From: Paracoccus maritimus
Lineage (GTDB): Bacteria > Pseudomonadota > Alphaproteobacteria > Rhodobacterales > Rhodobacteraceae
Assembly (NCBI RefSeq): GCF_025195095.1
Contig: NZ_JANAVZ010000002.1
Coordinates: 1-64,000 of the forward strand
Length of the DNA: 64,000 bases
Direction of reading: 5' to 3'
Shown: positions 1 through 64,000 of the stretch, in pieces
How positions within the stretch are numbered: position 1 is the first letter of the stretch
Layout: each line of letters opens with the position of its first letter
Notes under the pieces: model-generated
Told to the model about the DNA's origin: nothing
The model's database searches: none
Seen by the model: the letters and a program-made list of their open reading frames with translations, nothing else
Program-made: the position numbers and the translations under genes

Positions 1-117
1 CGATCTGGAAAAAGAGCCGTCTGTTCCCGCACAGTGCCTTCGATGAAACCCGACATGCCGATCTCCCACCACCATGTCTAAGTCTACCATAAGGCCGAGT
101 TTCCACACAGCCTCGGC

Positions 118-600
118 TCATCTGGAACACCGTGTTCGCCGCATGATTGCCATCGCAGGTTTCGAAGGATGACCGGCGAGGCTGGTCCAATGGACCAGAT
201 GGAAGCTGCGATCGATCCCACGCCGCATGGAGGGTTTGGCGGACGAGGCCGGCAGGATGAAGGCGACGATATCGGCGAAGCTCATGGCGTGACGCAGGAA
301 GGCGCGGGCGAGGGGGCCGTTGCGGCCGAAGGGCGGATCGCCGATCACGACGCGACGGCCGGGATGATCGGGTGCCGTGAAGCCGAGGAAAGCCCCGATC
401 GCGATGCCCGGGCCCTCGGGCATGATGTCGATGGCGATCAGGCGTTCCGCCGGAAGATGGGGGCAAAACGCACCGGCACCGGCAGAAGGCTTGATGAACA
501 GGTCGTCAGGCCGCATGCCGTGCACCCGCCACAAGTCGCCGACATATTTTCGGGCCATCGGGCCGGGGGTGTAGAACTTGTCGTGAGCGATCGCCGGCAT
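118..600 (-). pseudogene. Frameshifted SAM-dependent methyltransferase-like gene
   Basis: The first ~137 residues look like the small SAM-dependent methyltransferases of plasmids, phages and islands. They show a PSAGAGAF SAM-binding motif (residues 38-45), a DPPF catalytic-type motif (88-91) and the following hydrophobic strand ending in FILP. The open frame then ends in an arginine-rich tail that does not fit the family. In another minus-strand frame, from about position 165 leftward, SSFETCDGN...NTVFQ appears, which is what the family C-terminus should look like, and this frame stays open to the window edge. I infer a frameshift near 165-180, hence a broken gene unless it is a sequencing error. 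Start is the ATG at 600 with CAGGAAC upstream. The substrate (DNA or RNA) cannot be told. Confidence 0.6.
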
Positions 601-962
601 GTGATGGAGGTTCCTGTTTCTGCCCGCCGATCGAAATATGCAGACATGAAAGTAGAAATCGTTCGGCAGTTTCTTGTTGTGGATTTCTCGGAACCTGAGG
701 AAGGGCAGGGTGGATCACCTGGCGTTCGCGGCCGCCTGGCGGCTGTCTTCACCTTTGGACCGCGCTCCTGGGCTGCAGACGATTCATGTGGGGAACTGCG
801 CCCGACCCGAAGATTGTCTTGCAAGGGCGCGGTCAGTAAGCAGAACTCGACTTCTCATCTGCTGCCGAGATGCCCAGTGCGTGCCGCTGGCGACCGATCT
901 GCGTCCCAATGCGCCCCCTGCGTTGCCAAAATCCATTTCGCCCAGAATGGGAAGCGGTGATG
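601..962. other. Gap between two gene remnants, no gene recognised
   Basis: Frames are open on both strands here, but none gives a recognisable domain. The stretch joins the start of the methyltransferase remnant to the broken end of the thiolase remnant, so it probably contains the recombination junction that removed the rest of the thiolase gene. Confidence 0.5.
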
Positions 963-1211
963 TCATCCTGTGGACGGGCCGGATGTTCCAAGGGTGGTGA
1001 CGGCCGACAGACAATCGGCGAGAACCTTGACGCAGACAGGCAGCACCACGTCGAAGACGGTGCGATCGAAGGGCCGGCAAACCAGCAGAGGGCAACCAGA
1101 TTCCACCGCCAGGTCGACGGAAGTGATGGGGGGCGGCCCGCTCTGAATCCTGCGAAAGGGCGGACGCGCGCCATCGACGATAAAGGCGCGCTGGGTGGTA
1201 TGTCCGCTCAT
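963..1211 (-). pseudogene. Truncated acetyl-CoA acyltransferase (thiolase), N-terminal stub
   Basis: The first ~70 residues match the N-terminus of FadI-type thiolases: an opening strand with FIVDGARPPFRR, then TSVDLAV and a VCVKVLAD stretch equivalent to the family's GCVNVLADE. After VLAD the sequence stops resembling thiolase and ends at a stop after 82 residues, against 400 or more normally. The catalytic cysteine, histidine and second cysteine are all missing, so the product cannot be active. It begins with an ATGA overlap on the stop of fadE, the layout expected of an intact fadE-thiolase operon, so loss of the 3' part is probably secondary. Confidence 0.75.
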
Positions 1212-3460
1212 TCCGCGGCCGCCCGTGGGGCGGGGCCGCGATTTGGCGTTCGAACCGGGTACAGCTCGGCCAGCGCCTCGGGCGTGAAGTTATCGACCGC
1301 GACCACCTCATTCACCAGCGCCTGCATCGCCTCAATCTGGGCCAACTCGGGCTCGCTGAGGATGCCCGCCTCGACCGCCTCCCGTGGCGGCATCCTCGCA
1401 TCGCGCAGGCGTTTCATTACCGGGGCCAACTCGACGACCTTGGCGTAGCACTGGTTGAGCACTTGCACGCCGTCGCGGTTGCAACCCTCGAAGACGCGAC
1501 CGGTGATCCGGTTCCGGGCCTCGGAGGGCTCATAGATCAGCGCGCTCACTGCCTCGGTCAGGCGGTCGTCAGCGCCGCGGCGGGTGGTGCCGGGCAGGGT
1601 GAAAAAGCGCAGCACCCATGCGGCCCAACGGGCAGGCAGGTTGGCGATCACCTCGTCCAGCGCGGTCTGGATGCGTTTGAATCCCTCGGCGGCGGCAAAG
1701 CGCAGCACCGGCAGGTCGGTCTGCTGGCGGCCCTCATCTTCCCACCGCTTGAGTGCGGCTGAGAGGATGTACATTTCCGACAGGATGTCGCCCATCCGGC
1801 CCGAGATCATCTCCTTGCGCTTGAGCTCGCCGCCCAGGGTGAGGAAAGCGAAATCGGCGGTAAGCGCATAAGCCGCCGACCAGCGCGACAGCTCGCGGTA
1901 GATCGGCACGGCTGCCCCGGCATCCGGAGCAGGCGCAAATCGACCACCGGTCAGTGCGCGGCTCCAGGCGCGGAATATCGTTTTGGTCGTGTGGCCGACA
2001 TGGGCCCAGAAGCTCTTGTCAAACGCGTTTAGCGATGTCTCCGGGTCGTCCTCCTGGAGGGCCATCATGTTGTCGAGCATGTGCGGATGGGCGCGGATCG
2101 AGCCCTGTCCAAAGATGATCAGCGAGCGGGTGACGATATTGGCGCCTTCCACGGTAATGCCGATGGGCACGGCGCGGTAGAGCGGCTGGAGGTAGTTCGA
2201 AGGGCCGTCAATGACCGCCTTGCCGGAGTGCACATCCATCGCATGGTTGAGCGCATCGCGCATCCTGTAGGTGGCATGAGCCTTCATGATCGCCGAGATC
2301 ACCGACAGCGCGCGTCCCTCGTCCAGTCCGGCGCAGGTGAGGTGGCGCGCGGCATCCATGGCGTAGGCGTCCGAGGCGAGTTGAGCCATGGGGGTCTGGA
2401 TGCCGCCGAACTTGCCGATCGGCAGGTTGAACTGTTCGCGTATGCGCGCGTAGGCTCCGGTGGTGTGGGCCGAGAGCGCGATGGCCGCGCAGCCCATCGA
2501 GGGCAGAGAGATGCCGCGTCCGGCGGCTAGTGCCGACATTAGCATCATCCAGCCGCGCCCGGCATATTCCGGCCCGCCGATGATATTCTCGAGCGGGATG
2601 AAAACATCGGTGCCTGTGGTCGGCCCGTTCATGAACATTGTCGAGGAGGGCAGGTGGCGGTTGCCGGTCTCGACGCCCTCGAGGTCGGTGGGAACCAACG
2701 CGCAGGTAATGCCGATGTCTTCGATATCGCCGAGCAGCCCGGCGGGGTCGCGTAGCTTGAAGGCGAGGCCAAGAACGGTGCAGACCGGAGCGAGCGTAAT
2801 ATATCGCTTGGCCCAGTTGAGGCGAATGCCCAACACCTCTTCACCGTCCCAACTGCCCTTGCAGATCACGCCCTCGTCGACCATCGCTGAGGCATCCGAG
2901 CCGGCCTCTGCACTGGTCAGCCCGAAGGCGGGCAGATCGCGCCCATCGGCCAGGCGGGGCAGCCAGTGGCTCTTCTGATCGTCGGTGCCGAACTGGTGGA
3001 TCAGTTCGCCGGGACCGAGCGAGTTGGGCACCATCACGGTGACGGCGGCGGCCACCGAGCGGGTCGAGATGTAGCGGATGATCTCGGAATGGGCGAAGGC
3101 AGAAAAGCCGAGGCCGCCATGCGACTTGGGAATGATCATGCCGAAGAACTTGTGCCGGCGCAGGAAACTCCAGACCTCGGCGGGCAGGTCGGCGGCCACG
3201 TGGTTAATCTGCCAGTCGTCGATCATGTGGCAGAGTTCGCGGCAGGGCCCGTCGAGAAAGCCCTGCTCCTCTGCACTGAGCTGCGGTGCCTTGACGGCGC
3301 GGAGTTTCGACCAGTCCGGGTTGCCCGAAAACAGTTCGGCCTCCCACCAGACTTCACCGGCCGTCAATGCTTCGCTTTCGGTCTGGGAAAGGGCGGGCAG
3401 CGCCCTCTTGGCCCAACCGTGAATCGGCTTGGTGAAAATCCGAGCGCGCAGTCTTGTCAT
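1208..3460 (-). CDS. fadE: Acyl-CoA dehydrogenase, FadE type
   Basis: The 750-residue protein belongs to the long FadE class, which carries out the first beta-oxidation step: FAD-dependent desaturation of acyl-CoA to trans-2-enoyl-CoA. Visible features are the FGMIIP..GGLGFS segment typical of the family N-terminal domain, the substrate/FAD loop FGLTSAEAGSDA (about residue 175 on), the VEGANIVTRSLIIFGQG block that holds the probable catalytic glutamate, and a ~300-residue C-terminal extension of the DUF1974 kind. Length is near the family norm. The ATG at 3460 lacks a strong ribosome site but is followed by the expected N-terminus. The thiolase stub overlaps its stop, so its usual partner is broken here; an independent beta-oxidation set lies at 58.9-64 kb. 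Confidence 0.9.
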   Translation of the reverse strand: MTRLRARIFTKPIHGWAKRALPALSQTESEALTAGEVWWEAELFSGNPDWSKLRAVKAPQLSAEEQGFLDGPCRELCHMIDDWQINHVAADLPAEVWSFLRRHKFFGMIIPKSHGGLGFSAFAHSEIIRYISTRSVAAAVTVMVPNSLGPGELIHQFGTDDQKSHWLPRLADGRDLPAFGLTSAEAGSDASAMVDEGVICKGSWDGEEVLGIRLNWAKRYITLAPVCTVLGLAFKLRDPAGLLGDIEDIGITCALVPTDLEGVETGNRHLPSSTMFMNGPTTGTDVFIPLENIIGGPEYAGRGWMMLMSALAAGRGISLPSMGCAAIALSAHTTGAYARIREQFNLPIGKFGGIQTPMAQLASDAYAMDAARHLTCAGLDEGRALSVISAIMKAHATYRMRDALNHAMDVHSGKAVIDGPSNYLQPLYRAVPIGITVEGANIVTRSLIIFGQGSIRAHPHMLDNMMALQEDDPETSLNAFDKSFWAHVGHTTKTIFRAWSRALTGGRFAPAPDAGAAVPIYRELSRWSAAYALTADFAFLTLGGELKRKEMISGRMGDILSEMYILSAALKRWEDEGRQQTDLPVLRFAAAEGFKRIQTALDEVIANLPARWAAWVLRFFTLPGTTRRGADDRLTEAVSALIYEPSEARNRITGRVFEGCNRDGVQVLNQCYAKVVELAPVMKRLRDARMPPREAVEAGILSEPELAQIEAMQALVNEVVAVDNFTPEALAELYPVRTPNRGPAPRAAAE

Positions 3461-3682
3461 GCAAGCCCCTCCACTGATCGAACGTCAGTCGACCGGATGG
3501 GGTTCCGACGGGCAGGATGACAAGCAAAGCTGTCAAGACTAGCCCGTCAAGGGCAAGAGTATCTGGTCCTTCCTGGCCGGTTCAGATGCCGTGCCACGAG
3601 ACCGCAACCAGCGAAGGGCGACGGCGAGGTGCCCCAGCGAAACCAGCACCAGCAAGCGGTCGCGAGTGAGCAGGCTCACGGC

Positions 3683-3775
3683 GAAGATCGCGATTCCGTC
3701 TTGCCGGCAGATCTTAGCAAAGCTCTCCTCGCCGCTAAGCCCTTCAGGCACGATCCTGATCTTCCGAATGGTGCT
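3683..3775 (-). mobile_element. Remnant of IS3-family transposase OrfA
   Basis: One minus-strand frame reads STIRKIRIVPEGLSGEES followed by FAKICRQDGIA. This is the helix-turn-helix region of IS3-family OrfA proteins (typically KIRIVLEGLRGE...IAELCRREGIA). After GIA the similarity is lost, and no OrfB integrase core or terminal inverted repeats were found nearby. It is a ~30-codon relic showing that an insertion sequence once sat beside fadE. The family is recognised from the motif only. Confidence 0.6.
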
Positions 3776-4508
3776 TCCATCTACGCCTGCGGATGAACTT
3801 CACAATCAACTTTGCCGTCGGCTACATTTTTCCGAGTTGGCGTCTCAGCTCCACTTCCTGGCGGTTGCGATGAGCCTGATACCCTTGGCTACGAAATCAA
3901 CTCACACGTTCCAAGAGGTGCTGACCGGGTACATCTGAACCGAATTTCCGCGGTCGTTTTCTTTGGGCTGGCAATCAGGGCTTGGTTGACGCCGCGATAG
4001 AACAGGCTGTGATTTCGGGTGCGCTGCTTTGCAAACCCAAATGGTTTGGCCGGGCTTGCGAGATTGGTGTCATCATCGTCTTGCGCACTGACGTCTGCAA
4101 CCATCTTGGCATCGCGGGCCCCCGGTCCCAAATAGCTGCCAAGGCTAGGAGCCCTTCGCTGGCGGCGCCGATGATCTTGAAGCGCTGGAGTGCCGGCACT
4201 GCGAGCCAGCGCCGTTTCACCTCTTTGCAGCAGAATACTTTATCGAAAAGGCGAGTGCGGACAGACACCAGCCGGTTCTCGAACACCGCAGCTAGACCTG
4301 CGGACCCGACATAGGTGTCGCCGATCTCGCGGCGCGCGGTCTGGGGGGCGCAAGTTCCGGTCTGGAAAAAGGCGCTAGCAGTCCTGAGGCCTGATCGACC
4401 GGCTCTCGACCGGCCGCCGAGGCACGACTGATCTTTGTCTGCTGACGGAACAGATCGGTTCAGCTCGCCGTTTCCCGGGCATCAACTGACATTTCGGGAG
4501 GAAATGAC
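3776..4508. other. Intergenic stretch without recognisable genes
   Basis: Several short frames exist on both strands. One minus-strand frame is open from about 4440 to 3975, but its product (cysteine- and arginine-rich, with no domain I know) gives no support. A strong ribosome site at 4497-4504 belongs to the next gene. The stretch looks like decayed accessory DNA continuing from the IS remnant. Confidence 0.4.
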
Positions 4509-5159
4509 ATGAAGATGCACACGACATTGATGGCAAGTTGCGCCCTGGCGATCATGGGGTCGGGGGTCTATGCCGACTGCGCCGAGGAACTGGCCTCGCT
4601 GACCGAAGACGGCGCCGCTGGCGCCGCGACCCAGGGCATCTCGAAGGACGGATCGCTGGCGCCCCTTGAACAGCCCGCCGAGTCCGAAGATTCTGCGGAA
4701 ACGGACGCTGCACCTGCAGCGGATCCGAGCGATACGACCGCAAGCGACGGAACCTTGATGTCGAGCGATGGCGAGAGCGCGTCGGGCGAGACAATGGCCG
4801 CTACCGACGCTAGCGGCGCCGAGGCATCTGCCACTGGCGATGGAATCTCCAAGGACGGCACGCATACTCCTCTTGAAGGAGAAGCCTCCGGAAGCACGGA
4901 GATGAAGGCGATGTCGGGCGAGGACGCCGAGGCGCAGCAGGATGGCGAGCCAACGGCCGCGGAGGAAGCGCAGGCGGACTCAGGTCCAGAAAACCCGGCG
5001 ATGTCGGAATCCGCTGACGCGGCCGATGCCGCCTCGCGGGGGCCCTCGATGAAGGTCGATGCCGATCGCGAGGCCCTCATGGCCCGCGCCAATCACGCCT
5101 TGGCATCGGGAGACGAAGAAGCCTGCATGGCGGCCGTGGAGGAACTCAAAGCCATGTAA
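4509..5159 (+). CDS. Secreted acidic protein with repeated ISKDG motif
   Basis: The 216-residue product has a signal peptide (residues 1 to about 22, ending VYA before DCAEEL). A long low-complexity acidic middle rich in Ala, Ser, Asp, Glu and Gly is probably disordered. A short C-terminal segment, RANHALASGDEEACMAAVEELKAM in outline, is likely helical. The motif GISKDG-x3-PLE occurs twice, near residues 42-54 and 112-124. The mature protein has two cysteines, one at its very start and one near its end, which could pair. The ribosome site GGGAGGAAATG is excellent. I recall similar exported proteins in Rhodobacteraceae but know no function. It stands alone among gene remnants and appears intact. 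Confidence 0.75.
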   Translation: MKMHTTLMASCALAIMGSGVYADCAEELASLTEDGAAGAATQGISKDGSLAPLEQPAESEDSAETDAAPAADPSDTTASDGTLMSSDGESASGETMAATDASGAEASATGDGISKDGTHTPLEGEASGSTEMKAMSGEDAEAQQDGEPTAAEEAQADSGPENPAMSESADAADAASRGPSMKVDADREALMARANHALASGDEEACMAAVEELKAM

Positions 5160-5792
5160 GCTGATCCGAACGGGTCGGGTAACGGCCCGCTGGATTGCCG
5201 TTTCCATGCGCTGGGGGGGCGGGGGAGCGCAACGCGTGCCTCCAGCCCACCCGACCACGTTAGAGGGTGGGATTCTGGACGCTCTGCAGCACCTCTATCT
5301 GTGGCCGATCTTGCGACGAAGGATGGCTTGGTCCTCGACCGACAGCTGCTTTCAGCCGATGTCGATGCATACGTGCAGGCTGACAGTTTCAACACTGAAG
5401 GTGGTATCCCGAATCATGGGCATCGAATGGCGTGCTGAAGAACCTCTCGTTTTTCAGTCCAGTCTCAAACGATGTGATTTGTGAACCTCTCCCATCGGTG
5501 GCGGAGCTTGGAAGGGGCTTGTGGCGACGGTGTTGGTCAAGGAAGAGGGGCGAAACCTTCTTCCCACTCCACGAAAGCGCTGATGCATTCGTGAGCGCAT
5601 GGGTCGGGCTTGTGGGCGCATGCCGCGAGGAGAACGAGAGAAAACATGAGAAATCTGGACATGTGGCTTACCTTTCAAACTGATTGAGAGGTAGCTTTCT
5701 ACGTTGGCCTCTGGAACGTGTCTTTTTGTGCATGGATATCAGCCTTACGTTGAATCGCAGAGCAGATCGGACGCCCGGCGAACACTCTTTGC
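5160..5792. other. Non-coding stretch between secreted protein and integrase remnant
   Basis: No frame gives a recognisable product. The right part (5670-5790) lies where the C-terminal catalytic half of the neighbouring integrase should be, but the R-H-R-Y residues of that domain are not seen in any frame. I see no hairpin terminator with a T tract after the secreted-protein gene. Confidence 0.4.
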
Positions 5793-6380
5793 TCAGGCAT
5801 CGAAGCCTGTGGCAGCGAAAATCGGAATACGCTGGTCGTTGCCGGTCTTGTTGCGCGGGTCCATTCTGTCGCGGATTATGAGCCTGCGGCGGACGACGTC
5901 TAAAGCGGTCCATTCGACGCGGCAGAACTCGTTGAGCCGCATGGCGGTGGACACCGCGAAAATCAGGACGCGTGTCATCGGCCTGGATCACTCCGATATC
6001 GATCCCCAGGGTCACCGGGCGCGCACCTTGTTTCGCGCGCATCCTGCCGCAGTCGATCAGCCTCGAGCGGTCGAGGTGTCCGATCTTCTCCTTGCCCAGA
6101 TCGCGCTTGAGCGTCGTGAGCGAGGCGGCTTTGGCACGCGACGCGGCGGTTTCCCTACCTCGCACATATCGTCTATATGAAGGTCGATGAGGTCGGCAAA
6201 GGTCTGAAGACGGGAAACGGACGACTTGTTCGGCGCCAGCCCTTGATCGACCTGGGTCTTCGCCTGGCGGGCACGTCGATGGGCGTCGTCGCGGCTTTGG
6301 GCAGTCTCGCTCGCGTAGCGGCCCTTTCGTCTGATCTGGAGCCGGTAGGCACCGGAGGGGAGCTTGGTGATGAAGGCCAT
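5793..6380 (-). pseudogene. Tyrosine-type site-specific integrase, broken by frameshifts
   Basis: Three consecutive minus-strand frames together spell a phage-type integrase. The first (from ATG 6380) reads MAFITKLPSGAYRLQIRRKG through SSVSRLQTFADLIDLHIDDM to EVGKPP, the arm-binding and early core-binding region. A second frame continues with AASLTTLKRDLGKEKIGHLD through GRMRAKQGARPVTLGID. A third (5978-5793) gives FAVSTAMRLNEFCRVEW and DPRNKTGNDQRIPI, the start of the catalytic domain including the first catalytic arginine region. At least two frameshifts and a deletion are needed. The remaining catalytic His-x-x-Arg and Tyr are absent. This marks an old integrative element that is now immobile. 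Confidence 0.8.
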
Positions 6381-6989
6381 TTTCGTGTGCGCCGTGTGTG
6401 CAATGAGTCGTCGTAGAGGGGCAAATTCGGGGATATTGTGGCGTATTCCAGCGTAGCAGCATCCCCCGCCAACAGTTTGAAGATACGCAAAAAATGCAAA
6501 TAAATCAGAATGCTAGATTGTCCACGGCCCCCATGATGGATGGAACGGGTAGTTCGAATTTCCCTTTTTATTCTGAAGGCTTTGCCAGGGCCTGATAGGG
6601 CATGTTGTAAAAAATGTTGTAACTTTCGGACGCCGGTTTGCCGGCCCGCTACTCTACTCAGACATGCGAGCGCTTTCGCCTCTGTATCCCTCGATCCTCC
6701 GGCCGCTGACCAAGGACGATATAGCGGCCACTTTTTCTGGTGATCGGACCCCAGTGCGCCGCTTCTTCTGGGGCGGTTCTGCACGAGAAGGTACATCAGG
6801 TTCCCTGAAGCCGTCGTTCGTTCAAACTGCGACGAATTCGTACTCTGAGCCCGAAGCGGACATGGGCGGTGTCGGGAGCCGTCATGCCTACCACGCAATG
6901 CTAGCCTGGTAGTCAGACCCGCACGAGCCCAACCGTTCACTTCTGGTGCGGGAGCTGAGGAAGACAGTGTTGGAAAGGCGACTACTGCC
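6381..6989. other. AT-rich and mosaic intergenic stretch
   Basis: The part near 6460-6640 is visibly richer in A and T than the rest of the window, with runs such as CAAAAAATGCAAATAAATC, which fits foreign origin. It holds two direct copies of TGTTGTAA at 6603-6622. At 6715-6760 GGCCACTTTTTCTGGTGATCGG recalls the subterminal repeats of IS21-type elements, but no transposase is present. No gene was recognised. Confidence 0.35.
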
Positions 6990-7124
6990 ATGGCGATCTC
7001 CGAACCCTTCGATACCGCAACTCATCTGGAGCTTGGTCTTATGCAGGGGTTTCCGCCGCCTGCCGGTAAGCGGGTGGATCGCTTCAATGGTGTGTGGGAG
7101 CCGCCATTCAATCGGTGGGCCTAG
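6990..7124 (+). pseudogene. N-terminal stub of beta-lactamase-fold serine hydrolase
   Basis: The frame from ATG 6990 encodes 44 residues: a short lead, then LGLMQGFPPPAGKRVDR and EPPFNRWA, then TAG. This matches the N-terminus of class C beta-lactamase-related serine hydrolases (the 6-aminohexanoate-dimer hydrolase/EstB group), where P-P-x-N-R-W is followed by an aromatic residue. The stop falls exactly at that aromatic codon (TAC or TAT to TAG would do it). The SxxK nucleophile region is not found downstream in any frame, so the gene is both interrupted and truncated. It is too short for routine ORF calling. Confidence 0.6.
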
Positions 7125-7296
7125 CCATCTACACGACCGGCCGATCTTGCTGCCGTTCAGCCGTATCGACATTCTGCATTGTATTGCACCAGACTAGCTT
7201 GCCGCGGTGCTACCGGCAGAGCGATGCGTCGATACACGCGAGCCCCGACTTCCTGTCATTGAATCGTGACATGGTTTTCAGTGACCTGCCCGGACC

Positions 7297-8199
7297 TCAA
7301 TTGCGGCTCTTGGGCAAGTTCTCGAGCAGGAAATCCAGCACCATCCGAACCGGGCTTGCGTCACCCACATTGGCTGGCCAGATCGCATAGGTTTCTATGG
7401 GACGAAGCGGCACATCTGGAAGAAGACGCACAAGCCTCCCGTCCCGCACATGGTCTTGGACCACATCTTTAGGGATCGCAAGAAAGCCAATCCCTTCGCG
7501 CGCGAGTTCTTCCGCCACCAACATGGAATCCAGCGTGGCCGCGATGCGGGGCTCGACACGCTGACCGGCAGGCCTCGGCTCGAGCAGAAAATCGTTCATG
7601 CGCAACCCGGGTGGAAACTCGATCCAGTCCCAGGCCGCCAGATCCTCGATTACCTTTGCGGGCGACCGGGCCGTCACATAGTCTGGTGATGCAGTCAGCC
7701 AGACTTCAAAGCGTCGAAACAGGCGGGATTTGTAGGTTGAATCCTTAAGACCGGACGTTCCACCCCGGATCGCGAGGTCGAACTGCGATCCCGAGAGATC
7801 GCTGAATGCGTCCGTGAAGGTGATCGAAAAGGTCAGTCCGGGAAATCTCTTCAGCAATTGGGCCCAGGCTGCCCCGAACGCGGGGTGTTGTGCGCCTGAC
7901 GGCAGCGTCACCCGAATGTGGCCGACGGGTTGTGCCTTGCGCATTTGCATCGCCGCCATGCCCTTATCGGCCGCCTGAGTCATCAGACGCGTGCTACGCA
8001 GCAGTTCGGCCCCCGCATCGGTTAACGAGATGTTCCGCGTCGACCGATAGAACAAGGGCAGATCGAGCTGCATCTCGAGCTGGCTGACATGGTGGCTGAC
8101 AACCGATGGCGAAATGCCGAGCCGCTTCGCCGCACCGCGAAACGATCCCGCATCCGCCACGGCCTGAAAAACCGCCATCCGGGCAAGGTGATCCATCAT
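7297..8199 (-). CDS. LysR-family transcriptional regulator
   Basis: The 300-residue protein has the LysR winged helix at residues about 4-62 (FQAVADAGSFRGAAKRLGIS, then SVVSHHVSQLE) and a C-terminal periplasmic-binding-like effector domain from about residue 90. Length is normal. It is divergent from the operon starting at 8310, the classical arrangement for a LysR protein controlling its neighbour. The start at 8199 is the first of two adjacent ATG codons. No Shine-Dalgarno sequence precedes it, because a perfect palindrome occupies 8200-8218. The effector is unknown; given the neighbours it might sense a thiol or peptide compound, which is inference. Confidence 0.9.
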   Translation of the reverse strand: MMDHLARMAVFQAVADAGSFRGAAKRLGISPSVVSHHVSQLEMQLDLPLFYRSTRNISLTDAGAELLRSTRLMTQAADKGMAAMQMRKAQPVGHIRVTLPSGAQHPAFGAAWAQLLKRFPGLTFSITFTDAFSDLSGSQFDLAIRGGTSGLKDSTYKSRLFRRFEVWLTASPDYVTARSPAKVIEDLAAWDWIEFPPGLRMNDFLLEPRPAGQRVEPRIAATLDSMLVAEELAREGIGFLAIPKDVVQDHVRDGRLVRLLPDVPLRPIETYAIWPANVGDASPVRMVLDFLLENLPKSRN

Positions 8200-8218
8200 T
8201 GTTCGATCATATCGAACA
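8200..8218. promoter_or_regulatory. Palindrome, probable LysR operator
   Basis: TGTTCGAT (8200-8207) and ATCGAACA (8211-8218) form a perfect inverted repeat with a 3-base centre, and the T-N11-A spacing typical of LysR boxes can be read inside it. It directly abuts the lysR start codon and lies ~90 bases upstream of the divergent small-protein gene. Binding there would cover the lysR translation start and probably its promoter, which suggests autorepression. Confidence 0.6.
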
Positions 8219-8309
8219 CAGAAACCAAAATCACCCGGATAGTGCGCGGCAGATTTCCGTCAGAGGATCAAGCCGGATCAAACACTGCAAGCCTTGAAGG
8301 ATCCCGATC

Positions 8310-8540
8310 ATGGCCGCCATCGACACCAACCTCGCCTTCGCCCTCCGCCCCGCTGCCTCGCTGCGCCGCGCCGCTGCCCTGCTACGCAGCCTTGCCACGC
8401 GGATGTCCGCGCCCGCCGATCCGGACGACGCGCGCACGCGCCGGGACTTCGTTCGTGAGATGACCGCACGCAACCCCGACGCCTTTTCCGGTGATTTGGA
8501 CGTACAGGCCGTTATGCTGCACTATTCTGGACAGTTCTGA
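8310..8540 (+). CDS. Conserved small protein, unknown function
   Basis: The 76-residue product is rich in Ala and Arg in its first half (LRPAASLRRAAALLRSLATR, probably one amphipathic helix) and ends DAFSGDLDVQAVMLHYSGQF. No signal peptide, membrane segment or catalytic motif is visible. AAGGATCC precedes the ATG at suitable spacing. Its stop overlaps the start of the acetyltransferase gene (TGATG at 8538-8542), which argues for real translation and an operon. It is the first gene of the LysR-divergent operon. I do not recognise a family. Confidence 0.65.
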   Translation: MAAIDTNLAFALRPAASLRRAAALLRSLATRMSAPADPDDARTRRDFVREMTARNPDAFSGDLDVQAVMLHYSGQF

Positions 8541-9100
8541 TGACGGTGCGGAGTGCTGCCGTGACCCTGACCATCACTCGCGCCGAGACGCCCGAAGACC
8601 TCGACGCCGTGCGGGCGTTGTTCCGCGACTTCTTCGCCTGGGCGATGGAGAATTTGGCCAAGGGCGAGAAAGACCCGAACCCGTCGGTCTTCGCCAACCT
8701 CGAAGCCGAGCTTGCCGGCCTGCCGGGACGCTTCGGTCCGCCCTCGGGCTGTCTGCTGCTGGCGCGGCTCGACGCGGCGCCGGTAGGTTGTGTCGCCTTC
8801 TACGGGCAGGACGCGACGACGATGGAGATCAAGCGCATGTTCGTGCGTCCCGATGGATGGGGTCACGGGATCGGCGCGCAGATGCTGAAAGTGTTGCTGA
8901 CCGAGGCCGAGGCCGCCGGATACGTCCGCTACCGTTTGTCCACCCATCACGAACTGCATGCCGCGCAGTCGCTTTACCGGCGCGCCGGATTTCGTGACGT
9001 GCCCGGCTCACCGGATTTTCCGGGCATCGTCGAAGGCGTCGACATCTGCATGGAAATGATACCGGTCCGCGAGACCAAAGAGGAGAGCCGCCTTGCCTGA
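8540..9100 (+). CDS. GNAT-family N-acetyltransferase
   Basis: The 186-residue protein has the GNAT fold order. It starts with ITRAETPEDLDAVRALFRDF, then a beta strand CLLLARLDAAPVGCVAFYG. The acetyl-CoA pyrophosphate loop is RPDGWGHGIGAQML (the Q/R-x-x-G-x-G/A region, around residues 112-122). The C-terminal motif is AAQSLYRRAGFRDVP. It therefore transfers acetyl from acetyl-CoA to an amine, of unknown identity. It is translationally coupled to the small protein upstream and overlaps the ChaC start downstream. In this operon the acceptor could be an amino acid or dipeptide released from glutathione, such as cysteine or Cys-Gly, but this is a guess from context only. Confidence 0.9.
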   Translation: MTVRSAAVTLTITRAETPEDLDAVRALFRDFFAWAMENLAKGEKDPNPSVFANLEAELAGLPGRFGPPSGCLLLARLDAAPVGCVAFYGQDATTMEIKRMFVRPDGWGHGIGAQMLKVLLTEAEAAGYVRYRLSTHHELHAAQSLYRRAGFRDVPGSPDFPGIVEGVDICMEMIPVRETKEESRLA

Positions 9101-9851
9101 ACTGACCGACCCTTTTGCCCATCACCCTGAATTGCGCGACCGGATCGCGGACACCGAGACGTCCTACTTTCGAACATTCAACGTTGAGGCGATCATGGCA
9201 GCAGACCCCCAACAGGAGGCGTTACGCGACTGGGTCCATTCCGACGCGCAGCGCGAGGCGATCCGGGCCGAGGCGCTGGCCGACCATTCGGGCGATCTGT
9301 GGATCTTCGGCTATGGGTCGCTGATGTGGGATCCGGCCTTGCGCTTTGCCGAGGTGCGGCGTGCCCATGTCGCGGGCCATGCCCGCCGCCTGATCCTGGT
9401 AGACACCAGGGGCGGCCGCGGCACCGAAGAGGCGCCGGGCCTGTTCGCGACGCTGGATGCCGTCGAAGGGTGCGACGGGTGCGAGGGGCTGGCCTTTCGA
9501 ATCGCGGCGGCGGATGTCGAAGCAGAGACCGAGATCCTGTTCCGACGCGAGATGATCGCGCCCGGCTACCTCGCCCGGTTTGTCCCGGCCCGGATCGGCG
9601 ATGCGGATATTCGCGTGTTGACCTTTGTCGCGGACCACGAAGTGCCGGACGTGCGCCCCGACCTGACCTACGCGGAACAGGTCCGCTATATCGCCCATGG
9701 GGCGGGCGATCTTGGCACCAGCCGAGATTATCTGGCCAATATCGTCGGGCATTTCACGCATCTCGGGATAACCGATGCGCATTGCAGCGACCTGTTATGC
9801 GCGGTGGATGCCCACCTCGCTGCGCTCACAAACAAGGAATCTGCCCAATGA
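9093..9851 (+). CDS. chaC: ChaC-type gamma-glutamylcyclotransferase
   Basis: ChaC enzymes split glutathione into 5-oxoproline and Cys-Gly in the cytosol. The 252-residue protein has the family signature FGYGSLMWDP (YGSL at residues 74-77), the GHARRLILVDTRGGRGTEEAPG substrate strand, and FRREMIAPGYL with E153 as the expected catalytic acid. The first ~65 residues extend beyond the minimal E. coli ChaC. The start chosen is TTG 9093, which overlaps the GNAT stop and has AGGAGAG upstream; an internal ATG at 9195 is possible. The stop overlaps the start of the dipeptidase gene (ATGA), so the two are probably made together. Confidence 0.9.
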   Translation: MPELTDPFAHHPELRDRIADTETSYFRTFNVEAIMAADPQQEALRDWVHSDAQREAIRAEALADHSGDLWIFGYGSLMWDPALRFAEVRRAHVAGHARRLILVDTRGGRGTEEAPGLFATLDAVEGCDGCEGLAFRIAAADVEAETEILFRREMIAPGYLARFVPARIGDADIRVLTFVADHEVPDVRPDLTYAEQVRYIAHGAGDLGTSRDYLANIVGHFTHLGITDAHCSDLLCAVDAHLAALTNKESAQ

Positions 9852-10912
9852 CCGCGCCCACTCCCTTTTTCGACGGCCATAACGACTTTCTGCTGCGATT
9901 ACTGAAAACACCGACCCCACGTGAAGAGACCTGGCTGGGCACAGCTGGCCGCGGTCATCTGGACCTCGCTCGTATGAAGGATGCGAGCTTTGCGGGAGGG
10001 CTTTTTGCAATCTTCGTGCCACCCGCGTCCAGCGGCCCACCGCCCGACTTTAAGGTACTGATGGCCGATCCGCCCTACGCCCTGCCGATGCCGCCCGAAA
10101 TGAAACATCCCCAGGCCCAGCCTGACGCGCTTGCCATGGCGGGGCTGTTGCACTGGATGGAACGCTCGGCACCCAATGACTTCCGCGTTTGCCGATCGGT
10201 GGCCGACATCCGCACAGCCATGAAGGCCGGCATCATCGCGGGCGTGATGCATATGGAAGGGGCCGAGGCGATCAGCCCCGACCTTGACGCGCTCTACCTG
10301 TTCTACGACATGGGCCTGCGCTCACTTGGCCCAGTCTGGAGCCGGCCGACGATCTTTGGCCACGGCGTGCCGATGGCCTTTCCGGGCAGCCCCGACACCG
10401 GGCCGGGCCTCACTGAGGCAGGCCTTGATCTGGTGCGCCTGTGCGATGAATTGGGCATCGTGATCGATCTGTCGCATCTGAACGAAAAGGGTTTCGACGA
10501 TGTGGCCCGCGTCTCCTCAGCCCCACTGGTGGCCACGCATTCCAACGCTCATGCGCTGTGTGACAGCCCGCGCAACCTGACCGACCGGCAATTGCACATG
10601 ATCCGCGAGCGCGGTGGCATGGTTGGGTTCAACTTTGCTACCTTCTACTTGAACGCCAATGGCACGGCGGACACAGGCACCGGCTGGGACGTGATGCTGC
10701 GCCACCTCGACCATCTGATCGCGCAGGCGGGCGAGGATCATGTCGGGCTGGGGTCGGACTTCGACGGTTGCGTCCTGCCCGACCTGATCGGCGACGTCAC
10801 CGGCGTACAGCACCTGTTCGAGGCGATGGCCGCGCATGGCTACGACGCCCCGCTGATCGCGAAACTTGCACGCAAGAACTGGCTCGCCTGTCTCGACCGG
10901 TGCCTGAACTGA
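9848..10912 (+). CDS. Membrane-dipeptidase family (M19) peptidase
   Basis: M19 enzymes are zinc dipeptidases; the family includes renal dipeptidase, which hydrolyses Cys-Gly from glutathione. In this 354-residue protein the metal ligands and active-site motifs are all visible: H11-x-D13 (DGHND), E137 (MEGAE), H210 (IDLSH), H231 (THSNAH) and D304 (GSDFDG). There is no signal peptide, so it should act in the cytosol, where ChaC would supply Cys-Gly. The true start is ATG 9848, overlapping the chaC stop; the open frame upstream of it is out-of-frame chaC sequence. The stop overlaps the next ATG by one base. Confidence 0.92.
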   Translation: MTAPTPFFDGHNDFLLRLLKTPTPREETWLGTAGRGHLDLARMKDASFAGGLFAIFVPPASSGPPPDFKVLMADPPYALPMPPEMKHPQAQPDALAMAGLLHWMERSAPNDFRVCRSVADIRTAMKAGIIAGVMHMEGAEAISPDLDALYLFYDMGLRSLGPVWSRPTIFGHGVPMAFPGSPDTGPGLTEAGLDLVRLCDELGIVIDLSHLNEKGFDDVARVSSAPLVATHSNAHALCDSPRNLTDRQLHMIRERGGMVGFNFATFYLNANGTADTGTGWDVMLRHLDHLIAQAGEDHVGLGSDFDGCVLPDLIGDVTGVQHLFEAMAAHGYDAPLIAKLARKNWLACLDRCLN

Positions 10913-11658
10913 TGTCCGGCCTGAAGCATCCGCCCATCGTCCCGACCCTGCGCCTCACGCGCACCCTTGTCGATCGGCTGCCGCCGCGCTTCGATGAACG
11001 CGGGCCCGTGATGCTCGAAGATCCCCCGCCGGAGTTCTACCACCGGACCGCTGCCGGGCTCCTTGAGCGGCTCGACACGCAAGGCGCGGTCTGGGTCTTC
11101 GCTGCAGGATCCCTGATCTGGAACCCGCGCATGGAGGTTGCCGAACGCCGGGCCGCGCAAGTGACCGGGTGGCGGCGGGCGTTCTGCCTGACCGACCGGC
11201 GCTTCCGTGGCTGCCCGTCAACGCCGGGGTTGATGATGTCGCTCGATCGGGGCGGAGCCTGTTCCGGTGTGGTCCTGCGGATGGACACCGGCGACGACCC
11301 GCTGAGCGCGCTGGTGAGCCTTCTGCAGAAAGAGCCCCCGGTACCGCCCGAACACGCGACCGCCGAAACCGAGACCGGCCTGGTCGAGGCGATACTCTTC
11401 GCCGCCGACCCCGGCTTTCCGCTGTACCGGCCCGAGCCTGCGATGGATGAGCTGGCCGACATGCTCGCCTCGGCCGTGGGGCACATCGGCACGATGGCTG
11501 AATACCTGCTGAATACTGTCACCGAACTGGAGCGGGCCGGCGTCCATGACCTGCATCTTTGGCAACTGCAGGAGATGGTGGCGGAGCGTCTGGAACGGCT
11601 GCCGGACCCTGTGTGTGCCGCTCTTGACGCTGTTCACGACGTTCACGCTGCAGGCTGA
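10912..11658 (+). CDS. Second ChaC-like gamma-glutamylcyclotransferase
   Basis: The 248-residue protein is a diverged paralogue of the chaC two genes upstream. It keeps WVFAAGSLIWNP (GSL at residues 66-68), the TGWRRAFCLTDRRFRGCPSTPG substrate strand and a glutamate at the expected catalytic place (E141 in QKEPP). The Tyr of the YGSL motif is replaced by Ala, and the REM motif after it is altered, so activity or specificity may differ. It starts at ATG 10912, sharing one base with the dipeptidase stop. Two cyclotransferases around one dipeptidase suggest turnover of glutathione plus a second gamma-glutamyl compound. Confidence 0.85.
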   Translation: MSGLKHPPIVPTLRLTRTLVDRLPPRFDERGPVMLEDPPPEFYHRTAAGLLERLDTQGAVWVFAAGSLIWNPRMEVAERRAAQVTGWRRAFCLTDRRFRGCPSTPGLMMSLDRGGACSGVVLRMDTGDDPLSALVSLLQKEPPVPPEHATAETETGLVEAILFAADPGFPLYRPEPAMDELADMLASAVGHIGTMAEYLLNTVTELERAGVHDLHLWQLQEMVAERLERLPDPVCAALDAVHDVHAAG

Positions 11659-12266
11659 AGCACTTGCCCACCCGAGTAGGCCCGGATGAATATCGCTTTG
11701 TCCTGCACCAAACGCTCCGCCCCATCGATATCGACCCACTGTTGACCGCCTATAGCGGCGAGGTTTCGCCCAGAGTGAACGCGCTGGACGAAGCCTTTGG
11801 GAAGTGCAGTGCGCGCCGCTGCCGCCTGAGCCATCTGCAGCCTCACCGAGTTCGGCAGGATGGTAACGAGTGTCCGCCTTTAGTGAGGCCGTCGCAAATT
11901 TCCGCACCTGCAACATGTTTCGCATCTGCTCCGACCGTCCGCATAGGGGCTGGCTCCGGCCACCTGCTGCTCCGGGCGTGGAAGTCCGTTGAGGGCCGAA
12001 AACGCCTAGTATGGTCATTCAAGTGACGGTCTGGAAAGTCTCGCATTCTGACAGTTCACGCGCGGCGCAGCGAATGGCGGCAAACTTGCTCGCACGGATT
12101 GGAACCTATCACCCAAAGACGAACGGAGAGGGGTAGGGCCGAGCTACAACATCGCGATTCAGGCGCAACATTTGTTGTAACTTGATCGAAAACGGGCTCG
12201 GACGAGCAATAAACGGTCCTGAAACATGCTCTGGCGGGACTGCCCAAGCTGCGATAAACGTCAGCA
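11659..12266. other. Intergenic stretch before dusA
   Basis: About 600 bases without a recognisable gene on either strand. Near the right end, 12144-12182 holds TACAACA and TGTTGTA in inverted orientation plus an 11-base sequence (TGTTGTAACTT at 12172-12182) that also occurs at 6615-6625. This is the boundary between the accessory zone and the core gene dusA. No T-tract terminator is visible after the ChaC-like gene. Confidence 0.4.
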
Positions 12267-13256
12267 ATGAAAAGAAAATCGCACAATATCGTACCTTGGC
12301 GTATGTCGTGCGCACCTATGATGGACTGGACGGATCGGCATTGCCGGTCTTTTCACAGACTGATGTCGCGTCATGCGTTGCTTTACACCGAGATGGTGAC
12401 CGCACCTGCGATCATTCACGGGGATCGCGCGCGTTTGCTTGACCATGATGCGATTGAGCATCCTTTGGCCCTGCAGATCGGCGGCTCGGATCCGGCAGAG
12501 CTTCGGCAGGCGACGCGGATCGCCAGCGAATGGGGCTATGATGAGATCAATCTGAATGTGGGCTGTCCCAGCGATCGGGTGCAGTCGGGCTGCTTCGGGG
12601 CCGTGCTGATGAAGCAGCCGGATCTGGTCGTCGATTGCGTGTCGGCGATGCAGGAGGTCAGCCCGGTCGAGGTCACTGTCAAATGCCGCATCGGGGTTGA
12701 CGATCAGAACCCTGCGACGGTTCTTCCCGACTTCATCTCGCGGCTGCGTGCGGCGGGGACCCGCCGTATCGCCATACATGCCCGCAAGGCGTGGCTGCAG
12801 GGTCTTAGCCCGCGCGAGAACCGCGACGTGCCGCCTCTGGACTACCCGCTGGTTCATGCGATGAAGAAGGCGTTTCCCGATCTTCATCTTTCGGTGAATG
12901 GTGGGATCACCAGCCTGGACGAGGTGCGCGAGCATCTTGAGGTCATGGATGGCGTGATGGTGGGGCGTGCCGCCTATCATCAGCCATGGGACATACTAGG
13001 CAAGGCCGATACGCTTTGGGGGGCGCCGCCGCCGTTCGGGTCGGCCGCCGAGGTCGCCCTTGCGATGCGACCCCGGATTGAGGCGCATCTGCGGGCCGGC
13101 GGCCGGATGCACCAGATTACCCGACACATGCTGGGACTGTTTCACGGCCAGCCGGGCGCGCGCGGCTGGAAGCGGACCCTGTCCGAAGGCGCAAGCACGG
13201 GCGGGATCGAGGTTTATGATGCGGCCCTGTCGCAGGTGACGCGGCTTGCGGCGTGA
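12267..13256 (+). CDS. dusA: tRNA-dihydrouridine synthase A
   Basis: DusA reduces uridine 20/20a in the D-loop of tRNAs using FMN and NADPH. The 329-residue protein shows the FMN-barrel start CAPMMDWTDRHCR, LQIGGSDP, the catalytic cysteine C100 in NLNVGCPSDRVQ, KCRIGVDD, IHARKAWLQGLSP and NGGI, all in DusA order. Length is typical. The ATG at 12267 has no clear Shine-Dalgarno sequence; ATG 12303 is a weaker alternative that would remove the first 12 residues. The PMMDWTD-coding 5' region of dusA is a known attachment site for integrative elements, and the left neighbour here is accessory DNA with a dead integrase. Confidence 0.95.
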   Translation: MKRKSHNIVPWRMSCAPMMDWTDRHCRSFHRLMSRHALLYTEMVTAPAIIHGDRARLLDHDAIEHPLALQIGGSDPAELRQATRIASEWGYDEINLNVGCPSDRVQSGCFGAVLMKQPDLVVDCVSAMQEVSPVEVTVKCRIGVDDQNPATVLPDFISRLRAAGTRRIAIHARKAWLQGLSPRENRDVPPLDYPLVHAMKKAFPDLHLSVNGGITSLDEVREHLEVMDGVMVGRAAYHQPWDILGKADTLWGAPPPFGSAAEVALAMRPRIEAHLRAGGRMHQITRHMLGLFHGQPGARGWKRTLSEGASTGGIEVYDAALSQVTRLAA

Positions 13257-13304
13257 TCAGGTTGGCACTGGTCAGAAGACCGACATCGCGCTAGTGGCTG
13301 CGCC

Positions 13305-14114
13305 ATGAGCGATCTTCTCCTTCCGACCCTGACGCTGCTGGCCACCGGTGCGTTCGCGGGCATTCTTGCCGGGCTTCTTGGCGTCGGCGGCGGCATCGTG
13401 CTGGTGCCGGCGTTCCTGTTCGTCTTCACGCAGGCCGGTTTTGGTGGCCCGGATGTCATGCAAATGTGTCTGGCGACGTCGCTGGCCACGATCATCGTGA
13501 CTTCGCTTCGTTCGGTCATGGCCCATCATCGCAAGGCGGCGGTGGACTGGCAGATCCTGAAGGGCTGGGCGCCGGGGATCGGGCTTGGGGCGCTGGTCGG
13601 CGTGCTGACGGTGGGCGCGCTGCGGACCGCGACACTGCAGGTGATCTTTGCCGTGCTGGTGGTGATCATCGCCAGCTATATGGCGATCTCTCGGTCGCAT
13701 TGGCGGCTGTCGGACCAGATGCCGGCGGGCTGGCGCCGGATCGTGATCTCGCCGTTCATCGGCTTCTTTTCGGTTCTGCTGGGGATCGGCGGTGGCAGTA
13801 TCGGCGTGCCGCTGATGACCCTGCACGGCCGACCGATCCATCGCGCCGTCGCGACCTCGGCGGGGTTTGGCGTGCTGATTGCGGTGCCTTCGGTCGCTGC
13901 CTTTCTGTTGCTGCCGGTCACGAACGCGCCCCCCTGGACGGTCGGGTCCGTCAATTTTCCGGCGTTTCTGGTCACGATCTGCATGACGCTGATCACCGCA
14001 CCGATGGGCGCGGCGTTGGCCCATCGCACCGATGCGGCCCGTCTGAAGCGCTATTTCGCGATCTTTCTGTTCCTTGTCGCGCTGAATATGCTGCGCAAGG
14101 CGCTGATGGGCTGA
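13305..14114 (+). CDS. TauE/SafE-family sulfite or anion exporter
   Basis: The 269-residue membrane protein has about eight hydrophobic segments arranged as two similar halves. Each half begins with the family glycine-rich signature: GILAGLLGVGGGIVLVP near residue 20 and FFSVLLGIGGGSIGVPLM near residue 155. Members export sulfite, sulfoacetate or related anions, or work in taurine metabolism; the substrate cannot be read from sequence. It follows dusA by 48 bases on the same strand and converges with mazG. No sulfonate-metabolism genes adjoin it. Confidence 0.88.
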   Translation: MSDLLLPTLTLLATGAFAGILAGLLGVGGGIVLVPAFLFVFTQAGFGGPDVMQMCLATSLATIIVTSLRSVMAHHRKAAVDWQILKGWAPGIGLGALVGVLTVGALRTATLQVIFAVLVVIIASYMAISRSHWRLSDQMPAGWRRIVISPFIGFFSVLLGIGGGSIGVPLMTLHGRPIHRAVATSAGFGVLIAVPSVAAFLLLPVTNAPPWTVGSVNFPAFLVTICMTLITAPMGAALAHRTDAARLKRYFAIFLFLVALNMLRKALMG

Positions 14115-14130
14115 GATCGGGCGTTGCCGG

Positions 14131-14946
14131 CTATTCGGCGGCCTTTTCCGCGGCCTTGGCACGATCCCACAGTCGATCCATCTCGGCCAGGTCGCTGTCT
14201 TCGGGGCGGCGGCCCTCGGTCGCCAGTGCGGCCTCGATGGCCTGAAATCGGCGGGTGAACTTCGCATTCGCGCGCCGCAGCGCCAGTTCGGGGTCGATCT
14301 TCAGATGCCGGGCCAGATTGGCCATCACGAACATCAGGTCACCAAATTCCTCTTCCAGCGCGTCCGGACCAAGCTGGTCCCGCGCCTCGACCAGTTCGGC
14401 GGTCTCTTCGGTGATCTTGTCCAGAACGTCGTCCGCGCCTGGCCAGTCAAATCCTACCCGTGCCGCGCGGTTCTGCAGCTTGATCGCGCGCGTCAGCGCC
14501 GGCAGTCCCAGCGCAACGCCGTCCAGCGTGCCGCGTTCGGCCTTGCCGGCACGTTCGACCGCCTTGATCGCCTCCCAGTCACGGACCTGCTGTTCTGCCG
14601 ACTTGTCACGGGATTCGTCGCCGAACACATGCGGATGCCGAAAGATCAGCTTGTCGGCAATCGCCGCGGCGCAGTCGGCGAAATCGAACATTCCGGCCTC
14701 GCGCGCCATCTGGGCGTGGAAGACCACCTGCAACAGCAGATCGCCCAGTTCACCGGGCAGCTCGTCCCATGCACGACGCTGGATCGCGTCTTCGACCTCG
14801 TGCGCTTCCTCGATCGTATAGGGTGCGATCGACGCGAAATCCTGTTCGATATCCCATGGGCAGCCCGTCGAGGGATCGCGCAGCGCGGCCATGATGTCGA
14901 TCAGTCGGCTGATTTCGGCGGCCGGATCGCGGGTCGGATTGGTCAT
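14131..14946 (-). CDS. mazG: Nucleoside triphosphate pyrophosphohydrolase MazG
   Basis: MazG hydrolyses (d)NTPs to monophosphate and pyrophosphate, cleaning the pool and tuning the stringent response. The 271-residue protein has two tandem MazG domains. The first holds CPWDIEQ and EEAHEVEDAI...ELGDLLLQVVFHAQM; the second has EETAELVEA...EEEFGDLMFVMANLARH. These are the E-x-x-E and E-x-x-D metal-binding pairs. The region RPHVFGDE-like (FRHPHVFGDES) is typical of the E. coli type. The start is ATG 14946 (GGGGAAG upstream), not the longer frame that runs back into the divergent amidohydrolase gene. Confidence 0.93.
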   Translation of the reverse strand: MTNPTRDPAAEISRLIDIMAALRDPSTGCPWDIEQDFASIAPYTIEEAHEVEDAIQRRAWDELPGELGDLLLQVVFHAQMAREAGMFDFADCAAAIADKLIFRHPHVFGDESRDKSAEQQVRDWEAIKAVERAGKAERGTLDGVALGLPALTRAIKLQNRAARVGFDWPGADDVLDKITEETAELVEARDQLGPDALEEEFGDLMFVMANLARHLKIDPELALRRANAKFTRRFQAIEAALATEGRRPEDSDLAEMDRLWDRAKAAEKAAE

Positions 14947-15010
14947 TGCAACTTCCCCGTGCAGGGTCCAGATGCAGAACCGAGTGCCACAGCCCGAGGC
15001 CCGAGTCCAC

Positions 15011-16177
15011 ATGCCCGTCCTGAACCGAATCGCCGATTTCGCCGATGACATGACCGCATGGCGCCGCCATCTGCACCAGCATCCCGAACTGGGATTCGAG
15101 TGTCATCGGACGGCGGCCTTCGTGGCAGACCGGCTTCGCGATTTCGGCGTGGACGAGATACACGAGGGTATCGGCCGGACCGGGATCGTCGCGATCGTGC
15201 AGGGGCAGGGCGACGGCCCGACCATCGGGCTGCGTGCCGACATGGACGCGCTGCCGCTGGAGGAAACAAGCGGGGTGGAATGGACCTCGACCGTGCCGGG
15301 CCGGATGCATGCCTGCGGGCATGACGGGCATACGACGATGCTGCTGGGGGCGGCGAGATACCTGGCCGAGACACGCAATTTTGCAGGTAGTGTGGCCCTG
15401 ATTTTTCAGCCTGCGGAGGAAGATGGCGGCGGCGGTGACGCGATGGTTCGCGACGGCATGCTGGAGCGTTTCGGCATCACGCGCGTGTTTGCGGTGCACA
15501 ACAATCCGGGCCAACCGACGGGCAGTTTCCGAACGACTCCGGGGCCGATCATGGCGGCCGTTGACGGGTTCGAGATCCATGTCACTGGTCGCGGAGGACA
15601 CGGCGCAATGCCGCATCTGACAGCCGATCCGATTGTGGCGACGGTGTCGATCGTCAGCGCGATCCAGACCATTTCCAGCCGCAATCACTATGCGCTGGAC
15701 GACTTGGCGCTGTCGGTCACGCAGATCCACACCGGCAGCGCCGACAATATCGTGCCGGATACCGCGTGGATCTGCGGCACGGTCCGCACCTTCGATCCCG
15801 AGGTGCGCGACATGGTTCGCCGCCGGATGACGCAGATCTGCGCGGGGCAGGGGACGGCCTATGACGTGACCGCCCGGCTGGACTGGCTTGAAGGCTATCC
15901 CGCGACGGTCAACGACCCCGAACAGACCGCCTTCGCGGCATCGGTCGCGCGCGAGATCGCCGGCGAGGCGCTGGTCTGTGACGATGCGGGACGAGAGATG
16001 GGGGCAGAGGATTTCAGTTTCATGCTGAACGCACGGCCCGGCTGCTATCTGTTCCTGGGGCAGGGCGACGGGCCGGGGGTCCACAACCCAGGTTACGATT
16101 TCAACGACGAGATCGCACCTGTCGGGGCCAGTTTCTTTGCCCGCCTTGTCGAACACGCGCAGCCGGTGGACCGTTAG
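15011..16177 (+). CDS. M20-family amidohydrolase (hippurate hydrolase type)
   Basis: The 388-residue protein is a di-metal amidohydrolase of the IAA-amino-acid/hippurate/N-acyl-amino-acid group. It has WRRHLHQHPELGFE, GLRADMDALP, RMHACGHDGHTTMLLGAA (metal ligands Cys and His), QPAEEDGGGGDAM (metal and catalytic glutamates), the dimerisation-domain motif GRGGHGAMPH and a late GAEDFSFM. It removes the acyl group from an N-acyl amino acid in the cytosol; the exact substrate is unknown. The start at ATG 15011 puts the conserved N-terminus right after the initiator. It is divergent from mazG, with the two starts 64 bases apart. Confidence 0.92.
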   Translation: MPVLNRIADFADDMTAWRRHLHQHPELGFECHRTAAFVADRLRDFGVDEIHEGIGRTGIVAIVQGQGDGPTIGLRADMDALPLEETSGVEWTSTVPGRMHACGHDGHTTMLLGAARYLAETRNFAGSVALIFQPAEEDGGGGDAMVRDGMLERFGITRVFAVHNNPGQPTGSFRTTPGPIMAAVDGFEIHVTGRGGHGAMPHLTADPIVATVSIVSAIQTISSRNHYALDDLALSVTQIHTGSADNIVPDTAWICGTVRTFDPEVRDMVRRRMTQICAGQGTAYDVTARLDWLEGYPATVNDPEQTAFAASVAREIAGEALVCDDAGREMGAEDFSFMLNARPGCYLFLGQGDGPGVHNPGYDFNDEIAPVGASFFARLVEHAQPVDR

Positions 16178-16313
16178 GCCCGTTCACGAACCCGTTTCTG
16201 CATCTTGCAGGATGTCGTGTCCGGCCTTTCTTGCCAATGATCGGCGGCGCGGATAGGTTGCGCGCCAATTCGAGGGGCCGGTTTCTCCGGTCCGGACACC
16301 GAAAGGAAGATTG

Positions 16314-16646
16314 ATGTTCGCAACCCCCGCCTTTGCCCAGGCTGCCGGCGGCGCCGGAACCGGTGCCGCTTTCGCCCAATTCATCCCGCTGATCCTGATC
16401 TTCGCGATCATGTATTTCCTGATGATCCGGCCGCAGCAAAAGCGGGTCAAGCAGCATCGCGCGATGGTAGAGGCGCTGAAAAAGGGCGATCACGTCATCA
16501 CCCAGGGCGGCATTCTGGGCAAGGTCACCTCGGTTCGTGATGACGAGCTGGAAGTCGAGATCGCGCAGGGCGTCAAGGTCCGCATCGTCCGCTCGACCGT
16601 GTCGCAGGTGCTGAGCAAGACCGAACCGGCCGCCGCCAATTCCTGA
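16314..16646 (+). CDS. yajC: Preprotein translocase subunit YajC
   Basis: YajC is the small accessory subunit of the SecDF-YajC complex of the inner membrane. The 110-residue protein has a short exposed lead, one membrane helix at about residues 20-42 (FIPLILIFAIMYFLMIRPQQ) and a cytoplasmic domain with the family block GDHVITQGGILGKV. ATG 16314 follows GAAAGGAAG. secD starts 30 bases after its stop, so it heads the secDF operon. The 135 bases upstream should hold the operon promoter. Confidence 0.95.
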   Translation: MFATPAFAQAAGGAGTGAAFAQFIPLILIFAIMYFLMIRPQQKRVKQHRAMVEALKKGDHVITQGGILGKVTSVRDDELEVEIAQGVKVRIVRSTVSQVLSKTEPAAANS

Positions 16647-16676
16647 GCCGCCACAACCTGAAAGGCGCAAGCCGAG

Positions 16677-18341
16677 ATGCTTCAGATCGACCGATGGAAG
16701 CGCATCCTGATCATCGGGATATGCCTTCTGGGTCTGGCCTATGCCATGCCCAACCTGTTCTACAATCGGGTCGAGGCGCATAACGACGCCGTGGCCAGTA
16801 TCGAGAAAACCGGCGTGACGACACCGGAACTGGTGGCGGCGCGGGATGCCTGGCCCGGCTGGCTGCCAAGCGGGCTGGTTAATCTTGGACTGGACCTGCG
16901 CGGTGGGGCGCATCTTCTTGGCGAAGTGCAGGTCGATCAGGTTTACAAGGCGCGCATGGATTCGCTGTGGCCGGAGCTGCGCCGCGCGTTGGCCGATGAA
17001 CGTGCCACGATCGGCGCGGTGCGGCGTGTCGCGGCCCCCGACGGCACGCTGAAGATCGAGATCGGCAACCCCGACCAGCTGTCACGCGCGGTCGAGATCG
17101 TGCGCGGTTTTTCCGAACCCGTCACCTCGCTGACCGGGGCAGGGCAGTCCAGCCTTGCGATCGACGCGCAGGGCGGCGCGATCACCATTCAGCTGTCCGA
17201 GGCCGAAAAGGCGATCACCGACGACCGCACCATCCAGCAATCCCTGGAAATCATCCGTCGTCGCGTGGACGAGGTCGGCACGCGAGAGCCCACGATCATG
17301 CGTCAGGGCACCGACCGCATTCTGATTCAGGTACCGGGCATCGGGTCGGCCGCCGAACTGAAGGCGCTGATCGGCACGACCGCCAAGCTGACCTTCAATT
17401 CCGTCGTCGGCACCTCTGCCGATCCGGATGCGCGCGCAGGGATCGGGCAGGTCGTGCTGCCCGCAGCCGATCAGGAAGGCGTGTATTACACGATCGAGGA
17501 AACGCCCGTCGTCACCGGCGAAGAACTGACCGATGCACTGCCATCGACAGATCAGAACGGCATGCCCTCGGTCGATTTCCGGTTCAACCCGACCGGGGCG
17601 CGCAAGTTCGGTGCCTATACAAGCGCCAATGTCGGCCAGCCCTTCGCGATCGTGCTGGACAATCAGGTGATTTCGGCGCCGGTGATCCGGCAGGCCATCA
17701 CCACAGGCTCGGGGCAGATCTCGGGCTCGATGGACTATGAAGAGGCGAACCGCCTGGCCGTGCTGCTGCGTGCGGGTGCCTTGCCGGCGGAACTGACCTT
17801 CCTCGAGGAACGGACCGTCGGTCCCGAACTGGGACAGGACAGCATCGACGCGGGCAAGATCGCGGCCAGCGTCGGCTTCGTCGCGGTGATCGTCCTGATG
17901 TGCCTGTCCTACGGGCTGCTTGGCGTGTTTGCCTCGGTCGCGCTCGCGGTGAACATGGGCATGATCTTCGGCGTGCTGTCGATGATCGGGGCGACGCTGA
18001 CGCTGCCCGGTATCGCGGGCATCGTTCTGACCATCGGCATGGCGGTTGACGCCAACGTGCTTGTGTTCGAACGGATACGCGAAGAGCTGAAGACCGCGCG
18101 CGGCCCGGCCCGTGCCATCGAACTGGGCTACGAGAAGGCGATGTCCGCCATCGTGGACGCCAATATCACCACGCTGATCATCGCCGCGATCCTGTTCGTT
18201 CTGGGCTCGGGGCCGGTCAAGGGGTTTGCCGTGACACTGACCATCGGTATCGTCACGTCTGTCTTCACCGCGCTGTATGTGACGCGGCTGATGACGGTGG
18301 CGTGGTTCGAACGTTCCCGCCCGCGCAAGATCGAGGTTTGA
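16677..18341 (+). CDS. secD: Protein translocase subunit SecD
   Basis: SecD works with SecF to complete protein export using the proton gradient. The 554-residue protein begins with a membrane helix, then GLDLRGG (residues 71-77), the diagnostic start of the first periplasmic domain. The periplasmic head contains QSLEIIRRRVDEVGTREP, and the C-terminal membrane half starts about residue 380 with the RND-type segments GIAGIVLTIGMAVDANVLVFERIREEL. Length is typical for alphaproteobacteria. The stop is one base from the secF ATG. Confidence 0.97.
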   Translation: MLQIDRWKRILIIGICLLGLAYAMPNLFYNRVEAHNDAVASIEKTGVTTPELVAARDAWPGWLPSGLVNLGLDLRGGAHLLGEVQVDQVYKARMDSLWPELRRALADERATIGAVRRVAAPDGTLKIEIGNPDQLSRAVEIVRGFSEPVTSLTGAGQSSLAIDAQGGAITIQLSEAEKAITDDRTIQQSLEIIRRRVDEVGTREPTIMRQGTDRILIQVPGIGSAAELKALIGTTAKLTFNSVVGTSADPDARAGIGQVVLPAADQEGVYYTIEETPVVTGEELTDALPSTDQNGMPSVDFRFNPTGARKFGAYTSANVGQPFAIVLDNQVISAPVIRQAITTGSGQISGSMDYEEANRLAVLLRAGALPAELTFLEERTVGPELGQDSIDAGKIAASVGFVAVIVLMCLSYGLLGVFASVALAVNMGMIFGVLSMIGATLTLPGIAGIVLTIGMAVDANVLVFERIREELKTARGPARAIELGYEKAMSAIVDANITTLIIAAILFVLGSGPVKGFAVTLTIGIVTSVFTALYVTRLMTVAWFERSRPRKIEV

Positions 18342-18342
18342 C

Positions 18343-19323
18343 ATGGCATTTCGTCTGAAACTTGTCCCCGACGAAACGCGGATCGATTTCTTCCGCTGGC
18401 AGGCCCTGACCTTCGGCATCTCGTCGGTTCTGGCCGTGCTGTCGGTGGTGGCGCTGTTCATGTTTGGCCTGAATTTCGGGATCGATTTCAAGGGCGGCAC
18501 CACGATCCGGACCGAATCCGTACAGCAGGTGGATGTCGGTGAATACCGCGCCGCGCTGCAGCCGCTGAATCTTGGCGATGTCGCGATCACGCAGGTCTAT
18601 GACCCGACCTTCCGCGAGGATCAGCATGTCGCGCAGGTTCGCATCAGCGCGCAGGAAGGCACCGAATCCGTCACCCCCGAAACCATCGCTGCGGTCGAGA
18701 CGGCGCTGCAGCAGGTCGATCCGTCGATCACCTTCCCGTCGGTCGAATCGGTCGGCCCGAAGGTGTCGGGTGAGCTGATCCAGACCGCGGTCTATGCGGT
18801 TCTGGCGTCGCTTGTGGCGATCTCCTTCTATATCTGGCTGCGCTTCGAATGGCAGTTCTCGATGGGCGCGATCGTGTCGCTGGTTCACGACGTGCTGATC
18901 ACCATGGGCGTGTTTGCGGTGTTCCAGATCAAGTTCGACCTGACCACCATCGCAGCCCTTCTGACCATCGTCGGGTATTCGATCAACGATACCGTGGTTG
19001 TCTTCGACCGGCTGCGCGAAAACCTGATGAAATACAAGAAACGTCCGCTGCGCGATCTGATGAACCTGTCGGTGAACGAAACACTGTCGCGCACGGTGAT
19101 GACCTCGGGGACGACGCTGGTCGCCCTGATCGCGCTGTTGGTTCTGGGCGGGGATGTGATCCGCGGCTTTGTCTTCGCCATCACTTTCGGCATCATCATC
19201 GGCACCTATTCGTCGATCTACGTGGCCAAGAACGTGGTGCTATGGCTGGGCGTCAAGCGCGACTGGTCGAAAAAGGACCCCAAGCAGGACGGCTCGCCCT
19301 TCTCGGGCGCCGAGGCGCCCTGA
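18343..19323 (+). CDS. secF: Protein translocase subunit SecF
   Basis: SecF is the smaller partner of SecD. The 326-residue protein has an N-terminal helix, the family signature [15 protein letters not shown] (residues 41-55), a short periplasmic domain, then five membrane helices with [19 protein letters not shown]. It is coupled to secD (one-base gap) and to the next gene (TGATG overlap). The order secD-secF-Mth938-ccmA is familiar in Rhodobacteraceae and links protein export with cytochrome c maturation by transcription only. Confidence 0.97.
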
Positions 19324-19676
19324 TGGCGATGAAGCCCACCGATTTCGACGGGGCGGTGCCGGTCGACGGCTATGGTCCCGGCTTTTTCCGGGTGGGGGGC
19401 AAGGTGTTCCAGGGGGCCGTGCTGGTGACCGAGGGCGGCGGCCGCGGCTGGGGCGGTTTGTCCGATCAGTCGGCACTGCTGTCCCTGGCAGGCCGGATCG
19501 ACGTCTTGTTCGTTGGCATGGGCGCCGACATCTCGCATCTGCCGCCGGACCTGGCGCAGGCGCTGCAGGACGCGGGGATCGCCGTCGAGGCGATGGCCTC
19601 TCCGACCGCCGCGCGGACCTACAACGTGACGCTGTCGGAAGGCCGCCGCGTCGCCTGCGCCCTTCTTCCCGTATGA
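19323..19676 (+). CDS. Mth938-like domain protein
   Basis: The 117-residue soluble protein belongs to the Mth938/DUF498 fold, related to the human assembly factor NDUFAF3. Visible family features are [22 protein letters not shown] and a central [16 protein letters not shown]. The C-terminal strand carries [21 protein letters not shown]. It may aid assembly of a membrane complex, but the bacterial role is not established. Start ATG 19323 overlaps the secF stop and its stop overlaps the ccmA ATG, so it sits inside the operon. The longer upstream open frame is shadow of secF. Confidence 0.9.
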
Positions 19677-20302
19677 GTCTGCTGACCGTCCAGGATCTTG
19701 CCGTCGCGCGCGGCGGGATGCGGGCGGTCGAAGGGGTGACTTTTTCTCTGGCGGCCGGGCAGGCGCTGATCCTGCGCGGCCCGAATGGCATCGGCAAGAC
19801 GACATTGCTGCGCACCATCGCCGGATTGCAGCCGCCGGTTCAGGGCCGGATCGCGATGCCAGACGACGCCGTGGCCTACGCGGCCCATGCCGACGGGCTG
19901 AAGACCGCGCTGACAGTGACTGAAAACCTGCGCTTCTGGGCGGAAATCTTTGGCGGTGGCGGGCTGGATGCCGCGATGTCTGCAATGGACCTGCGGGGGC
20001 TTGCCGATCGCCCGGCGGCGGCGTTGTCGGCGGGTCAGAAACGTAGATTGGGGTTGGCGCGTCTGCTGGTCACCGGTCGGAAGCTGTGGATCCTTGACGA
20101 GCCGACCGTGTCGTTGGACACGGCGTCGGTGGCACGCTTCGCGACAGCGGTGCGGGATCATCTGGCGGCGGGCGGCGCAGCGCTGATGGCCACGCATATC
20201 GATCTGGGTCTGGACGAGGTCGAGGTGCTGGACCTGACGCCGCGTCGCGCCAAGCCCGGGGTGCCGACGCGGCCCGCAGGCTTCAACGAGGCGTTCGCAT
20301 GA
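19673..20302 (+). CDS. ccmA: Heme exporter ATPase CcmA
   Basis: CcmA is the ATPase of the CcmABCD complex that releases haem-loaded CcmE for cytochrome c maturation. The 209-residue protein shows Walker [10 protein letters not shown] (residues 36-44), the ABC signature as LSAGQ (118-122), Walker B WILDEP (139-144) and the switch histidine in ATHIDLG. Start ATG 19673 overlaps the stop of the Mth938 gene. Unusually, ccmB does not follow at once; a GC-rich repeat of ~130 bases separates them. Confidence 0.95.
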
Positions 20303-20324
20303 TCGTCCGGCCCCGCTGCCGCAT

Positions 20325-20452
20325 CCGCCCGACGCGACGCGCCGGGCAGCGCCCGGCCTTCCGGGCCCAAATCGTGCCCAGTTCTGGCAGCGCGGGCCGC
20401 GGGCGCGATCCAGGGCGCTTCGCCACCGCCGGCAACGCAGTGCCGGCAAGCG
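20325..20452. repeat. Structured GC-rich repeat, copy 1 (inverted)
   Basis: Read on the minus strand, this stretch aligns with 22588-22716 on the plus strand over its whole length; the best block matches at 35 of 41 bases (20325-20368 region against 22673-22713). At one end, GCCGGCA (20428-20434) pairs with TGCCGGC (20441-20447). At the other, GCCCG...CGGGC (20327-20347) forms a second hairpin. It lies between ccmA and ccmB, with no convincing gene in it. It is probably a miniature mobile or REP-like element. Confidence 0.7.
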
Positions 20453-20462
20453 TGGGGGGGCA

Positions 20463-21122
20463 GTGGTGCTGGCGCTTCTGAAACGCGATCTCGCGCTTGC
20501 CACGCGGGCGGGCGGCGGGTTCGGACTGGCCGTCGCGTTCTTCCTGATCCTCTGCGCGCTGGTGCCGTTCGGCGTCGGACCCGATACCGGCGCCTTGCGT
20601 CCGATCGGACCCGGTATTCTCTGGGTCGGTGCGCTTCTGGCCTGTCTTCTGTCGCTGGACCGGATCTTTGCGCTGGATCACGAGGATGGCAGCATGGATC
20701 TTCTGGCCACCGCGCCGATCCCGCTGGAAGGCGTCGTCGCGGTCAAGGCACTTGCCCACTGGATCACCTCGGGTCTGCCGCTGATCGTGGCCGCGCCGGT
20801 CTTCGGATTGCTGCTGCACCTGCCCGGTGCGGCGACGCCGTGGCTGATCGCCTCGCTGCTGGTCGGCACGCCGGCACTGTCTATGCTCGGCGCGTTTGGC
20901 GCGGCCATTACCGTCGGCCTCCGGCGCGGTGGCCTGCTGCTGTCGCTACTGGTGCTGCCCTTGTATATTCCGACCCTGATCTTCGGGACCGAGGTCGTTC
21001 GTCGCGGGGCCGAAGGCGGCGATCCTGCGACGCCGATGCTGTTTCTGGCAGGCATCACCGCGGGCGTGATCGCGCTGGTTCCCTTTGCCGCCGCCGCCGC
21101 GTTGCGCGTGAACCTGCGCTGA
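20463..21122 (+). CDS. ccmB: Heme exporter permease CcmB
   Basis: CcmB is one membrane subunit of the CcmABCD haem-handling complex. The 219-residue protein has the expected six helices and the family landmarks LLKRDLALATRAGGG at the N-terminus, LLSLDRIFALDHEDGSMDLL near residue 60, and LVLPLYIPTLIFG in the fifth helix. The start is GTG 20463 (a second GTG follows at 20466) after a G-rich run that may serve as ribosome site. The gap from ccmA (160 bases) is unusual for this operon and is filled by the repeat. Confidence 0.95.
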   Translation: MVLALLKRDLALATRAGGGFGLAVAFFLILCALVPFGVGPDTGALRPIGPGILWVGALLACLLSLDRIFALDHEDGSMDLLATAPIPLEGVVAVKALAHWITSGLPLIVAAPVFGLLLHLPGAATPWLIASLLVGTPALSMLGAFGAAITVGLRRGGLLLSLLVLPLYIPTLIFGTEVVRRGAEGGDPATPMLFLAGITAGVIALVPFAAAAALRVNLR

Positions 21123-21163
21123 TGTGACTTGAGCCTTGCCCGCGCCACCGCTAGGGAACACAT

Positions 21164-21889
21164 ATGTCGATCTGGGAATACGCAAACCCCGTCAAGTTCA
21201 TGCGCCTGTCCGGCGCGATCCTGCCGTGGGTCGTTGTCGGGGCCGTGCTGTGTACGGTCGGTGGTGTCGTCTGGGGCTTCCTGACGCCGCTGGACTACAA
21301 GCAGGGCGCGACCGTCAAGATCGTCTTCCTGCATGTGCCGGCGGCGATGATGGCGATCAATATCTGGGTGATGATGCTGGTCACCTCCCTGATCTGGCTG
21401 ATCCGTCGTCATCATGTCAGCGCCCTGGCGGCCAAGGCCGCAGCGCCGGTCGGCGCTGTGATGACGCTAATCGCGCTGGCGACCGGCGCGATCTGGGGCC
21501 AGCCGATGTGGGGCAGCTGGTGGGAATGGGATCCGCGGCTGACCAGCTTCCTGATCCTGTTCCTGTTCTATGTCGGCTATATTGCGCTGTGGTCCGCAAT
21601 CGAGGATCCTGACAGCGCCGCGGACCTGACCGGTGTTTTGTGCCTTGTCGGGTCGGTCTTCGCGCTGCTTAGCCGATATGCGGTGCTGTTCTGGAACCAG
21701 GGGCTGCATCAGGGCGCCAGCCTGTCCGTCGCCCCCGGCGAACGGATGAGCGCGGTCTATCGCTATCCGCTATACCTGTCGATGCTGGGCTTCCTGCTGC
21801 TGTTCCTGGCGCTGCTGCTGATCCGGACCCGGACAGAAATTCGCAGGCGGCGCCTGGCCGCGCTGCAGGCTAGGGAGATTCGCGGATGA
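21164..21889 (+). CDS. ccmC: Heme handling protein CcmC
   Basis: CcmC loads haem onto CcmE in the periplasm. The 241-residue, six-helix protein contains the tryptophan-rich haem motif WWEWDPRLTS (residues 119-128) and the flanking conserved histidines in FLHVP (H57) and QGLHQG, which coordinate haem in the family. Forty-one bases separate it from ccmB. Its stop overlaps the ATG of ccmD (ATGA), so ccmC and ccmD are likely coupled. Confidence 0.97.
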   Translation: MSIWEYANPVKFMRLSGAILPWVVVGAVLCTVGGVVWGFLTPLDYKQGATVKIVFLHVPAAMMAINIWVMMLVTSLIWLIRRHHVSALAAKAAAPVGAVMTLIALATGAIWGQPMWGSWWEWDPRLTSFLILFLFYVGYIALWSAIEDPDSAADLTGVLCLVGSVFALLSRYAVLFWNQGLHQGASLSVAPGERMSAVYRYPLYLSMLGFLLLFLALLLIRTRTEIRRRRLAALQAREIRG

Positions 21890-22035
21890 TCGAACTTGGG
21901 AAATACGCTGGCACCGTGCTGGCGGCTTATGGCGTATCGGTATTGCTGCTGGCGGGAATCGTCTGGCACAGCGTCGCCGCCAACGCGCGCGCGCGAAACG
22001 ATCTGCACCGGCAGGAGGGCAGGACGAATGGCTAG
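21886..22035 (+). CDS. ccmD: Heme exporter small subunit CcmD
   Basis: A 49-residue protein starting at ATG 21886 inside the ccmC stop. It has one membrane helix (about residues 8-31, YAGTVLAAYGVSVLLLAGIV) followed by a charged cytoplasmic tail (NARARNDLHRQEGRTNG), exactly the CcmD design. CcmD keeps holo-CcmE release working together with CcmABC. Its 3' end overlaps the first eight bases of ccmG. It is too short for routine ORF detection but position and topology make it secure. Confidence 0.93.
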   Translation: MIELGKYAGTVLAAYGVSVLLLAGIVWHSVAANARARNDLHRQEGRTNG

Positions 22036-22570
22036 GCTTTCGCCGCTTGTCGCGCTGCCGCCGCTGGCTTTTGCCGCGATTGCCGGGATGTTTCTGTGGG
22101 GCATGGGGCGTGATGATCCCGATGCGCTGCCCTCGGCGCTGATCGGGCGCGAGGCGCCGACCGTGCCGGCGACGACCTTGCCCGGCCGGACCCAGCTGAC
22201 CGACGACATGCTGCGTGCACCCGGTGTGAAGCTGGTCAATTTCTGGGCCAGCTGGTGTCCGCCCTGCCGAGCCGAACATCCGACGCTGACAAGCTTGTCG
22301 CACGAAATGCCGGTCTATGGCATCGATCTGAAGGACCCGCCGTCGAACGCGACCGAATTCCTCGACGAACACGGCGATCCGTTCCGGGCACTGGCCACGG
22401 ATCCAAGTGGTCGTGCTGCCATCGACTGGGGCGTGACCGCCCCGCCCGAGACCTTCATCATTGATGGCGAAGGTCGGATCCTGCATCGCCATGCGGGCCC
22501 GCTGATCCGCGAAGACTATACCAACCGCTTCCTGCCCGAGCTTGAGAAGGCACGAGAGGCGGCCCGCTAG
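22028..22570 (+). CDS. ccmG: Cytochrome c biogenesis thioredoxin CcmG/DsbE
   Basis: CcmG is a membrane-anchored periplasmic thiol-disulfide oxidoreductase that reduces apocytochrome c cysteines before haem attachment. The 180-residue protein has an N-terminal anchor helix (about 8-25), then a thioredoxin domain with the active site WCPPC (C77, C80) and the cis-proline region APPETFIID. The start is ATG 22028, overlapping ccmD; an upstream in-frame extension would run through ccmD and is rejected. It is the last gene of the secDF-ccm run; a structured repeat follows. ccmE, ccmF and ccmH are not in the window. Confidence 0.96.
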   Translation: MARLSPLVALPPLAFAAIAGMFLWGMGRDDPDALPSALIGREAPTVPATTLPGRTQLTDDMLRAPGVKLVNFWASWCPPCRAEHPTLTSLSHEMPVYGIDLKDPPSNATEFLDEHGDPFRALATDPSGRAAIDWGVTAPPETFIIDGEGRILHRHAGPLIREDYTNRFLPELEKAREAAR

Positions 22571-22587
22571 GCGGGGCTGTTCACGGG

Positions 22588-22716
22588 TTGCCGGGCGCCT
22601 TGCGCCCGGCGGTGCAAGCGCCCGACATTGTGCCCGTTGCGCCGTTCCGCGCGATGACCCGTCACCGGGCACCCGGATTGCCGGGCGCTGCCCGACGCCG
22701 TGCGTCGGGCGGGTCG
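22588..22716. repeat. Structured GC-rich repeat, copy 2
   Basis: Inverted partner of 20325-20452. It begins with a perfect hairpin (GCCGGGCGC at 22590-22598, loop CTT, GCGCCCGGC at 22602-22610) and ends with another (GCCCGACG...CGTCGGGC, 22690-22710). Both hairpins differ in sequence from copy 1 but keep their pairing. It follows ccmG and could end transcription of the operon, although it has no T tract. It has no coding content. Confidence 0.7.
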
Positions 22717-22799
22717 CTTCATCTGCATCGCGTTGCGCGCTTGCGCGTTTTGGTTGCAGGGGACAGACTGACCTCATTTGAGCATCAATGGAGGTTACG

Positions 22800-24611
22800 A
22801 TGAAACGGAAAAGCGTTGCGGTTGCGTTGCTGGCGGGCGGCGCGTGGGCCGCGCCGGTGGTGGCACAACAGGCCACCGATGACATCGCCCCCGAGATTTC
22901 CAGCGAGGCCGCGGGCGAAACCGCGTTCGCCGGACTAAGCCAGGGTGCCCGCGATGCGCTGACATCGAAATCCGAGGGCAAGCCGGTCACCGCGCAGAAC
23001 TGGATGGTCGCGGCGGCCAATCCGCTGGCGGTCGAAGCGGGCGCAAGGATTCTGGAACAGGGCGGCAGTGCAGCCGATGCGATGGTGGCGGTGCAGACCG
23101 TTCTTGGCCTGGTTGAACCGCAAAGCTCGGGCCTCGGCGGTGGAGCGTTTCTGGTCTGGTACGATGCCAAAAGCGGCAAGCTGACGACGCTGGATGCCCG
23201 CGAGACCGCACCATTGGCGGCGACACCGACCTATTTCCAGGATGAGAATGGCGAGCCGCTGGAGTTCTTTGATGCGGTCGTCGGCGGGCGTTCCGTCGGT
23301 ACGCCTGGCACGCCCGCGTTGCTGGAAGCGGCGCATCGGCGTTGGGGGAAAGCGAACTGGGGCAGCCTGTTCGAGGACGCGATCAAGCTGGCCGAGGATG
23401 GATTCGAGGTGTCTCCGCGTCTTGCCGGGCTTGTGGCAGAGGACAGCGACAGGCTGGGCCGGTTCCCGGCGACCAAGGCTTATTTCTTTCCGGACGGCAC
23501 TGCCATTGCCTCTGGCGCCACACTGCGCAATTCCGACTATGCCCATGTGTTGCGGCGGCTTGCGGCCGAAGGAAGCGACGCGTTCTACAAGGGCGAGATC
23601 GCCGAGGGGATCGTCGACACAGTGCGCAGCGCCGAGGGCAATCCCGGTCTGCTGTCGGCCGAGGATCTGGCGCGATATCGCGTCATCGAACGGCCAGCCG
23701 TCTGTGCCGAGTATCGCGACCACGACATTTGCGGTATGGGGCCGCCGTCCTCGGGGGCGCTGACCGTGGGGCAGATTCTGGGCATGCTGGGCGGGTATGA
23801 CCTTGCCGCGCTTGGCGCCGAGAGCCCCGAAAGCTGGCGGCTGATCGGCGATGCCTCGCGGCTGGCCTTCGCGGATCGCGGCCGCTACATGGCCGACAGC
23901 GATTTCGTTCCCGTGCCGACCGAGGGGTTGGTTGCGCCTGACTATCTCTCCGAACGTGGCAAGCTGCTGTCGGGTGACGACGCGCTGCCCGAGGTCAGTG
24001 CCGGATCGCCGGGTTGGAGCCACGCGATGCTGTGGGGCCAGGACAGCGCGATCGAATTCCCTTCGACCTCGCATATCTCGATCGTGGATGCTGACGGAAA
24101 CGCGCTGTCGATGACGACAACCATCGAGAACGGCTTTGGTTCGCGCCTGTTCACGCAGGGCTTTCTGCTAAACAACGAACTGACCGATTTCAGCTTCGAG
24201 ACCCATGACGCTGCGGGCTATCCCATCGCCAACCGGTTGGAGCCGGGCAAGCGGCCGCGGTCTTCGATGGCCCCTAGCATCGTGATGAAGGATGATCGCC
24301 CGGTTCTGGTCATCGGTTCGCCCGGCGGCAGCCGGATCATCGGCTATGTCGCCAAGGCAATCATCGGCCATCTCGACTGGGGGCTGGATGTTCAGCAGGC
24401 GATCGCATTGCCGAATGTCGTGAACCGCTTTGGCCCGATGGATGTCGAGGCCGGCACGGACGCGGCGGCCCTGACGCAGCCGCTGACCGATCTGGGCTTC
24501 GAGGTCAACGAAACCGACCTGACATCAGGGCTGCACGGAATCGCGATCACACCCGAGGGGCTGTCCGGCGGAGCCGACCCTCGCCGCGAGGGCATCGCTT
24601 TGGGAGGCTGA
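22800..24611 (+). CDS. ggt: Gamma-glutamyltransferase (glutathione hydrolase)
   Basis: GGT is a periplasmic Ntn-hydrolase that cuts the gamma-glutamyl bond of glutathione and similar peptides, or transfers the group to amino acids. The 603-residue precursor has a signal peptide (to about residue 23, VVAQ), MVAAANPLAVEAGARILEQGG, and the autocleavage site PSTSHISIVDADGNALSMT with catalytic T423, followed by the small-subunit motif SPGGSRII. Length is normal. The start is ATG 22800 because GGAGG lies 5 bases before it; the in-frame ATG 12 bases upstream is part of that ribosome site. It complements the cytosolic ChaC route at 9-11.7 kb. Confidence 0.95.
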   Translation: MKRKSVAVALLAGGAWAAPVVAQQATDDIAPEISSEAAGETAFAGLSQGARDALTSKSEGKPVTAQNWMVAAANPLAVEAGARILEQGGSAADAMVAVQTVLGLVEPQSSGLGGGAFLVWYDAKSGKLTTLDARETAPLAATPTYFQDENGEPLEFFDAVVGGRSVGTPGTPALLEAAHRRWGKANWGSLFEDAIKLAEDGFEVSPRLAGLVAEDSDRLGRFPATKAYFFPDGTAIASGATLRNSDYAHVLRRLAAEGSDAFYKGEIAEGIVDTVRSAEGNPGLLSAEDLARYRVIERPAVCAEYRDHDICGMGPPSSGALTVGQILGMLGGYDLAALGAESPESWRLIGDASRLAFADRGRYMADSDFVPVPTEGLVAPDYLSERGKLLSGDDALPEVSAGSPGWSHAMLWGQDSAIEFPSTSHISIVDADGNALSMTTTIENGFGSRLFTQGFLLNNELTDFSFETHDAAGYPIANRLEPGKRPRSSMAPSIVMKDDRPVLVIGSPGGSRIIGYVAKAIIGHLDWGLDVQQAIALPNVVNRFGPMDVEAGTDAAALTQPLTDLGFEVNETDLTSGLHGIAITPEGLSGGADPRREGIALGG

Positions 24612-24931
24612 ACACAAGCCTCCGAATTGGCCGCGCATATTGCGTGTCGCGGTCTCATATACGGCAACCGAAGAACCCGGCATTCGCCGGGTTCATCACC
24701 TCTACCGGATCGGAGCAGGCGAGAGCATCGGCGGATGCGGCCAGCAGGGTCAGCATTCATGGCTTCCGGACGTCGGAACGTACCCAATCACAGAATCTGC
24801 GGGACGCTATTTTCGCTTGAAGCCCCGCAACCCGCTAAAAGCCTGATGTCGTCTCGCCATCCCTGTAAGGGGCGAGCCATCCATCAACGGCAGGAGGCGC
24901 ATAAGGCAATTTTTGCAGATCAATGGATGAA
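24612..24931. other. Intergenic stretch with one strong hairpin
   Basis: No gene is recognised between ggt and tRNA-Ser. At 24673-24694 a perfect hairpin (GAACCCGGC, loop ATTC, GCCGGGTTC) is found 61 bases after the ggt stop. It lacks a T tract but may end or protect the ggt transcript. Confidence 0.5.
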
Positions 24932-25021
24932 TGGCGGAGAGGGTGGGATTCGAACCCACGGAACCCTTGCAGGCTCAACGGTTTTCGAGACCGCCCCGTT
25001 CGACCACTCCGGCACCTCTCC
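24932..25021 (-). tRNA. tRNA-Ser (anticodon CGA)
   Basis: On the minus strand a 90-base cloverleaf with a long variable arm is readable. The acceptor stem is GGAGAGG (5' end at 25021) pairing with CCTCTCC, followed by discriminator G and an encoded CCA (24932-24934). The anticodon stem-loop is CGGT-CTCGAAA-ACCG, giving anticodon CGA, which reads UCG serine codons. The T arm GTGGGTTCGAATCCCAC is standard. The long variable region confirms a class II serine tRNA. Confidence 0.95.
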
Positions 25022-25120
25022 GCGCTTTTGGGTGGTGAGGCGGGGATTTAGAAGGGTAGGGGTTGAAGTGCAAGGGGGGTTGATCGAAAAAAAACCATTC
25101 CCTTGGTGAAAGGCCCGGCC

Positions 25121-25993
25121 ATGTCACGCATGTTTTTTCTGATCGCGGCGCTGCTGGCGTCCCAGGTCGCCCTCGTCCCGGCCATCGCGGCGCCGACCGC
25201 CAACGCCGATGCTGCGCGAGGCCGACAGCAAGTTGTGTCTCAGCTGTGGGACGTGATGGGGATGGAGGCGTTGATGCCGTTGCTACGCGACGAGGCGCTG
25301 ATCGAGGCCGAATCGATGCGGAGCGAGATGTTCGCGCACGGGCGCGAGGCCGGATGGCGTGATCGCGTGGCGCAGATCCATGATCCTGCCCGCCTCGAGT
25401 CCCTGTTTCGTCGTGGCGTGCAGGGGGACCTGTCCGATTTGCCCGATCCGCAGATCTCGATGGCACTGGATTTCTATCGCACCACGCTTGGTCAGCGGTT
25501 GATCCGGCTTGAGACATCGGCACGGCTTGCGATGCTTGATCCGGCGGTCGAAGAGGATGCGCGCCAGGCGTTCTCGAAGGCGGCCAGCCACAGCGATCCG
25601 AGGGTCGAACAGATCGGCCGGCTGATCGAGGATGCCGATCTGGTCGGACCCAACGTCGCCGCTGGGATGAACGCGGCAGTGGCGTTCTCGCAGGGCTTCG
25701 CGCAGGCTGGCGGGTTCGACATGGCGATGACAGAGGAACAGATGCTGGCCGACGCCTGGTCTCAGGAACCCAGCCTGCGGGCCGAGACGCTTGGCTGGAT
25801 GGAGGCCTATCTGATGCTGGCGTATTCGCCGCTGAGCGATGATGAGCTAGAGCGTTACATCGAATTTGCGGGCTCTGACGCGGGGCAGTCGCTGTCGGCG
25901 GTCTTGTTCGCGGGTTTCGACGCGCTGTTTTTGCAGACCTCTCGCGATCTGGGGACCGCTGCGGCGGCGCAGATGCAGGGGCGCGACCTTTGA
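25121..25993 (+). CDS. Exported protein, DUF2059-like
   Basis: The 290-residue product has a signal peptide (MSRMFFLIAALLASQVALVPAIAA). The rest is helical and soluble. The region YIEFAGSDAGQSLSAVLFAGFDALF near the C-terminus, and YSPLSDDELERYIEFA just before, resemble the DUF2059 module of unknown function. It probably resides in the periplasm. The start is ATG 25121, with GAAAGG upstream, rather than the longer frame from 25103. Its stop overlaps the TTG start of the NUDIX gene, so the two are one unit. Confidence 0.75.
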   Translation: MSRMFFLIAALLASQVALVPAIAAPTANADAARGRQQVVSQLWDVMGMEALMPLLRDEALIEAESMRSEMFAHGREAGWRDRVAQIHDPARLESLFRRGVQGDLSDLPDPQISMALDFYRTTLGQRLIRLETSARLAMLDPAVEEDARQAFSKAASHSDPRVEQIGRLIEDADLVGPNVAAGMNAAVAFSQGFAQAGGFDMAMTEEQMLADAWSQEPSLRAETLGWMEAYLMLAYSPLSDDELERYIEFAGSDAGQSLSAVLFAGFDALFLQTSRDLGTAAAAQMQGRDL

Positions 25994-27081
25994 GCCGGGC
26001 TGTACAGCTTGCCGGTCCGCTGGCCACCCCGAAGATGCTGGCTGCGCTGGGGCTGACGGCTGAGGGGCCGCCCGAGACGGTGCTGGGAACACTGATCGGC
26101 GGCCAGCGCGCGGGGATTGACGCGGAAGATTGGCCGGTATTGCGATCCGATGGCGGTGCGGTGCCAGTGCTGCGGGCGGTTCCGACCCGCGAACTGCGGT
26201 TCTACGCCGATGTCATGGGACTGCCTGCGGTCGATCATCCGGACGGACAGATCAGGGGAGTTCGTTCCGGGCAGAACGAGGCAGCGCCATGGTCGGATCA
26301 GGATTGGCCGGACGATCTGGCTGCGGCGATCGCGCGCGAAATCGTGTCACTGCAGGATCTTCTGCCTGCGGCACAGATCGCGGCGCGGCTGCCGATGATC
26401 GCGGTCTGGGCCGAAAGCCGTTTGCGGGCGGCAGAGGGGCCGCGTTCGGGGGGCACTCTCGTTCCGCCGCGCATGGGCGATGATCTGCGGTTGATCGAAC
26501 GTCGCCAGCCCTATGCGGGATTCTTTGCCGTGGATGTCTGGGATCTGTCGCATCGCACCCATGCGGGCGGGTTCACGCCTGCCATCACGCGCGAAGGGTT
26601 CGTGATGGGGGACGCCGTCGTCGTGCTGCCCTGGGATCCAGTGCGCGACCGCCTGCTGGTGATCGAACAGTTCCGCGTCGGCCCGGCGCTGCGCCACGAT
26701 CCCCAGCCCTGGCTGCTGGAACCGATCGCTGGTCGTATCGACGCGGGCGAAAGCGTCGAGGATGCTGCCCGGCGCGAGGCGCTGGAAGAAGCGGATCTGC
26801 GGCTCGGCCGTTTGTTTCCGGCGGTCCACCACTATCCCAGTCCGGGCGCCGTGACGGAGTTCCTGTATCTGTATCTCGGCATTGCCGATCTGCCGGACGG
26901 CTCTGCAGGTGTGAACGGGCTTGATGCCGAGGTCGAGGATATTCGCGGTCATCTGATCGACCGGTCCGATCTGTCCGCGATGGTCCGGGATGGTCAGATC
27001 ACCAACGGACCGCTGGCGATGCTGTCGCTTTGGCTGGACCGGCAGCACCGGGATCTGATGAAGGAATTGTCGACTTCGTGA
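25990..27081 (+). CDS. NUDIX hydrolase with extra N-terminal domain
   Basis: The C-terminal part (from about residue 165) is an ADP-ribose-pyrophosphatase-like NUDIX domain: TREGFVMGDAVVVLPWD, LLVIEQFRVGPALR, and the NUDIX box at residues 248-270 (GRIDAGES...REALEEADL). In the box, E254, R262, E263, E266 and E267 are kept, but the last glycine is replaced by D269. The first ~80 residues may be a degenerate AIG2/GGCT-type domain, as found in related Rhodobacteraceae NUDIX proteins; this is a weak inference. Substrate is probably ADP-ribose or a similar nucleotide sugar. The start is TTG 25990 overlapping the previous stop. Confidence 0.85.
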   Translation: MSRAVQLAGPLATPKMLAALGLTAEGPPETVLGTLIGGQRAGIDAEDWPVLRSDGGAVPVLRAVPTRELRFYADVMGLPAVDHPDGQIRGVRSGQNEAAPWSDQDWPDDLAAAIAREIVSLQDLLPAAQIAARLPMIAVWAESRLRAAEGPRSGGTLVPPRMGDDLRLIERRQPYAGFFAVDVWDLSHRTHAGGFTPAITREGFVMGDAVVVLPWDPVRDRLLVIEQFRVGPALRHDPQPWLLEPIAGRIDAGESVEDAARREALEEADLRLGRLFPAVHHYPSPGAVTEFLYLYLGIADLPDGSAGVNGLDAEVEDIRGHLIDRSDLSAMVRDGQITNGPLAMLSLWLDRQHRDLMKELSTS

Positions 27082-27175
27082 CGTGGCCCCGCAGGCGGCG
27101 CGGGGTTGCCCAATGATGGCCGCCATGTGTAGGTATTCCGAACATTGAACCCGTCCCCACAGAAGGTCGATCGCC

Positions 27176-28207
27176 ATGCGAATCTGTTCTGATCTGTCCG
27201 ATGCGATCGGCAACACGCCACTGATCCGCCTGAACCGCGCCAGCGAAGAGACGGGCTGTGAAATTCTGGGCAAGGCGGAGTTCCTGAATCCCGGGCAATC
27301 GGTCAAGGATCGCGCGGCGCTGTACATCATCCGCGACGCCGTGGCGCGCGGCGAACTGAAGCCCGGCGGCACCATTGTCGAGGGTACGGCCGGCAACACC
27401 GGGATCGGGCTGGCGCTGGTCGGCGCGTCGCTGGGGTTTCGCAGCGTCATCGTGATCCCGGAAACGCAGAGTCAGGAAAAAAAGGACATGCTGCGTCTTG
27501 CCGGCGCGACGCTGGTCGAGGTACCCGCGGCGCCCTATCGCAACCCTAACAACTATGTCCGCTATTCCGGACGACTGGCCGAGGCGCTGGCGATGACCGA
27601 ACCCAACGGTGCGATCTGGGCGAACCAGTTCGACAACACCGCCAACCGCCAAGCGCATCTGGAAACCACCGGTCCCGAGATCTGGGACCAGACCGCCGGG
27701 AAGGTGGACGGGTTTACCTGCGCAGTCGGCTCGGGCGGCACATTGGCGGGCGTGGCGATGGCGCTGCAGCCGCGCGGGGTCAAGATCGGCCTGGCCGACC
27801 CCGAGGGTGCGGCGCTTTACAGCTTTTACACGACCGGAGAGTTTGACAGCCCCGGGAGTTCGATCACCGAGGGGATCGGCCAGGGCCGGATCACCGCCAA
27901 TCTGGAAGGCTTCACGCCGGACATGGCATGGCGCATTCCCGACAGCGAGGCGTTGCCGATCGTGTTCGATCTGCTGGAGCACGAGGGGCTGTGCCTTGGC
28001 GGATCGTCGGGCATCAATGTCGCCGGCGCTATCCGGATGGCGCGTGAGATGGGGCCGGGCCACACCATCGTCACGATCCTGTGCGACTACGGCAATCGGT
28101 ATCAGACCAAGCTGTTCAATCCCGAATTCCTGCGTGCCAAGGGGCTGCCTGTTCCGGGCTGGATGACCGGCGCTGCGCCCGAGCTGCCCGAGGTTTTCGA
28201 AGACTAG
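27176..28207 (+). CDS. cysK: Cysteine synthase A
   Basis: CysK joins O-acetylserine and sulfide to make cysteine, using PLP. The 343-residue fold-type II protein has IGNTPLIRLN, the PLP lysine K44 in NPGQSVKDR, the phosphate/substrate loop TAGNTG (residues 71-76), the glycine-rich GSGGTLAGV that holds the PLP phosphate, and a serine near the pyridine nitrogen in GGSSGIN. At ~340 residues it is longer than E. coli CysK (323) and has NPGQSVKDR rather than NPSFSVKCR, the variant common in alphaproteobacteria. AGAAGG precedes ATG 27176. The mechanosensitive channel gene follows after 13 bases. Confidence 0.93.
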   Translation: MRICSDLSDAIGNTPLIRLNRASEETGCEILGKAEFLNPGQSVKDRAALYIIRDAVARGELKPGGTIVEGTAGNTGIGLALVGASLGFRSVIVIPETQSQEKKDMLRLAGATLVEVPAAPYRNPNNYVRYSGRLAEALAMTEPNGAIWANQFDNTANRQAHLETTGPEIWDQTAGKVDGFTCAVGSGGTLAGVAMALQPRGVKIGLADPEGAALYSFYTTGEFDSPGSSITEGIGQGRITANLEGFTPDMAWRIPDSEALPIVFDLLEHEGLCLGGSSGINVAGAIRMAREMGPGHTIVTILCDYGNRYQTKLFNPEFLRAKGLPVPGWMTGAAPELPEVFED

Positions 28208-28220
28208 AAAGGACCAATGC

Positions 28221-30737
28221 ATGTCGCGCGCATTGCTTGCCGTCTGGTTGACGGTCCTGTTTCTGGTTGCTTCGCCGCTGGCGGCTCAGGTCGAAGGCGG
28301 ACCGGACTACGCGGCATGGGAGAAGCTCGCCACACAGGCCGAAGAACTGACGGGCGACGAAGAGACGACGGACGAACAATTGGCGACCACGCGTGCCGCC
28401 GTCGTGGATTGGCGCGGCAAGTTCCAGCAGGCGCAGAACACCAATTCGGGCCGGATTTCGACCGTCAAGGAACAGCTGGACGCCTTGGGACCGGCACCGG
28501 CCGAAGGCAAAAGCGAGGACGAAGACGTCGCCGCGCGACGCAGCGAATTGCAGGAGCAGCTTTCGACGCTGCAGGCCCCACGGCTGAAGGCGGTCGAGGC
28601 ATTCAGCCGCGCCGATGCGCTGGTCAAGCAGATCGATGAGATCACCGACGCCCGGCAGGCGATCGAACTTGCCACGCTGTCGCCATCGCCGCTTGCCCCC
28701 TCAAGCTGGGGCGTGGCGATGACCGATGCGCTGAAACTGGGCGAGGGTGTCGGTGGCGAGGTCGGTCAACTGGCCGACAGCGAGGTTTGGCCGCGGCTGC
28801 GTCCCCGACTGCCGCAGGCGGTTGCCTATCTGGTCGTTGCGCTGTTCCTGCTGACCTATGGCCGTTCATGGGTGCAGTCGCTGCCATCGCGCATGTCTGC
28901 GCGCGCGTCCGAACACTCGCGTGCGGTGGTGGCCTTCATCGTGTCGCTGGGGCAGATCATTCTGCCGATGGTCGGGCTATATCTTGCCATCCGCGCGATC
29001 AAGGCCACCGGTTTGCCGGGCGAATGGACGCTGCCGTTTCTGGATGCGCTGCCTGCCGCGGGGGTGATCCTGTTCGGTGGTGGCTGGCTGGCGCGGCAAC
29101 TGTTTCCGGCCAGGGTGATCAACTACGAAACCCTGAACATGGAAGACCGGCCGCGGCAGCGGGCGCGGCGGATGACGACATCGCTGGCTGCCGTGTTTGC
29201 AATCCATCACGTTCTGTCCCGCGGCGTCCTGCCGCTTTCGGGTATCTACGAGCGGATCGGCGATCCGGTCATGCGGGTGCCGCTGGAGATCAACCAGGGG
29301 GCGGTCTCGGTCTGGCACTATGTGCTGCTTGTCGGCGCGGCGGTGGCGCTGTTCCGGTTGGGCAAGGCGCTGCGCACGCTGAAGCACGGTGCCGCGGGGG
29401 CCAATCAGACCTATCGCCACAAGACCCTGTCGGTGGCCGGGTTGCTGACCCGTATCGTCGTGGTGATCGCCGTGCTGATCGGTGCGCTGGGGTTCATCAA
29501 CCTCGCGAACATGCTGGTCTGGCCTTGGACGCTGACACTGGCACTGATCGGCCTTCTGATCCTGCTTCAGGATTTCATTGCCGACTTCTTCAACATGGTA
29601 AAGCGCGGCGAAGAGGGCGCGCGCGACGGGCTGGGCCCGCTGCTGATCGGCTTTGCGCTGGTGATCCTGTCGATCCCGCTCTTCATGGTGATCTGGGGCG
29701 CGCGGCGCACCGATCTGGCCGAATACTGGGGCACGTTCGAACGCGGTTTCAGCGTCAGTGGCATCACCATCTCGCCGGGTGGTGTGCTGGCGTTCCTGCT
29801 GGTTTTCGGCATCGGCTACATGGTGACACGGGGCGTGCAGAGCGCCTTGCGCAGTTCGGTTCTGCCCAAGACGCGGCTGGATGCGGGCGGGCAGAACGCG
29901 GTGGTGTCGGGGCTTGGATATGTGGGGATCTTTCTGGCCGGTCTTCTGGCGATCACTTCGGCGGGGATCGACCTGTCGTCGCTGGCATTCATTGCCGGTG
30001 CTCTGGGTGTCGGCATCGGCTTTGGCATGCAGAACATCGTCTCGAACTTCGTTTCGGGCATCATCCTGCTGATCGAACGCCCGATCAGTGTCGGCGACTG
30101 GATCAGCGCGGGCGGTCAGCAGGGCATCGTCAAGCGCATCTCGGTTCGTTCGACGCAGGTGGAAACCTTCGACAAGACCGAGGTGATCGTTCCCAACAGC
30201 GATCTGATCAGCCAGCCGGTCACCAACTGGACCCGCCACAATCAGACAGGTCGGATCATCATTCCGATCGGCGTGGCCTATGGGTCGGACACCCGCAAGG
30301 TGGAACGCATCCTGACCGAGATCATCGAAGACCAGCCGATCGTGACCATCGACCCGCCGCCCGCGGTGCTGTTTCGCGGTTTCGGCGCGGACAGCCTTGA
30401 TTTCGAGATCCGCGCAGTCCTGTCGGACGTGACCGCAGGCCTGGGCGTCACGTCAGAGGTCTGTCACCAGATCGCCGAGAGGTTCGCAGCCGAGGGGGTC
30501 GAGATCCCGTTCGCTCAGCGTGATATCTGGTTGCGCAACCCCGAAGCTTTGCGCGGCGAAAAGGCCGGGCCGAAGTCCGGACCGGAGGATGATACCGAAA
30601 ACCAGCCAGTTGCGTTCGAGAAGCGGCCTGCCGGTGAGCCTGCGACCGTGAAAGATCCGCGGATCGCCTTCGACGACGCGGATGGCGGCGATGCCGGGCC
30701 CGACAGTGGCGGCGGTGAAGGTGGCGGGGACCGGTAG
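28221..30737 (+). CDS. Large MscS-type mechanosensitive channel, DUF3772 N-terminus
   Basis: The 838-residue protein has a signal peptide (ends PLAAQ), then a ~150-residue periplasmic coiled region of DUF3772 type. Next come about ten membrane helices (from residue ~190) and the MscS core: the pore helix segment FIAGALGVGIGFGMQNIV followed by LLIERPISVGDWI and EVIVPNSDLISQPVTNW. The acidic and glycine-rich tail (last ~60 residues) is probably disordered. Such channels release solutes on osmotic down-shock; the long periplasmic part recalls MscK/YbiO/YjeP-type homologues. AAAGGACCA precedes the ATG. The stop codon lies inside a terminator hairpin. Confidence 0.93.
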   Translation: MSRALLAVWLTVLFLVASPLAAQVEGGPDYAAWEKLATQAEELTGDEETTDEQLATTRAAVVDWRGKFQQAQNTNSGRISTVKEQLDALGPAPAEGKSEDEDVAARRSELQEQLSTLQAPRLKAVEAFSRADALVKQIDEITDARQAIELATLSPSPLAPSSWGVAMTDALKLGEGVGGEVGQLADSEVWPRLRPRLPQAVAYLVVALFLLTYGRSWVQSLPSRMSARASEHSRAVVAFIVSLGQIILPMVGLYLAIRAIKATGLPGEWTLPFLDALPAAGVILFGGGWLARQLFPARVINYETLNMEDRPRQRARRMTTSLAAVFAIHHVLSRGVLPLSGIYERIGDPVMRVPLEINQGAVSVWHYVLLVGAAVALFRLGKALRTLKHGAAGANQTYRHKTLSVAGLLTRIVVVIAVLIGALGFINLANMLVWPWTLTLALIGLLILLQDFIADFFNMVKRGEEGARDGLGPLLIGFALVILSIPLFMVIWGARRTDLAEYWGTFERGFSVSGITISPGGVLAFLLVFGIGYMVTRGVQSALRSSVLPKTRLDAGGQNAVVSGLGYVGIFLAGLLAITSAGIDLSSLAFIAGALGVGIGFGMQNIVSNFVSGIILLIERPISVGDWISAGGQQGIVKRISVRSTQVETFDKTEVIVPNSDLISQPVTNWTRHNQTGRIIIPIGVAYGSDTRKVERILTEIIEDQPIVTIDPPPAVLFRGFGADSLDFEIRAVLSDVTAGLGVTSEVCHQIAERFAAEGVEIPFAQRDIWLRNPEALRGEKAGPKSGPEDDTENQPVAFEKRPAGEPATVKDPRIAFDDADGGDAGPDSGGGEGGGDR

Positions 30738-30754
30738 GCCGGTCCCGCCATTTT
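30723..30754 (+). terminator. Terminator overlapping the channel gene stop codon
   Basis: GGCGGGGACCGG (30723-30734) pairs with GCCGGTCCCGCC (30738-30749), with one bulged G and the loop made by the TAG stop codon, then ATTTT. The hairpin therefore ends the mscS transcript within the last codons. The facing SleB-like gene ends 34 bases after the channel gene's stop codon. Confidence 0.7.
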
Positions 30755-30770
30755 GCGCGAGCCCGAGGTG

Positions 30771-31283
30771 TCAGCGCCCCCGCGTCAGCCCCTCGATCGC
30801 GCGGGGCGGCACAGGACGAGTGACAAGATGGCTTTTGCGTTTTTCGTAGAAGGCGTTTCCGCCGGTCACCAGAACATAGTGCATGTTGTCATAGGGGAAG
30901 CTGTAGCCCGCCGTATGAAAGAAGGTGGCGTTGCCGACCAACGGATGACGCTCTCCTCGCATGACGGCGGTCGCTGCCTCGCGGACCAGAGGCACGGAAC
31001 GGTCGTTCATCTTTCGACGCATCACGCCCGGCGCGAACTGGTTTTTCTGGGCAACGACGCCGCAGACCGTGTCGGGAAACTGAGAAGACCTGACGCGGTT
31101 CATCACCACGCTGCCGACGGCGATCATGCCATCCCGGCTTGATCGGTTGGATTCGAAATACATCGCCCGTTGCATGCATTCGACTTCGGAATGCCGCCCC
31201 GGCATGCCGCAGCCTGTCAGCACGGTGGTGGCGACGCAGCCAAGCAGCACAGCGCTGCGCAGCGCAGGATATGGAAAACTCAT
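30771..31283 (-). CDS. SleB-type cell wall hydrolase lipoprotein
   Basis: The 170-residue protein has a lipoprotein signal with lipobox LTGC (C25). It then carries a Hydrolase_2/SleB domain: CMQRAMYFESNRSSRDGMIAVGSVVMNRV with the probable catalytic glutamate in YFESN, CGVVAQKNQFAPGV, and ATFFHTAGYSFPYDN. Such enzymes are lytic transglycosylase-like peptidoglycan hydrolases, first known from spore cortex but common in alphaproteobacteria, where they work in wall remodelling. It should be anchored to a membrane on the periplasmic side. It is the last gene of a minus-strand run below the AI-2E transporter. Confidence 0.9.
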   Translation of the reverse strand: MSFPYPALRSAVLLGCVATTVLTGCGMPGRHSEVECMQRAMYFESNRSSRDGMIAVGSVVMNRVRSSQFPDTVCGVVAQKNQFAPGVMRRKMNDRSVPLVREAATAVMRGERHPLVGNATFFHTAGYSFPYDNMHYVLVTGGNAFYEKRKSHLVTRPVPPRAIEGLTRGR

Positions 31284-31383
31284 CTGCCCGTTCCTTCCGC
31301 CGATCGCGGATTATCGGTTATCTATCTGCATTGGATAGCAAGCCGGGACATGGCGCATCAACCGCCTATTTGGACGCCGGCGC

Positions 31384-32487
31384 TCAGGCCGCCAGCGACG
31401 AGGGCGGGGCGGGCGGTGCATCGTCGCTGCTGCCGTCATCGGGCAAGCCTTCGCGCGACAACAGGACCGCGACCGGCCTTAGCCACGGGATATGCGCGCA
31501 GACGATCATCAGCGCGACCATGATCGGCACCGCCAGAAACATTCCCGGCACCCCCCATACGGCCCCCCAGAACGCCAGGCTGAGGATGATGCCGAAGCTG
31601 GACAGCCGCAGCGTCTGCCCCAGAAGCATCGGGTCCAGCACATTGCCGATGATGAACTGCACCAGCGTGCAGGCGACCGCGACCAGCAAGGTCAGCGTCG
31701 TATCGCCGCTTAGGACGAAGGCAAGTATCGCTGTGATGACGGTGGCGATGATCGAGCCGACCGACGGGATGAAGTTGAGAATGAAGGTCAGCAGCGCGAC
31801 AGCGCCCGCTAGTTCCAGCCCGGAAAACCGGAAAATCGCCCAGACCGCGCTGGCCGTGACCGCGCTGACCGCCGTCTTGACCACAAGATAGCGGTTTACC
31901 CTGTGCATGATCGACGCGATGATCCTTCGAACCTGCAACGCCTTTTCGGGGTCGCCCGTCAGACGTTCGATCTTGGTGGGGAACCAGACTTGTTCGGCGA
32001 ACATGAAGCCGACGAACAGGATCACCAGCACGCTGCCCGACAGCAGTCCGGATGCCTGCCCGGCAAGCGATCTGATCCAGCCGGTGATGTTGAAATTTGC
32101 AATCGCCGTCAGAATCCGTTCCTGGACCTCGGGGCCCAGACGTTCGGTCAGGCTGGGCAATGCGGCCTGTGCCTGTTCGGCGTAGGTGATCGAGATGATG
32201 ACTACTTCGTTGATCTGCGTGACGATGGTCGTGGACAGCCACAGCAAGGCCAGCGTGATGCCGATCAGCGCCAGCGTCGTGCCCAGCCATTTCGGCACCT
32301 TCAGCCGTGACGAGATGGCAAAGATCGCGTCCGATGTCAGTGAGAACAGGATGATCGCGATGGCCAGCGAGATCAGGATGAAGCGCGCCTGAACCAGCAT
32401 GAACAGCAGCAGTCCAAAGGCGATAAGTCCGAGAAACCCGGTCTGAAGTCGCTCACGCAGTACCGCCTCGCCCGAACTCTTATCCAA
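31384..32487 (-). CDS. AI-2E family transporter
   Basis: The 367-residue protein has about seven or eight membrane helices. A paired set sits at residues ~15-90, and a soluble periplasmic region follows (EVVIISITYAEQAQAALPSLTERLGPEVQ in outline). The C-terminal half has the family blocks FILNFIPSVGSIIATV and IGNVLDPMLLGQTLRLS. Despite the name, members serve many roles: autoinducer-2 export, or sodium-proton exchange and osmotic tolerance. The sequence does not tell which. A short Ser/Asp/Pro-rich tail ends it. It is co-directional with gyrA upstream (70 bases). Confidence 0.92.
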   Translation of the reverse strand: MDKSSGEAVLRERLQTGFLGLIAFGLLLFMLVQARFILISLAIAIILFSLTSDAIFAISSRLKVPKWLGTTLALIGITLALLWLSTTIVTQINEVVIISITYAEQAQAALPSLTERLGPEVQERILTAIANFNITGWIRSLAGQASGLLSGSVLVILFVGFMFAEQVWFPTKIERLTGDPEKALQVRRIIASIMHRVNRYLVVKTAVSAVTASAVWAIFRFSGLELAGAVALLTFILNFIPSVGSIIATVITAILAFVLSGDTTLTLLVAVACTLVQFIIGNVLDPMLLGQTLRLSSFGIILSLAFWGAVWGVPGMFLAVPIMVALMIVCAHIPWLRPVAVLLSREGLPDDGSSDDAPPAPPSSLAA

Positions 32488-32557
32488 TCCGTTCCCCGTT
32501 CTTCACCTCATCCCCGTGGTCGGCATCGCCTGCTGGCCCGCCGACCGCAGGGATATC

Positions 32558-35332
<2,775 letters not shown>

Positions 35333-35424
35333 GGGAATTCCTCAACATCTTGTTGGGTTTCGGTATAGCCGACACGGATGCTGGGGGCAATCTTGCCCGG
35401 GCCTTTTTGCGGCCGGACGCGGGC

Positions 35425-35892
35425 CTAGCGGCCCAAGCCCGCCGCGCGCGCCCAGATCAGCGTCAACCCGGCCGAGAACAGCGCGTTCCAGCCTGCCATC
35501 GACAGGCCAAGAAACGACCACGCGATCTCGTCGCAGCGCACCACGGGCGCGGCTTGCAGCTTGGCCATCAGATCCTGGGTGGACAGGCGGGCGATGTCGC
35601 CCACGCCGCCGGAACAATGGGCCGGTCCCGGCCACCAGCCGATCTCGACCCCGGTGTGATAGATTGCAAGTCCCGTCGCGACCGCCGCGGCGGCCATGCC
35701 AAGGATCGCGAACAGCCGGACGCGCCCGGTCAGCCATAGCAGGGCCGCGACGATCACCGCCGCCAGATGCGGCCAGCGTTGCAGGATGCACAACTCGCAC
35801 GGTGCATAACCCGCCGCCTGAAAGCCCAGTGCCGCGATCAGCAGCGCGGCCGAACCCGCACCAGCCATCAAGCCAAGACGAAGACCCCTCAT
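35425..35892 (-). CDS. dsbB: Disulfide bond formation protein DsbB
   Basis: DsbB reoxidises the periplasmic oxidase DsbA and passes electrons to quinone in the inner membrane. The 155-residue four-helix protein has the first periplasmic cysteine pair C32/C35 (PCELC) followed by QRWPH, and the second pair C93 and C120 in the second loop (AHCSGGVG ... VVRCDE). This is the full DsbB redox set. The start is ATG 35892, overlapping the yqaA stop (ATGA); the longer open frame back to 36219 is a yqaA shadow. Confidence 0.93.
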   Translation of the reverse strand: MRGLRLGLMAGAGSAALLIAALGFQAAGYAPCELCILQRWPHLAAVIVAALLWLTGRVRLFAILGMAAAAVATGLAIYHTGVEIGWWPGPAHCSGGVGDIARLSTQDLMAKLQAAPVVRCDEIAWSFLGLSMAGWNALFSAGLTLIWARAAGLGR

Positions 35893-36470
35893 AGATACCT
35901 CAACGCGACGAAACCGCCGATCAGCGCGATCATGAACAGCGTGAAGACCAGCCCCAGCCGGTTCTCGATGAAGGTGCGGATCGGCGGGCCGAACCGCCAA
36001 AGCAGCCCGGCCACGACGAAGAACCGTGCAGCCCGTCCGATGACCGAGGTCAGCAGGAACAGCGGCAGCGGCAGTCCGACGGCACCGGAAAAGATCGTGA
36101 TGACCTTGAAGGGAAACGGCGTCAGCGCAGCGAACAGCACCGCCCATCCGCCATACTCGGCGAAACGCGCGGCCAGATGGTGATACGCCTCTTCCTTGCC
36201 ATACACGGTCAGCACCCATTGCCCGACCGATTCCATCAGTGCCGCGCCGATCCAGTATCCCAGCAGCGCGCCCAGAACGGATCCGGCGGTCGCCACCAGC
36301 GCGATCGCCCAGGCCTTGGTGCGATCGGCCAGAACCATCGGGATCATCAGCACGTCCGGCGGGATCGGAAAGACCGAGCTTTCGATGAAGCTGACCCCGA
36401 AAAGGGACGGCATCGCATGACGATGCGCCGCCAGGCCCATGGTCCAGTCGTAAAGCCTGCGCAGCATCAC
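35889..36470 (-). CDS. YqaA/DedA-type membrane protein
   Basis: The 193-residue protein is a SNARE-associated/DedA-superfamily membrane protein of the short YqaA kind. It shows SFIESSVFPIPPDVLMIPMV near the N-terminus, the glycine-rich GSVLGALLGYWIGAAL, a charged amphipathic segment ARFAEYGGWAVLFAALTPFPFKV and SGAVGLPLPLFLL. Relatives act as lipid flippases or support membrane potential; the role of YqaA is not settled. It is coupled to dsbB by an ATGA overlap. Confidence 0.9.
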   Translation of the reverse strand: MMLRRLYDWTMGLAAHRHAMPSLFGVSFIESSVFPIPPDVLMIPMVLADRTKAWAIALVATAGSVLGALLGYWIGAALMESVGQWVLTVYGKEEAYHHLAARFAEYGGWAVLFAALTPFPFKVITIFSGAVGLPLPLFLLTSVIGRAARFFVVAGLLWRFGPPIRTFIENRLGLVFTLFMIALIGGFVALRYL

Positions 36471-36662
36471 GGTCCCTTCCTGTTATCGGCGCTGTGGATG
36501 GACCGATGGCGGGATGCGGTCAAGCATCTTGCGTCCGTTTCGCGCTGCTGTGATCTTGGCGTTGCCCTTGGACGGAAAGCGCACGGACCGCTTGGGGCAG
36601 TTTGATCGGGTGAACAGGTCGCGCCGCACGCGGCGGGGACATCAGCAAAGGGCGGTTACGCG

Positions 36663-37508
36663 ATGAGATGGCAGGGCAGACGCGGCAGCGGCAATATCGA
36701 AGATCGGCGCGGCATGGGCCGCGCGGGGGCAGGGGGGATCGGCATCGTCGGCATGCTGGCGGTGCTGGCCTTCGGATATTTCTTCGGCATCGACATCTCG
36801 CCGGTGGTGCGGGAACTGGATCAGGGGCAGCCTCAGGCCAACGCGCCGCTGTCCGAGCGTGATCAGCAATACGGCCAGTTCGTCTCGGTCGTTCTGGCGG
36901 ACACGGAAGAGGTCTGGGCTGCCATTCTGCCCCAGCAGGCAGGGCGCGACTATGCCGACCCCAGGCTGGTTCTGTATAGCGGCGTCGTGCAGTCGGCCTG
37001 CGGCGGGGCGTCCGCGGCGATGGGGCCCTTCTACTGCCCGAACGATCAGAAGATCTATCTGGATACCGATTTCTTCGACCTGATGGCGCAGAAGATGGGC
37101 GCGGGCGGCGACTTCGCCTATGCCTACGTGATCGCGCACGAGGTTGGCCATCATGTCCAGAACCTTGTCGGGACGCTGGGGCAGGTGAATGCCGCGCGCG
37201 GCCGCATGGACGAGGCGCGGTCGAACAGGCTGTCGGTGCTGACCGAATTGCAGGCCGATTGCTATGCCGGAATCTGGGCGCGGCAGGCGGATCAGCGTTT
37301 CGGCACCCTGGAAGAGGGCGACCTGCAAGAGGCTGCGCGTGCCGCCCACGCGGTCGGCGACGATGTGATTCAGTCGAATGCCGGGCGCACGCCGATGCCC
37401 GACAGCTTTACCCATGGCAGCGCCGAGCAGCGCCAGGAATGGTTGATGCGTGGCTATCGTTCGGGCGACATGAGACAATGCGACACATTCAGCCAGGCCG
37501 GGCTGTAG
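36663..37508 (+). CDS. Neutral zinc metallopeptidase, YpfJ type
   Basis: The 281-residue protein has a short basic cytoplasmic N-terminus rich in Arg and Gly, one membrane helix (about residues 22-42), and a periplasmic metallopeptidase domain. The zinc site HEVGH is at residues 159-163, and a downstream acidic ligand probably lies in TELQADCYAGIW (around E195). The family (PF04228) is widely conserved but its substrates are unknown. AAAGGGCGG precedes ATG 36663. A tiny lipoprotein gene follows after 32 bases. Confidence 0.92.
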   Translation: MRWQGRRGSGNIEDRRGMGRAGAGGIGIVGMLAVLAFGYFFGIDISPVVRELDQGQPQANAPLSERDQQYGQFVSVVLADTEEVWAAILPQQAGRDYADPRLVLYSGVVQSACGGASAAMGPFYCPNDQKIYLDTDFFDLMAQKMGAGGDFAYAYVIAHEVGHHVQNLVGTLGQVNAARGRMDEARSNRLSVLTELQADCYAGIWARQADQRFGTLEEGDLQEAARAAHAVGDDVIQSNAGRTPMPDSFTHGSAEQRQEWLMRGYRSGDMRQCDTFSQAGL

Positions 37509-37540
37509 CCCATATCCCTGATACGGAACCGGAGGATCAC

Positions 37541-37651
37541 ATGACCATTCACGCCCTTGCCCCGATCTCGGCCTTTTGCGCCATTCTGTTGCTGTCGGCC
37601 TGCGCGGCCTCGCGTCCCCGCGCGCGGGCGACTGCGCGGTCGCGCCGCTAG
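37541..37651 (+). CDS. Small lipoprotein, 36 residues
   Basis: The frame from ATG 37541 encodes 36 residues: a hydrophobic signal (MTIHALAPISAFCAILLLSAC) with lipobox LSAC at C21, then a short Arg/Ala tail (AASRPRARATARSRR). A good ribosome site (GGAGGA, 6 bases before ATG) supports translation. The mature part would be a lipidated 16-residue basic peptide, like entericidin-type or other micro-lipoproteins. It lies directly after the zinc peptidase gene on the same strand. Function unknown; it is below usual gene-calling size. Confidence 0.6.
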   Translation: MTIHALAPISAFCAILLLSACAASRPRARATARSRR

Positions 37652-37656
37652 GGCAA

Positions 37657-37842
37657 TCAGCGCGGCAGGCGGACGCCCCGCCCGTGTTCAAGCCTTGCCC
37701 AGTCGGGCCACCAGCCCAGCTTTTCCAGCACGACCAGCGCCGCGGCCAGTGCGACAATCGCCAACACCAGCTTGACCATGCGCGGGCTGGGCGGATTGCG
37801 GGCCCATTTCGAAGCCCTTAACAGCCAGATCAGGTTGTTCAT
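37657..37842 (-). CDS. Small conserved membrane protein
   Basis: The 61-residue protein MNNLIWLLRASKWARNPPSP... has a basic lead, one membrane helix (MVKLVLAIVALAAALVVLEKLGWWPDW, residues about 22-47) and a basic tail. The RASKWARNPPSPRMV block followed by a helix and WPDW is a pattern I recognise from small Rhodobacteraceae proteins of unknown function. It faces the small lipoprotein gene, 5 bases away, and is divergent from the Coq10-type gene. Confidence 0.7.
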   Translation of the reverse strand: MNNLIWLLRASKWARNPPSPRMVKLVLAIVALAAALVVLEKLGWWPDWARLEHGRGVRLPR

Positions 37843-37911
37843 TGCCCGCTTGCCCTGCTATTGCGTGGCTCGCACCACACGACGCGACGCCCCGAAACTC
37901 AAGAGCCTCCC

Positions 37912-38382
37912 TTGCCGCATCATCAGGACAGCCGCAACCTTCCCTACTCGGCGCAGCAGATGTTCGACCTCGTCGCCGATGTCGAACGCTATCCCGAATT
38001 CCTGCCGTGGAACAGCGCCGCCCGCATCCGGTCCCGCCAGACCCGCGATGACGGCAGCGAGGAAATCGCGGCCGATCTTGTCATCAGTTTCAAGGTGTTT
38101 CGCGAGCGTTTCGGCAGCCGGGTCGTCCTGTTTCCGGCCGATCCCTCGACCGGGGCGTTGCGGATCGACACGGAATATCTGGATGGCCCGTTCAAATACA
38201 TGCGCAGCGGCTGGACCTTTACGGACCTTGCGGATGGCGGCTGTCATGTCGATTTCTTCGTTGATTTCGAATTCCGCAATGCCATTCTGCAAAAGCTGAT
38301 CGGCGTCGTCTTTCACGAGGCCATGTCGCGTATCGTACGGGCCTTCGAAGAGCGTGCGCGCGCTCTTTACGGCCAGCCCTGA
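37912..38382 (+). CDS. Coq10/RatA-type START-domain protein
   Basis: The 156-residue protein is a polyketide-cyclase/START-fold member. It has LPYSAQQMFDLVADVERYPEFLPW at the N-terminus, then VISFKVFRERFGSRV, FKYMRSGWTF and the long C-terminal helix NAILQKLIGVVFHEAMSRIV. Alphaproteobacterial relatives are annotated as RatA-like toxin or as Coq10-like ubiquinone-binding proteins; the START cavity and the mitochondrial Coq10 kinship favour a quinone role, and a ribosome-inhibiting toxin role is doubtful. No antitoxin gene adjoins it. The start chosen is TTG 37912, just before the conserved segment; ATG-less upstream extension is unlikely. Confidence 0.88.
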   Translation: MPHHQDSRNLPYSAQQMFDLVADVERYPEFLPWNSAARIRSRQTRDDGSEEIAADLVISFKVFRERFGSRVVLFPADPSTGALRIDTEYLDGPFKYMRSGWTFTDLADGGCHVDFFVDFEFRNAILQKLIGVVFHEAMSRIVRAFEERARALYGQP

Positions 38383-38400
38383 TCGCCCAAGGAGACTGCC

Positions 38401-38757
38401 ATGACCGTGACCGATCCGCAGACCGCCCCTGACCTGACCCCGGCAAAGATAGTCTATGGTCTTTATGCGGTGGGCTACGCGGTCGCCATCACCGCGCTGG
38501 CCGGCGTGATCTATGCCTATTTCTCGCGGGGCAGGGACGAATTGCTGGACAGCCATCTGACGTTCCAGATCCGCACCTTCTGGATCAGCCTGGCGATCGG
38601 TCTGCTGGCGCTGGTCACCATGATCGTCGGGATCGGTTTCCTGATCTGGGCGTTCCTTGCCGTCTGGGGGCTGATCCGGGTGATCTCGGGATTTCTGCTG
38701 GCCAATGACGGCAAGCCGATCACCGGCACAAAATATCTTGGCATGATGGCGTTCTGA
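38401..38757 (+). CDS. DUF4870-like small membrane protein
   Basis: The 118-residue protein has three hydrophobic segments (about 18-40, 60-82 and 84-103) separated by a charged loop DELLDSHLTFQIRTFWIS, then a short tail NDGKPITGTKYLG. The pattern SH-x-x-FQ-x-RTFW and a final helix followed by N-x-G-K-P is that of the DUF4870/YidH-like small integral membrane family of unknown function. AAGGAGA precedes the ATG at good spacing. It lies 18 bases after the Coq10-type gene on the same strand, so they may be co-transcribed. Confidence 0.8.
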   Translation: MTVTDPQTAPDLTPAKIVYGLYAVGYAVAITALAGVIYAYFSRGRDELLDSHLTFQIRTFWISLAIGLLALVTMIVGIGFLIWAFLAVWGLIRVISGFLLANDGKPITGTKYLGMMAF

Positions 38758-38771
38758 ACCGGATTGCCGCG

Positions 38772-39362
38772 TCAGCGTTGCAAAAGCGCCTGAATCCGGC
38801 GGATCTGCGTTGCGAGGATGGACGTGATATCGTCGATTTTCATGTCCGTATCCGACGCCCATGCCCGAAACCCGTTTGCCAGCGCATGGGCAAATATCTC
38901 GGCCACCAGCTCGGCTTCGGGAGCATGGTCGGGTCCCGTCCGGGTCAGGATCAACTGCGACAGCTGTTGTGACAATCGTTGCAACGATGCGTGAAACGCC
39001 GGCATGAGTTCGGGAGATCGGGCCAGAAGCCTGTCGATCATCCGTGCCGTGTCGCGGTGCAGATCGATGGCATGCATATGACGGCGCAGGACTTCGCAAA
39101 GATCGTCTATCAGGGTGCCGTCCGCGTTGCGAAACCAGTCCGCCAGATCCTGCTCGATCACCGGCTGCCGGCCCACCAGGGCTGACTGCTTGTTCGGGAA
39201 GTAATTGAAGAAGGTGCGCAGGCTGATCCCTGCCTCGGACGCGATCATTTCGGTCGTGATCGAATCATGTCCGTCGCGCAGGGCCAGCCGCAACGCAGCG
39301 GCCTGAATTTCGCTGGCCGTCTGGCGGCGACGGCGATCGCGAAGTGTCGCGGTCTCGGTCAT
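38772..39362 (-). CDS. TetR-family regulator of RND efflux genes
   Basis: The 196-residue protein starts with a TetR helix-turn-helix (residues about 12-60: TASEIQAAALRLALRDG, then IASEAGISLRTFFNYFPNKQSAL, the canonical recognition segment). An all-helical ligand domain follows. It is divergent from the RND adaptor-pump pair, the usual layout of a local repressor that lets go when a drug or other ligand binds. The very long open frame that contains it on the minus strand is mostly antisense to the efflux genes; the true start is ATG 39362. Confidence 0.92.
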   Translation of the reverse strand: MTETATLRDRRRRQTASEIQAAALRLALRDGHDSITTEMIASEAGISLRTFFNYFPNKQSALVGRQPVIEQDLADWFRNADGTLIDDLCEVLRRHMHAIDLHRDTARMIDRLLARSPELMPAFHASLQRLSQQLSQLILTRTGPDHAPEAELVAEIFAHALANGFRAWASDTDMKIDDITSILATQIRRIQALLQR

Positions 39363-39389
39363 GGGCAGGCTCTCGAATATTTCATCAGA

Positions 39390-39402
39390 TGCAAATATTG
39401 CA
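39390..39402. promoter_or_regulatory. Palindrome in the tetR/RND intergenic region
   Basis: TGCAA-ATA-TTGCA is a perfect 13-base palindrome 28 bases upstream of the tetR start and ~80 bases upstream of the adaptor gene. A further TGCAA half-site lies at 39418-39422. This is where a TetR operator controlling both directions would be expected. Confidence 0.5.
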
Positions 39403-39482
39403 CGGCGCGCAAGTTCATGCAACAACACCCGCGCCGGGATCGTCAATGTCCGGCCGGTTTGCTCCTGCAAGAGGATAGGATG

Positions 39483-40673
39483 ATGCCAAGTCCAAGACAC
39501 GCGATCCGGCTCGCGATACTTGCCTTGCTGACGTTTTCGGGGATCGCCCTTGCGCAGGAAGCGCCTCCGAAACAGGTCGGCGTCGTCACGTTGCAGCGTC
39601 AGGACGTGCCGCGGATCGTGACCGTTCCGGGCCGTGCGGTAGCGGCTGCCAGGGCCGGAATACGGCCGCGGGTGGGCGGAATCATCACCGGCATCCTGTA
39701 TGACGAGGGGCGGCCCCTGAAGGTGGGCGACCCGATGTTCAGCATCGACGACACCACCTATGCCGCCAATCTCAGCAGTGCGGAAGCGCAGGTCGCCTCG
39801 GCCCGCGCAACGCTGACCGAGGCCGAAACCTCCTTCAACCGGACCCAGCAGCTTGTGGGATCCGGGACGACGCAGGCGCAGGTCGATGCGGCGCGGGCAA
39901 CGCTGGAACAGGCGCGCGCCGGTCTGCAGTCGGCGCAGGCGGCGCAGCGGCTGGCGCAAGCCGATCTGGACTGGACGACCGTCACCAGCCCGATCGACGG
40001 GATGGCCAGCGTGTCCGAGGTGTCGGTCGGCGATCTGGTCACGGCGGGCCAGGCTGACGCGCTGGCGACAGTCACGCAGCTGGACCCGATCGAGGTGGAC
40101 ATGTATGAGCCGTCGGCCCGGATGCTGCGTGTCTTCGAGGATATCTCCGAGGGTCGGTTGCAGATGCGCGACAAGTTGCAAGCGACCCTGACGCTGGAGA
40201 CCGGCCAGACCTACGAGGCCACAGGCGAACTGGTCGCACCGGGTTTCAGCGTCTCGACCTCGACCGGTTCGGTGGACACGCGGTTTCGTTTCGACAATCC
40301 ACGCCGGTTGTTGCTGCCGGGCATGTTCGTACGCGGTCAGGTCGATCTGGGCACCGTATCGGCGTTTCTGGTGTCGCAGTCCGCCGCCAGTCGCGACAAG
40401 ACCGGAACCTTGACCGCGTGGGTGATCAAGGACGGCAAGGCGACCCAGCGCCGCCTGACCGAAGACGGAACGTGGCAGAACAACTGGATCGTGACGAAGG
40501 GCATAGAGCCGGGCGACATGTTGGCCGTGGATGGGCTGAGCGGGCTGACCGAGGGGGCCGAGGTGCAGACCGTCGCGGTGGAATTTGACGACGATGGCGT
40601 AGTGCGCGAGGTCGCGCCGGAACCCAAGGCGGGGACGCAGGACGCGACCGGCGCCGACCAGCCGGCGGAGTGA
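39483..40673 (+). CDS. RND efflux periplasmic adaptor (MFP)
   Basis: The 396-residue protein is the membrane-fusion subunit of a tripartite efflux pump, joining the inner-membrane pump to an outer-membrane channel. It has a signal peptide ending ALAQ (about residue 24), VTVPGRAVAAARAGIRPRVGGII of the lipoyl half, and a helical hairpin (SSAEAQVASARATLTEAE to AQAAQRLAQADLDW). The second lipoyl half TTVTSPIDGMASVSEVSVGDLV and a beta-barrel follow, then an acidic tail. Of two adjacent ATG codons (39480 and 39483) the second has the better spacing to AGAGGA. The pump gene follows after 6 bases. Confidence 0.93.
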   Translation: MPSPRHAIRLAILALLTFSGIALAQEAPPKQVGVVTLQRQDVPRIVTVPGRAVAAARAGIRPRVGGIITGILYDEGRPLKVGDPMFSIDDTTYAANLSSAEAQVASARATLTEAETSFNRTQQLVGSGTTQAQVDAARATLEQARAGLQSAQAAQRLAQADLDWTTVTSPIDGMASVSEVSVGDLVTAGQADALATVTQLDPIEVDMYEPSARMLRVFEDISEGRLQMRDKLQATLTLETGQTYEATGELVAPGFSVSTSTGSVDTRFRFDNPRRLLLPGMFVRGQVDLGTVSAFLVSQSAASRDKTGTLTAWVIKDGKATQRRLTEDGTWQNNWIVTKGIEPGDMLAVDGLSGLTEGAEVQTVAVEFDDDGVVREVAPEPKAGTQDATGADQPAE

Positions 40674-40679
40674 TCGCAG

Positions 40680-43600
40680 ATGGCCCGTTTTTTCATTCAC
40701 CGCCCTGTCTTCGCATGGGTTCTGGCCCTCGTGACCATGCTGGTCGGCGGGCTTGGCCTGCAAAGCCTGGCGATCGAGCAGTATCCGCAGATCGCGCCGA
40801 CGACCATCCGCATCAGCGCCGGCTATAACGGTGCATCTGCCGAGATCGTCGAGGATTCGGTGACCGCCGTGATCGAGGACGGCATGACCGGACTTGATGG
40901 TCTGATCTACATGACCTCGAATTCGTCGCCCGGATCGGCTTCGGTCTCGCTGACCTTCGACGACAGTGTCGATCCCGACATCGCGCAGGTGCAGGTGCAG
41001 AACAAGTTGCAGCTTGTGACAAGTCAGCTTCCCGATCTGGTCCAGCAGTCCGGGGTGAACGTCTCGCGTTCGACCAGTTCGATCCTGCTGGTCGGTGCGT
41101 TGACCAGCAGCGACGGGCGCTATTCCACGGTCGAACTGGGCGATCTGGTGTCGCAGCGGGTCGAGGAGCTGGTTCAGCGCACGCCGGGGGTCGGATCGAT
41201 CAACCTGTTCGGTTCGGGTTACGCGATGCGGATCTGGTTGGATCCGATGAAGATGACCCAGTATCAGGTGACGCCAGCAGACATCACCGCAGCCGTGTCC
41301 GAACAGAACAGCAATGTGACCGTCGGCACGCTTGGCGGCCAGCCGTCGCCCCAAGGACAGCGTCTGACGATCCCGCTGTCGGCACAGTCGCAGCTTTCCA
41401 CGGTCAGTGAATTCGAACGCATTCTTCTGCGCGTCGATCCGGACGGCTCGACCGTATTTCTGGGGGACGTCGCCCGGATCGAGATCGGGCAGGAAAGCTA
41501 TGGCGGGGCATCGCGCTATAACGGTCAGCCTGCGGCCGGGTTCGGGGTGAACCTCGCCTCGGGGGCGAACGCGGTGGATACCGCCTCTGCCGTGCGCGAG
41601 GTGCTGGCCGGCATCGCCCCATCGCTGCCCGAGGGCGTGGATATCGTCTATCCTTACGACACGTCGCCCTTTGTCGAGGAATCGATCAATCAGGTCTATC
41701 ACACACTGGCCGAAGCGGTCGTACTGGTGTTCCTGGTGATCCTGGCGTTCCTGCAAAGCTGGCGGGCGACGATCATTCCGGTTGTTGCGATCCCGGTGGT
41801 CCTGCTGGGAACCTTTGGGGTTCTGGCTGCCGCTGGCTTCTCGATCAACACCCTGACCATGTTCGCGCTGGTGCTGGCGATCGGTCTGTTGGTCGATGAT
41901 GCCATCGTGGTCGTCGAGAATGTCGAGCGCGTGATGGAGGAAGAGGGGCTGGGCCCCGTCGAGGCGACCGAGAAAAGCATGACCGAGATCAGTTCGGCCC
42001 TGATCGGGATCGTGCTGGTCCTGTCGGCGGTCTTTCTGCCGATGGCGTTCATGTCAGGATCGACCGGCGTAATCTATCGTCAGTTCTCGATCACCATCAT
42101 TACCGCGATGGTCCTGTCGCTTGGTGTCGCGCTGATCCTGACGCCGGCGATGTGCGCCAGCCTGCTACGGCCACGCAAACACGGCGACGGCATTGCGCCT
42201 GCGCGCTGGTTCAACCGCAATCTCGACCGGGCCACCTCGGGGTATGGCAGTGCCGTGACGCGGATGGTGCGGCGTCCGTTCCGGACGCTGATCCTGCTGG
42301 TGGCGATCGGGGCAGGGGCGTTCCTTCTGTATGAACGCCTGCCCGGATCGTTCCTGCCGGACGAGGATCAGGGCGTGATGTTGGTGATGGTGCAGGGCCC
42401 GGACGGGTCAACCACCGCCCAGACCCGCGCGCAGGTCGAGAAGGTCGAGGATTATTTGCTGAACCAGGAATCCGAGGCGGTCGAGTCGGTCTTTGCCGCG
42501 CTGGGCTTCAGCTTCGGCGGGTCCGGGCAGAACAACGCCATGGTCTTCGCCAAGCTGCGCGACTACGACCAGCGCGAGGGGCAGGACGTGGCGGCGTTGG
42601 TCGAGCGGGCGAACGCGCATTTCTTCATGACCAACCGGTCGGGCCAGGTCTATTTCCTGCAACCGCCGGCGATTCAGGGCATGGGTGCGTCCTCGGGCTT
42701 CTCGATGTATCTGGTCGATCAGGCCGGGAACGGGCAGGAGGCGCTGTCTAAGGCCGCCGACGAACTGGTCCAGACGGCACAGCAGGACGGGCGGGTCGTG
42801 AACCTGCGCGGCAACGAATCGCCCACGCAGACAACCTTGCGGCTGGACATAGATCAGCAGAAGGCGGCCGCGTTCGGCCTGTCGATCTCCGAGGTCAACG
42901 CGATGTTGTCGGTCATCTTCGCGGGTCGTGATGTCAATGACTTCGCCCTGGGCAGCGAGCTGCGTCCGGTGATCGTGCAGGGCGACGCCGAGGCGCGCGC
43001 CCAACCCGCCGACATCGAACGCTGGTATGCGCGCAACGATCAGGGCGAGATGGTGTCTTTCGCGGCCTTCGCCACGCAATCATGGGAACAGGAACCGCAA
43101 TCGCTGGCACGTTATGGCGGCAGCCGGGCGCTGGAACTTAGCGGTGCAGCCGCGCAGGGTCTGTCATCTGGGGCTGCGATGCAGGCGATGGAACAGATGG
43201 TCGGTGAACTGGATGGCGGGTATGGCACAGCCTGGACCGGCCTCAGCTATCAGGAACGGCTGTCGGGCAATCAGGCGCCGGTGCTGTTTGCATTGTCCGC
43301 GCTGGTCGTGTTCCTGGCTCTGGCGGCGCTATATGAAAGCTGGACGGTGCCGCTGGCGGTGCTGCTGACAGTGCCGGTGGGCATTCTTGGCGCACTGGCG
43401 GCGGCACTGATCTTCGGGCAGTCGAACGACGTCTATTTCAAGGTCGGGCTTCTGACCACGATCGGGCTTGCGTCGCGCAACGCCATCCTGATCGTGGAGT
43501 TTGCGCAATCGCTGATGGCGCAGGGCAAATCACTTCTGGACGCCGCGATCGAGGCATCCAGGATGCGGCTGCGCCCGATCCTGATGACGACATTTGCCTT

Positions 43601-43787
43601 CATGCTGGGTGTCTTGCCGCTGGCCATCGCAAGCGGCGCTGGGGCAGGGGCACAGAACTCGATCGGTATCGGTGTTCTGGGCGGCATGGCGTCGTCGGCG
43701 GCAATCGGCATCTTCCTTGTCCCGGTCTTCTATGTCGCCGTTCGGAAGGCGGTCGAGATGCTGGGACGAAAACGTGCGGCCGACTGA
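40680..43787 (+). CDS. RND multidrug efflux permease (AcrB/MexB type)
   Basis: The 1035-residue inner-membrane pump has the HAE1-type layout. Helix 1 is followed by SLAIEQYPQIAPTTI, the first porter domain, then helices 2-6. The proton-relay aspartate pair is in LAIGLLVDDAIVVVENVERVM, and the matching lysine/threonine region lies in the second half. The second half repeats the design (LLTTIGLASRNAILIVEFA). It exports hydrophobic or amphiphilic compounds using the proton gradient. No outer-membrane TolC-type channel is encoded next to it, so it probably uses one encoded elsewhere. Length and motifs are normal, with no sign of damage. Confidence 0.95.
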   Translation: MARFFIHRPVFAWVLALVTMLVGGLGLQSLAIEQYPQIAPTTIRISAGYNGASAEIVEDSVTAVIEDGMTGLDGLIYMTSNSSPGSASVSLTFDDSVDPDIAQVQVQNKLQLVTSQLPDLVQQSGVNVSRSTSSILLVGALTSSDGRYSTVELGDLVSQRVEELVQRTPGVGSINLFGSGYAMRIWLDPMKMTQYQVTPADITAAVSEQNSNVTVGTLGGQPSPQGQRLTIPLSAQSQLSTVSEFERILLRVDPDGSTVFLGDVARIEIGQESYGGASRYNGQPAAGFGVNLASGANAVDTASAVREVLAGIAPSLPEGVDIVYPYDTSPFVEESINQVYHTLAEAVVLVFLVILAFLQSWRATIIPVVAIPVVLLGTFGVLAAAGFSINTLTMFALVLAIGLLVDDAIVVVENVERVMEEEGLGPVEATEKSMTEISSALIGIVLVLSAVFLPMAFMSGSTGVIYRQFSITIITAMVLSLGVALILTPAMCASLLRPRKHGDGIAPARWFNRNLDRATSGYGSAVTRMVRRPFRTLILLVAIGAGAFLLYERLPGSFLPDEDQGVMLVMVQGPDGSTTAQTRAQVEKVEDYLLNQESEAVESVFAALGFSFGGSGQNNAMVFAKLRDYDQREGQDVAALVERANAHFFMTNRSGQVYFLQPPAIQGMGASSGFSMYLVDQAGNGQEALSKAADELVQTAQQDGRVVNLRGNESPTQTTLRLDIDQQKAAAFGLSISEVNAMLSVIFAGRDVNDFALGSELRPVIVQGDAEARAQPADIERWYARNDQGEMVSFAAFATQSWEQEPQSLARYGGSRALELSGAAAQGLSSGAAMQAMEQMVGELDGGYGTAWTGLSYQERLSGNQAPVLFALSALVVFLALAALYESWTVPLAVLLTVPVGILGALAAALIFGQSNDVYFKVGLLTTIGLASRNAILIVEFAQSLMAQGKSLLDAAIEASRMRLRPILMTTFAFMLGVLPLAIASGAGAGAQNSIGIGVLGGMASSAAIGIFLVPVFYVAVRKAVEMLGRKRAAD

Positions 43788-43803
43788 TCGTCAAACAGAA
43801 AAT

Positions 43804-43832
43804 CGCCGCGCGGAACCGGATTCCGCGCGGCG
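43804..43832. terminator. Bidirectional terminator between convergent genes
   Basis: CGCCGCGCGGAA (43804-43815) and TTCCGCGCGGCG (43821-43832) form a perfect 12-bp stem with a 5-base loop. On the minus strand it is followed by ATTTTC, so it ends the OsmC gene transcript well. In the plus direction there is no T tract, but the stem may also stop the efflux operon. Confidence 0.8.
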
Positions 43833-43864
43833 AAGCATTCGGGTTCGTGAAGCCTGTTGGGGCG

Positions 43865-44293
43865 TCAAGAGACGGTGGCGTCCATCGTCACGTCTGCATT
43901 GAACAGCTTCGAGATCGGGCAACCGGCCTTGGCCTGCTGCGCCAGTTCCTCGATCTTCGCCTTGTCGCCGTCGCCCGAGATGGTCGTGGTCAGGTGCGCC
44001 TTGGTGATGGTGAAACCCTCACCGTCCTGTTCCAGCGTGATCTTCGAGGTGGTCTCGATGCTGACGCCGCCGACGCCCGCCTCTTCCAGCATCTTCGACA
44101 GCGCCATCGAAAAGCAGGATGCGTGTGCTGCGCCAACCAGTTCCTCGGGGTTTGTGCCTGGCTTGTCTTCGAAGCGCGTGTTGAAGCCGTAGGGCTGATC
44201 CGAAAGGGCGCCCGATTGTGTCGAAACCGTCGCCTTGCCGTCTTTTAGCCCGCCTTGCCACTTTGCCGATCCGCTGCGCGTGAACTTGACCAT
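43865..44293 (-). CDS. OsmC-family peroxiredoxin-like protein
   Basis: The 142-residue protein has the two redox cysteines of the OsmC/Ohr family: C60 in AAHASCFSMAL and C125 in AKAGCPISKL. These reduce organic hydroperoxides with dithiol electrons. The VKFTRSGSAKWQGGLKDGKATVST start and GTNPEELVGAAHA block place it in the OsmC rather than the Ohr branch. It is cytosolic. ATG 44293 is preceded by AAAGGAGG, a near-perfect ribosome site; the longer frame to 44359 is not needed. It converges with the efflux operon at a strong terminator. Confidence 0.93.
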   Translation of the reverse strand: MVKFTRSGSAKWQGGLKDGKATVSTQSGALSDQPYGFNTRFEDKPGTNPEELVGAAHASCFSMALSKMLEEAGVGGVSIETTSKITLEQDGEGFTITKAHLTTTISGDGDKAKIEELAQQAKAGCPISKLFNADVTMDATVS

Positions 44294-44390
44294 CTTCTGG
44301 CCTCCTTTGTGCCGTTGAGGTTTCGCGGCACCAACGCGATGCCGCGCCGACAGGTTCACATCACAGGGAAAAAGAATCCTTGTCGCGAAC

Positions 44391-45560
44391 TCAGCCCGTG
44401 CCCTTCTGGCTGCAAAGCCGCTGATGTTCGGCGATGGCGTAACGGTCGGTCATGCCGGCCACATAGTCCAGCACGATCCGCGCGCGATGCGTCATGTCGG
44501 GTGCCGATCCCGCCATCGTGGCCCAGTGATCGGGCATCTGCGCCGGATCGTCCAGAAACAGCGGGAACAGATCGTTCAGCATCGCCGTCACGCTGGTCCG
44601 TTCGACGACCACCGAGGGCGCGCGATACATGCGTGTGAACAGGAACGACTTGATCGCCTTGATGTTCTGGTAGAGTGGTTTCGAGAACCGGATGATCGGC
44701 CCGTCCATGTCGCGGATTTCCTGCGCGGATTGCGGCTGCAGGCCTGTCAGGCGGTTCTGCGCCACCGCGATCACATCCTCGACCATCACCCCAAACACAC
44801 GCCGCAGCGCCTCGTGCCGACGCCGCATGCGGTCCAGGCCAGGGTGAAGCTGGTCGACCTCGGCGAAGGCCGGGCCGATCACCGGCAGTTCGGCCAGCTC
44901 GTCCTCGGTGAACAGCTGCGCCCGCAGCCCGTCATGCAGGTCGTGATGGTTATAGGCCACGTCGTCCGCAACCGCCGCCACCTGCGCCTCGGCGCTGGCA
45001 TTGGTCGTCAGTTCCAGATCCCATTCGGCGTTCACCTCGGCCAGCGCATAGGGTAGATCGCCCGTGACCGGACCATTATGCTTCGCGATCCCCTCAAGCG
45101 CTTCCCATGTCAGGTTGAGACCGTCGAAATCGGCATAATGCCGTTCCAGCCTGGTCACGATCCGCAGGGCCTGCGCGTTGTGATCGAACCCGCCATAAGG
45201 CGCCATCAGGGATGCCAGCGCGTCCTCGCCGGTATGTCCGAAGGGTGGATGGCCAAGATCATGCGCCAATGCCACCGTCTCGGCCAGATCGGCATTCAGC
45301 CCCAGCGCGCCCGCGATGGTTCGCGCCACCTGCGCCACTTCGATCGTGTGGGTCAGCCGGGTGCGGAAATAGTCGCCGCGATAGGCGTCGCCATCATGCT
45401 CGACGAAGACCTGGGTCTTGTGTTTCAGCCGCCTGAACGCGCTGGAATGGATGATCCGGTCCCGGTCGCGCTGCCAGGGCGAACGGAAGGTAGACATCCG
45501 TTCAGGCCACAGGCGGCCCCGGCTGTCCTCGGGCTGGCAGGCGTAGGGGGCGATGTTCAC
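44391..45560 (-). CDS. dgt: dGTPase-like dNTP triphosphohydrolase (HD domain)
   Basis: The 389-residue protein hydrolyses dNTPs to deoxynucleosides and triphosphate. Metal-binding HD motifs are H71 (RLTHTIEV) and H100-D101 (LAHDLGHPPFGHTGE), with a later D in DDVAYNHHDL. The N-terminal SAFRRLKHKTQVF is typical of the type 2 (bacterial Dgt-like) subfamily. I chose GTG 45560, which has AAGGAAGG ten bases upstream; the longer frame to 45614 would overlap the region divergent to erpA. It helps limit the dNTP pool and mutation. Confidence 0.92.
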   Translation of the reverse strand: MNIAPYACQPEDSRGRLWPERMSTFRSPWQRDRDRIIHSSAFRRLKHKTQVFVEHDGDAYRGDYFRTRLTHTIEVAQVARTIAGALGLNADLAETVALAHDLGHPPFGHTGEDALASLMAPYGGFDHNAQALRIVTRLERHYADFDGLNLTWEALEGIAKHNGPVTGDLPYALAEVNAEWDLELTTNASAEAQVAAVADDVAYNHHDLHDGLRAQLFTEDELAELPVIGPAFAEVDQLHPGLDRMRRRHEALRRVFGVMVEDVIAVAQNRLTGLQPQSAQEIRDMDGPIIRFSKPLYQNIKAIKSFLFTRMYRAPSVVVERTSVTAMLNDLFPLFLDDPAQMPDHWATMAGSAPDMTHRARIVLDYVAGMTDRYAIAEHQRLCSQKGTG

Positions 45561-45635
45561 GGATGCGGGCCTTCCTTGCGAGAGATGCGGGGAAACCCTA
45601 TATTCTGCACCCAAGGACGAAAACGGGAACGCCCC

Positions 45636-45959
45636 ATGAACCTGCCTCCGAAAGTCACCGAACGCGCCTTTGCCCGCCTGGCCGAGATCAATGACGGCAG
45701 CGAGATCCGCCCCTTGCGGGTCGCGGTTGCCGGGGGCGGATGTTCCGGTTTCCAGTATGATATCCGTCTTGACCGGGCCGAGGACGACGACCTTGTGCTG
45801 GAAAGCGCGGGTCAGCGCGTCGTGGTCGATCCGGTATCGCTGCCCTATCTGGCCGGTGCCGTCATCGATTTCGAGGACGAGCTGATCGGCGCACGCTTCG
45901 TGATCGAGAATCCGAACGCCACCTCGAGCTGTGGCTGCGGCACGTCCTTTTCAATGTGA
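45636..45959 (+). CDS. erpA: Iron-sulfur cluster insertion protein ErpA
   Basis: A-type carriers hold an Fe-S cluster and pass it to target enzymes. The 107-residue protein has the three cluster cysteines C36 (GGGCSGF), C99 and C101 (SSCGCGTSFSM) and the family strand VVVDPVSLPYLAGAVIDFEDELIGARFVIENPNA in outline. It is of ErpA/IscA size. The real start is ATG 45636; the much longer frame upstream is antisense to dgt. It is divergent from dgt, with the two starts 75 bases apart. Confidence 0.93.
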   Translation: MNLPPKVTERAFARLAEINDGSEIRPLRVAVAGGGCSGFQYDIRLDRAEDDDLVLESAGQRVVVDPVSLPYLAGAVIDFEDELIGARFVIENPNATSSCGCGTSFSM

Positions 45960-45960
45960 T

Positions 45961-46557
45961 CTAGTCGCAGACGCGCGAGCGAAGTTCGAGTTCCTGTTCC
46001 AGATAGCGCAACGGCGGATGGTCCGGCGCATCCGGGCCGCCCAGAAGCCGCGCGATTCGCGCGGCTTCTTCCAGTTCCATGACCGAGCTATCAAATGTCG
46101 CGATCTGGCACTGGTCCTGCGGTCGCGCCTCGGCCAGTTTCACGGTTCCATCAGTTTGGATCAGCGTGACTAGATAGCCGCTGCGCCGACCGATTCCGAT
46201 GATGCGGAACTCCAGAGGCGACGTGGTTTCGGTCCATTCTGTTTCAGCGCCGAACAGGGTTTCCTGATTATGCCATTCGGTGCCGTGCGCAAAGCGCAGG
46301 TCATATTCACCGGGGGGGACAAGAATGCGAAACAGATCGCCGCCATGGATGTAGCCCGCCATCACCCGTCGATCCTGATCCGGTTCGACCAGAAATACGA
46401 CATAATCCCGACCGGGCGGCGTTCGGATATGCAGGGGAAATGTCGCGGGCAGCCCGCTTTGGTTCCACATCAGCCCCGCGCGCGGCCGATCCGATGCCGA
46501 CGCAACGGATGCGGGCAGGATCAGGCACAGGATCAGGGCAAGCAGGCGACAGGACAT
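45961..46557 (-). CDS. Hypothetical exported protein
   Basis: The 198-residue protein has a signal peptide (MSCRLLALILCLILPASVASA). The mature part is probably mostly beta: a run of strands such as DYVVFLVEPDQDRRVMAGYIHGG, FRILVPPGEYDLRFAHGTEWH, FRIIGIGRRSGYLVTLI, and a C-terminal helix. The segment V-P-P-G-E-Y-D-L-R resembles carboxypeptidase-regulatory-like or DUF-type beta domains that bind carbohydrate or wall, but I do not recognise a family. One cysteine lies near the end. ATG 46557 gives the best signal peptide but has GGAAGG directly adjoining; the frame extends to 46596. It converges with erpA, two bases apart. Confidence 0.7.
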   Translation of the reverse strand: MSCRLLALILCLILPASVASASDRPRAGLMWNQSGLPATFPLHIRTPPGRDYVVFLVEPDQDRRVMAGYIHGGDLFRILVPPGEYDLRFAHGTEWHNQETLFGAETEWTETTSPLEFRIIGIGRRSGYLVTLIQTDGTVKLAEARPQDQCQIATFDSSVMELEEAARIARLLGGPDAPDHPPLRYLEQELELRSRVCD

Positions 46558-46624
46558 CCTTCCATCACAGTGACACGGCTTGGTGCAGGTTGCCAATCAC
46601 GGTGCCGCTGATAAAGATGCCGCC

Positions 46625-47410
46625 ATGAAGATCGCTAGTTTCAACATCAATGGCGTCAAGGCGCGGATCGGGGCGCTGACCGACTGGCTGGCCGGCGCAG
46701 ATGCCGATGTCGTGGTCCTGCAGGAAATCAAATCCGTGGACGAGGGCTTTCCGCGCGAACATTTCGGCGATCTGGGCTGGAATGTCGAAACCCACGGGCA
46801 GAAAGGCTTCAACGGGGTCGCGATCCTGTCGAAGCTGCCGCTGGAGGACGTGACGCGTGGCCTGCCGGGTGACGAGACGGACGATCAGTCCCGCTATATC
46901 GAGGCGACCGTGGTCGGTGATCGCGCAGTTCGTATCGCGGGATTGTATCTGCCCAACGGCAACCCGGCGCCCGGCCCGAAATACGACTACAAGCTGGCCT
47001 GGATGGAACGTCTGCGAGTCCATGCGGCGTCGCTGCTGGCCAGCGAGATGCTGGTCGTGATGCTGGGCGACTATAACGTGATCCCAGAGCCTCGCGACGC
47101 GGCAAAACCCGAGAAATGGGCCGAGGACGCGTTGTTCCTGCCCGCAAGCCGTGCGGCGCTTCGGTCGATCCTGTGGCAGGGCTGGATCGACGCGGTGCGC
47201 ATCCGCGATCCTTGGGCCGGGCGCGGCCCGTTTACATTCTGGGATTACCAGGGCGGTGCCTGGAACCGAGATGACGGCATCCGGATCGATCACCTGCTGC
47301 TGTCGCCGCAGGCTGCGGATTTGATGGTCGAGACAGGCGTGGACCGCGAGGCGCGGGCAGGCGAGAAACCCAGCGATCACGTTCCGGTCTGGGTGCGGCT
47401 GGCCGCCTAG
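46625..47410 (+). CDS. xth: Exodeoxyribonuclease III
   Basis: ExoIII/XthA cuts at abasic sites and removes 3' blocks in base-excision repair. The 261-residue protein has the exonuclease-endonuclease-phosphatase motifs in order: IASFNINGVKAR, VVLQEIKS (metal glutamate), GLYLPNGN, MLGDYNV (catalytic Asp-Asn region), the family-specific FTFWDYQGGAW...GIRIDHLLLS and the closing SDHVPVW (catalytic Asp-His). Length is typical. The start is ATG 46625. Confidence 0.95.
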   Translation: MKIASFNINGVKARIGALTDWLAGADADVVVLQEIKSVDEGFPREHFGDLGWNVETHGQKGFNGVAILSKLPLEDVTRGLPGDETDDQSRYIEATVVGDRAVRIAGLYLPNGNPAPGPKYDYKLAWMERLRVHAASLLASEMLVVMLGDYNVIPEPRDAAKPEKWAEDALFLPASRAALRSILWQGWIDAVRIRDPWAGRGPFTFWDYQGGAWNRDDGIRIDHLLLSPQAADLMVETGVDREARAGEKPSDHVPVWVRLAA

Positions 47411-47478
47411 GGGACTTCACCGGGACGTGAATCGTCGTGTGGGTTCGGCGTCTCGACGCGGGCGGCTGCATCTGGAAG

Positions 47479-47823
47479 ATGAGTGGCATGAAGAACCTGT
47501 CCGCGGCGATTTTGTCACTGTTTGTCCTGGCGCTGCTGCCGTGGGGCGCGTTCGGCCACGCATATCCGGCGCGTGCGAGCGACATGGCACAGATGGCCAT
47601 GGAGGAACGCGCCGCGCAAACGAGCGTTGCCGAGGCGACCCCGCAACGCCGCTGTCACGGTCCGGCCTTGCCGGGCTATCCATGCCAGCACGATCATGCG
47701 GTGCCACCTGCGGGGATCGATGTGCCTACAGGTGGACGGGCAAGCCTGTCCTGGCCGCGCGGAACCCCGGCCTTGCAGGGGATCGAGCCGCCGGGGCTGC
47801 TGGACCCGCCGCGCAAGGGCTGA
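47479..47823 (+). CDS. Small exported protein, unknown function
   Basis: The 114-residue product has a signal peptide (KNLSAAILSLFVLALLPWGAFG, cleavage near HAYPARA). Its mature part is rich in Pro, Ala, Gly and His, with two cysteines (RRCHGP and YPCQHD) and a Met/His-bearing stretch (SDMAQMAMEE). It ends in PPGLLDPPRKG. Such short Met/His/Cys exported proteins are often found near metal-handling genes, but metal binding here is only inferred. The start may be ATG 47479 or 47488 (both in frame). It precedes the L,D-transpeptidase gene by 60 bases. Confidence 0.6.
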   Translation: MSGMKNLSAAILSLFVLALLPWGAFGHAYPARASDMAQMAMEERAAQTSVAEATPQRRCHGPALPGYPCQHDHAVPPAGIDVPTGGRASLSWPRGTPALQGIEPPGLLDPPRKG

Positions 47824-47883
47824 CCCATTATCGTGGCGCCCGCGTGGGCGCATGTCAGTTCAGACCGCATTCAAGGAAATATC

Positions 47884-48573
47884 ATGAAACGCCGCATTTT
47901 TCTGACGGGTGGTTCGGCCGCCGTTCTGGCCGCATGCGCCAAGTCCGAACCCAAGCCCGTTGCCACGCTGCCATCGCCGGCGATGCAGATGCTGCCGGCG
48001 CGCTATGGCGCCATCAATGACGAACCGTTCCCGATCCCGGCCGTCCCGCAAGGCGTCGTTCCGCCCGATCTGTGGCGGCAAGAGGTCAAGAACCCGTATC
48101 CCGACCAGTCGCCCGGCACCGTCGTCGTCGATCCCGATCGCGCGTTGCTGCACCTGATCCAAAAAGACGGCATGGCGCTGCGCTATGGTGTGGGGGTGGG
48201 TGCTGCCGGTTTTGCCTGGAACGGCGCGGCACGCATGCAGTTCAAGCGCAAATGGCCCCGCTGGACACCACCGGACGAGATGGTGGCCCGGCGTCCCGAT
48301 CTGGAACCCTATTCGATCGCCAATGGCGGCATGGATGGCGGTCCGGGCAATCCGCTGGGATCGCGCGCGCTGTATCTGTTCCAGAACGGTCAGGACACCT
48401 TGTATCGCATCCATGGCGGGTGCGAGCCGCAATACCTGGGCCAGGCGGTGTCGTCGGGCTGTATCCGGCTGCTGGATCAGGACGCCATCGACATCTATGA
48501 ACGCGTCCCGCACGGCGCGGCGGTGGTCGTCTTGCCCTCTGTCTGGAAAGAAGGTGCGCGCGGGATCTATTGA
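47884..48573 (+). CDS. L,D-transpeptidase (YkuD) lipoprotein
   Basis: L,D-transpeptidases make 3-3 peptidoglycan cross-links or attach proteins to the wall. The 229-residue protein starts with a twin-arginine-containing signal (MKRRIFLTGGSAAVLAAC) with a lipobox at C18. The YkuD catalytic site is H177 (RIHGG) and C193 in VSSGCIRLLDQD. The segment TVVVDPDRALLHLIQKDG...YGVGVG opens the domain, and RWTPPDEM follows as usual. AAGGAAATATC precedes ATG 47884. It acts in the periplasm. Confidence 0.93.
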   Translation: MKRRIFLTGGSAAVLAACAKSEPKPVATLPSPAMQMLPARYGAINDEPFPIPAVPQGVVPPDLWRQEVKNPYPDQSPGTVVVDPDRALLHLIQKDGMALRYGVGVGAAGFAWNGAARMQFKRKWPRWTPPDEMVARRPDLEPYSIANGGMDGGPGNPLGSRALYLFQNGQDTLYRIHGGCEPQYLGQAVSSGCIRLLDQDAIDIYERVPHGAAVVVLPSVWKEGARGIY

Positions 48574-48589
48574 ACCCGGTCCTGTCAGG

Positions 48590-49477
48590 TCACAACACCA
48601 GAATGCCGGAATGCTTGGCCTTGTATTCCGGCTCGACATGAATGGTGATGCGCGCGTCGGTCAGGCGCGCGCGCAGGGACTGTTCGATCCGGTCGCAGAT
48701 GTCATGCGCCTCATCGACCGTAGTCTGACCGTCGATGACAAGGTGAAAATCGATGAAGGTCACGCTGCCGGCGTGACGGGTGCGCAGGTCATGCGCCTCG
48801 AGCGCGCCGGTGGCCTTGTCCGAGATGATCGCCCGGATATCCGCCAGGGTGTCGTCGGACACCGCCTCGTCCATCAATCCGCTGAGCGAGGACGCGGTGA
48901 CCTTCCATCCCGACCAGAGGATGTTCAGCCCCACCAGACCGGCAAGCAGCGGGTCCAGCACGGTCCAGCCGGTTGCCACGGCCAGCAGAACGCCCGACAG
49001 CACCCCGACGGACGAGATCACATCGGACAGAAGATGCTTGCCGTCCGCGACAAGCGCAGGCGATTCAAGACGCCGTCCCTGCCTGATCAGCACCCAGCAC
49101 CAGATCGTGTTCAGCACACCCGCGGCAGCGTTGACCGCGATCCCGGCGAACGGCGCGTTCAGAGCGGGCGGATGCATCAGCCCCAGCCACGCCTCTCGCA
49201 TGATCAGCAGCGCCGCGACGATGATCATCACGCCTTCCAGCACGGCGCTGAAAAACTCCGCCTTGTGATGGCCGTAGGGATGATCCGAATCCGCCGGGCG
49301 CGCGGCGACGCGTATGGCGATCAGCGCGGCGATCGCGGTGGCGACGTTGACGGTGCTTTCCAGCGCATCCGACAGCAGCGCGACAGATCCGGTCATCACC
49401 CATGCCAGCAGCTTCAGCCCCAGAACGGCTATGCCGACGACGATGCTTCCTGCGGCGATCTTCAGCGTGTTGGACAT
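48590..49477 (-). CDS. Cation diffusion facilitator metal transporter
   Basis: CDF proteins export Zn2+, Fe2+, Co2+ or similar in exchange for protons. The 295-residue protein has six helices with the metal site in helix 2 (ALLSDALESTVN, D37 and nearby) and helix 5 (HLLSDVISSVG). The cytoplasmic histidine motif is HPYGHHKAEFF (residues 66-76), and a C-terminal domain carries HDLRTRHAGSVTFIDFHLVID. The metal cannot be told. ATG 49477 begins right before helix 1; the frame up to 49642 is ignored. It converges with the L,D-transpeptidase gene. Confidence 0.93.
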   Translation of the reverse strand: MSNTLKIAAGSIVVGIAVLGLKLLAWVMTGSVALLSDALESTVNVATAIAALIAIRVAARPADSDHPYGHHKAEFFSAVLEGVMIIVAALLIMREAWLGLMHPPALNAPFAGIAVNAAAGVLNTIWCWVLIRQGRRLESPALVADGKHLLSDVISSVGVLSGVLLAVATGWTVLDPLLAGLVGLNILWSGWKVTASSLSGLMDEAVSDDTLADIRAIISDKATGALEAHDLRTRHAGSVTFIDFHLVIDGQTTVDEAHDICDRIEQSLRARLTDARITIHVEPEYKAKHSGILVL

Positions 49478-49574
49478 CGCATATCCCGTGATCTGGACCC
49501 TCGCCCTGCGGCGGCCGGCCGCAAGTGCCAGATCACCCGGTTGATCGCAACCCTTGTCGCGACGCAGGCGGCGA

Positions 49575-49913
49575 TCAATCCCTGTCGTCGGGCTCTTCGT
49601 TGTCGTCGCCGAAGCGGGCGTCGTCGTCGTATTCGTCCTCACCCTCGTTCACATATTTGGAACTGAGCTTGATCGAATGATTGTCGTGGATCGGGTCCAT
49701 GACGACATCGGACGGGATCTCACCGGCCAGCCACTCGCGCAGTTCGTCGCGAACCTCGGATGGTTCCTGCCCGGTGACCTCGGCCAGATAGGCGACGAAG
49801 GCGCGTTGTTCGCCGTCGATCTCGTCCAGTTCTGCCTCGTCAACCTCGGGCCACTTGTCCTGAATCGCCTCGTAGAAGGCCGGCCAGTTTTCCTGAACGT
49901 GGTGCCATTTCAT
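49575..49913 (-). CDS. Small acidic protein, CsbD-like N-terminus
   Basis: The 112-residue product begins MKWHHVQENWPAFYEAIQDKWPEVDEAEL, recalling the CsbD stress-protein start (W-x-x-W-x-x-K/D-W). It continues with a short helical region and a strongly acidic C-terminus (EGEDEYDDDARFGDDNEEPDDRD). I recall similar proteins in Rhodobacteraceae; function unknown, possibly a stress response. The ribosome site CGAGGAG lies inside the end of the entericidin-like gene, whose TAG is directly followed by this ATG, so the two are coupled. Confidence 0.8.
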   Translation of the reverse strand: MKWHHVQENWPAFYEAIQDKWPEVDEAELDEIDGEQRAFVAYLAEVTGQEPSEVRDELREWLAGEIPSDVVMDPIHDNHSIKLSSKYVNEGEDEYDDDARFGDDNEEPDDRD

Positions 49914-50042
49914 CTAGTAACTCCTCGGTAGGCTTTGCTGGAACCAGCGGGCCGAGCCGGTGATATCCTCGCCAACACCGGCGACCGTATTGCATCCGGC
50001 CAGCAACGCGCAGGCCAGGATTATTGTTGCGACTGCTCTCAT
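49914..50042 (-). CDS. Entericidin-like small lipoprotein
   Basis: A 42-residue frame on the minus strand: signal MRAVATIILACALLAGC with lipobox LAGC (C17), then NTVAGVGEDITGSARWFQQ. This is the entericidin A/B pattern (CNT-x-x-GxGxDI). Entericidins are tiny outer-membrane lipoproteins linked to stationary-phase lysis or envelope stress. AGGAGG lies 6 bases before the ATG at 50042. The ATG overlaps the stop of the solute-binding protein gene (ATGA) and the TAG abuts the next ATG, so all three genes are translationally linked. Too short for routine gene calling. Confidence 0.88.
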   Translation of the reverse strand: MRAVATIILACALLAGCNTVAGVGEDITGSARWFQQSLPRSY

Positions 50043-51898
50043 TTTTTTGCCTCCTGCCACCAGACCTCGGGAAGAAACCCGGGCCAGTCGCCGTAAAGGG
50101 GTGTCTTTTCAGGATAATGCAGGTCGGCGGAATGGGCCAGACGCGAGATCGGCGAGAAGCTGACCGGGATCACATATCTGCCGGCCGTCAGGACACGATC
50201 CAGTGCGCGCACGGCGGATGTGAACTCGTCCTCGGTCGTCGCTTCCAGCATCGCGCCGATCATTGCTTCGGCCGCCGGGCTGTTCATGCCCATCCAGTTG
50301 CGGCTGCCGGGCAGGGTGACGCCGTCATGGCCCCAATACAGCAGCTGTTCATTACCCGGCGACAGCGACAGCGCGCGTTCATACCACGTCATGTCGAAAT
50401 CGTAGTTGTTGGTCCGCTGAACGAATTGGGCGGAATCAAGCAGCGTCACCCGCGGCGTGATGCCAAGATTGCCAAGAGCCTGCAGGAAGATGTCGTGGAT
50501 CTGCTGGGTTTCGGATGCGGATCGCATCGCGCTGCCGGACTGGTTCAGCAGGATTTCGAAACTGAACGGACGGCCGTCGGCATTCTTCATCGCGCCGTCC
50601 TGAACGGTCCAGCCTGCTTCTTCCATCAGCTTCAGCGCGCGGCGCAGCGCGCCGCGGTCCAGGATCCGCTCGCTGCCTTCGGGAAAGCTGTAGCCTTCGA
50701 TCGCGTCGGGCGGCAGCTTGTCCGCGAAGGGCTTTAGCAATTCAAGAACGCGCCCCTCGGCCGGTCCCGGCTGCATCGCCAGCACCGAGTTCGAGAAATA
50801 CGAGGTGATCCGCGGATCGGCGCCGCCATTCAGCGTGTTGTTGATGAACTGAAAATTGAAGGCCTCGATCATCGCCTGCCGCACGCGCCAATCGGCGAAG
50901 ATCGGATCGCGGGTATTCATGACCAGACCCATGATACCCGAAGGCCGTTCGTTCGGAATTTCTGATTTGACCACGCGGCCTTCGGTCATCAGCGGAAAAT
51001 CGTATTCGTTCTGCCAACGCTGCGGCGACAATTCACGCCAGATGTTCACGTCGCCGGCCTTGAATGCCTCGAACATTGCGCTGGCATCGCCGAAATAATC
51101 ATACCGGATCTCGTTGAAATTGTTCAGGCCGCGATTGATCGGCAGATCCTTGCCCCAGTAATCGGGATTCAGCCGAAAGCTGATCGACCGGCCGGGATCG
51201 ACCTTGTCGATCACATAGGCACCCGAGCCGATTGGCGGTTCCAGACCGGATTCCGCAAAATTCTGATCCTGCCACTGGGACTTTTTGAGGATCGGCCGCA
51301 TCCCCATCAGCATTGCCAGTTCGCGGTCGCTTTCCTTGAACGTGAACCGGATGCTGCGGTCGCCGGTCTTCTGCATCTTGGCGACCTTGGCCCAGGCGCC
51401 CAGATATCGCGGATGACCGACGGTCCCCAGCGTCTTGTAGGACCACATCACGTCTTCGACAGTCACGGGCGAGCCATCCGAAAATTCAGCCTCGGGGCGC
51501 AGGGTGAACTCGACCCATGTCCGGTCGGGATCGGTTTCGACCGACTCGGCCAGCAGCCCGTACAGCGTGAACGGCTCGTCGATCGACCGCATCATCAACG
51601 TCTCGGCGACATGCACGCCGACGCCCCAGGCGGCATTTCCCTTCAGCACCCAGGGTTTCAGGGAATCGAAGCTGCCGGGTTCGGCCAGACGAATCGTCCC
51701 GCCTTTCGGGGCCTCCGGATTCGCATAGGGAAGGCTGGAAAAGCCTTTCTCCAGCGCAGGTTCTCCATACATTGCAATGCCATGGGTCGGCTCGGCGGGA
51801 CTTGCCAGCGGCATTGCTGCAACACCGGCTGTCGCTAGAACCAAGATCGTGAATCCGCGTCTGATCGCGCATTTGTTAAGGTTTTTGAAGATTCGCAT
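50039..51898 (-). CDS. Peptide/oligopeptide ABC-transporter binding protein
   Basis: The 619-residue protein has a signal peptide (through about residue 35, LASPAEP) and the family-5 solute-binding fold. The block HGIAMYGEPALEKGFSSLPYANPEAPKGGTI marks the YejA-type branch. It continues with FTLRPEAEFSDGSPVTVEDVMWSYKTL and later WRVRQAMIEAFNFQFIN. YejA-type proteins bring oligopeptides, including microcin C-like peptides, to an ABC importer. No permease or ATPase genes are adjacent; instead an entericidin-like gene overlaps its end. It may be an orphan binding protein serving a transporter encoded elsewhere. Confidence 0.93.
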   Translation of the reverse strand: MRIFKNLNKCAIRRGFTILVLATAGVAAMPLASPAEPTHGIAMYGEPALEKGFSSLPYANPEAPKGGTIRLAEPGSFDSLKPWVLKGNAAWGVGVHVAETLMMRSIDEPFTLYGLLAESVETDPDRTWVEFTLRPEAEFSDGSPVTVEDVMWSYKTLGTVGHPRYLGAWAKVAKMQKTGDRSIRFTFKESDRELAMLMGMRPILKKSQWQDQNFAESGLEPPIGSGAYVIDKVDPGRSISFRLNPDYWGKDLPINRGLNNFNEIRYDYFGDASAMFEAFKAGDVNIWRELSPQRWQNEYDFPLMTEGRVVKSEIPNERPSGIMGLVMNTRDPIFADWRVRQAMIEAFNFQFINNTLNGGADPRITSYFSNSVLAMQPGPAEGRVLELLKPFADKLPPDAIEGYSFPEGSERILDRGALRRALKLMEEAGWTVQDGAMKNADGRPFSFEILLNQSGSAMRSASETQQIHDIFLQALGNLGITPRVTLLDSAQFVQRTNNYDFDMTWYERALSLSPGNEQLLYWGHDGVTLPGSRNWMGMNSPAAEAMIGAMLEATTEDEFTSAVRALDRVLTAGRYVIPVSFSPISRLAHSADLHYPEKTPLYGDWPGFLPEVWWQEAKK

Positions 51899-51982
51899 CG
51901 CCGCCTGCCTCGTCGTTCTTTGTTTGCCCGCGATTTCAACAGGCTCGGTCCAGAGGCGTCAATGGCAGCGCGAACTTCACTG

Positions 51983-52011
51983 TTGGACTCGGGCGGGGAG
52001 TCGCGTATAAA
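51983..52011 (+). promoter_or_regulatory. Sigma-70-type promoter for orphan transcript
   Basis: TTGGAC (51983-51988) and TATAAA (52006-52011) are separated by exactly 17 bases, close to the sigma-70 consensus. Transcription should begin near 52018. No coding sequence follows before a terminator at 52064-52092. Confidence 0.65.
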
Positions 52012-52017
52012 TAACTC

Positions 52018-52092
52018 ACTGCTCGATAGGTTTCTTGCCTGTATGAAACCTGCCTCATGACTTGCGCCCGCCTTGTGCGGGCGCTTTTTTTT
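52018..52092 (+). ncRNA. Candidate small RNA, ~75 nt
   Basis: Between a good promoter and a strong rho-independent terminator lies a ~75-base transcript with no plausible reading frame. It can form a first hairpin (AGGTTTC at 52028-52034 with GAAACCT at 52045-52051), a short single-stranded linker (GCCTCATGACTT), and the terminator hairpin. Hairpin, linker and U-tailed terminator is the usual design of Hfq-dependent sRNAs. It is divergent from the peptide-binding protein gene and upstream of bdhA. I do not recognise it as a named sRNA. Confidence 0.6.
52064..52092 (+). terminator. Rho-independent terminator of the orphan transcript
   Basis: GCGCCCGC (52064-52071), loop CTTGT, GCGGGCGC (52077-52084), then eight T residues (52085-52092). 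This is the most canonical intrinsic terminator in the window. No plus-strand protein gene lies upstream for several kilobases, so it must serve the short transcript. Confidence 0.85.
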
Positions 52093-52246
52093 GCGCGCAG
52101 CGCATGGCAGCCATGAGGGAACGAGGCAGAATACCCGACGTTGTCATCGTGGCCGCTGCGATGCGGCGAATGCGCGGTTTTCCGGCTGCGCCGCCCCTGA
52201 GGGACAGTTAAGCTGCCGGCGAACGCGAAACTGATCGGGGAAACCA

Positions 52247-53029
52247 ATGTTCGAGAAATTTCTGACAGGCAAGACGGCGGTGGTGACGGGATCGAATTCC
52301 GGGATCGGACTGGGCGTCGCACATCAGCTTGCCAACGCCGGCGCCGATCTGGTGCTGAACAGCTTTACCGACAATGACGAAGACCACGCCCTTGCCGAGG
52401 AAATGGCGCGTCAGCACGGGGTAAAGGTTCGCTATATCAAGGCCGACATGTCCAAGGGCGACGAATGCCGGGCGCTGGTCGAGCAGGCCGGCCAGTGCGA
52501 TATTCTGGTCAACAACGCCGGGATCCAGCATGTTGCTCCGATCCCGGATTTCCCGGTCGAGAAATGGGATGCGATCATCGCGATCAACATGTCGTCGTCA
52601 TTTCACACGACCGCCGCTGCCCTGCCGATGATGCGCAAGGCAGGCTGGGGCAGGGTGGTGAACATCGCCTCGGCCCACGGTCTGACCGCAAGCCCGTTCA
52701 AGTCCGCCTATGTCGCCGCCAAGCACGGGGTGGTCGGCCTGACCAAGGTCACGGCGCTGGAAACCGCGCAGGAAAAGATCACCTGCAACGCCATCTGTCC
52801 GGGCTATGTGCTGACGCCGCTGGTCGAAAAGCAGATCCCCGACACGATGAAGGAATACAACATGAGCCGCGAGGAGGTGGTGAAGAACGTCCTGTTGACG
52901 CGACAGCCGTCGAAGGAATTCGCAACCGTGGAAGAGATCGGCGACACGGCTGTGTTCCTGTGCAGCGATGCGGCTGCTCAGATCACCGGTACGACGATCA
53001 GCGTCGATGGCGGCTGGACGGCGCTGTGA
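52247..53029 (+). CDS. bdhA: 3-hydroxybutyrate dehydrogenase
   Basis: BdhA interconverts D-3-hydroxybutyrate and acetoacetate with NAD, a step in using polyhydroxybutyrate. The 260-residue short-chain dehydrogenase has the cofactor loop TGSNSGIG (residues 14-21) and NNAGIQHVAPI typical of this enzyme. The catalytic S142, Y155 and K159 lie in IASAHGL and YVAAKHG, and the C-terminus SVDGGWTAL is standard. It follows the sRNA candidate and is translationally linked to a 47-residue ORF. Confidence 0.93.
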   Translation: MFEKFLTGKTAVVTGSNSGIGLGVAHQLANAGADLVLNSFTDNDEDHALAEEMARQHGVKVRYIKADMSKGDECRALVEQAGQCDILVNNAGIQHVAPIPDFPVEKWDAIIAINMSSSFHTTAAALPMMRKAGWGRVVNIASAHGLTASPFKSAYVAAKHGVVGLTKVTALETAQEKITCNAICPGYVLTPLVEKQIPDTMKEYNMSREEVVKNVLLTRQPSKEFATVEEIGDTAVFLCSDAAAQITGTTISVDGGWTAL

Positions 53030-53169
53030 CGTCGTTTCGGCAGCTTGCCGCGCGAGCGGGCCGGATGATCGAGCGTTGGAGTAGCCGGCGCGCTGAAAAG
53101 AACCGTCGCTTCAAGATTCCCTATCATCTGGGGGTGAAACCCTACGACAAGCGCTGCAACGGCAAGTAG
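53026..53169 (+). CDS. 47-residue basic protein coupled to bdhA
   Basis: A frame starting with GTG 53026, which overlaps the bdhA stop (GTGA), encodes 47 residues. It is highly basic: MTSFRQLAARAGRMIERWSS, then RRAEKNRRFKIPYHLGVKPYDKRCNGK in outline. One cysteine is near the end. There is no membrane segment. A strong terminator follows 13 bases after its stop, consistent with it being the last gene of the unit. I do not recognise a family; it could be a nucleic-acid-binding micro-protein, which is only inferred from its charge. Confidence 0.5.
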   Translation: MTSFRQLAARAGRMIERWSSRRAEKNRRFKIPYHLGVKPYDKRCNGK

Positions 53170-53182
53170 GCGGAAATGAGAA

Positions 53183-53207
53183 GGGGCCGAATATTCGGCC
53201 CCTTTTT
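53183..53207. terminator. Bidirectional terminator
   Basis: GGGGCCGAAT (53183-53192) and ATTCGGCCCC (53193-53202) form a perfect palindrome followed by TTTTT in the plus direction. In the minus direction the bases TTCTC follow. It ends the bdhA unit and probably the facing host-attachment gene, whose stop is at 53216. Confidence 0.85.
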
Positions 53208-53215
53208 CGCGTGGC

Positions 53216-53587
53216 TCAACTGAGCGCGTTCGCGACCGCTGTACGATCCGCGCCCGTCAGTGTTTTGGCCACCTCTTTCGCGATCCGCTGCTGCAACTGC
53301 TTGTGATATTTTTTGCGCAGCTGTCCCAATGTCGTGGGATCGGCGATCACTGCCAGTTCATCCGCCTTCTGACGCAACACCAGATCGTTCAGGAAATGCG
53401 CAAGCCCAGCGGCGAAGGCGGCTTCATCGACATCGCGCGTTGAATTGGCTTCCAGTTCGGCATCCGCGAAGTCCTGCTGGGTCAGATGGCGTGTCTGTTC
53501 CAGATCCAGCCCGTGACGGGCGCGGTTCCGGAACAGTGTTGCGGTATGGCCGTCGGCGACGACCACCAGCGCATTGCGAGACAGCAT
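53216..53587 (-). CDS. Host attachment protein family
   Basis: The 123-residue protein starts with ALVVVADGHTATLFRNRARHGLDLEQ and ends LRKKYHKQLQQRIAKEVAKTLTG. These are marks of the family first named for a factor needed for plant-cell attachment and later placed among bacterial release-factor-like (baeRF) domains. The actual function is unclear; ribosome-related roles are suggested by fold only. AAGGAGAA precedes the ATG at 53587. It follows the aminotransferase gene (minus strand) with a separate start. Confidence 0.88.
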   Translation of the reverse strand: MLSRNALVVVADGHTATLFRNRARHGLDLEQTRHLTQQDFADAELEANSTRDVDEAAFAAGLAHFLNDLVLRQKADELAVIADPTTLGQLRKKYHKQLQQRIAKEVAKTLTGADRTAVANALS

Positions 53588-53636
53588 TGCATTCTCCTTC
53601 TGCCTGCTCGGGCTGGCCCAACGCGTGGTTTGCGGC

Positions 53637-55950
<2,314 letters not shown>

Positions 55951-56041
55951 GCGGTACAGTTCTCGGCCACACGCGGGACATGGCGTTGTGAGGGCGCCGT
56001 GCCCCGCGAATGCCGCAGCCGTTCCCGACTGCGACCAAGTC

Positions 56042-56470
56042 TTACCAGTGGCCGGTGTTTTCCATGCTGGCCCAAGGTTCTTGCGGTGGCAGGCTCTCAC
56101 CTTCTTGCAGCAGCTCGATCGAGATATTGTCGGGGCTGCGAACGAATGCCATGTGCCCGTCGCGCGGCGGGCGGTTGATCGTGACGCCGGCGTCGTGAAG
56201 CTTTTGACACATCTCGTAGATGTTTTCGACACGATAGGCGAGATGCCCGAAATGGCGGCTGTCCGAGGGCAGGCCTTCATCGCCGTCCCAGTTATAGGTC
56301 AGTTCGACGGGGCATTCATGCTGATCCGGTGGCGCCATGAACACCAGGCTGAACCGCCCCTTGTCGTTGTCGATGCGGCGGGTCTCTTCAAGCCCCAGCA
56401 GGCGAAAGAATTCCATCGTCTTTTCCAGATCCTTGACCCGGACCATGGTGTGCAGATAGCGGATGCTCAC
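56042..56470 (-). CDS. gloA: Lactoylglutathione lyase (glyoxalase I)
   Basis: GloA converts the methylglyoxal-glutathione hemithioacetal to S-lactoylglutathione. The 142-residue protein has the two-betaalphabeta vicinal-oxygen-chelate fold and all four metal ligands: H7 (YLHTMV), E56 (CPVELTYN), H76 (GHLAY) and E119 (SIELLQ). Start is GTG 56470 with AAGGAG at ideal spacing; the frame beyond it to 56536 is not needed. A separate DUF2927 gene lies upstream on the same strand. Confidence 0.94.
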   Translation of the reverse strand: MSIRYLHTMVRVKDLEKTMEFFRLLGLEETRRIDNDKGRFSLVFMAPPDQHECPVELTYNWDGDEGLPSDSRHFGHLAYRVENIYEMCQKLHDAGVTINRPPRDGHMAFVRSPDNISIELLQEGESLPPQEPWASMENTGHW

Positions 56471-56592
56471 GTCGATCTCCTTGTTGATGTCGGCGCGCGG
56501 CGAGGGCCGCCCGATCCTTGCGATCAGTTCTGGCACGATGCCAGCCGCCTGACAAACGGATCGCCGAGGTCGAAGGTTCCTGTCTCTGCAGG

Positions 56593-57621
56593 TCAGGGTG
56601 TTCCGACAAGCTCTTGCGCGATCCTGCGGATGATCGGCGCGGCCTCTGCCTCAGTCATTCCGGGGCGCAGGCGCGGATCGTAAAGGATCCGCAGCAGCAA
56701 CTCGTCATGTCGGGTCAGCAGGGCGAACTCCTCGTCATCGTTGAAGATCGAGGGGCGTGCGTCAGGGCTGTCATTGGCCAGACCCATGCCCTGTGCCAGT
56801 TCCTCGTGGATGCAGGAACTGCGCAACAATGGCGGCAGTTCGGCACGGATCAGCGCGACCGCGCGCACATAGACGGCGCCGTCGCCGCGAGAGTACGCGA
56901 AGACCGAACAGAAATTGCGCGGATCCAGATCGCGCAACGCCGCCGCGTCGCGTGCCGGCAGGTCGGGCATCAGCCGCAGCAGCATCGGCATGACGGCAGC
57001 GCGCTCATCCTCGTTCAAGACCAGAACCAGGAAATTGCCCTTGCTTTGGACGGTTTCGACGGGGTGTCCGCTGGCACCCCGCAGCCGTGTGGCGAACGAG
57101 GCGATCTCGGCGCGATACAGGCGTCGCGCAGCGGTATCGGCGGTATCGCCGAATTCGACCTGCATCCTGACAGGAACCTGCCAACGGCGCAGCGGGGCGC
57201 TGTGTGCGTTCTGGACCAGCTGGTCACCATCACGGCTGTATTCGTCGCGAAGAGCGATCTCGATGAAGTCGCGGGCCAGCCGGTCAGCGTCAATCGGTGC
57301 GTCCATGGGAACCCGGTCACGGCGCAGCCGGCCGGCGGCACGAAGCCGCGCCTCGATCTCCTGGTATTCGGCCTGCCTCTGGTCGCTGGCCCGGCTGACA
57401 TTGGCTTGTGCGCTTGCCGCGGTGGCGTTCAGGGCGCGATTTCTTTCGGCGCGGGCCTTGCGCAGTTCCGCCTGGCTGGGGCCCTGGGATTCGGGCTGTG
57501 GCAGCGCCGGGCGCGGCACGGGCGGCACTCCCGCGACATCGGGCGTCGAATTGCACGCGGCCAGAAGCAGCATCAGTCCGGCGCCCAGCCATGCCGGGCG
57601 ATAAGGCGCCGCCAAGCTCAT
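56593..57621 (-). CDS. DUF2927 lipoprotein
   Basis: The 342-residue protein has a lipoprotein signal with LLAAC (C23), a proline-rich linker and a coiled-coil segment (QAELRKARAERNRALNATAA to QRQAEYQEIEARLRAAGRL). A globular domain follows with SSCIHEELAQGMGLANDSPDARPSIFNDDEEFA in outline. This HEELxQ-type motif is the core of DUF2927, resembling a zinc-peptidase HExxx site, so a metallopeptidase-like fold is plausible but unproven. Its start overlaps the TelA stop (ATGA), so it is the second gene of a TelA-DUF2927 unit. Confidence 0.88.
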   Translation of the reverse strand: MSLAAPYRPAWLGAGLMLLLAACNSTPDVAGVPPVPRPALPQPESQGPSQAELRKARAERNRALNATAASAQANVSRASDQRQAEYQEIEARLRAAGRLRRDRVPMDAPIDADRLARDFIEIALRDEYSRDGDQLVQNAHSAPLRRWQVPVRMQVEFGDTADTAARRLYRAEIASFATRLRGASGHPVETVQSKGNFLVLVLNEDERAAVMPMLLRLMPDLPARDAAALRDLDPRNFCSVFAYSRGDGAVYVRAVALIRAELPPLLRSSCIHEELAQGMGLANDSPDARPSIFNDDEEFALLTRHDELLLRILYDPRLRPGMTEAEAAPIIRRIAQELVGTP

Positions 57622-58802
57622 GGTTTGCCGATCCGCTCCGACGGGGCGGCCTGCCGGCGCGCGGTGGCCGAGGCCAGCGCATCGCGCAACTCGCTTTCCA
57701 TCTTGGTCAGGTCTTCTTCGGCGGCGGCCCGGCGCGCGCGACCTTCATCGGCGATACGCAGACTGTCCTCGATCGTCGCGATCAGTTCGGCATTGGCGGT
57801 TTTGACTGCGTCGATGTCGAAGACGCCGCGTTCGGTCTCGGTCCGGATCTGGGCATTGGCCTGACGGAGATTTTCCGCATTCCGGGTCAGCAGGTCGTTT
57901 GTCAGGTCGCCGGCTTCCTTGACGGCGCGTGCGGCCTCGGCGCTGCGCTGGATGGTGACGGCCTGCGCAAGCTGAGTTTCCCAAAGCGGGACGGTATTGA
58001 CCAGGGTCGAGTTGATCTTGGTGACCAGCGACTTGTCGTTCTCCTGGACCAGACGGATCGAAGGCAGCGACTGCATTGTCACCTGCCGAGTCAGTTTCAG
58101 GTCGTGCACACGCCGTTCCAGATCGTCGCGGGCCGCGCGCAGATCGCGCAGTTCCTGCGCCTGCATCACCTGATCTGGCTCGCCTGCCGAGTGGACCGCC
58201 GCTTCGGTGGCGGGGATCACCTCGCTGTCCAGTTCATGCAGCTTCGCCTCGCCCGCCGCGATGTAAAGGGCAAGTTCGTCATAGAACCCAAGCGTCCGGT
58301 CATACAGCATGTCCAGCGCCTTGATGTCCTTCAGCAGGCGCTGTTCATGCGTTTCAAGATCTGACGTCACGCGATCTATCTGGGTCTGGACCTTCTCGTA
58401 GTTGGCGACGAACTTGGCGAAGGGCGCGGACCGCCCAAGCAGTTTCTCCCACCAGCTTCTTCCGCGGCGCATGTCCAGTTCCGAACTGGAAAATCCCCGG
58501 ATCGTCGTCACGATCTCGCGCAGGCTTTCCCCGGCGGGACCGACATCCTTGCTTTTGACATCAGCCAGCATCTTCTGGCTGATCTCCTGCAACTCCGACT
58601 GAGCGCGGGTGCCGAAGCGAACGATCGAGCCGGTGTCGCCGATGTCGATCTCGGCCATGCGGCGCCGGATCTCGTCACTGGTTGGGGCATCGGCCTTATC
58701 CAGCGTGACCGGATCCTGACCTGGCTCGGGTAGCACGACCGAGGTCACGTCCTCGATATCCTTCAACGTGGCTTCGGCGCGGCGGCGGGTATCTTCGGTC
58801 AT
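57618..58802 (-). CDS. TelA-like toxic anion resistance protein
   Basis: The 394-residue protein is of the TelA/KlaA family, linked to tellurite and other toxic-anion resistance and to colicin or envelope stress; the mechanism is unknown. It is almost all helical, with predicted coiled coils (DRVTSDLETHEQRLLKDIKALDMLYDR in outline, DLRAARDDLERRVHDLKL, and the C-terminal RAAAEEDLTKMESELRDAL). SLPSIRLVQENDKSLVTKINSTLVNTVPLWETQLAQAV is the family's conserved centre. No ter-type partner genes are nearby. ATG 58802 has AAAGGA upstream. Confidence 0.9.
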   Translation of the reverse strand: MTEDTRRRAEATLKDIEDVTSVVLPEPGQDPVTLDKADAPTSDEIRRRMAEIDIGDTGSIVRFGTRAQSELQEISQKMLADVKSKDVGPAGESLREIVTTIRGFSSSELDMRRGRSWWEKLLGRSAPFAKFVANYEKVQTQIDRVTSDLETHEQRLLKDIKALDMLYDRTLGFYDELALYIAAGEAKLHELDSEVIPATEAAVHSAGEPDQVMQAQELRDLRAARDDLERRVHDLKLTRQVTMQSLPSIRLVQENDKSLVTKINSTLVNTVPLWETQLAQAVTIQRSAEAARAVKEAGDLTNDLLTRNAENLRQANAQIRTETERGVFDIDAVKTANAELIATIEDSLRIADEGRARRAAAEEDLTKMESELRDALASATARRQAAPSERIGKP

Positions 58803-58968
58803 GGACGCAGTCCTTTTGCTAAGCATCTGTCGGCGAAGGCCGGACGCATGTTGCGCTGCAGCATATGCTGATTTCGGGACGGATCAACGGTCGAGGGGGA
58901 CGAAACCTCGCCCCCCTTGCAACCTCGCCACAGCCCGTCACCCTGTCGCCAGAGCAGGGGCCGGTCGA

Positions 58969-61155
58969 TCACGCGGCGCGCGCGCCGGACCCGAACCTTC
59001 CGTAGAAGCTGTCCCCGCTGTCGGCCATGTCGCGCAACAGCCTGGGCGCTGCGAAGCGGTTTCCATGGCGTTCGGTCAGTCCGTCGCAGATTTCGACCGC
59101 ACGGGCGGCGCCCAGCATGTCCAGCCAGCCGAAGGGTCCACCCGACCAGGGCGCAAAGCCCCAGCCCAGGATCGCCCCGACATCGCCTTCGCGGATGTCT
59201 TCCAGCACGCCGGATTCCAGTGCGCGCACGGCCTCCAGCGTCTGGGCGAACATCAGCCGGTGCTGCACCTCGGTCAGATCAGGCTGGTCGTCCGCGTGCG
59301 GATAGCGGGTCTCCAGCTCGCTCCACAGACCCTGACGCTTGCCCTTCTCGTCATAGTCGTAGAAGCCGGCATTCGCCTTGCGGCCCATGCGGCCTGCATC
59401 GGCCATGGCAAAGATCACCTCATCGACGGCATCGTCAGGATAGGCGTCGCCCATCGCGGCGCGGGTTGCCTTGGCGATCTTCACACCCAGGTCGATGCTG
59501 GTCTCATCGACCAGTTGCAGCGGCCCCAGCGGCATTCCCATCATCTTTGCGGCGTTTTCGATCAGGGTCGGGTTCACGCCCTCGCCGACCATGCGGATGC
59601 CTTCGTTGATATAGGGGATGATGCAGCGGTTGGCGTAGAAGAACCGTTCATCATTGACCACGATCGGCGTCTTGCGGATCTGGCGCACGAAATCCAGCGC
59701 CTTGGCGACGGCGCGGGGACCAGTCGCCTTGCCCTTGATGATCTCGACCAGCAGCATCTTGTCCACCGGGCTGAAGAAATGGATGCCGATGAACTGTTCC
59801 GGGCGGCTGCTGGCACCTGCCAGATCAGTGATCGGCAGAGTCGATGTGTTGGTGGCGAAGATCGCATCCTCGGGGATCACGGCCTCGGCCTTCTTCGTGA
59901 CCTCGGCCTTGACGGACGGATCCTCGAACACGGCCTCGACGATCAGGTCGCAGCCTTTCAGGACGTCGTAATCCGTCGTTGCGGTGATCCGGGCCAGCAC
60001 CTCGGCCTTCTTTTCCTCGGTCGATTTCTTGCGGCTGATCGCCTTGTCCAGCAGGCCTTCCGAATAGGATTTGCCCTTTTCGGCGCTGTCCTGCTTTGCA
60101 TCGATCAGCACGACCTCGATGCCTGCCATCGCGCTGACATAGGCGATGCCCGCGCCCATCATGCCCGCGCCAAGGATGCCGACCTTCCTGACGGTCTGGT
60201 CGGGCGCTTCAGGGCGGTTCGCGCCTTTTTCCAGCGCCTCCTTGTTGATGAACAGGCTGCGGATCATCGCGCTGCTGCTGGGGTTCATCATCACATTGGT
60301 GAACCAGCGCGCCTCGATCTTCAGCGCCTGGTCAAAGGGCACCAAGGCCCCCTCATAGACAGCCGAAAGCAGCGCCTTGGCCGCCGGATAGACGCCCATG
60401 GTCTTGCCATGCACCATCGCGGATGCACCAACGAAAGTCATGAAGCCTGCGGGATGGAACGGCTCGCCCCCCGGCATCTTGTAGCCCTTGGCATCCCAGG
60501 GCTTGACGATGTCGGCGTCCGATGCGTTCAGCACCCACTCCTTGGCGGCGGCGACCGGATCGTCCGCCACCTCGTCGATCAGCCCGGCGGCCTTTGCCTT
60601 CTTCGGGTCCGACAGCTTGCCTTCCAGCAGGAAGGGGGCCGCTGCCATCGCGCCCAGCTTGCGGGTCAGGCGGGTCGTGCCGCCGGCGCCAGGAAAGATG
60701 CCGACCATGATTTCGGGCAGGCCGATCTTGGCCTTGGCGTTGTCGGCCGCAAAGATGCGATGTGTTGCCAGCGGCAGTTCCAGCCCGATGCCAAGCGCGG
60801 TGCCGGGCAGGGCGGCCGCGATGGGCTTGCCGCCTTTCTTGGTCTTGGGGTCCATGCCTGCCAGTTCGATCTTGCGCAGCAGGTGATGCAGGCTCATCAC
60901 GCCGTCAAAGACGCCCTGCGCGCCTCCATTGTCACGCATCCCGGCGATGACATTCAGGTCCATCCCGGCGGCGAAATCCTTCTTGGCCGACGTGATGACG
61001 ATGCCCTTGACCGCGTCATCGGCCAGCGCGTCGTCGATCAGTTCGCTGAGGGTGTTCGCGCCCTCCATCGACAGAACGTTCATGGATTTTCCCTGAACGT
61101 CCCAGGTGATGATCGCGGCGCCGTCGGCGCCTTTTTCCATCGTGAAATCGGTCAT
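58969..61155 (-). CDS. Beta-oxidation multifunctional enzyme (enoyl-CoA hydratase / 3-hydroxyacyl-CoA dehydrogenase)
   Basis: The 728-residue protein performs hydration of enoyl-CoA and then NAD-dependent oxidation to 3-ketoacyl-CoA. The N-terminal crotonase domain has the oxyanion segment KKDFAAGMDL and catalytic glutamates E126 (LELPLAT) and E148 (LPEIMVG). The dehydrogenase domain starts with GAGMMGAG (329-336) and continues with FATNTSTLPI and GIHFFSPVDKM, where the catalytic His lies. It is a FadB/FadJ-type fusion. ATG 61155 is 12 bases downstream of the thiolase stop in the same unit. Confidence 0.95.
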   Translation of the reverse strand: MTDFTMEKGADGAAIITWDVQGKSMNVLSMEGANTLSELIDDALADDAVKGIVITSAKKDFAAGMDLNVIAGMRDNGGAQGVFDGVMSLHHLLRKIELAGMDPKTKKGGKPIAAALPGTALGIGLELPLATHRIFAADNAKAKIGLPEIMVGIFPGAGGTTRLTRKLGAMAAAPFLLEGKLSDPKKAKAAGLIDEVADDPVAAAKEWVLNASDADIVKPWDAKGYKMPGGEPFHPAGFMTFVGASAMVHGKTMGVYPAAKALLSAVYEGALVPFDQALKIEARWFTNVMMNPSSSAMIRSLFINKEALEKGANRPEAPDQTVRKVGILGAGMMGAGIAYVSAMAGIEVVLIDAKQDSAEKGKSYSEGLLDKAISRKKSTEEKKAEVLARITATTDYDVLKGCDLIVEAVFEDPSVKAEVTKKAEAVIPEDAIFATNTSTLPITDLAGASSRPEQFIGIHFFSPVDKMLLVEIIKGKATGPRAVAKALDFVRQIRKTPIVVNDERFFYANRCIIPYINEGIRMVGEGVNPTLIENAAKMMGMPLGPLQLVDETSIDLGVKIAKATRAAMGDAYPDDAVDEVIFAMADAGRMGRKANAGFYDYDEKGKRQGLWSELETRYPHADDQPDLTEVQHRLMFAQTLEAVRALESGVLEDIREGDVGAILGWGFAPWSGGPFGWLDMLGAARAVEICDGLTERHGNRFAAPRLLRDMADSGDSFYGRFGSGARAA

Positions 61156-61166
61156 GGTCTGATCCC

Positions 61167-62378
61167 TCACACGCGTTCGATGATGGTGGCCGCGCCCATG
61201 CCGGACGCGATGCACAGGGTCGCCAGACCCACATTCTTGTCCTGGCGCTCCAGCTCATCCAGCAGGGTGCCGATGATGATCGCGCCGGTCGCGCCAAGCG
61301 GGTGGCCCATGGCGATGGCACCGCCATTGACGTTCACCCTGGCCGGATCGACCTGGAAAGCCTGCATGAAACGCAGCACGACCGAGGCAAACGCCTCGTT
61401 CACCTCGAACAGGTCGATATCGCCGATGGACATGCCGCTGTCCTTCAGGATCTTCTCGGTCACGGGGACCGGACCGGTCAGCATGATCGTGGGATCGGTG
61501 CCGATCTTGGCGGTGGCGCGGATGCGGGCACGCGGTTTCAGTCCGTGGGCCTTGCCGAATTCCTCGTTACCGATCAGCACGGCCGCCGCACCGTCCACGA
61601 TGCCCGACGAATTCCCGGCGTGGTGGATATGTTCGATATGGTCCAGATGCGGATATTTCAGCATCGCCACTTTGTCGAAACCGGGCATCATTTCGCCCAT
61701 TTCCTTGAAGGCGGGCTTCAGCTTGGCAAGGTCGTCGATCGTGGTGCCGGGGCGCATGTATTCGTCACGGTCGAGGATGGTCAGACCGTTCTGATCCAGA
61801 ACCGGGACGATCGACTGGTCAAACCGGCCTTCCTGCCATGCCTGCGCGGCGCGGCGCTGGCTTTCCAGCGCCAGTGCGTCGGCCTGATCGCGATCAAAGC
61901 CGTATTCGGTCGCGATGATGTCGGCGCTGATGCCCTGCGGTACGAAGTAGGACTTCATCGCAAGACTGGGATCGACCGCGATGGCCGCCCCGTCGCTGCC
62001 CATTGCAACGCGGCCCATCATCTCGACGCCGCCGGCGATATAGGCCTGACCCGCGCCGCCCCGGATCTGGTTCGCGGCCAGGTTCACGGCCTCCATGCCG
62101 CTGGCGCAGAAGCGATTGATCGACAGGCCGGGGATGCGTTCGTCCAGATCCGAGGCCAGCACCGCGCTGCGGGCAAGGCAGCCGCCCTGTTCCTTGACCT
62201 GGGTAACGTTGCCCCAGATCACGTCCTCGACCGCATGGCCCTCCAGCCCGTTGCGTTCCTTCACGGCGTTCAGCAGGCGCGCGGACAGCGCCAGCGAGGT
62301 GACCTCGTGCAGGCTGCCATCGGGGCGGCCCTTGCCGCGCGGCGTGCGGGCGGCGTCATAGATGAATGCGTCGGTCAT
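61167..62378 (-). CDS. Acetyl-CoA C-acyltransferase (thiolase)
   Basis: The thiolase cleaves 3-ketoacyl-CoA to acetyl-CoA and a shortened acyl-CoA. The 403-residue protein has all three catalytic residues: nucleophile C91 (INRFCASGMEA), H359 (AMGHPLGATGA) and C389 (LCIASGMGAA). It is the functional partner of the multifunctional enzyme and contrasts with the truncated thiolase stub at 963-1211. Its start overlaps the GST stop (ATGA). Confidence 0.95.
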   Translation of the reverse strand: MTDAFIYDAARTPRGKGRPDGSLHEVTSLALSARLLNAVKERNGLEGHAVEDVIWGNVTQVKEQGGCLARSAVLASDLDERIPGLSINRFCASGMEAVNLAANQIRGGAGQAYIAGGVEMMGRVAMGSDGAAIAVDPSLAMKSYFVPQGISADIIATEYGFDRDQADALALESQRRAAQAWQEGRFDQSIVPVLDQNGLTILDRDEYMRPGTTIDDLAKLKPAFKEMGEMMPGFDKVAMLKYPHLDHIEHIHHAGNSSGIVDGAAAVLIGNEEFGKAHGLKPRARIRATAKIGTDPTIMLTGPVPVTEKILKDSGMSIGDIDLFEVNEAFASVVLRFMQAFQVDPARVNVNGGAIAMGHPLGATGAIIIGTLLDELERQDKNVGLATLCIASGMGAATIIERV

Positions 62379-63016
62379 ATGTCCTCCTTGGGCGCCCGGT
62401 CGGATGGATTGCCGGGCATCAGGTCATAGGGGTGTTTCCAGCCGGGCAGGGCGGCGATTCCGTCCAGCCAGCGGTCGATATGGTGCCATTCCTTGCGGTC
62501 GAAGCCGAAGGGTTCGGGGTAATACAGATAGCCGCAGCAGGCGAAGTCGGCGATTGTCGGTGCATCGTCGGCGATCCAGTCGCGCCCGGCCAGATGATCG
62601 TCCAGGATCTTGTAGGCCGATTTCACCCGGCCCTGCAGATAGTCGATGCCGCCCTGTGGACGCTTTTCCGGCGGCAGGAAGTTCATCAGAAAGCGCAGCG
62701 GTCCCGCCTGCGCGGACAGCTTGTGGTTGTCGAACATCAGCCAGCGCAGCGTTTCGTTCCGATCGCGACCAAGGAATTTCCCGGTCCGCTCGGCGATGTG
62801 CAACTGGATCACGGCGGATTGGCTCAGCGTCAGATCACCCTCGCGGAAGACCGGCACTTCGCCCATTTCGTTCAGCGCCCGAAACGCGGCACCGCGCGCC
62901 TCGCCATTGAAGAAATCGACATAGACGGGCGACCAGTCGTAGCCCGCCAACTGCATCGTCAGCGCCGCCTTGTAGGCATTGCCGGATTCGCCAAAACACC
63001 AGAGTTGAGCGGTCAT
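62375..63016 (-). CDS. Glutathione S-transferase family protein
   Basis: The 213-residue protein has an N-terminal thioredoxin-like domain (QLWCFGESGNAYKAALTMQLAGYDW, with Ser/Gly/Asn in the place of the usual catalytic Tyr/Ser, then NEMGEVPVFREGDLTLSQSAVIQLHIAE, the glutathione-holding E/S region). A helical C-terminal domain follows (APTIADFACCGYLYYP). GST genes inside Rhodobacteraceae beta-oxidation clusters are common but their substrate is unknown. The start is ATG 63016; the thiolase is coupled downstream. Confidence 0.92.
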   Translation of the reverse strand: MTAQLWCFGESGNAYKAALTMQLAGYDWSPVYVDFFNGEARGAAFRALNEMGEVPVFREGDLTLSQSAVIQLHIAERTGKFLGRDRNETLRWLMFDNHKLSAQAGPLRFLMNFLPPEKRPQGGIDYLQGRVKSAYKILDDHLAGRDWIADDAPTIADFACCGYLYYPEPFGFDRKEWHHIDRWLDGIAALPGWKHPYDLMPGNPSDRAPKEDI

Positions 63017-63062
63017 ATCTCCTCCTTGCCGCGGGGGGCTTTGCGCCCGCCGCACCCCTCGC

Positions 63063-63262
63063 GGGGTATTTCCGCAAAGAAGAAGATGGGGGTTAGCCTT
63101 TCTTCAACCTTGCATTGCTGGAACGGCTTCCGCGGTACAGGCTGAGTAGCCAGTGGCCGCCAAGGGAGAAGTCGTCCCGGTTCCGGGGCCGTCAACGTCC
63201 GCCCCGCCGCAGCATGCGAGCGGCCGGGAGGCATTCGTGCTTCCTTTTTGCACAAATACCCA
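63063..63262. repeat. Inverted pair of short purine-rich elements
   Basis: GGGTATTTCCGCAAAGAAGA (63064-63083) and its near reverse complement (TTCCTTTTTGCACAAATACCC, 63241-63261) lie 157 bases apart in the gap upstream of the GST gene. The first is preceded by a C/G hairpin (CACCCCTCGCGGGG). Between them I see no gene. They may be copies of an interspersed element or a large stem in the 5' region of the operon. Confidence 0.45.
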
Positions 63263-63288
63263 TTCCGACCTTCTCATACCGCTGCGTG

Positions 63289-64000
63289 TCAGAACAGGTC
63301 CGCGTCCAGCGCCATGACGGGTTCGCCACCGGACTGAATGCGGGCCAGATGAGTCGACGTGATCGGCAACTGACGCTTCATGTAATAGCGTCCCGTGGTC
63401 AGCTTGGTCTGCAGGAAAGAAGCATCGCCCTGGCCGGCATCCAGCGCGGACTGCGCGGCAGCGGCCATGCGCGCCCACATGAAGCCAAGCGCGACATGCC
63501 CGAACAGATGCATGAAGTCATAGGATCCGGACAACGCGTCGTCGGGGTTCTTCATGCCGCGTTCAGTGAAGTACATCGCGGCAGATTGAAGATCCTTCGA
63601 GGCCGATTTCAGCGGCGCGATGAAATCGTCGGCCAGCATCTGGTTGTCAGCATGCTGCTTGCAGAACGTCTTGACACGTTCGAAGAACGCCATGATGTGC
63701 TGACCGCCATCCTGCGGCAACTTGCGCGCAACCAGGTCAAGCGCCTGCACGCCGTTGGCACCCTCGTAGATCATCGCGATCCTGGCATCCCGAACGAACT
63801 GGCTCATGCCATGTTCCTCGATATAGCCGTGTCCGCCGAAGACCTGTTGGGCCTGCACGGCCGCGTCGAAACCACGGTCGGTCAGAAAGCCTTTCGCCAC
63901 CGGCGTCAGCAGCGACACGAGGCCTTCGGCCTCGGCATCGCCGTTCTGGCCGCGATCGATCAGATGCGCACACCACAGAACCAATGCGCGCGCGCCTTCG
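63289..64000 (-). CDS. Acyl-CoA dehydrogenase, C-terminal part
   Basis: The gene runs off the right edge; its last 237 codons are in the window. The visible part has the flavin-proximal block [46 protein letters not shown] in outline, with the catalytic glutamate expected in [10 protein letters not shown]-terminal extension ([18 protein letters not shown] to ALDADLF) is typical of the ~590-residue acyl-CoA dehydrogenases that begin these clusters. It lies upstream of GST, thiolase and the multifunctional enzyme on the same strand. The N-terminus is missing only because of the window limit. Confidence 0.93.

Follow-up and report, generated by a model that had tools for sequence, protein, structure and literature searches.

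A locus-bound palindromic element within an open reading frame bridging ccmA and ccmB in Paracoccus: a probable relay for translational coupling

Introduction

G+C-rich palindromes between the genes of operons are familiar as REP/BIME and MITE repeats, and mycobacterial interspersed repetitive units (MIRU) were reportedly the subject of a study by Supply et al. in 1997. MIRU of Mycobacterium are described in an excerpt of PMC12548453 as bridging relays of the kind considered here. The ccmA-ccmB junction of Paracoccus maritimus resembles them in its bridge geometry, which is known from sequence: in the window (the whole stretch of 64,000 nucleotides analysed) an open reading frame (ORF) starting in the ccmA stop codon ends 19 nt inside ccmB. 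Relative to the MIRU-type bridging of that excerpt, low copy number and recurrence with unlike fillers at one junction set this case apart: MIRU are genome-wide repeats, whereas the present element was found twice, at a single locus, among the candidates scored, and the ccmA-ccmB junction, compared by description, is filled by unlike sequences that are all 1 mod 3 in length.

Rickettsia palindromic elements (RPEs), as excerpted from PMC10969869, are multi-copy; many sit inside genes as fusions, and a conserved peptide is attributed to each. The likeness lies in the size (about 150 bp), the palindromic sequence and an open frame kept in a coding context. Unlike these RPEs, copy 1 of our element forms an ORF of its own between two genes, one that shows no amino-acid constraint, and the element is not multi-copy (two own-genome matches among the candidates scored).

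Termination-reinitiation coupling of overlapping genes (PMC10666635, excerpts; also PMC6728339) is matched by the usual ccmA-ccmB layout and by the two products being subunits of one complex; at the present locus a proposed relay with two re-starts takes the place of the direct overlap. According to the excerpt of PMC10666635, coupling was almost lost in reporter tests once the genes were spaced by about 20 nt, and subunits of complexes are enriched among short-spaced pairs. The axe-txe minigene is likewise a tiny ORF ahead of a gene, whose expression is set by the frame and distance of the minigene, mRNA protection being the proposed cause (PMC8708949, excerpt); it consists of two codons in a leader, whereas copy 1 is an insert between two genes proposed to be coupled. 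Neither a bridge between ccmA and ccmB nor this element was described in the open-access titles and beginnings of abstracts that were searched, which is no proof of absence.

Results

Sequence and structure of the element pair

The ccm and ggt gene families were assigned by NCBIfam. The features of the region, in window coordinates, are as follows.

19676..20302, plus strand: ccmA, heme exporter ATPase (TIGR01189, 227.7 bits)
20299..20481, plus strand: bridging ORF of 60 codons, from the ATG in the ccmA stop, across copy 1, to a stop within the ccmB 5' end
20325..20448, minus strand: copy 1 of the structured element, 124 bp (model R1, 108 bits; the sequence is a model member)
20428..20447, minus strand: helix H1 of copy 1, hairpin GCCGGC.../...GCCGGC
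20327..20347, minus strand: helix H3 of copy 1, 9-bp hairpin
20348..20419, minus strand: possible long-range helix P2 of copy 1 (arms 20412-20419 and 20348-20355), closing a variable loop
20463..21122, plus strand: ccmB, heme exporter permease (TIGR01190, 283.9 bits)
21164..21889, plus strand: ccmC (TIGR01191, 260.7 bits)
21886..22035, plus strand: ccmD (TIGR03141, 41.4 bits)
22028..22570, plus strand: ccmG, DsbE family (TIGR00385, 206.1 bits)
22589..22712, plus strand: copy 2 of the structured element, 124 bp (model R1, 93.1 bits; the sequence is a model member)
22590..22610, plus strand: helix H1 of copy 2
22690..22710, plus strand: helix H3 of copy 2
22617-22624 and 22682-22689, plus strand: arms of a possible long-range helix of copy 2
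22788..24611, plus strand: gamma-glutamyltransferase gene ggt, downstream neighbour of copy 2 (TIGR00066, 407.8 bits)

Copy 1 is located in the ccmA-ccmB gap, where the ccmA stop codon TGA shares letters with an ATG (ATGA at 20299-20302); copy 2 is located between the ccmG stop codon and ggt. Rfam 15, searched over the window at gathering score, matched a tRNA only and neither element.

A preliminary description of this DNA had reported an inverted pair of repeats of ~128 bp. The pair was recovered, the copies aligning end to end on opposite strands and flanking ccmB, ccmC, ccmD and ccmG, but each copy measures 124 bp. The block described as matching at 35 of 41 bases was found again as the best ungapped block (41 bp, 85.4%, E about 3e-8 within the window), the full-length identity of the copies being 66%. 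The stems differ between the copies with pairing kept, as had been described: copy 1 has GCCGGCA/TGCCGGC, copy 2 has GCCGGGCGC/GCGCCCGGC. The claim of a hairpin at both ends also holds, the second end hairpin being located at 20327-20347 and 22690-22710.

Comparison among the Paracoccus copies supported the compensated change proposed for the two end hairpins. Double-sided changes were found in 4 of 25 pairs over nine copies, a value as high being obtained in 3 of 500 shuffles. With P. homiensis copy 2, which lies outside the model, as a tenth copy, and with the alignment fitted to the structure, they were found in 9 of 25 pairs and 0 of 500 shuffles reached this value. Helix P2 is the least supported, with no double-sided change over nine copies and two after fitting in the P. 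homiensis copy.

The G+C content of the element is 75-86%, so that folding energy alone is weak evidence. Copy 2 of the window exceeded 200 shuffles in stability on both strands (z -3.4 and -4.7). Copy 1 of the window was no more stable than 200 shuffles (z -1.1 and -0.8), and stability above shuffles was absent for copy 1 in five of six species and for P. salsus copy 2. On these sequences the case for structure is comparative rather than energetic.

The stems are conserved: their mean pairwise difference is 0.106, compared with values of 0.43, 0.66 and 0.30 for three sections of the P2 loop; the pS of the neighbouring genes, used as a comparison for element divergence, is 0.48-0.50. Compensation could also arise as a by-product at the DNA level, if template switching at imperfect palindromes equalized the arms without selection. 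Short-loop hairpins are a substrate for template-switch repair, H1 and H3 are hairpins of this type, and the unremarkable z-scores of copy 1 in five of six species are compatible with such an origin. The low between-species difference of the stems, relative both to the P2-loop parts and to the neighbouring-gene pS, argues against it, and we regard it as unlikely. The two copies are best explained as an old, locus-bound palindromic element with maintained end hairpins.

Distribution of the element

In its own genome the covariance model matched only two sites, both at ccm, at E up to 10 (150 of 3,845 first-look candidates scored). The search of 125 Paracoccus genomes, in which 28 of about 1,600 to 5,900 first-look candidates were scored per listed genome, gave nine matches among the candidates scored, all at the two ccm sites and belonging to six genomes. 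Copy 1 occurs at the same site in five other Paracoccus genomes. Paracoccus sp. R12_2 and P. salsus have copy 2 in the corresponding position, and P. homiensis has it there in diverged form; both sites are occupied in four of the six copy-1 genomes (one diverged), and two carry copy 1 without copy 2. No indels separate the six 124-bp copies of copy 1, all six of which lie wholly within an open frame. A truncated copy was read by eye in Paracoccus sp. UBA889, where the model gave only 17.7 bits (E 0.81). The earlier proposal of a maintained structure thus survives the refutation that had been set for it, further copies being present in related genomes with compensated changes in both end hairpins.

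Among 394 genomes of the family, with nine candidates scored per listed genome, the model matched the own genome only; this result speaks for other genera only, since the draw held two Paracoccus genomes. The plasmid collection searched with copy 2 gave two weak matches, in other genera. Short blastn matches at 29 loci of other Paracoccus and six loci of the own genome scored no more than 22.9 bits with the model, in a scan confined to matches with a locus (seven had none) and, for the own genome, to part of the short matches. The Y1 transposase family (PF01797) gave no match in the own genome at E 0.001; the control search with PF01797 gave matches in 5 of 14 named genomes. Comparison of filled and empty junctions, by eye only, revealed no clear target-site duplication beside copy 1.

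The occurrence of dispersed repeats at ccmA-ccmB in other lineages (Defluviimonas sediminis and P. methylarcula, see below) would favour the view that the present copies belong to a dispersed REP/MITE family and reached ccm by chance. The two own-genome matches, the ccm-only matches in Paracoccus and the family genomes without a match beyond the own genome, all among the candidates scored, together with the missing Y1 transposase match, make this highly improbable. Among the candidates scored, the two own-genome matches and the ccm-only Paracoccus matches led us to reject a dispersed repeat. The missing transposase match and the lack of dispersed copies among the candidates scored also set the element apart from REP/BIME and tell against the REP- or IS200-type origin considered in the preliminary description.

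Inversion and fold-back

Inversion of the segment between the copies had been suggested as well. By tblastn, ccmA, ccmB, ccmC, ccmG and ggt have the same order on one strand in all six copy-1 genomes, which gives this suggestion no support. Fold-back of the ccm mRNA, suggested with it, is feasible by prediction, but only two of four genomes have an own pair that beats every foreign combination.

Copies 1 and 2 might form a regulatory RNA pair tuning ccm expression, by pairing across the ccmBCDG mRNA or through a common factor. This would agree with the retention of both sites in four of the six copy-1 genomes (one diverged), with a predicted advantage of co-folding over separate folding (12.5 kcal/mol in P. 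homiensis, 35 to 66 kcal/mol in the other three of the four genomes), and, for the window and P. homiensis, with the own pair outranking the five other combinations. It is nevertheless very unlikely: foreign copies 1 outpair the own copy in Paracoccus sp. R12_2 and P. salsus, copy 1 occurs without copy 2 in two genomes, and pairing would be expected to disturb a translated stretch of 2.1 kb. Because own copies outpair foreign combinations in only two of four genomes, a clear sign of selection for fold-back is absent, and fold-back is, by these predictions, undecided to unlikely.

The ccmA-ccmB junction and its frame rule

CcmA and CcmB are partners within one ABC exporter. The 184 distinct ccmA-ccmB junctions of Paracoccus and relatives (221 loci minus 14 unanalysable ones and 23 repeats) showed that the usual layout is a 4-nt overlap: 132 have NTGA (72 ATGA, 60 GTGA), six are other short cases and 46 have a gap of more than 5 nt. 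The gap length was 1 mod 3 in 46/46 gapped junctions, and in each of them an ORF from the ccmA stop is open across the gap and ends at the ccmB start. Ranging between 7 and 331 nt, these gaps comprise 29 distinct lengths and fall into 20 groups of alike sequence. The bridge ends at the position expected for a 4-nt overlap in only 20 of the 46, and its first codon is CTG in two (L148 and L332).

Open frames are common at this high G+C: the bridging frame was open in 46 junctions and the other two in 34 and 31, the shuffle expectation being 33.8, a value that treats genomes as independent although related genomes are not independent events. The rule was first derived from 28 gapped loci among 80 analysable ones and was upheld in a second set by 14 of 14 gaps longer than 5 nt; in that set 101 of 110 family loci could be analysed, and D. 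sediminis belongs to both sets. For the control junctions, the gap was bridged in 1 of 81 cases at ccmB-ccmC and in 4 of 28 at ccmG-ggt. Gap lengths at ccmB-ccmC were spread over the three mod-3 classes (32/26/23). Raw counts were skewed for secF-ccmA (47 of 59 in one class; distinct lengths 7/7/5) and ccmC-ccmG (66 of 77 in one class; distinct lengths 8/3/5), each of which spans an intervening gene; counted by distinct lengths, neither is skewed.

L148 was scored as gapped in the 46-junction and control counts and as overlapping in another; without it the rule holds in 45/45. Its ccmA match ends at residue 156 of 208, and this ccmA probably carries a frameshift. Three loci (L334, L335 and L338) with "gaps" of 2, 2 and 5 nt, all 2 mod 3 and outside the count of gaps above 5 nt, resemble NTGA overlaps in which the ccmB start is extended.

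The setting of copy 1, within the open frame bridging ccmA and ccmB, had been missed in the preliminary description.

A relay between ccmA and ccmB

The pN/pS of the bridge was 1.02 (five genomes), compared with 0.27 for ccmA and 0.11 for ccmB (300-nt stretches), and ranged from 0.96 to 1.17 over all six frames (five genomes): the bridge peptide shows no sign of constraint. That the bridging ORF is instead a genuine small protein of the Ccm system, whose gene the frame rule would mirror, is extremely improbable. The frame open in all 46 gapped junctions and the short peptide motifs common, by eye, to the element-bearing versions are in its favour; against it stand the pN/pS values of the six frames, the ORF lengths of 5 to 113 codons with unlike sequences, and the 138 of 184 junctions that have no gap above 5 nt.

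We propose that ccmA and ccmB were ancestrally coupled through the 4-nt overlap and that insertion of copy 1 parted them. A ribosome ending ccmA would re-start at the overlapping ATG, the former ccmB start site, translate the element, terminate at the new ccmB start and re-start there. The insertion may have been tolerated because it lies within the bridging ORF. Translation of the bridging ORF, and ccmA-ccmB coupling as what selection protects, are both inferred from sequence. We consider it likely that the element is locus-bound and maintained and that the bridging ORF acts as a relay keeping ccmA and ccmB coupled through insertions. The least certain step, put forward tentatively, is a role of the kept hairpins as RNA structure within the ccm message, where they would most probably affect the stability of its segments. 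The broadest version seems doubtful: that selection for coupling at ccmA-ccmB is so strong that any insertion surviving in Paracoccus and relatives has to be an obligatory relay, with a translated, sequence-free ORF serving only ribosome delivery, and that the hairpins taken up by the relay in this clade are a valve on CcmA:CcmB output.

For translational coupling the junction amounts to a natural experiment, in which a single gene pair has received many unlike insertions and 46 cases follow one frame rule with no exception. The selective value of coupling thereby becomes directly testable with a single stop codon. The junction also suggests that, where an open frame persists between two genes, it can serve as a relay with no functional peptide, and it points to a way in which hairpin elements could become established in operons while expression stays uncut.

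Fillers in other lineages

Copy 1 is one of several unlike fillers parting ccmA from ccmB, and the relay requires no such hairpin, since many fillers are something other than this element. Dispersed repeats occupy the same site in D. sediminis, with at least 31 matches, and in P. methylarcula, where all 40 scored candidates matched. In each species the 16 sampled copies lie beside genes (placed with a rough gene caller) in mixed orientation, so these repeats are generally not at ATGA junctions.

Two copies of a structured element in the ccm operon

Two structured elements, inverted relative to each other and trimmed to the extent common to related species, were located in the ccm operon:

20325-20448, minus strand: copy 1, 124 bp
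22589-22712, plus strand: copy 2, 124 bp

Copy 1 is housed in the 160-bp gap between ccmA and ccmB; copy 2 lies after ccmG, ahead of the gamma-glutamyltransferase gene (ggt). The preliminary description had named an inverted pair of repeats at these places; blastn inside the window recovered both, with a 41-bp block 85.4% alike (E about 3e-8) and a full-length identity of 66%. That observation is confirmed and its interpretation holds in part.

Three helices were put forward: the end hairpin H1, the long-range helix P2, which closes a variable loop, and the end hairpin H3 immediately after P2. In an alignment of nine copies, 96.9% of cells were paired and both-sided changes were found in four pairs (one in H1, three in H3, none in P2), a count as high being reached in 3 of 500 shuffles. 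Copy 2 of P. homiensis, which was not part of model building, was then added as a tenth copy. In this alignment, fitted to the structure and leaning towards it, 98.4% of cells were paired and nine pairs showed both-sided changes (H1 three, P2 two, H3 four; 0 of 500 shuffles); sliding the partners by 1-3 columns gave 32-59% pairing and at most three both-sided pairs. From the counts in the two alignments, therefore, H1 and H3 are well supported and P2 weakly. The compensated hairpins of the preliminary description are borne out, H1 and H3 showing both-sided changes in both alignments.

For copy 1 in its six genomes, compared in 14 pairs (that of the window with Paracoccus sp. R12_2 being left out), the mean difference was 0.106 at stem positions and 0.43, 0.66 and 0.30 in three parts of the P2 loop. 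As a point against the structure, the folding energy of copy 1 was beyond that of shuffles in only one of six cases, R12_2; for copy 2 this was so in three of four, P. salsus being the exception.

Distribution of the element

Blastn of the own genome, 3.93 Mb in 44 contigs, retrieved, for each copy, itself and its partner, the next matches being short with E 0.01 or worse. A covariance model made from nine element copies gave nine matches in six of 125 Paracoccus genomes, all nine being the model's own members, and nothing beyond these among the scored part of the first-look candidates. With the model and E raised to 10, the scored part of such candidates in the own genome contained the two copies only. 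Among 394 family genomes, again with part of these candidates scored, the own genome was the sole match. All nine matches sit at ccm, where tblastn retrieves ccmA, ccmB, ccmC, ccmG and ggt. Copy 1 occurs in the window's genome, R12_2, P. salsus, P. siganidrum, Paracoccus sp. 2205BS29-5 and P. homiensis, and copy 2 in the first three; the P. homiensis copy 2 is diverged, scoring 41.5 bits in a scan of 80 loci (E 0.0017). As far as the searches reached, the element is not dispersed: the pair is a structured element bound to one locus.

The ccmA-ccmB site and its fillers

Eighty ccmB loci were taken from genome records; one without ccmA (L160) was left out, and 80 junctions, including the window, were analysable. 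The two genes overlap in 52 and are separated by 7-265 nt in 28. A tree of SecF, CcmA, CcmB and CcmC (47 rows, quick method) placed all six copy-1 genomes inside one 13-row group (SH-aLRT 98), every row of which is gapped. The remaining rows have other fillers: in some the gap measures 43-55 nt, UBA889 has one of 124 nt whose content by eye resembles a truncated copy 1, and P. alkanivorans and P. methylarcula have ones of 172-208 nt, the latter containing a dispersed repeat. Several kinds of filler thus occupy this junction. We read copy 1 as a single gain at the base of the 13-row group, followed by loss or replacement.

The P. methylarcula repeat takes up about 110 bp of its gap (L105, 4790-4997); 40 of 40 scored candidates in that genome match it, and a rough gene caller placed 14 of 16 sampled copies 5-47 nt past the upstream gene's stop. 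A different dispersed repeat, with 31 genome matches, fills the gap of Defluviimonas sediminis (L173, 4925-4997), outside the group; by the same kind of gene calling, 3 of 16 sampled copies start directly after a TGA stop codon.

A frame rule at the ccmA-ccmB junction

In all 28 gapped junctions of this first set the gap length was 1 mod 3. Reading from the codon that overlaps the stop of ccmA, an ORF (the bridge) stayed open in each as far as the ccmB start. New data, a family draw of 110 loci centred on D. sediminis (101 analysable), contained 14 gaps longer than 5 nt, each of which followed the rule; one, D. sediminis itself, was shared with the first set. Both sets and 30 further genus loci, with repeats removed, yielded 184 distinct junctions, 46 of them gapped: all 46 were 1 mod 3 with the bridging frame open, and the other two frames were open in 34 and 31, dinucleotide shuffles expecting 33.8. 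One of the 46 is doubtful. In this locus (L148, Paracoccus sp. PAMC 22219) the ccmA match ends at residue 156 of 208, probably owing to a frameshift, either of the gene itself or of its assembly.

Measured from the reference point, the bridge ended 7 nt beyond it, giving a 4-nt overlap, in 20 junctions, 10 nt in 7, 19 nt in 18, including the window, and 4 nt in one. The gap sequences fell into 20 blastn groups, among them a loosely linked one of 26 members. The longest bridge (L325, genome G584) is a 113-codon open frame in a 331-nt gap, with a GTGA start and its end at the ccmB start.

As controls, gapped ccmB-ccmC junctions were bridged in 1 of 81 and ccmG-ggt junctions in 4 of 28. The 25 distinct ccmB-ccmC lengths divide 9/8/8 over the mod-3 classes. 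Where another gene is spanned, raw counts were skewed (47/59 for secF-ccmA, 66/77 for ccmC-ccmG), but distinct lengths were not (7/7/5 and 8/3/5). In the five genomes with a 160-nt gap, pN/pS of the bridge was 1.02; across the six frames the values lay between 0.96 and 1.17, compared with 0.27 for a ccmA stretch and 0.11 for a ccmB stretch. We conclude that selection maintains an open bridging frame rather than a peptide.

CcmA and CcmB are partners in one ABC exporter. An insertion between their genes would uncouple them unless the ribosome were carried over: it would re-start at the old ATGA, translate the insert as the bridge, stop at the new ccmB start and there re-start a second time. Huber et al. 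(2023, PMC10666635) report that a spacing of about 20 nt nearly abolished re-initiation and that subunits of complexes are enriched among closely spaced pairs. Mycobacterium MIRUs are described in similar relay terms in a 2025 review (PMC12548453), and by that description the window's bridge would work in the same manner. MIRUs are multi-copy, however, which the window's element, as far as the searches reached, is not, and for this reason it is not classed as one. The bridging ORF at ccmA-ccmB, whose comparative support is clean, is more telling than the element pair itself and is probably a variant of MIRU-like relays.

Possible role of the hairpins

The stems are maintained also where copy 1 stands alone, and in copy 2 too, which lies outside the bridge and carries indels. 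As to what they may do, our first choice is a function at the RNA level within the ccm message; the main rival is that the stems are maintained through palindrome repair at the DNA level. For the fold-back of the message, raised as a possibility in the preliminary description, the picture is mixed and leans to unlikely: co-folding of copy 1 with copy 2 is predicted to be favourable, but over six combinations the own pair ranked first in the window and in P. homiensis, and foreign pairs did better than it in R12_2 and in P. salsus.

Terminator-like matches were little above chance (4 found against 1.3 expected, sd 1.2). One such hairpin, followed by four T (TTTT), lies between copy 2 and ggt at 22734-22747 and is possibly the end of the ccm transcript.
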